Positions 1-12,433 of a stretch of DNA of 12,433 nt are shown in pieces. Within the stretch, counting starts at the first letter, position 1. Every line of letters starts with the position of its first letter. The translations under genes were made by a program, and so were the position numbers. This DNA comes from Candidatus Acidulodesulfobacterium acidiphilum (GTDB lineage: Bacteria; SZUA-79; Acidulodesulfobacterales; Acidulodesulfobacteraceae): NCBI GenBank assembly GCA_008534395.1, contig SHMQ01000047.1:1-12433 (forward strand). The letters run 5' to 3'. The notes below the pieces were generated by a model. That model was not told where the DNA came from. It did no database searches and worked only from the letters and a program-made list of their open reading frames with translations.

Positions 1-26
1 GCTTTTGAATATTTCATTGCATCAGT

Positions 27-41
27 CGTTTAAGTTAAACG
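27..41. repeat. Short perfect inverted repeat downstream of the MFS gene
   Basis: CGTTTAA and TTAAACG arms face each other across a single central base. A one-base centre cannot form a good RNA hairpin, and on the minus strand no T-run follows, so it is a poor terminator for the transporter gene. It could be an operator for a gene to the left of the window. The rest of 1-96 is AT-rich with nothing else I can support. Confidence 0.25.
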
Positions 42-96
42 AAATTTTAATCATTTTTTTGCGATATATTTTTATTATATCATATAAAATTTAAAA

Positions 97-1548
97 TTAA
101 GCTTTATGCGTCGCCGCTGATGCCGCAACCGATATTTTGTCGTCTTCTATGTATTTGTCTTCTTGTCCGACTTCTCTTAAAGACATTTCTTTAGTCTCAG
201 GCAAAGCAAAGGTGGTAAGTATAGCGCCTAAAATCGCAATTACAGCAAGTATCAAGAATGTTCCTTTGACTTTAAAAGCGACCATTAAGAACGGAAACAA
301 GAGCGTACCAAGAAATGCGCCGAATTTTCCGCTTCCTGCCGAAATGCCGTCGCCTAACCCTCTTATGGGAGTCGGGAATACTTCCGACGGATAAACGAAG
401 GTCGTTACGTTTGGTCCAAATTCGGTAAATATGTAACTCATGCCGAATACCAGCATAAACATAGCGGGGATAAGTTCATATCCGCCGAAACTCGTAAAGG
501 AAATGATAAGATAGGCAACCGCCATACCGATAAATCCGACGGTCTGTATAAATTTCCTTCCTAATTTATCCATGCTGAATGCCGCTATCCAGTAAAACGG
601 CGCCGCAAAAACTACAAAAACTATCGTCGATAAAGCAAGGCCTTGGATAAAACTGCCGTGAGGCATAATAGATTTCATAACGAGCGGCAAACTTATAGAA
701 TTTCCGTAAAAAGCCCAGTCCAACAAAAACCAAGAACCCGCCGTTCCGAGAAGCCTTAAATTATTAGGATAGGTAAACATATCCGTCCATTTTGTCTTTA
801 ATTTGACGCCGTTTTCGTTTTCGGATTTTTTTGGTTCGGCGGCCACTATTTTAGAACCTGTTATGTCGTTAATAGCGGCAACCGTTCCCGAAACGTCTCC
901 TTTTGCGTCAAGACTGTAATACGGCGTCTCTTTAATCTTTCTTCTTAAGTATATTACGCTTGCGGCAGGTATAGCGCCTAAGCCGAGCAATATTCTCCAT
1001 GCCGTATCGTGCGGTACTCCGAGCATTATAATAAGAATAGCCACCATAGGACCGACTACCAATCCTATTCCTTGAAGAGAAAAAACCATGGAGACTAATT
1101 TTCCCCTGTCTTTCCTGTTTGAATATTCGCTCATTATTATCGCGCTTATCGGATAGTCGCCGCCGATTCCGATACCTAAAACTATCCTCCATATTATAAG
1201 CTGGGTAATATCCTGTGAAAAAGCGGAACCTATCGCGCCTATCGTTAAGATTAAAACTTCCAAGCCGTAAATAGCTTTTCTGCCGAAAATATCCGAAACC
1301 CTTCCAAAAATATATGCTCCAAGCGCCGCAGCAATTAAAGACGAACTTCCCAGCAGCGCAATTTCCGGCGTCGTTAAGTGCCATATCGGAGTAAGCAGAG
1401 CAATAACGACCCCGATTATGAAAAGGTCGTAAGCATCCGTAAAAAAACCCATTCCGGCCGTAAACATCGTCCTGAAATGATGCCTTACAAGGTCGATGTC
1501 GTCAACCTTATTAAGCAGGTTATTCCTTAAATCTTTAGCAGATTCCAT
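97..1548 (-). CDS. MFS transporter, phosphate:H+ symporter (PHS/Pho84-like) family
   Basis: The 483-residue protein is the usual length for a 12-helix major facilitator. Seen in the sequence: a first helix with GMGFFTDAYDLF (residues 32-43), the loop 2-3 MFS motif GRVSDIFGRK (82-91), GGDYPISA in helix 4 (129-136), TAWRILLGLGAIPA (182-195), a long central cytoplasmic loop (about 206-265) and GSWFLLDWAFYG in helix 7 (271-282). These match the Pho84/PiPT phosphate:proton symporters, in which acidic residues in helices 1, 4 and 7 serve phosphate and proton binding; the counterparts here are D38 or D41, D131 and D277. The expected role is inner-membrane uptake of inorganic phosphate driven by the proton gradient. 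The start is fixed by a strong AGGAGG ribosome site ending 8 bases before the ATG. A phased repeat array with a -10 box lies upstream. Another anion or organic acid as substrate is possible, as the wider family is varied. Confidence 0.85.
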   Translation of the reverse strand: MESAKDLRNNLLNKVDDIDLVRHHFRTMFTAGMGFFTDAYDLFIIGVVIALLTPIWHLTTPEIALLGSSSLIAAALGAYIFGRVSDIFGRKAIYGLEVLILTIGAIGSAFSQDITQLIIWRIVLGIGIGGDYPISAIIMSEYSNRKDRGKLVSMVFSLQGIGLVVGPMVAILIIMLGVPHDTAWRILLGLGAIPAASVIYLRRKIKETPYYSLDAKGDVSGTVAAINDITGSKIVAAEPKKSENENGVKLKTKWTDMFTYPNNLRLLGTAGSWFLLDWAFYGNSISLPLVMKSIMPHGSFIQGLALSTIVFVVFAAPFYWIAAFSMDKLGRKFIQTVGFIGMAVAYLIISFTSFGGYELIPAMFMLVFGMSYIFTEFGPNVTTFVYPSEVFPTPIRGLGDGISAGSGKFGAFLGTLLFPFLMVAFKVKGTFLILAVIAILGAILTTFALPETKEMSLREVGQEDKYIEDDKISVAASAATHKA

Positions 1549-1608
1549 TAATAATTCCTCCTCTTAAATTAAATTGAATAAACAACCTTAATTTTATTAT
1601 TAATTAAA

Positions 1609-1664
1609 ATTCTATCAAACTAATGTTACAATTTTGTGACGTTTATGTTAAATTTTTGTAACAT
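1609..1664 (-). promoter_or_regulatory. Pho-box-like promoter of the MFS transporter: four 11-bp-phased repeats plus -10
   Basis: Read on the plus strand, the 7-mers GTTACAA (1625), GTGACGT (1636), GTTAAAT (1647) and GTAACAT (1658) start exactly 11 bp apart. On the coding strand they read ATGTTAC, ATTTAAC, ACGTCAC and TTGTAAC. Exactly 10 bp beyond the proximal repeat lies TAGAAT (1614-1609), a 5/6 match to TATAAT, and there is no separate -35 box. Activator repeats replacing the -35 and ending about 10 bp before the -10 is the known layout of PhoB promoters. The expected start of transcription is near 1602. The identity of the regulator is inferred. Confidence 0.65.
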
Positions 1665-1665
1665 T

Positions 1666-2847
1666 TTAAATATTAAATGCATCATCGAAACCGTCAGCAT
1701 ATCTATCTCTGTCGGTTAAAGGGTCTATCCCCCACAGATTTTCGACGTATTTAAGAACGGAGGCGTGTTCGTGCCTTATATTTGAAACGTAACCTTTTTT
1801 GACGAACGGCGAAATAATTATACAGCCTACTCTCATTCCGAGACCGTAATAATCTACTATGGGCGGCACTACATGGTCGTAAAAGCCGCCGCATTCGTCC
1901 CAGTTTAAAAATATAGCCGATTTTGAAAATAAAGGGCTTTTTCTTAAAGCTTCAATTCTTTTTACCGTATATAACATTCCGGTTTTAACGTTTGCCGGCG
2001 GATGCTCGGAATGAGCAAAATCCGGTACGAGCCAGCTGAACTTAGGAAGCGTCCCTTTTTTTATATCCTCAAAATATTCTTCGGCGGGTCTTATTTTATT
2101 CCATAAGTTTTTATCTCTTTTGAAACTTTCAAACCATATCACCGGCACCCAGTGATGAACGTATTTATGTGGATTAGGCCAGCCCTGCACGTATATTTTC
2201 CAAGAAATCTTGGCTTTTTCGAGCCTGTTAAAAATCGTCGGAAACTCGTATGGTTTTCTCGGCGGAGCATCGGTTATGTGCCCGTTCGACTGTCCTGCTA
2301 TCTGATAAAGCCTGTTAGGCTGGGTAGGACCCATAATAGAATGAAAATAGTTCTGACATAGCGTATAATTCGTAGCATAGTAATAATAAGGCGAAAGGGC
2401 TTTTTTCGTATCGTAGTAACCCATAATAACCCTGTAGTCGTTGACGGGCTGATTAATTCCGTTTAAGAAATATCCGTCCATTTTACCGTTATTATATATA
2501 GTATGTAGAGCATCCCAAGTATGATTCGGGTCAACATGATCCGGCGTTACGTAACTAAAACCTAAATCGTAAGGTTTTACGCTTCCGCCCATTCCGTCGG
2601 TTATTCCAAGTTCCCTTACTCTTGCAGGCTGTCCGTTTACGGTGTCGTTCATCATTCCGAAATAGTGGTCGAAACTTCTGTTTTCCTGCATTATTAATAC
2701 TACGTGCTCCGGTTTTTTATATTTATTTAATGCGGCGTTTGAAGTATTATCTATGGCGGCATCCGCTTTTTTAAGATTAATGCCGTTCAAAAATAACCCC
2801 GATAAAAGACTTAATCCAGTCATTTTTACAAAATCTCTTCTGTTCAT
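1666..2847 (-). CDS. Tat-exported phosphoesterase (phospholipase C/acid phosphatase family, PF04185-like)
   Basis: This 393-residue enzyme begins with a twin-arginine signal: NRRDFVKMTG at residues 2-11, a hydrophobic stretch to about 22, and a likely cleavage after ADA (28-30). The mature part carries the family signatures in order: QENRSFDHYFG (54-64), HTWDALHTIYNNGKMDGY (109-126), GPTQPNRLY (183-191), PDFAHSEHPP (275-284), NWDECGGFYDHVVPP (315-329) and RHEHASVLKYVENLWGI (358-374). These Asn, Asp, Glu and His residues are the metal and phosphate ligands of the phosphoesterase superfamily that holds bacterial phospholipases C and the AcpA-type acid phosphatase. It should hydrolyse phosphodi- or monoesters in the periplasm or outside the cell; the substrate cannot be read from sequence. 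AAGGAGG lies 7 bases before the ATG. It starts 62 bp after the terminator that follows exbD, so it is either attenuated read-through or has its own promoter in that gap. Confidence 0.85.
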   Translation of the reverse strand: MNRRDFVKMTGLSLLSGLFLNGINLKKADAAIDNTSNAALNKYKKPEHVVLIMQENRSFDHYFGMMNDTVNGQPARVRELGITDGMGGSVKPYDLGFSYVTPDHVDPNHTWDALHTIYNNGKMDGYFLNGINQPVNDYRVIMGYYDTKKALSPYYYYATNYTLCQNYFHSIMGPTQPNRLYQIAGQSNGHITDAPPRKPYEFPTIFNRLEKAKISWKIYVQGWPNPHKYVHHWVPVIWFESFKRDKNLWNKIRPAEEYFEDIKKGTLPKFSWLVPDFAHSEHPPANVKTGMLYTVKRIEALRKSPLFSKSAIFLNWDECGGFYDHVVPPIVDYYGLGMRVGCIIISPFVKKGYVSNIRHEHASVLKYVENLWGIDPLTDRDRYADGFDDAFNI

Positions 2848-2909
2848 TAATTAGCCTCCTTAAAATCATTATTTTTACATTTATATATTTTACGGCATCT
2901 TCTCATTTC

Positions 2910-2951
2910 AAAAAAAGATTTGTGCGGAAAAGTTTCGCCTTTCCGCACAAA
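2910..2951 (-). terminator. Intrinsic terminator after exbD, ahead of the Tat phosphoesterase
   Basis: A perfect 12-bp stem (2919-2930 with 2940-2951, arm TTTGTGCGGAAA) encloses a 9-base loop. On the minus strand it is followed by TC and seven T (2916-2910). Its GTGCGGAAA core is also found in the two terminators at 8978-9017 and 9647-9686, although the flanking sequence differs. It ends the TPR-tonB-exbB-exbD unit but leaves only 62 bp before the next start codon, so it could also act as an attenuator. Confidence 0.85.
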
Positions 2952-2953
2952 CA

Positions 2954-2987
2954 TCCTTATTTCCGATAGGGGGACTGGAGATAAAGA
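2954..2987 (-). other. Stem with a C-rich loop directly before the terminator (RNA module, copy C)
   Basis: On the minus strand UCUUUAU (2987-2981) pairs with AUAAGGA (2960-2954), seven pairs with one G-U. The wobble pair works only in minus-strand RNA, which supports that strand. The 20-base loop starts CUCCAGUCCCCC. The same order, a stem with a pyrimidine-rich loop beginning CUCC and then a GTGCGGAAA terminator, occurs in the two 101-bp repeats near 9.0 and 9.7 kb, although the base sequence differs. It could be a 3' UTR element, an attenuator part or a small RNA; the function is unknown. Confidence 0.4.
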
Positions 2988-3030
2988 CAAAATTTTATAT
3001 AAATAACATTTTAAATTAAAATAACATTAA

Positions 3031-3435
3031 TTACTTCACGGGATTTACGGCTATAGAAACTCTTAAAAAACCATCTTTTTTTATAATATCGATTGTTTTC
3101 ACCACCCTTTTTAAATAAATTTTTTTATCGCCGTTTATAATAATTAAATCTTTTTTATTAGCGACTCTTTGCTTCAATAAAGCCGGTAGGCCTCCTAACG
3201 TCGTTCTTTCTTTGTTAAGGTAAACGCCGCCGTTTTTCTTTAAAGTAATAGTATAATTATGCAATTTAACCGTCGAACCCTGCGAAGACTTAGGAAGATT
3301 AACGTTTAATCCTTTCTGATGAACCATGGAAAGAGTCACGAATATAAAAAATATTAAAAGAAAAAACATAGTATCTATCATAGGTATCAACTCTATTCTG
3401 GCTTTTTTAGTTTCCTGTTCGTTTATTAGTTTCAT
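3031..3435 (-). CDS. exbD: ExbD-type biopolymer transport protein
   Basis: The 134-residue length is typical of ExbD. It has a short cytoplasmic N-terminus, one membrane helix (about 16-38) opening with ELIPMIDTMFFLLIFF, and a periplasmic domain of about 90 residues. D21 in PMID matches the single conserved membrane aspartate (Asp25 of E. coli ExbD) that carries protons through the motor. With ExbB and TonB it converts the proton gradient into force for outer-membrane receptors. It is the last gene of the operon and is followed by a strong terminator. The start is slightly uncertain: the only good ribosome site, GGGAGG, lies about 19 bases from this ATG, further than usual, and an in-frame stop three codons upstream rules out a longer N-terminus. 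TolR is the close alternative, but the tonB neighbour favours ExbD. Confidence 0.88.
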   Translation of the reverse strand: MKLINEQETKKARIELIPMIDTMFFLLIFFIFVTLSMVHQKGLNVNLPKSSQGSTVKLHNYTITLKKNGGVYLNKERTTLGGLPALLKQRVANKKDLIIINGDKKIYLKRVVKTIDIIKKDGFLRVSIAVNPVK

Positions 3436-3506
3436 ATTTTGTGCTTATCGCATTCCTCCCTAACGTTAATTATAATAAGCTATTAGGATTATAAATTTTT
3501 ATTTGC

Positions 3507-4223
3507 CTAACTTAATGCGGATTCATTAGCCGCTATTTTAACGTTTTTATTTTCAAACTGAATTCTTTTTTGATTAGAACCAAAACTGTTATTGTCCTTT
3601 AAGTCGTTTTTGCTTATAAAATTTTCGAATTGCAATACGACGTATTCCATCTGTTTTTTTATTGAAATAATTTTGCTCTGAAAATAATTAAAAAATCCTA
3701 AACAAAGTATTGCTATAACTAAACCTGCAGCCGTATTTAAAAGGGCTAATGCAACTCCTCCGGTAATTGCGGTAGGATGAGACACGCCTGTCTTGCTTAT
3801 CACGTTAAACGAAATCATAATCCCAATTATTGTTCCAAGAAGTCCTAAGAGTGGCGCCATAGTTATTAACGTGTCCAAAACCCACATATATCTTTCCATC
3901 TCTTTTGTATGCCTCATTGCTTCTTCAGTAAGGACTTCGTCCCTTTCGTCTTTTGAGAGGCACAGGTTATTTAAACCTACTGAAAGAAGGGAAGAATATA
4001 TTCCGGGATGTTCATCGCAGTATTCTTTTGCTTTTTTAAGTCCGTTATCCGTTTTTAAAATACTTTTGATTTCTTCGCTAAAAGACGAACCTGTTTTAAG
4101 TACGCTGTGCAAAAAATAAAATCTTTCTACAATTACCGTAATAGCGACTAAAAGCAAAACCAGCATAACATACATAAGCGGACCGCCGTCAAAAAGTATT
4201 CCGATGGTGTGAATTATGTTCAT
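3507..4223 (-). CDS. exbB: ExbB-type (MotA/TolQ/ExbB) proton channel protein
   Basis: The 238 residues show the three-helix pattern of the family: helix 1 at about 15-38 ending in VERFYFL, a large cytoplasmic loop, helix 2 at 116-140 with APLLGLLGTIIGIM, and helix 3 at 153-180 with ALLNTAAGLVIAI. T131 and T164 correspond to the two channel threonines of E. coli ExbB (Thr148 and Thr181), with the same spacing of 33 residues. The protein forms the pentameric stator around ExbD in the inner membrane. An AAAGGAGGG ribosome site precedes the ATG. It sits between tonB (92 bp upstream) and exbD (71 bp downstream) on the same strand, so it is very likely co-transcribed. The C-terminal 40 residues are polar and Asn/Lys-rich, and not conserved in the family. 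Confidence 0.9.
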   Translation of the reverse strand: MNIIHTIGILFDGGPLMYVMLVLLLVAITVIVERFYFLHSVLKTGSSFSEEIKSILKTDNGLKKAKEYCDEHPGIYSSLLSVGLNNLCLSKDERDEVLTEEAMRHTKEMERYMWVLDTLITMAPLLGLLGTIIGIMISFNVISKTGVSHPTAITGGVALALLNTAAGLVIAILCLGFFNYFQSKIISIKKQMEYVVLQFENFISKNDLKDNNSFGSNQKRIQFENKNVKIAANESALS

Positions 4224-4315
4224 TATTTAAACCCTCCTTTAATTTATAAGTTATTTGAAAATATTTAAAATTGTCGTTGTAAAAAAATCTTGCCTTGCTT
4301 TACGCCTGTTACCTG

Positions 4316-5017
4316 TTACCGCCGTTTTAATTTAAAATGTATTTTTATTAAAAAAGTCAGCGAATTTCTTTTTATGCCTTTTGGAAAAGAAGGAAACGGC
4401 GAGGATATTTTTATGGTTTTAACTGCCGAAGTATTTAAAGTACCGTATTGCGACCCTTTTTCGATCTTCTCAAAAACCAAGTTTCCGTTTTTTAAAATTT
4501 TGAACAATACATTTACGTATCCTTCCATACCTTCTTTTCTCGCATACGTGGGATAGATTAAATTATTTACTATTTTTGATTTTATTTCCGCAAAGTATTT
4601 ATCTAATATGCTTGCAGGTATTTTCGTTTGAACATGATAAACTGCCGGCTGTTGTATAACAGGATTAACCGCCGCCATAGGCGACGTTACCGGAATTTGA
4701 TTTACCTTTATCTGTTTTACCGCCCTTACTACTCTTTCAACTTTTTTAATTATCGGTTTTTTATATACGACTTTCTTTATCTTCTTGACAGGAACGACCT
4801 TTTTTTTGTGATGAACGACCGCTTTCTTTTTTTTCGGCACGCTGATTACGGAAATAAGCAGCGGCTTTACCCGCTTAACGGGTTTCATATAATTCTTAAT
4901 CATAATTGAAACTTCCGCTATTAACAGCAAAAAAATTACTTCAAGAATTATTGCTATAAAAAACGAATATTTTAATCTTGTATTTTTATCGGGAAATTCT
5001 TTAATTACGTTTTCCAT
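4316..5017 (-). CDS. tonB: TonB energy-transducing protein with a lysine-rich linker
   Basis: The 233-residue protein has the TonB layout: a cytoplasmic N-terminus, one membrane anchor (17-40), a long periplasmic linker (42-130) and a C-terminal receptor-binding domain (about 140-231) containing YPTYARKEGMEGYVNVLF (155-172) and the closing SSPFPSFP (205-212), which match the TonB C-terminal family. The linker is unusual: in place of mainly Pro-Glu/Pro-Lys repeats, residues 42-106 are dominated by Lys and Val (KKKKAVVHHKKKVVPVKK and similar). It transmits force from ExbB/ExbD to outer-membrane receptors such as the one at 9942-12395. I see no clear Shine-Dalgarno before the ATG; translation may rely on the preceding TPR gene, 33 bp upstream. 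Confidence in the family is high; which receptors it serves is inferred. Confidence 0.88.
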   Translation of the reverse strand: MENVIKEFPDKNTRLKYSFFIAIILEVIFLLLIAEVSIMIKNYMKPVKRVKPLLISVISVPKKKKAVVHHKKKVVPVKKIKKVVYKKPIIKKVERVVRAVKQIKVNQIPVTSPMAAVNPVIQQPAVYHVQTKIPASILDKYFAEIKSKIVNNLIYPTYARKEGMEGYVNVLFKILKNGNLVFEKIEKGSQYGTLNTSAVKTIKISSPFPSFPKGIKRNSLTFLIKIHFKLKRR

Positions 5018-5050
5018 AATTTTTATTTTTAAGATTATTTGTTTAGCGTA

Positions 5051-5833
5051 TTATTTAAAAAGATTTCCTGTACTTTTTTTAATATTTTTAATTTCTTCGT
5101 CCTTTTTATAAATAATTGCTTTTTTATCTACATTAATAGCTTCAATTATCATTTTATTTCCCGGATTTAATTTTTTCGCGTGCATAAGGTCTTTCAAAGA
5201 ACTGTTGAATTCTTTCAAACCGTATTCGGCTCTTCCTTTTAAAAAAAATGCATAATAATTTTTTGGATTCTTTTGTATTATTTTATTTGCATAATATATT
5301 GCTCTTTTTAAGTGCGCAGGGTTGCTGTTTTCGTAACTCATCGCAAGATTTAAAGTCAAAAAATCAACTAGTTTTTTGTCCGATGCATAACTTAATCCTT
5401 TTTTGTATTGATTTATTGAATAGTTAATTCTTTTTGTTTTTAAAGCTTTATTACCGCTTAATAAATAATTAAGGGCAATCCCGTTTTTTACGGACGATAA
5501 AAATTTATTCGGATTCTTAAAGTTTTTTGACTTTAATACGGAAATAATCGATTTTTTATAATAACCGGTGCTGGCTTCATATTGCTTTTTAAACTGAAGT
5601 ATATTAGCCGCAAGTTCGTAAGTATATGGATTTTTATTTTCTGTCAAAGCCTTTTTCGCGTATTCCAAAGCGGAATTATATTTTTTATTTTTTAAAAAAT
5701 TAACTGCTTTATTGTAATTTTTCTGCCATTTTACGCTCGATGCGGCATAAGCTCCGATTGCGGATGAAAAGATAATATACACAGATATTAAGCATAAAAA
5801 ACTATAAAAAAATAATCGAAAATTTTTATTCAT
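5051..5833 (-). CDS. Exported TPR-repeat protein, first gene of the tonB-exbB-exbD operon
   Basis: A 260-residue protein with a Sec signal peptide (hydrophobic 9-25, likely cleavage after AYA at 28-30). The mature part is alpha-helical with tetratricopeptide repeats, clearest at about 38-70 (NYNKAVNFLKNKKYNSALEYAKKAL) and 190-222 (NYYAFFLKGRAEYGLKEFNSSLKDL), with weaker units between. The last 35 residues are charged and look like coil. No enzyme motif is visible. Periplasmic TPR proteins encoded beside tonB/exbBD (for example TtpC-type accessories in Vibrio) assist receptor energisation or scaffold the complex; a similar role is inferred here from position. TGGAGAT lies 9 bases before the ATG. 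It is the promoter-proximal gene behind a Pho-box-like array and a structured leader. Confidence 0.75.
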   Translation of the reverse strand: MNKNFRLFFYSFLCLISVYIIFSSAIGAYAASSVKWQKNYNKAVNFLKNKKYNSALEYAKKALTENKNPYTYELAANILQFKKQYEASTGYYKKSIISVLKSKNFKNPNKFLSSVKNGIALNYLLSGNKALKTKRINYSINQYKKGLSYASDKKLVDFLTLNLAMSYENSNPAHLKRAIYYANKIIQKNPKNYYAFFLKGRAEYGLKEFNSSLKDLMHAKKLNPGNKMIIEAINVDKKAIIYKKDEEIKNIKKSTGNLFK

Positions 5834-5874
5834 AAAATTAAATCTCCATATTGTATTACTTTATTTATTAATAG

Positions 5875-5943
5875 ACTCCTCCTGAATAAACTCCTAATTT
5901 TCAGGAGGAGTAGTTTACCAACTTTTGTGAGGAGGAAGTAAAC
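5875..5943 (-). promoter_or_regulatory. Structured leader with two hairpins upstream of the TPR-tonB operon
   Basis: The predicted transcript from the upstream promoter would start within a few bases of hairpin 1: GUUUAC/GUAAAC (5943-5938 with 5918-5913), whose 19-base loop contains UUCCUCCUC. Hairpin 2 follows at once: a perfect 12-bp stem, ACUCCUCCUGAA with UUCAGGAGGAGU (5886-5875 side and 5911-5900 side), with a 13-base loop. No T-run follows hairpin 2, so it is not an ordinary terminator. The AGGAGGA in its 3' arm could pair with UCCUCCU in the loop of hairpin 1, giving two exclusive folds. Possible uses are mRNA stabilisation, a switch, or a binding site for a protein or small RNA. Confidence 0.45.
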
Positions 5944-5953
5944 TTATATTTAT

Positions 5954-6029
5954 ATTTTACTAAATGAATGTTACGGGATTATTACATTTGTATTAAATTA
6001 TGTTAAAATTTGTTACATAATCGTTACAT
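5954..6029 (-). promoter_or_regulatory. Pho-box-like promoter of the TPR-tonB-exbB-exbD operon: six phased repeats plus -10
   Basis: On the plus strand the 7-mers GTTACGG (5970), ATTACAT (5981), ATTAAAT (5992), GTTAAAA (6002), GTTACAT (6012) and GTTACAT (6023) are spaced 11, 11, 10, 10 and 11 bp. The two distal copies are identical. On the coding strand the unit is ATGTAAC followed by 4 bp, which compares with CTGTCAT plus 4 bp of the E. coli Pho box in the same orientation. TAAAAT (5959-5954), 5/6 to TATAAT, lies exactly 10 bp after the proximal repeat. No terminator is visible between the stop of the upstream phosphoesterase at 6046 and the array. Confidence 0.7.
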
Positions 6030-6045
6030 TATTGTTTTATTTATT

Positions 6046-8235
6046 TTATTTACCTAATCCGATAAAATGCGCTACCGGAGCTTTTTCTTTTTCTGCAAGC
6101 GTTTTTATATAGGCTACGACTTTATGAAACGATTTAACCCCTTTTACTCCGAGCCATTCCTGCTTAAACTGCTGATAACCGTCGACTTTTAAAAGAGTAG
6201 TCGGTGTATATAGGTTTTTGCGGCTTATTTTAACAACTGGATTATTTCCGCTAAAATTTACGGGAACATATTTTTTAGGAAGTTTTGCGCCTAATTTTAA
6301 CCTGAGTTTTTGCACCTGGGAACAAACGCCCGGGTTCAATCTCTTTTTTACCGTAATTTTTAAAAATTTATATGGCCTGCCGTTATCCTGTTTGCTAGTA
6401 AAACCGTTTATTATAACTTTGGCATTGGCGTCCCACTGGCTCATAGGCGGAAGATTAAATATCGCCTCTATAGTTTTTACTATCGAAACCTGCGAATATC
6501 TCTGCTTTATCAATGCGCCTTTTTTAACATACGGTCCCATCATGAGCGCAAAAGTTCTGTGCGCTGAAATATGGTCTGCTCCGGATTGCGCATCGTCTTC
6601 CGTTAAAAATACGAGAGTATTTTTCCATATTTTAGAGCGCGATAGAAAAGATATTATTTTACCTGTCGCTTCATCATTATTAGCCACATAATACTGAGGC
6701 GTATAATAGCAGGGGGCTAATCCTGCCGTATGATCGTCCGGCAGCCAGATATAAGTAAAATCGGGAAACTTATTTTCTTTTAGTCTTTTTTTAGCCCATT
6801 TTATAAAAATTTTAGCCCTCGTCGTGTCCAATATATCCCTGTTCCAACCCGGATATTCGGATACGACGTGAGCTTCCATCTGCCTGTTTACTCCATTAAT
6901 GCGGGTATGCGCTACAAATTCGCCAAAATCGGCAAAACTTATATGATGAGACAACATATCGTTGAACAGATACAATTTATACGGATATGAAATCCAGATA
7001 TTAGTCAAATGAACATGTAATTTTTTCATAAGCCTATTTCCTATATATGCCGGATTTAAAAAAGTATCGTCTTTGTCCGGTATCGCAGGCTTTAATAAAG
7101 TTCTGCTTTGAGGATATCTTAGTCCCCTGCCGGAATAATTTTCCGGCCATACCCTCTGAACGTAATCAGAATCGGATGCTCCAGTCGTCCATTCATGACC
7201 TTGAGCGGTTACCTCGCCGTCTGCGTAAAAATTTACGAACAGCGCATATTTATTAGCAAGTTTGTATAGATTGGGAAGCTCTTTTTTATTATACAAATCG
7301 AGATGCGGATCAGCCCATTTACCTGCTCTGGCGTAATCTCCCAAATCTTCGTCGAAGGTTTTGTTTTCGCGCAGAATAAATACTATATGTTTGATATGTT
7401 TTCTTAGGAATTTTATTTCCGCTTCTTCTTTTGCTTTTCTTGCCGCCCTTTGTTTAAGCGTAAATCCGTCGTCTTTTAACGCTAAATGCGTTAAATAGCT
7501 TTTATTTTTAAAAAAATACTTTATGCCCACTTTTTGAACGGCTCCGTGCATAAAACTGCATATCCATTGATATTCCAAGTTAGGTCCCGCGCTCAAACCT
7601 TTAGCGTCGGTAATATAAATTGATTTGCCGGAAGAAGTAAGCGACGTCGGATACCATGCTGTCTGAATTAGACCTATGGGTTTATAATCCGACAAATTAA
7701 ATGCTTCTACGTCGTTATTGCCTGCATTGGCTACAAAAAAATATTTGCCGCTTATGGTTATTCCGTCGGGGTAACTTCCGTATGGAGCATGTTTATAAGG
7801 GCTTATGTGAATAATTTTGACGACTTTAAGACTTTTGGTATCTACTACAAATATCCTGTCGTTGTTAGATGCGGCGATTAACGATATAGGAGTGCCTGAA
7901 ACCGAAGCTATAGCCGTCGGATGCATTCCCGATGACGGCATCGGATTATTATCGAAGGATATTTTCCCTAAATATTTAAGTGACGGGGTGAATAACCTTA
8001 CTTCGTCGCCGCCCCAGTCGCTTACGATTAACCTTTTTCCGTTATCAGCCTGACTTACGGCAAAAGGATACGGTCCCGCGTTTGCGTATTTTATGACGCC
8101 CGTTTTTAAGTTTATTTTTGCGATAGAGTTTGAAAGCAAACCCGTTGCATAAATATATTTTTGGTTATCAGATAAAATAACGTAATCCGGATAAAAAAAA
8201 ATAAGGTTTGATATTTTCGTGCCCCTGATACTCAT
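6046..8235 (-). CDS. C-terminal part of a frameshifted YncE-propeller/alkaline-phosphatase-family phosphoesterase
   Basis: This 729-codon frame holds most of a YVTN/YncE-like beta-propeller (residues about 15-215, with blades such as KYIYATGLLSNSIAKINLKTG and KYFFVANAGNNDVEAFNLSD) followed by a phosphoesterase domain. The catalytic region starts at HIVFILRENKTFDEDLGD (283-300) and continues with DGEVTAQGHEW, FTYIWLPDDHTAG and LTEDDAQSGADHISAHR (534-550), the metal-ligand segment of the family. NCBI describes the same fusion as a bifunctional YncE family/alkaline phosphatase family protein. It should act outside the cytoplasm on a phosphate ester; its substrate is unknown. The ATG at 8235 has no ribosome site and lies inside the upstream frame, so it is not a natural start. 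The true gene begins at 8938 and is interrupted by one extra base in a homopolymer at 8193-8201; restored, it would be 963 residues. Confidence 0.8.
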   Translation of the reverse strand: MSIRGTKISNLIFFYPDYVILSDNQKYIYATGLLSNSIAKINLKTGVIKYANAGPYPFAVSQADNGKRLIVSDWGGDEVRLFTPSLKYLGKISFDNNPMPSSGMHPTAIASVSGTPISLIAASNNDRIFVVDTKSLKVVKIIHISPYKHAPYGSYPDGITISGKYFFVANAGNNDVEAFNLSDYKPIGLIQTAWYPTSLTSSGKSIYITDAKGLSAGPNLEYQWICSFMHGAVQKVGIKYFFKNKSYLTHLALKDDGFTLKQRAARKAKEEAEIKFLRKHIKHIVFILRENKTFDEDLGDYARAGKWADPHLDLYNKKELPNLYKLANKYALFVNFYADGEVTAQGHEWTTGASDSDYVQRVWPENYSGRGLRYPQSRTLLKPAIPDKDDTFLNPAYIGNRLMKKLHVHLTNIWISYPYKLYLFNDMLSHHISFADFGEFVAHTRINGVNRQMEAHVVSEYPGWNRDILDTTRAKIFIKWAKKRLKENKFPDFTYIWLPDDHTAGLAPCYYTPQYYVANNDEATGKIISFLSRSKIWKNTLVFLTEDDAQSGADHISAHRTFALMMGPYVKKGALIKQRYSQVSIVKTIEAIFNLPPMSQWDANAKVIINGFTSKQDNGRPYKFLKITVKKRLNPGVCSQVQKLRLKLGAKLPKKYVPVNFSGNNPVVKISRKNLYTPTTLLKVDGYQQFKQEWLGVKGVKSFHKVVAYIKTLAEKEKAPVAHFIGLGK

Positions 8236-8938
8236 AGGGGTACTGGTTTTTTGGAAATTGCTGCCATTTAAGTCGGTAGCTTCTCACAGCTTTAAGCCTG
8301 CCGTTAATGTATTTAACCGCTAAAATATTTCCGGAAACGCCACCTGCCGCGTAAATAGTTCCGTTTTTGTTTACGACAAGACCTTGAAAAAAACTTTGAT
8401 TTCTAATAATTGTAGTAGGTATAGTAGAATTCGGAACGCGCGCAATACTGTCCGCATATATCAGCGACGTCGCATAACCTTTATTTTCTTTAATATTAGA
8501 TTTTTTGGCATACTGGACTATAGGACCCAAATACGGCAAATTAGACTCGCCTTCAAATGCTTCCAGTACCGCAAGCGGCTTTAAACTCTTTCTATTGTAT
8601 AGCTCAATTTTTTGAATCTTTTTTGAAGGGTTTGTAAGGACTACAACATAATTTTTATAAATTTTTACGTTAGTCGGAAAATTTTCCGTCGCGCTTAATA
8701 ATCCGACCGGACTTATTAAACGGCCAGTCGGAAGTTTATGTGTATATTCCTTAATATTTTCCTTTGTTATTTTAACCGGAATATGTTGAAGAAATACGCT
8801 CGGTATATTGTGATTCGGGATGAGGTTAGCCGCCGAAGAACTTTCCGCATGTCCAAACAAAAATATTATTAAAATACTTATAACAGGTATTATAATAAAA
8901 ATTTTAGATTTAATATTTCGCTTTGAAGTAAGTTTCAT
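8168..8938 (-). CDS. N-terminal part of the frameshifted YncE-propeller/phosphoesterase (signal peptide and first blades)
   Basis: I start it at the ATG at 8938 rather than 8953: GCGGAG sits 7-9 bases before the former, and the earlier ATG overlaps that ribosome site. The product opens with MKLTSKRNIKSK, a hydrophobic Sec segment (IFIIIPVISILIIFLF) and a likely cleavage after SSA. Beta-propeller strands follow, for example YKNYVVVLTNPSKKIQKIELYNRKSLKPLAVL and QGLVVNKNGTIYAAGGVSGNILAVKY. The frame ends soon after YPYEYQGHENIKPYFF, where removing one T would continue as YPDYVILSDNQKYIYATG in the next frame, exactly in register with the propeller. So this is not a separate gene. It lies 40 bp after the terminator of repeat copy A, and no Pho-like array is visible immediately upstream. 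Confidence 0.75.
   Translation of the reverse strand: MKLTSKRNIKSKIFIIIPVISILIIFLFGHAESSSAANLIPNHNIPSVFLQHIPVKITKENIKEYTHKLPTGRLISPVGLLSATENFPTNVKIYKNYVVVLTNPSKKIQKIELYNRKSLKPLAVLEAFEGESNLPYLGPIVQYAKKSNIKENKGYATSLIYADSIARVPNSTIPTTIIRNQSFFQGLVVNKNGTIYAAGGVSGNILAVKYINGRLKAVRSYRLKWQQFPKNQYPYEYQGHENIKPYFFLSGLRYFI
8193..8201 (-). other. Nine-base A/T homopolymer causing the frameshift in the propeller-phosphoesterase
   Basis: Nine A on the plus strand read as nine T in the gene: CCT TAT TTT TTT TTA. With eight T the reading becomes PYFFYPDYV and joins both frames without loss. The frames overlap from 8235 to 8168, both are otherwise clean and both keep family motifs. The shift may be an assembly error, a phase-variable or recent mutation, or a site where transcriptional slippage restores some full-length product. 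The sequence alone cannot separate these. Confidence 0.85.
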
Positions 8939-8962
8939 AAATATACTCCGCATCTTAATTTA

Positions 8963-9063
8963 TTAATTTACGTTTCTAAAAAAATACGTGCGGAAAATCT
9001 TTTAAAACTTTCCGCACATACTTGCTTTAACTTTGAGAAGAGAGGAGAAAGATAAAGCAAAAG
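8963..9063 (-). repeat. 101-bp perfect direct repeat, copy A (two-hairpin RNA module)
   Basis: Identical over 101 bases to 9632-9732, offset 669. On the minus strand it holds first a stem, 9060-9053 with 9029-9022 (UUGCUUUA/UAAAGCAA), extended past one mismatch by CUUU/AAAG and closed by the 13-base pure-pyrimidine loop CUCCUCUCUUCUC. The GTGCGGAAA terminator follows. It comes 40 bp after the stop of receptor remnant A and 24 bp before the start of the propeller-phosphoesterase. No transposase or terminal inverted repeats are present, so it is not an insertion sequence. Confidence 0.8.
8978..9017 (-). terminator. Intrinsic terminator ahead of the propeller-phosphoesterase (copy A)
   Basis: A 9-bp stem, GTGCGGAAA (9017-9009) with TTTCCGCAC (8996-8988), has a loop of about 12 bases and is followed on the minus strand by GTA and seven T (8984-8978). 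It closes the unit of receptor remnant A. The phosphoesterase start codon is only 39 bp downstream of the T-run, so an attenuator role is possible. Confidence 0.8.
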
Positions 9064-9103
9064 TTTATAATTGTTATCAATTAAAAATTTATATAATCAA
9101 AAT

Positions 9104-9355
9104 TTAAAACTTCACTGATGCGTTAAGCATAAAGAACCTTGGGAGACCGGGCATAACGGTTTCATAGGTATAATTAGAATTGCCTGGTATAGAATTATAT
9201 CCTATATAACCCCATGCGTTATAATTTCTGTTAAGGATGTTATCAACGCTTAACTAAACTTTTACGCCTTTAAATTGGGCGTTTTTTAAAATTCCGATAT
9301 TTTTAAAATTAAAGTAATGGCTTAAATTCAAATGCGCTTTATAATCTATAAAAAT
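9104..9355 (-). pseudogene. Remnant A: C-terminal end of a TonB-dependent receptor with an internal stop
   Basis: Minus-strand translation gives about 83 codons that align end to end with the last strands of the intact receptor: LNLSHYFNFKNIGILK here against LNLSRYFNFKKMGILK there, then the VDNILNR turn, then MPGLPRFFMLNASVKF against MPRFYYVTTSFKF. A TAG at 9256-9254 replaces a serine codon just before LSVDNILN. Upstream of about 9355 the frame hits a stop and the similarity ends, so plug, N-terminus and most of the barrel are missing. Only the last C-terminal beta-strands remain, ending in the terminal Phe needed for outer-membrane insertion in intact receptors. It is a relic of a neighbouring paralogue, not a functional gene. 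An orphan Pho-like promoter lies 75-150 bp upstream and probably belonged to it. Confidence 0.85.
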
Positions 9356-9420
9356 AAAAACATTAAATTATTTTAATTACTTTAATTCGTTCAGTTGAAC
9401 CTGATTTAAAAAAAACTAGA

Positions 9421-9440
9421 TTTGATAATATCTTATCAAA
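9421..9440. repeat. Inverted repeat overlapping the -10 of the orphan promoter
   Basis: TTTGATAA (9421-9428) and TTATCAAA (9433-9440) are separated by 4 bp. On the minus strand eight T follow after 5 bases (9415-9408), so it could be a weak AT-only terminator or an operator. It covers the predicted -10 hexamer of the phased array, and neither of the other two arrays has it. Confidence 0.3.
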
Positions 9441-9505
9441 TAAATGTTACACCTTTATGAAATTTTCGTTAAATAATGTTAAATTTTGTTACAAAATTAT
9501 TACAT
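9430..9505 (-). promoter_or_regulatory. Orphan Pho-box-like promoter: six phased repeats left between receptor remnants
   Basis: Plus-strand 7-mers GTTACAC (9446), ATGAAAT (9457), GTTAAAT (9468), GTTAAAT (9478), GTTACAA (9488) and ATTACAT (9499) are spaced 11, 11, 10, 10 and 11 bp, the same series of spacings as at the TPR-tonB promoter. Ten bp past the proximal copy is TAAGAT (9435-9430), a 4/6 match to the -10; TATTAT (9430-9425) is a better hexamer slightly further on. The first thing downstream is receptor remnant A, so the promoter probably drove the receptor gene that has since been mostly deleted. The stretch 9506-9631 holds nothing else I can support. Confidence 0.6.
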
Positions 9506-9631
9506 TTTTTGAATTTTATATATTATTTCTAAAATGATTTGAAAAACGGATGAAGGAAAGAAAATATCAACTTATTTATTTATTTTTAAAGTTTAAACAC
9601 CAAATTTAAATAAATCTGACAGCAAGACTTT

Positions 9632-9732
9632 TTAATTTACGTTTCTAAAAAAATACGTGCGGAAAATCTTTTAAAACTTTCCGCACATACTTGCTTTAAC
9701 TTTGAGAAGAGAGGAGAAAGATAAAGCAAAAG
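9632..9732 (-). repeat. 101-bp perfect direct repeat, copy B (two-hairpin RNA module)
   Basis: Same sequence as 8963-9063 without a mismatch. The pyrimidine-loop stem lies at 9729-9691 and the terminator at 9686-9647 on the minus strand. It follows the stop of receptor remnant B by 26 bp. Unlike copy A and the related copy C, no phosphoesterase follows; the next element is the orphan promoter 127 bp downstream. Confidence 0.8.
9647..9686 (-). terminator. Intrinsic terminator after receptor remnant B (copy B)
   Basis: The same 9-bp GTGCGGAAA/TTTCCGCAC stem with GTA and seven T on the minus strand as copy A. It would stop transcripts from the receptor gene at 12395-9942 and remnant B before the orphan promoter. 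Confidence 0.8.
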
Positions 9733-9758
9733 ACTTAATTATTTATTATTTATTAAAG

Positions 9759-9906
9759 TTAAAACTTTACCGATGCGTTAAGCATAAAGAACCTCGGAAT
9801 GCCCGGTAAACCTTGGAAATAGTTATATGCTGGTCCATTGTTTAACATTATAATATTAATATACATATCAGCAACGTAATATTGTTTATTTATTTAAAAT
9901 ATTATC
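9759..9906 (-). pseudogene. Remnant B: C-terminal end of a second TonB-dependent receptor, frameshifted
   Basis: The minus strand encodes DNILNK, then after a shift QYYVAD and a run ending FQGLPGIPRFFMLNASVKF with a TAA at 9761-9759. DNILNKQYY matches the DNILNRQYL turn of the intact receptor, and RFFMLNASVKF is identical to the end of remnant A. The two parts are split by a tandem (TTTA)3 tract at 9885-9896; with two units in place of three the frame is continuous, so one 4-base slip explains the break. Only about 48 codons are recognisable. It begins just 36 bp after the stop of the intact receptor, as if the body of a tandem paralogue had been deleted. Confidence 0.75.
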
Positions 9907-9941
9907 ATGTTTAAAAACATCAAATAATTTAGATCTTAAGC

Positions 9942-12395
9942 TTAAAATTTAAATGATGTCGTCACATAGTAAAATCTTGGCATTCCGGGCAAATATTCAG
10001 CATAAATGGCGTTTGAATTTGGGTATGTGCTGACAAATCCCGGGATTGCGCCGGTAAGATACTGTCTGTTTAAAATATTGTCAATGGATAAGCTGAGTTT
10101 CATACCTTTAAGGCCGGCTTCTTTTAATATGCCCATTTTTTTAAAGTTGAAATAACGGCTAAGATTTAAATTAAACAGCCAGTAACCGCCAAGGTGGAAC
10201 GCGCTTGTAGGATTTCCGTTTATGTCTTCTACGAACTGCTCGCCCGTGTATGTCCCCCACAACCTTGCGTCTATATTATAATAGTTTTCGTCAACGCCGA
10301 TATTTGCAAGATGCCTCGGTATAAACGGAACATTTTCACCCGGTAAAACATTTCCTGCCGGACCTGAATAGGTAGAAGTAAACTTTCCGGTATTTAACGA
10401 ATAGTTTGCAAAAACATTCAGATGGCGGTTAAAATCATATTGTCCCTCAAGCTGTAAACCCTCATACCGCGACCTGCCGCCGTTTGTCTCATAGGTAACT
10501 TCCGTTGCGGTATTTAAATATGTACCGAATGTATTGGAAAAGTCTTCTTTATACACATTTGCCGAAAGTTCGAGATTATCTAATCTGTACCTCGTTCCAA
10601 GTTCGTAATCGGTAACATATTCGGGCTTTATTCCGCTTAAAGATGTGGTAAAGTTAGTTCCGTTATAAGAAGTCAGCACGGATTCGTAAGCGGTATAATT
10701 TGGAGCTTTCATCGTCCTTCCGTAAGTTGCGTAAAAATTCCAGTTTGGAAGTAGATTATAGCTTAAACCAATCGTGGGTTCTATTTCGGTAAATGTATCC
10801 GATACCGTCCCGCCGTACGGATAAAGGGACGGCCATGTTTCGTTTGTTGCAACGCTCATATCCACTATTTGATATTTAACGCCAGGCTCGATAAATAACT
10901 TATCGGGAATAATGTCCACCCTGTCTTGCGCATAGACCGCATCCATATTCTCCGTACCGTGTTCATTATCGGCAATATTGTAAAAAGGCGCGACAGGCCC
11001 GTAACTTTCTCCGTAAAACGACTCTATTTTGTGATATCTTCCGAAAAGGAATTGTCCGCCGAGCGTAAGCACATTTCTCGGAAATCTAACGGTAACCGAG
11101 GGAATATCGCCGAACTGGCTTACATTCACGGCTTTATAATGGTTATCTGTTCCGTAAGCAAATCCGGGAGTAAAGCCGTTTGCAATTGCCGTAGCGCTAT
11201 TTTGACCGTCAAGAAACTGCGGGTCTGGATTATAAGTAGCGGTGGGAACAGGCGTTAACGACCAGTTTCCACTTCCGAAACTTAAAGAATAAGGCTGCAC
11301 GCCGTTAATATAAATGCTCGAAGGTATATCGCATGACGCCGTGCTGATTCCAGCGCTGGCGGCACTTGTATGGCATGCCGGGTTTACATAAAGATTTTTT
11401 GCCATATTTTCATTAAAGTAAAAACTCTTATTGTCAAAGGTAAGATCTCTGTTTATATAAGCCTTCCAACCAAGTATGGCGTAATACTCCTGATTGTAAG
11501 CCTGCGCATTTTCGACGGAAGTCGGCCATCCCCAGCTATAGCCGAACTGATCAAGCAGCGGTACGGGAACGAGGTGCGGGTCGTTTGCGTAATCGTCATT
11601 TCTCATAAATATGAACGAAATATGCGATCTGTTGTTATTATACGGCTTAATAAGGGACATATAATATGAATGGAGCCTGTTGGGGTAAGCTGAACCGTCA
11701 TACCAGTTGTTCGCGTCGTCTCTTGATACCTTCAAATACATTCTGATTCCTTCCCAGAGCTTGCCTGTATTCAAAGCAAAACCGTAAGTCCTTGTGGCAA
11801 AAGAACCGTAGCCTCCGAATATCTTGGCGTAAAATTTGCTGGTCGGCATCAATGGTTCATAGTTTATCGTGCCGCCAAGGGAGTCAAAGGAATCAATACT
11901 TGGATTATTCACGCCGTAATAAATCCCGACCCCGGAAATATCGCCGAGCGTAAACGGAACGTTGTTCCTAACATCCATATAATTGGAAGAATCGCCGTCA
12001 AACATGTTGTTAATCGGCACGCCGTCAAAGGTCTGTGCAACCTCGCCTGTGCCAAAGCCCCTTAATTCGACGCGCGAACGGATATTATTAGGACCGCTGG
12101 TACTTGCGTGTATGGAAGGCGCTTGATTTAATATCGTCTCGAAGGAGTTCATAGGCGATTTTGTTGCCTCGATAGCCCTCTTTTTAATCTTCGATACTGT
12201 AAAAGGCGTCCTTTTCACTTTCTTAGCTTTTTTCTCGGCTTTTAAAACGATTACTTTGGCATTTGCCTTAGACGGGGCATAAAATGCAGCAAATACCGAC
12301 AGGGCAATAAACAGGATTAGTTTAAATTCAGTCCTGTTTAACCCTATCCCCAAACCAATCTTTCTTAACTTACCATCAGGAACTTTCAATTTCAT
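9942..12395 (-). CDS. TonB-dependent outer-membrane receptor
   Basis: The 817-residue protein has a long basic N-terminus, a signal segment (24-40) with likely cleavage after ANA (44-46), and a TonB-box-like KVIVLKAEK at 47-55. The plug domain follows (about 60-178: TPFTVSKIKKRAIEA, ILNQAPSIHAS, RSRVELRGFG, FDGVPINN, SLGGTINYEPL), then a 22-strand-type barrel ending in SFKF with the terminal Phe recognised by the BAM machinery. Signature segments near the end are PEYVTDYELGTRYRLDNLELSANVY and SIDNILNRQY. Two cysteines (C341, C355) lie in a predicted external loop and could form a disulphide. The ribosome site AAGGAGA precedes the ATG. The ligand cannot be read from the sequence; the neighbouring phosphoesterases and Pho-like promoters suggest a phosphorus compound, but a siderophore or other ligand is possible. 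Only 38 bp of upstream DNA is in the window, so its own promoter is not visible. Confidence 0.92.
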   Translation of the reverse strand: MKLKVPDGKLRKIGLGIGLNRTEFKLILFIALSVFAAFYAPSKANAKVIVLKAEKKAKKVKRTPFTVSKIKKRAIEATKSPMNSFETILNQAPSIHASTSGPNNIRSRVELRGFGTGEVAQTFDGVPINNMFDGDSSNYMDVRNNVPFTLGDISGVGIYYGVNNPSIDSFDSLGGTINYEPLMPTSKFYAKIFGGYGSFATRTYGFALNTGKLWEGIRMYLKVSRDDANNWYDGSAYPNRLHSYYMSLIKPYNNNRSHISFIFMRNDDYANDPHLVPVPLLDQFGYSWGWPTSVENAQAYNQEYYAILGWKAYINRDLTFDNKSFYFNENMAKNLYVNPACHTSAASAGISTASCDIPSSIYINGVQPYSLSFGSGNWSLTPVPTATYNPDPQFLDGQNSATAIANGFTPGFAYGTDNHYKAVNVSQFGDIPSVTVRFPRNVLTLGGQFLFGRYHKIESFYGESYGPVAPFYNIADNEHGTENMDAVYAQDRVDIIPDKLFIEPGVKYQIVDMSVATNETWPSLYPYGGTVSDTFTEIEPTIGLSYNLLPNWNFYATYGRTMKAPNYTAYESVLTSYNGTNFTTSLSGIKPEYVTDYELGTRYRLDNLELSANVYKEDFSNTFGTYLNTATEVTYETNGGRSRYEGLQLEGQYDFNRHLNVFANYSLNTGKFTSTYSGPAGNVLPGENVPFIPRHLANIGVDENYYNIDARLWGTYTGEQFVEDINGNPTSAFHLGGYWLFNLNLSRYFNFKKMGILKEAGLKGMKLSLSIDNILNRQYLTGAIPGFVSTYPNSNAIYAEYLPGMPRFYYVTTSFKF

Positions 12396-12433
12396 TTCTT
12401 TTCTCCTTTTTTTTGTTTTTGTTATTATTTTAA

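Follow-up and report, generated by a model that had tools for sequence, protein, structure and literature searches.

Gene content and repeat arrays of the locus

The window, by which we mean the whole 12,433-nucleotide stretch of Candidatus Acidulodesulfobacterium acidiphilum DNA analyzed here, carries genes for a putative phosphate transporter, phosphoesterases, a TonB motor, and TonB-dependent receptors, together with three arrays of direct repeats on the minus strand, which is the coding strand of every flanking gene (Table 1). The large phosphoesterase, whose frame is broken here, is a single 1012-aa ORF in relative G016. The lost receptor that the initial annotation placed behind array 3 is indeed represented there only by C-terminal TonB-receptor remnants, at 9107-9334 and 9762-9821, which flank the array. 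The end of the window overlaps contig C52 by 127 bp, and the two therefore form one stretch of ~22 kb with six arrays, on one strand throughout. The targets within the window are a Pi symporter-like MFS gene (array 1), TPR-TonB-ExbB-ExbD (array 2), and the receptor remnant (array 3); those on C52 are the intact TonB receptor (C52:249), an antitoxin-PIN pair (C52:1799), and CHAD-ppx-ppx-ppk (C52:7930).

Table 1. Genes and repeat arrays in the window, with gene names taken from Pfam and NCBIfam matches and array units listed from distal to proximal
Feature	Position	Strand	Details
MFS transporter	97-1548	minus	Best NCBIfam model phosphate:H+ symporter TIGR00887, 321 bits, below cut-off 610
Array 1	1609-1663	minus	Four 7-bp units at 11-bp steps (1624-1663): TGTTACA 1657-1663, TTTAACA 1646-1652, CGTCACA 1635-1641, TGTAACA 1624-1630; then 9 bp, -10 TAGAAT 1609-1614; predicted promoter of the MFS symporter gene
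Phosphoesterase/phospholipase C-type enzyme	1666-2847	minus	PF04185, TIGR03396-like
ExbD	3031-3435	minus	
ExbB	3507-4223	minus	
TonB	4316-5017	minus	
TPR-like protein	5051-5833	minus	First gene behind array 2
Array 2	5954-6028	minus	Six units at steps 11-10-10-11-11 (5969-6028): TGTAACG 6022-6028, TGTAACA 6011-6017, TTTAACA 6001-6007, TTTAATA 5991-5997, TGTAATA 5980-5986, CGTAACA 5969-5975; then 9 bp, -10 TAAAAT 5954-5959; predicted TPR-TonB-ExbB-ExbD promoter
Large phosphoesterase, C-terminal part	6046-8235	minus	Frame broken against 8168-8953
Large phosphoesterase, N-terminal part	8168-8953	minus	
TonB-dependent receptor, C-terminal remnant	9107-9334	minus	One internal stop; 53% identity to residues 742-817 of the intact receptor
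Array 3	9430-9504	minus	Six units at steps 11-10-10-11-11 (9445-9504): TGTAATA 9498-9504, TGTAACA 9487-9493, TTTAACA 9477-9483, TTTAACG 9467-9473, TTTCATA 9456-9462, TGTAACA 9445-9451; then 9 bp, -10 TAAGAT 9430-9435; no intact gene directly behind
TonB-dependent receptor, intact	9942-12395	minus	Own array just past the window end, C52:249-305

Scoring of the window with a unit position weight matrix (PWM) built only from arrays on other contigs gave 51.2, 48.9, and 36.6 for the three arrays and 16.4 for the next best site, while 200 dinucleotide-preserving shuffles of the window reached at most 20.3 (mean 13.0, sd 2.0). The arrays are thus real and not products of chance, as initially annotated. 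Unit mapping across arrays bore out the proposed geometry of 7-bp units arranged head to tail in the -35 position with 4-bp spacers (11-bp period), the exceptions being 3-bp spacers at fixed steps of one array class. In the window, the two 10-bp steps of each six-unit array occupy identical places (u5-u4 and u4-u3), as had been noticed before, and this pattern is kept in the orthologous promoters of relatives; a counterpart of array 2 precedes the orthologous gene in G002 and G012 (L222, L239, L280). The gap between the proximal unit and the -10 hexamer proved constant, as claimed, but its value is 9 bp, the earlier figure of 10 bp arising from a unit register (ATGTAAC) shifted by one base. 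As a consensus, ATGTAAC is too narrow for the second unit from the -10, which systematically deviates (xxTCATA, xxTAATA, or xxTCACA) and lies nearer to the TGTCATA of Escherichia coli.

Distribution of the arrays in the genome and family

The genome (2.09 Mb, 70 contigs) was scanned with patterns and with R1, a sequence-only model built from nine six-unit arrays. R1 alone recovered about 18 arrays, and the total rose to about 19 when pattern and unit scans were included. Six R1 matches outside the training set had E values ≤2.9e-5 (C7:62856, C12:49044, C52:249, C1:226090, C47:1609, and C52:1799), one of which, C47:1609, is array 1 of the window (E 1.5e-5); a further array, C14:2850, is a near-copy of a training array on C19. 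The array before pstS (C39:2480) was matched at E 1.9e-4. R1 failed to detect the one upstream of CHAD (C52:7930-7985), which came to light in the pattern and unit scans. An array before ssb (C1:70945) was weak (E 0.026, without a good -10) and was left out of the firm set.

Across the family, R1 identified at least four arrays in each of 18 relatives and zero arrays in 12 outgroup genomes. A downstream ORF was present for 133 arrays, and in 114 of these its start is no more than 150 bp away. When the genes directly behind 140 arrays in 19 genomes were clustered, the groups included ComM (16), an HNH-motif protein (14), type IV secretion system (T4SS) genes (13), MshL (13), a coiled-coil protein (10), a basic protein (10), a TonB receptor (9), an outer-membrane protein (8), and a small membrane protein (7), numbers that refer to arrays, of which a genome occasionally contributes more than one. 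The arrays, their spacing and position, the gene content behind them, and their conservation are all read directly from the DNA, and a putative genome-wide regulon sharing the array is well supported. The initial proposal of a regulon taking in the symporter, the TonB motor, and the lost receptor is supported to this extent.

Chance or low-complexity repeats in an AT-rich genome could be suspected from the behavior of a two-unit pattern with two mismatches, which gave 52 matches against 23 for the reversed control and was too noisy to be used alone. The shuffles, the orthologous positions of arrays in four genera, and the conservation of units over their flanks (0.82-0.89 identical in unit columns versus 0.38-0.53 in the 60 bp upstream, within the clustered promoters) leave such an origin a negligible probability.

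Two array classes with different targets and spacing

Arrays of the class found in the window, referred to here as the phosphate class, have four units, or about six with 10-bp steps, and precede pstS, CHAD-ppx-ppx-ppk, genes for an outer-membrane protein and the Pi:H+ symporter-like MFS protein, the TonB motor, and TonB receptors. The pstS product was identified by TIGR00975 (269 bits, over the cut-off), and its array on C39 reads TGTTACA-aaaa-TTTAACA-taaa-TGTAATA-aaat-TGTAATA. Four-unit arrays precede pstS in three genera (here, in G016, and in G018), and in G018 the array heads an intact pstS-pstC-pstA-pstB-phoU operon (L371), so that the genome scan for matches before phosphate genes, suggested in the initial annotation as a check on its Pho-regulon reading, was positive. 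That reading stands as far as the link to phosphate is concerned (pst and the polyphosphate operon), but an array by itself does not denote phosphate, because over half of the arrays in the genome (10-11 of ~19) precede genes of other kinds. Taken by their targets, the arrays support the view that the window's class marks a predicted phosphate-scavenging regulon comprising pst, the polyphosphate operon, the Pi symporter, outer-membrane receptors, the TonB motor, and phosphoesterases.

Those 10-11 arrays constitute a second, larger class of strict six-unit arrays, conserved across the family, which we refer to as the DNA-exchange class. Its targets include a YifB/ComM ATPase, an MshL-type secretin with a pilus operon, and an F-like T4SS operon on C11 (TraC/VirB4-like, 211 bits; TrbI, 54 bits; VirD4-like, 62 bits), as well as genes for a protein with a weak HNH motif, a RAYT-like transposase, a coiled-coil protein, a small membrane protein, and a small basic protein. 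A classical natural-competence regulon was ruled out for this class because ComEC (PF03772) had no match in this genome; dprA is encoded, without an array.

The step lengths of the two classes do not overlap in kind: all 446 steps of the DNA-exchange class are 11 bp (0/446 at 10 bp), against 25/129 at 10 bp in the phosphate class, half of whose arrays have conserved 3-bp spacers. Other traits are common to both. The proximal unit lies 9 bp before the -10 in 78/91 and 27/30 arrays of the classes (118/140 overall, with 10 bp in 21), and the second unit has T at position 6 in 71-76% of arrays in both classes, yielding TCATA or TAATA where the other units mostly have C, with these second-unit and gap proportions being approximate, as the automatic unit assignment is off by at least one unit in a minority of arrays. 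Because the 9-bp gap and the deviant second unit are common to both, one kind of OmpR/PhoB-family regulator probably reads both classes.

The divergence in step length could instead reflect two regulators with near-identical half-sites, one of them, either PhoB or the RstA/ArsR-like regulator, reading the phosphate class with its 10-bp steps and the other the strict six-unit class. Two OmpR-family regulators are encoded in the genome, and the published RstA box (TACATNTNGTTACA) has half-sites 10 bp apart, a spacing read from the box sequence. Such a division of labor is rather unlikely in our view, given the common gap and second unit and the retention of both classes in genomes where PhoB or the RstA-like regulator was not detected, incomplete though these genomes are.

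Candidate regulators

Exactly two Trans_reg_C proteins are encoded in this genome, a PhoB-like one on C15 and an RstA-like one on C1. The PhoB ortholog (C15:6613-7335) scored 248 bits with TIGR02154, short of that model's cut-off (296). Among solved structures, its DNA-binding domain is closest to E. coli PhoB (3t72, 1qqi, 1gxp), with which it has an identical helix, RTVDVHIRRLR, and a VWG loop. Across the 17 orthologs that were read, this recognition helix does not vary. The phoB gene precedes tamB and bamA; at this locus on C15 there is no kinase gene beside it, and no dedicated PhoR was recognized, the one kinase tested being of the ArsS family. Orthologs of PhoB also occur in Ca. Acididesulfobacter and SZUA-79 metagenome assemblies. 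This group is known from acid mine drainage, and the paper that established the order makes no mention of PhoB. PhoB is the most likely reader of the phosphate class and is our candidate for that role.

The DNA-binding domain of the C1 regulator is nearest to RstA, and the protein is paired with a kinase that passes the ArsS-family cut-off (312 versus 250 bits). In G003 and G015 its gene adjoins phosphate-island genes; this adjacency held in those two genomes only, and a role as the island's own regulator was rejected. PhoB was detected in 12/19 family genomes and the RstA-like regulator in 14/19. Arrays are kept in all seven genomes in which PhoB was not found (G001, G002, G008, G009, G010, G015, and G018) and in all five in which the RstA-like regulator was not found (G010, G011, G013, G017, and G018). 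Both classes persist in G002, G008, G009, and G015, where PhoB was undetected, and in G011 and G017, where the RstA-like regulator was undetected, although these genomes are incomplete. A rough post hoc estimate from completeness values predicts ~2 absences per gene, compared with the 7 and 5 seen, and part of the regulator loss may therefore be real. Classes could not be mapped to regulators by presence and absence, as arrays occur in some genomes without a detected PhoB and in some without a detected RstA-like regulator.

The wider occurrence of the RstA-like regulator, its ArsS-family kinase, and its position beside phosphate-island genes in two genomes are consistent with an RstA/ArsR-like system that mainly reads all arrays in response to acid or envelope stress. 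We regard this as unlikely: the regulator was not found in array-bearing genomes such as G011, G013, G017, and G018, the array targets include pst and polyphosphate genes, and the E. coli-type recognition helix of PhoB is invariant among orthologs.

G018 presents a particular case, since no Trans_reg_C domain was detected in this genome (99% complete by markers), and arrays are still present at pstS, an outer-membrane protein gene, and an HNH gene. A DNA-binding protein outside the OmpR family would fit this single genome, but head-to-tail 7+4 units in the -35 position represent the documented mode of the OmpR/PhoB family, which binds direct repeats with a strict 4-bp spacer for cooperative dimers (PMC4832192, PMC4415409, PMC1906773). 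Moreover, a cyanobacterium is known in which Pho boxes have outlasted the regulator gene (PMC1906773), and a single gene gap in an 80-contig metagenome assembly is not rare, which together make a binder of another family very improbable.

Comparison with known systems

Units of the TT(A/T)ACA type with ~11-bp phasing are familiar from the PhoP boxes of Bacillus subtilis, which resemble the present arrays in core hexamer and phasing and differ in organism, unit number, and targets. The E. coli Pho box (CTGTCAT, 7+4 bp) is likewise a direct repeat with an 11-bp period, located 10 bp before the -10 (PMC1906773), compared with 9-10 bp here depending on the register, and the similarity extends to the second unit (TGTCATA) and the identical PhoB recognition helix. 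As initially annotated, the unit nonetheless differs from the E. coli consensus, in that most units here are TGTAACA or TTTAACA and only the second approaches CTGTCAT; in addition, the arrays contain 4-7 units rather than at least two and also precede DNA-transfer and pilus genes. Cyanobacterial SphR boxes (CTTAACCT) share the TTAAC core, the use of at least three tandem repeats, and pst targets, whereas their predicted sites have two or three units and no six-unit DNA-exchange class accompanies them (PMC1906773).

The OmpR/PhoB family in general uses sites built of direct repeats (PMC4832192). PhoP of Mycobacterium tuberculosis recognizes a 7-bp motif with a required 4-bp spacer and binds cooperatively to two, three, or four tandem units, three or four being bound more tightly (PMC4832192). 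It differs in its consensus and in its ~20-fold loss of binding at a 3-bp spacer (PMC4832192), whereas 3-bp spacers are conserved here. The RstA box has similar TTACA half-sites, but it comprises two of them and lacks long 11-bp arrays.

Proposed model and implications

We consider it likely that the arrays are OmpR/PhoB-family promoters, with a phosphate-scavenging regulon in the window's class and a stricter six-unit class for the pilus and DNA-transfer set. We infer that an OmpR/PhoB-family protein binds them, with the C15 PhoB ortholog as the main binder in this genome, and that the system responds to low phosphate. Regulator monomers would occupy the 7-bp units in head-to-tail order at 11-bp intervals, and the proximal units, which lie across the -35 position at 9 bp from the -10, would recruit RNA polymerase. 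Longer arrays may confer more cooperativity and a sharper response. In arrays 2 and 3, a proximal three-unit block is probably set apart from distal accessory sites by the 3-bp spacers. The stricter six-unit class would drive the second gene set, that for DNA transfer and pili. The bolder proposition, that a single phosphate-type regulator acting on long strict arrays directly controls both a conserved DNA-exchange program and the phosphate-starvation regulon throughout a candidate order of acidophiles, is one we advance tentatively, judging it somewhat less probable than its opposite.

There is nothing unusual in a Pho regulon whose consensus has shifted. In the open-access literature, we found no report of comparable PhoB-controlled competence, DNA uptake, or conjugation, nor any description of a class as long and strict as the six-unit arrays, or of its association with genes for pili and DNA transfer throughout a candidate order. 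The arrays provide a sequence-defined predicted regulon of ~19 promoters in this genome, for an order on which no gene-regulation report was found. The conserved 3-bp spacers, being confined to one class, also provide a natural experiment on the way in which spacing allots promoters to different tandem-binding regulators. In acid mine drainage, dissolved phosphate is probably in short supply. If one regulator reads both classes, phosphorus status would be wired to horizontal gene transfer in this habitat, and phosphorus shortage would turn on DNA transfer or DNA scavenging.

Possible duplication and decay around the TonB receptor

Because two copies of a 124-bp direct repeat (92% identity) are each followed by a similar receptor C-terminal end, the arrangement suggests that the TonB-receptor genes next to the intact receptor have undergone repeated duplication and decay. 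The large phosphoesterase comprises two overlapping frames in the window, and its counterpart in the relative G016 is a single 1012-aa ORF; the split may reflect either a frameshift or an assembly error. Hairpins of the form GTGCGGAAA...TTTCCGCAC recur in intergenic gaps of the phosphate island and are possibly terminators. The inverted repeat TTTGATAAGATATTATCAAA flanks the -10 of array 3 on both sides and represents a possible second operator.

Arrays and their neighboring genes

In G018, a 99% complete relative, an OmpR-family DNA-binding domain was not detectable, although arrays are present. A TdeIII-type restriction enzyme is encoded directly 3' of the T4SS operon, together with a DNA methylase. 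Within the phosphate island, a toxin-antitoxin pair (Phd/YefM-like antitoxin, PIN-domain toxin) carries its own array, and in the relative G015 the same pair also has one. Small-membrane-protein paralogues are found on contigs C67 and C12 of the source genome (G000), with an early stop in one copy. An array and a coiled-coil gene are near-identical on two other contigs, a pair that could represent either a recent duplication or a mobile unit.

Coordinates of the features described
Feature	Location
124-bp repeat copies	window 8960-9083; 9629-9752
Receptor C-terminal ends	window 9100-9172; 9755-9827
Phosphoesterase frames	window 6046-8953
Phosphoesterase, G016	L294:10389-13427
Hairpins	window 2905-2945; 8982-9023; 9651-9692
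Inverted repeat	window about 9421-9440
Restriction enzyme, methylase	L363:6994-9582
Antitoxin/toxin pair, island	L068:1033-1729
Array, coiled-coil gene (G000)	C14:2850; C19:19199
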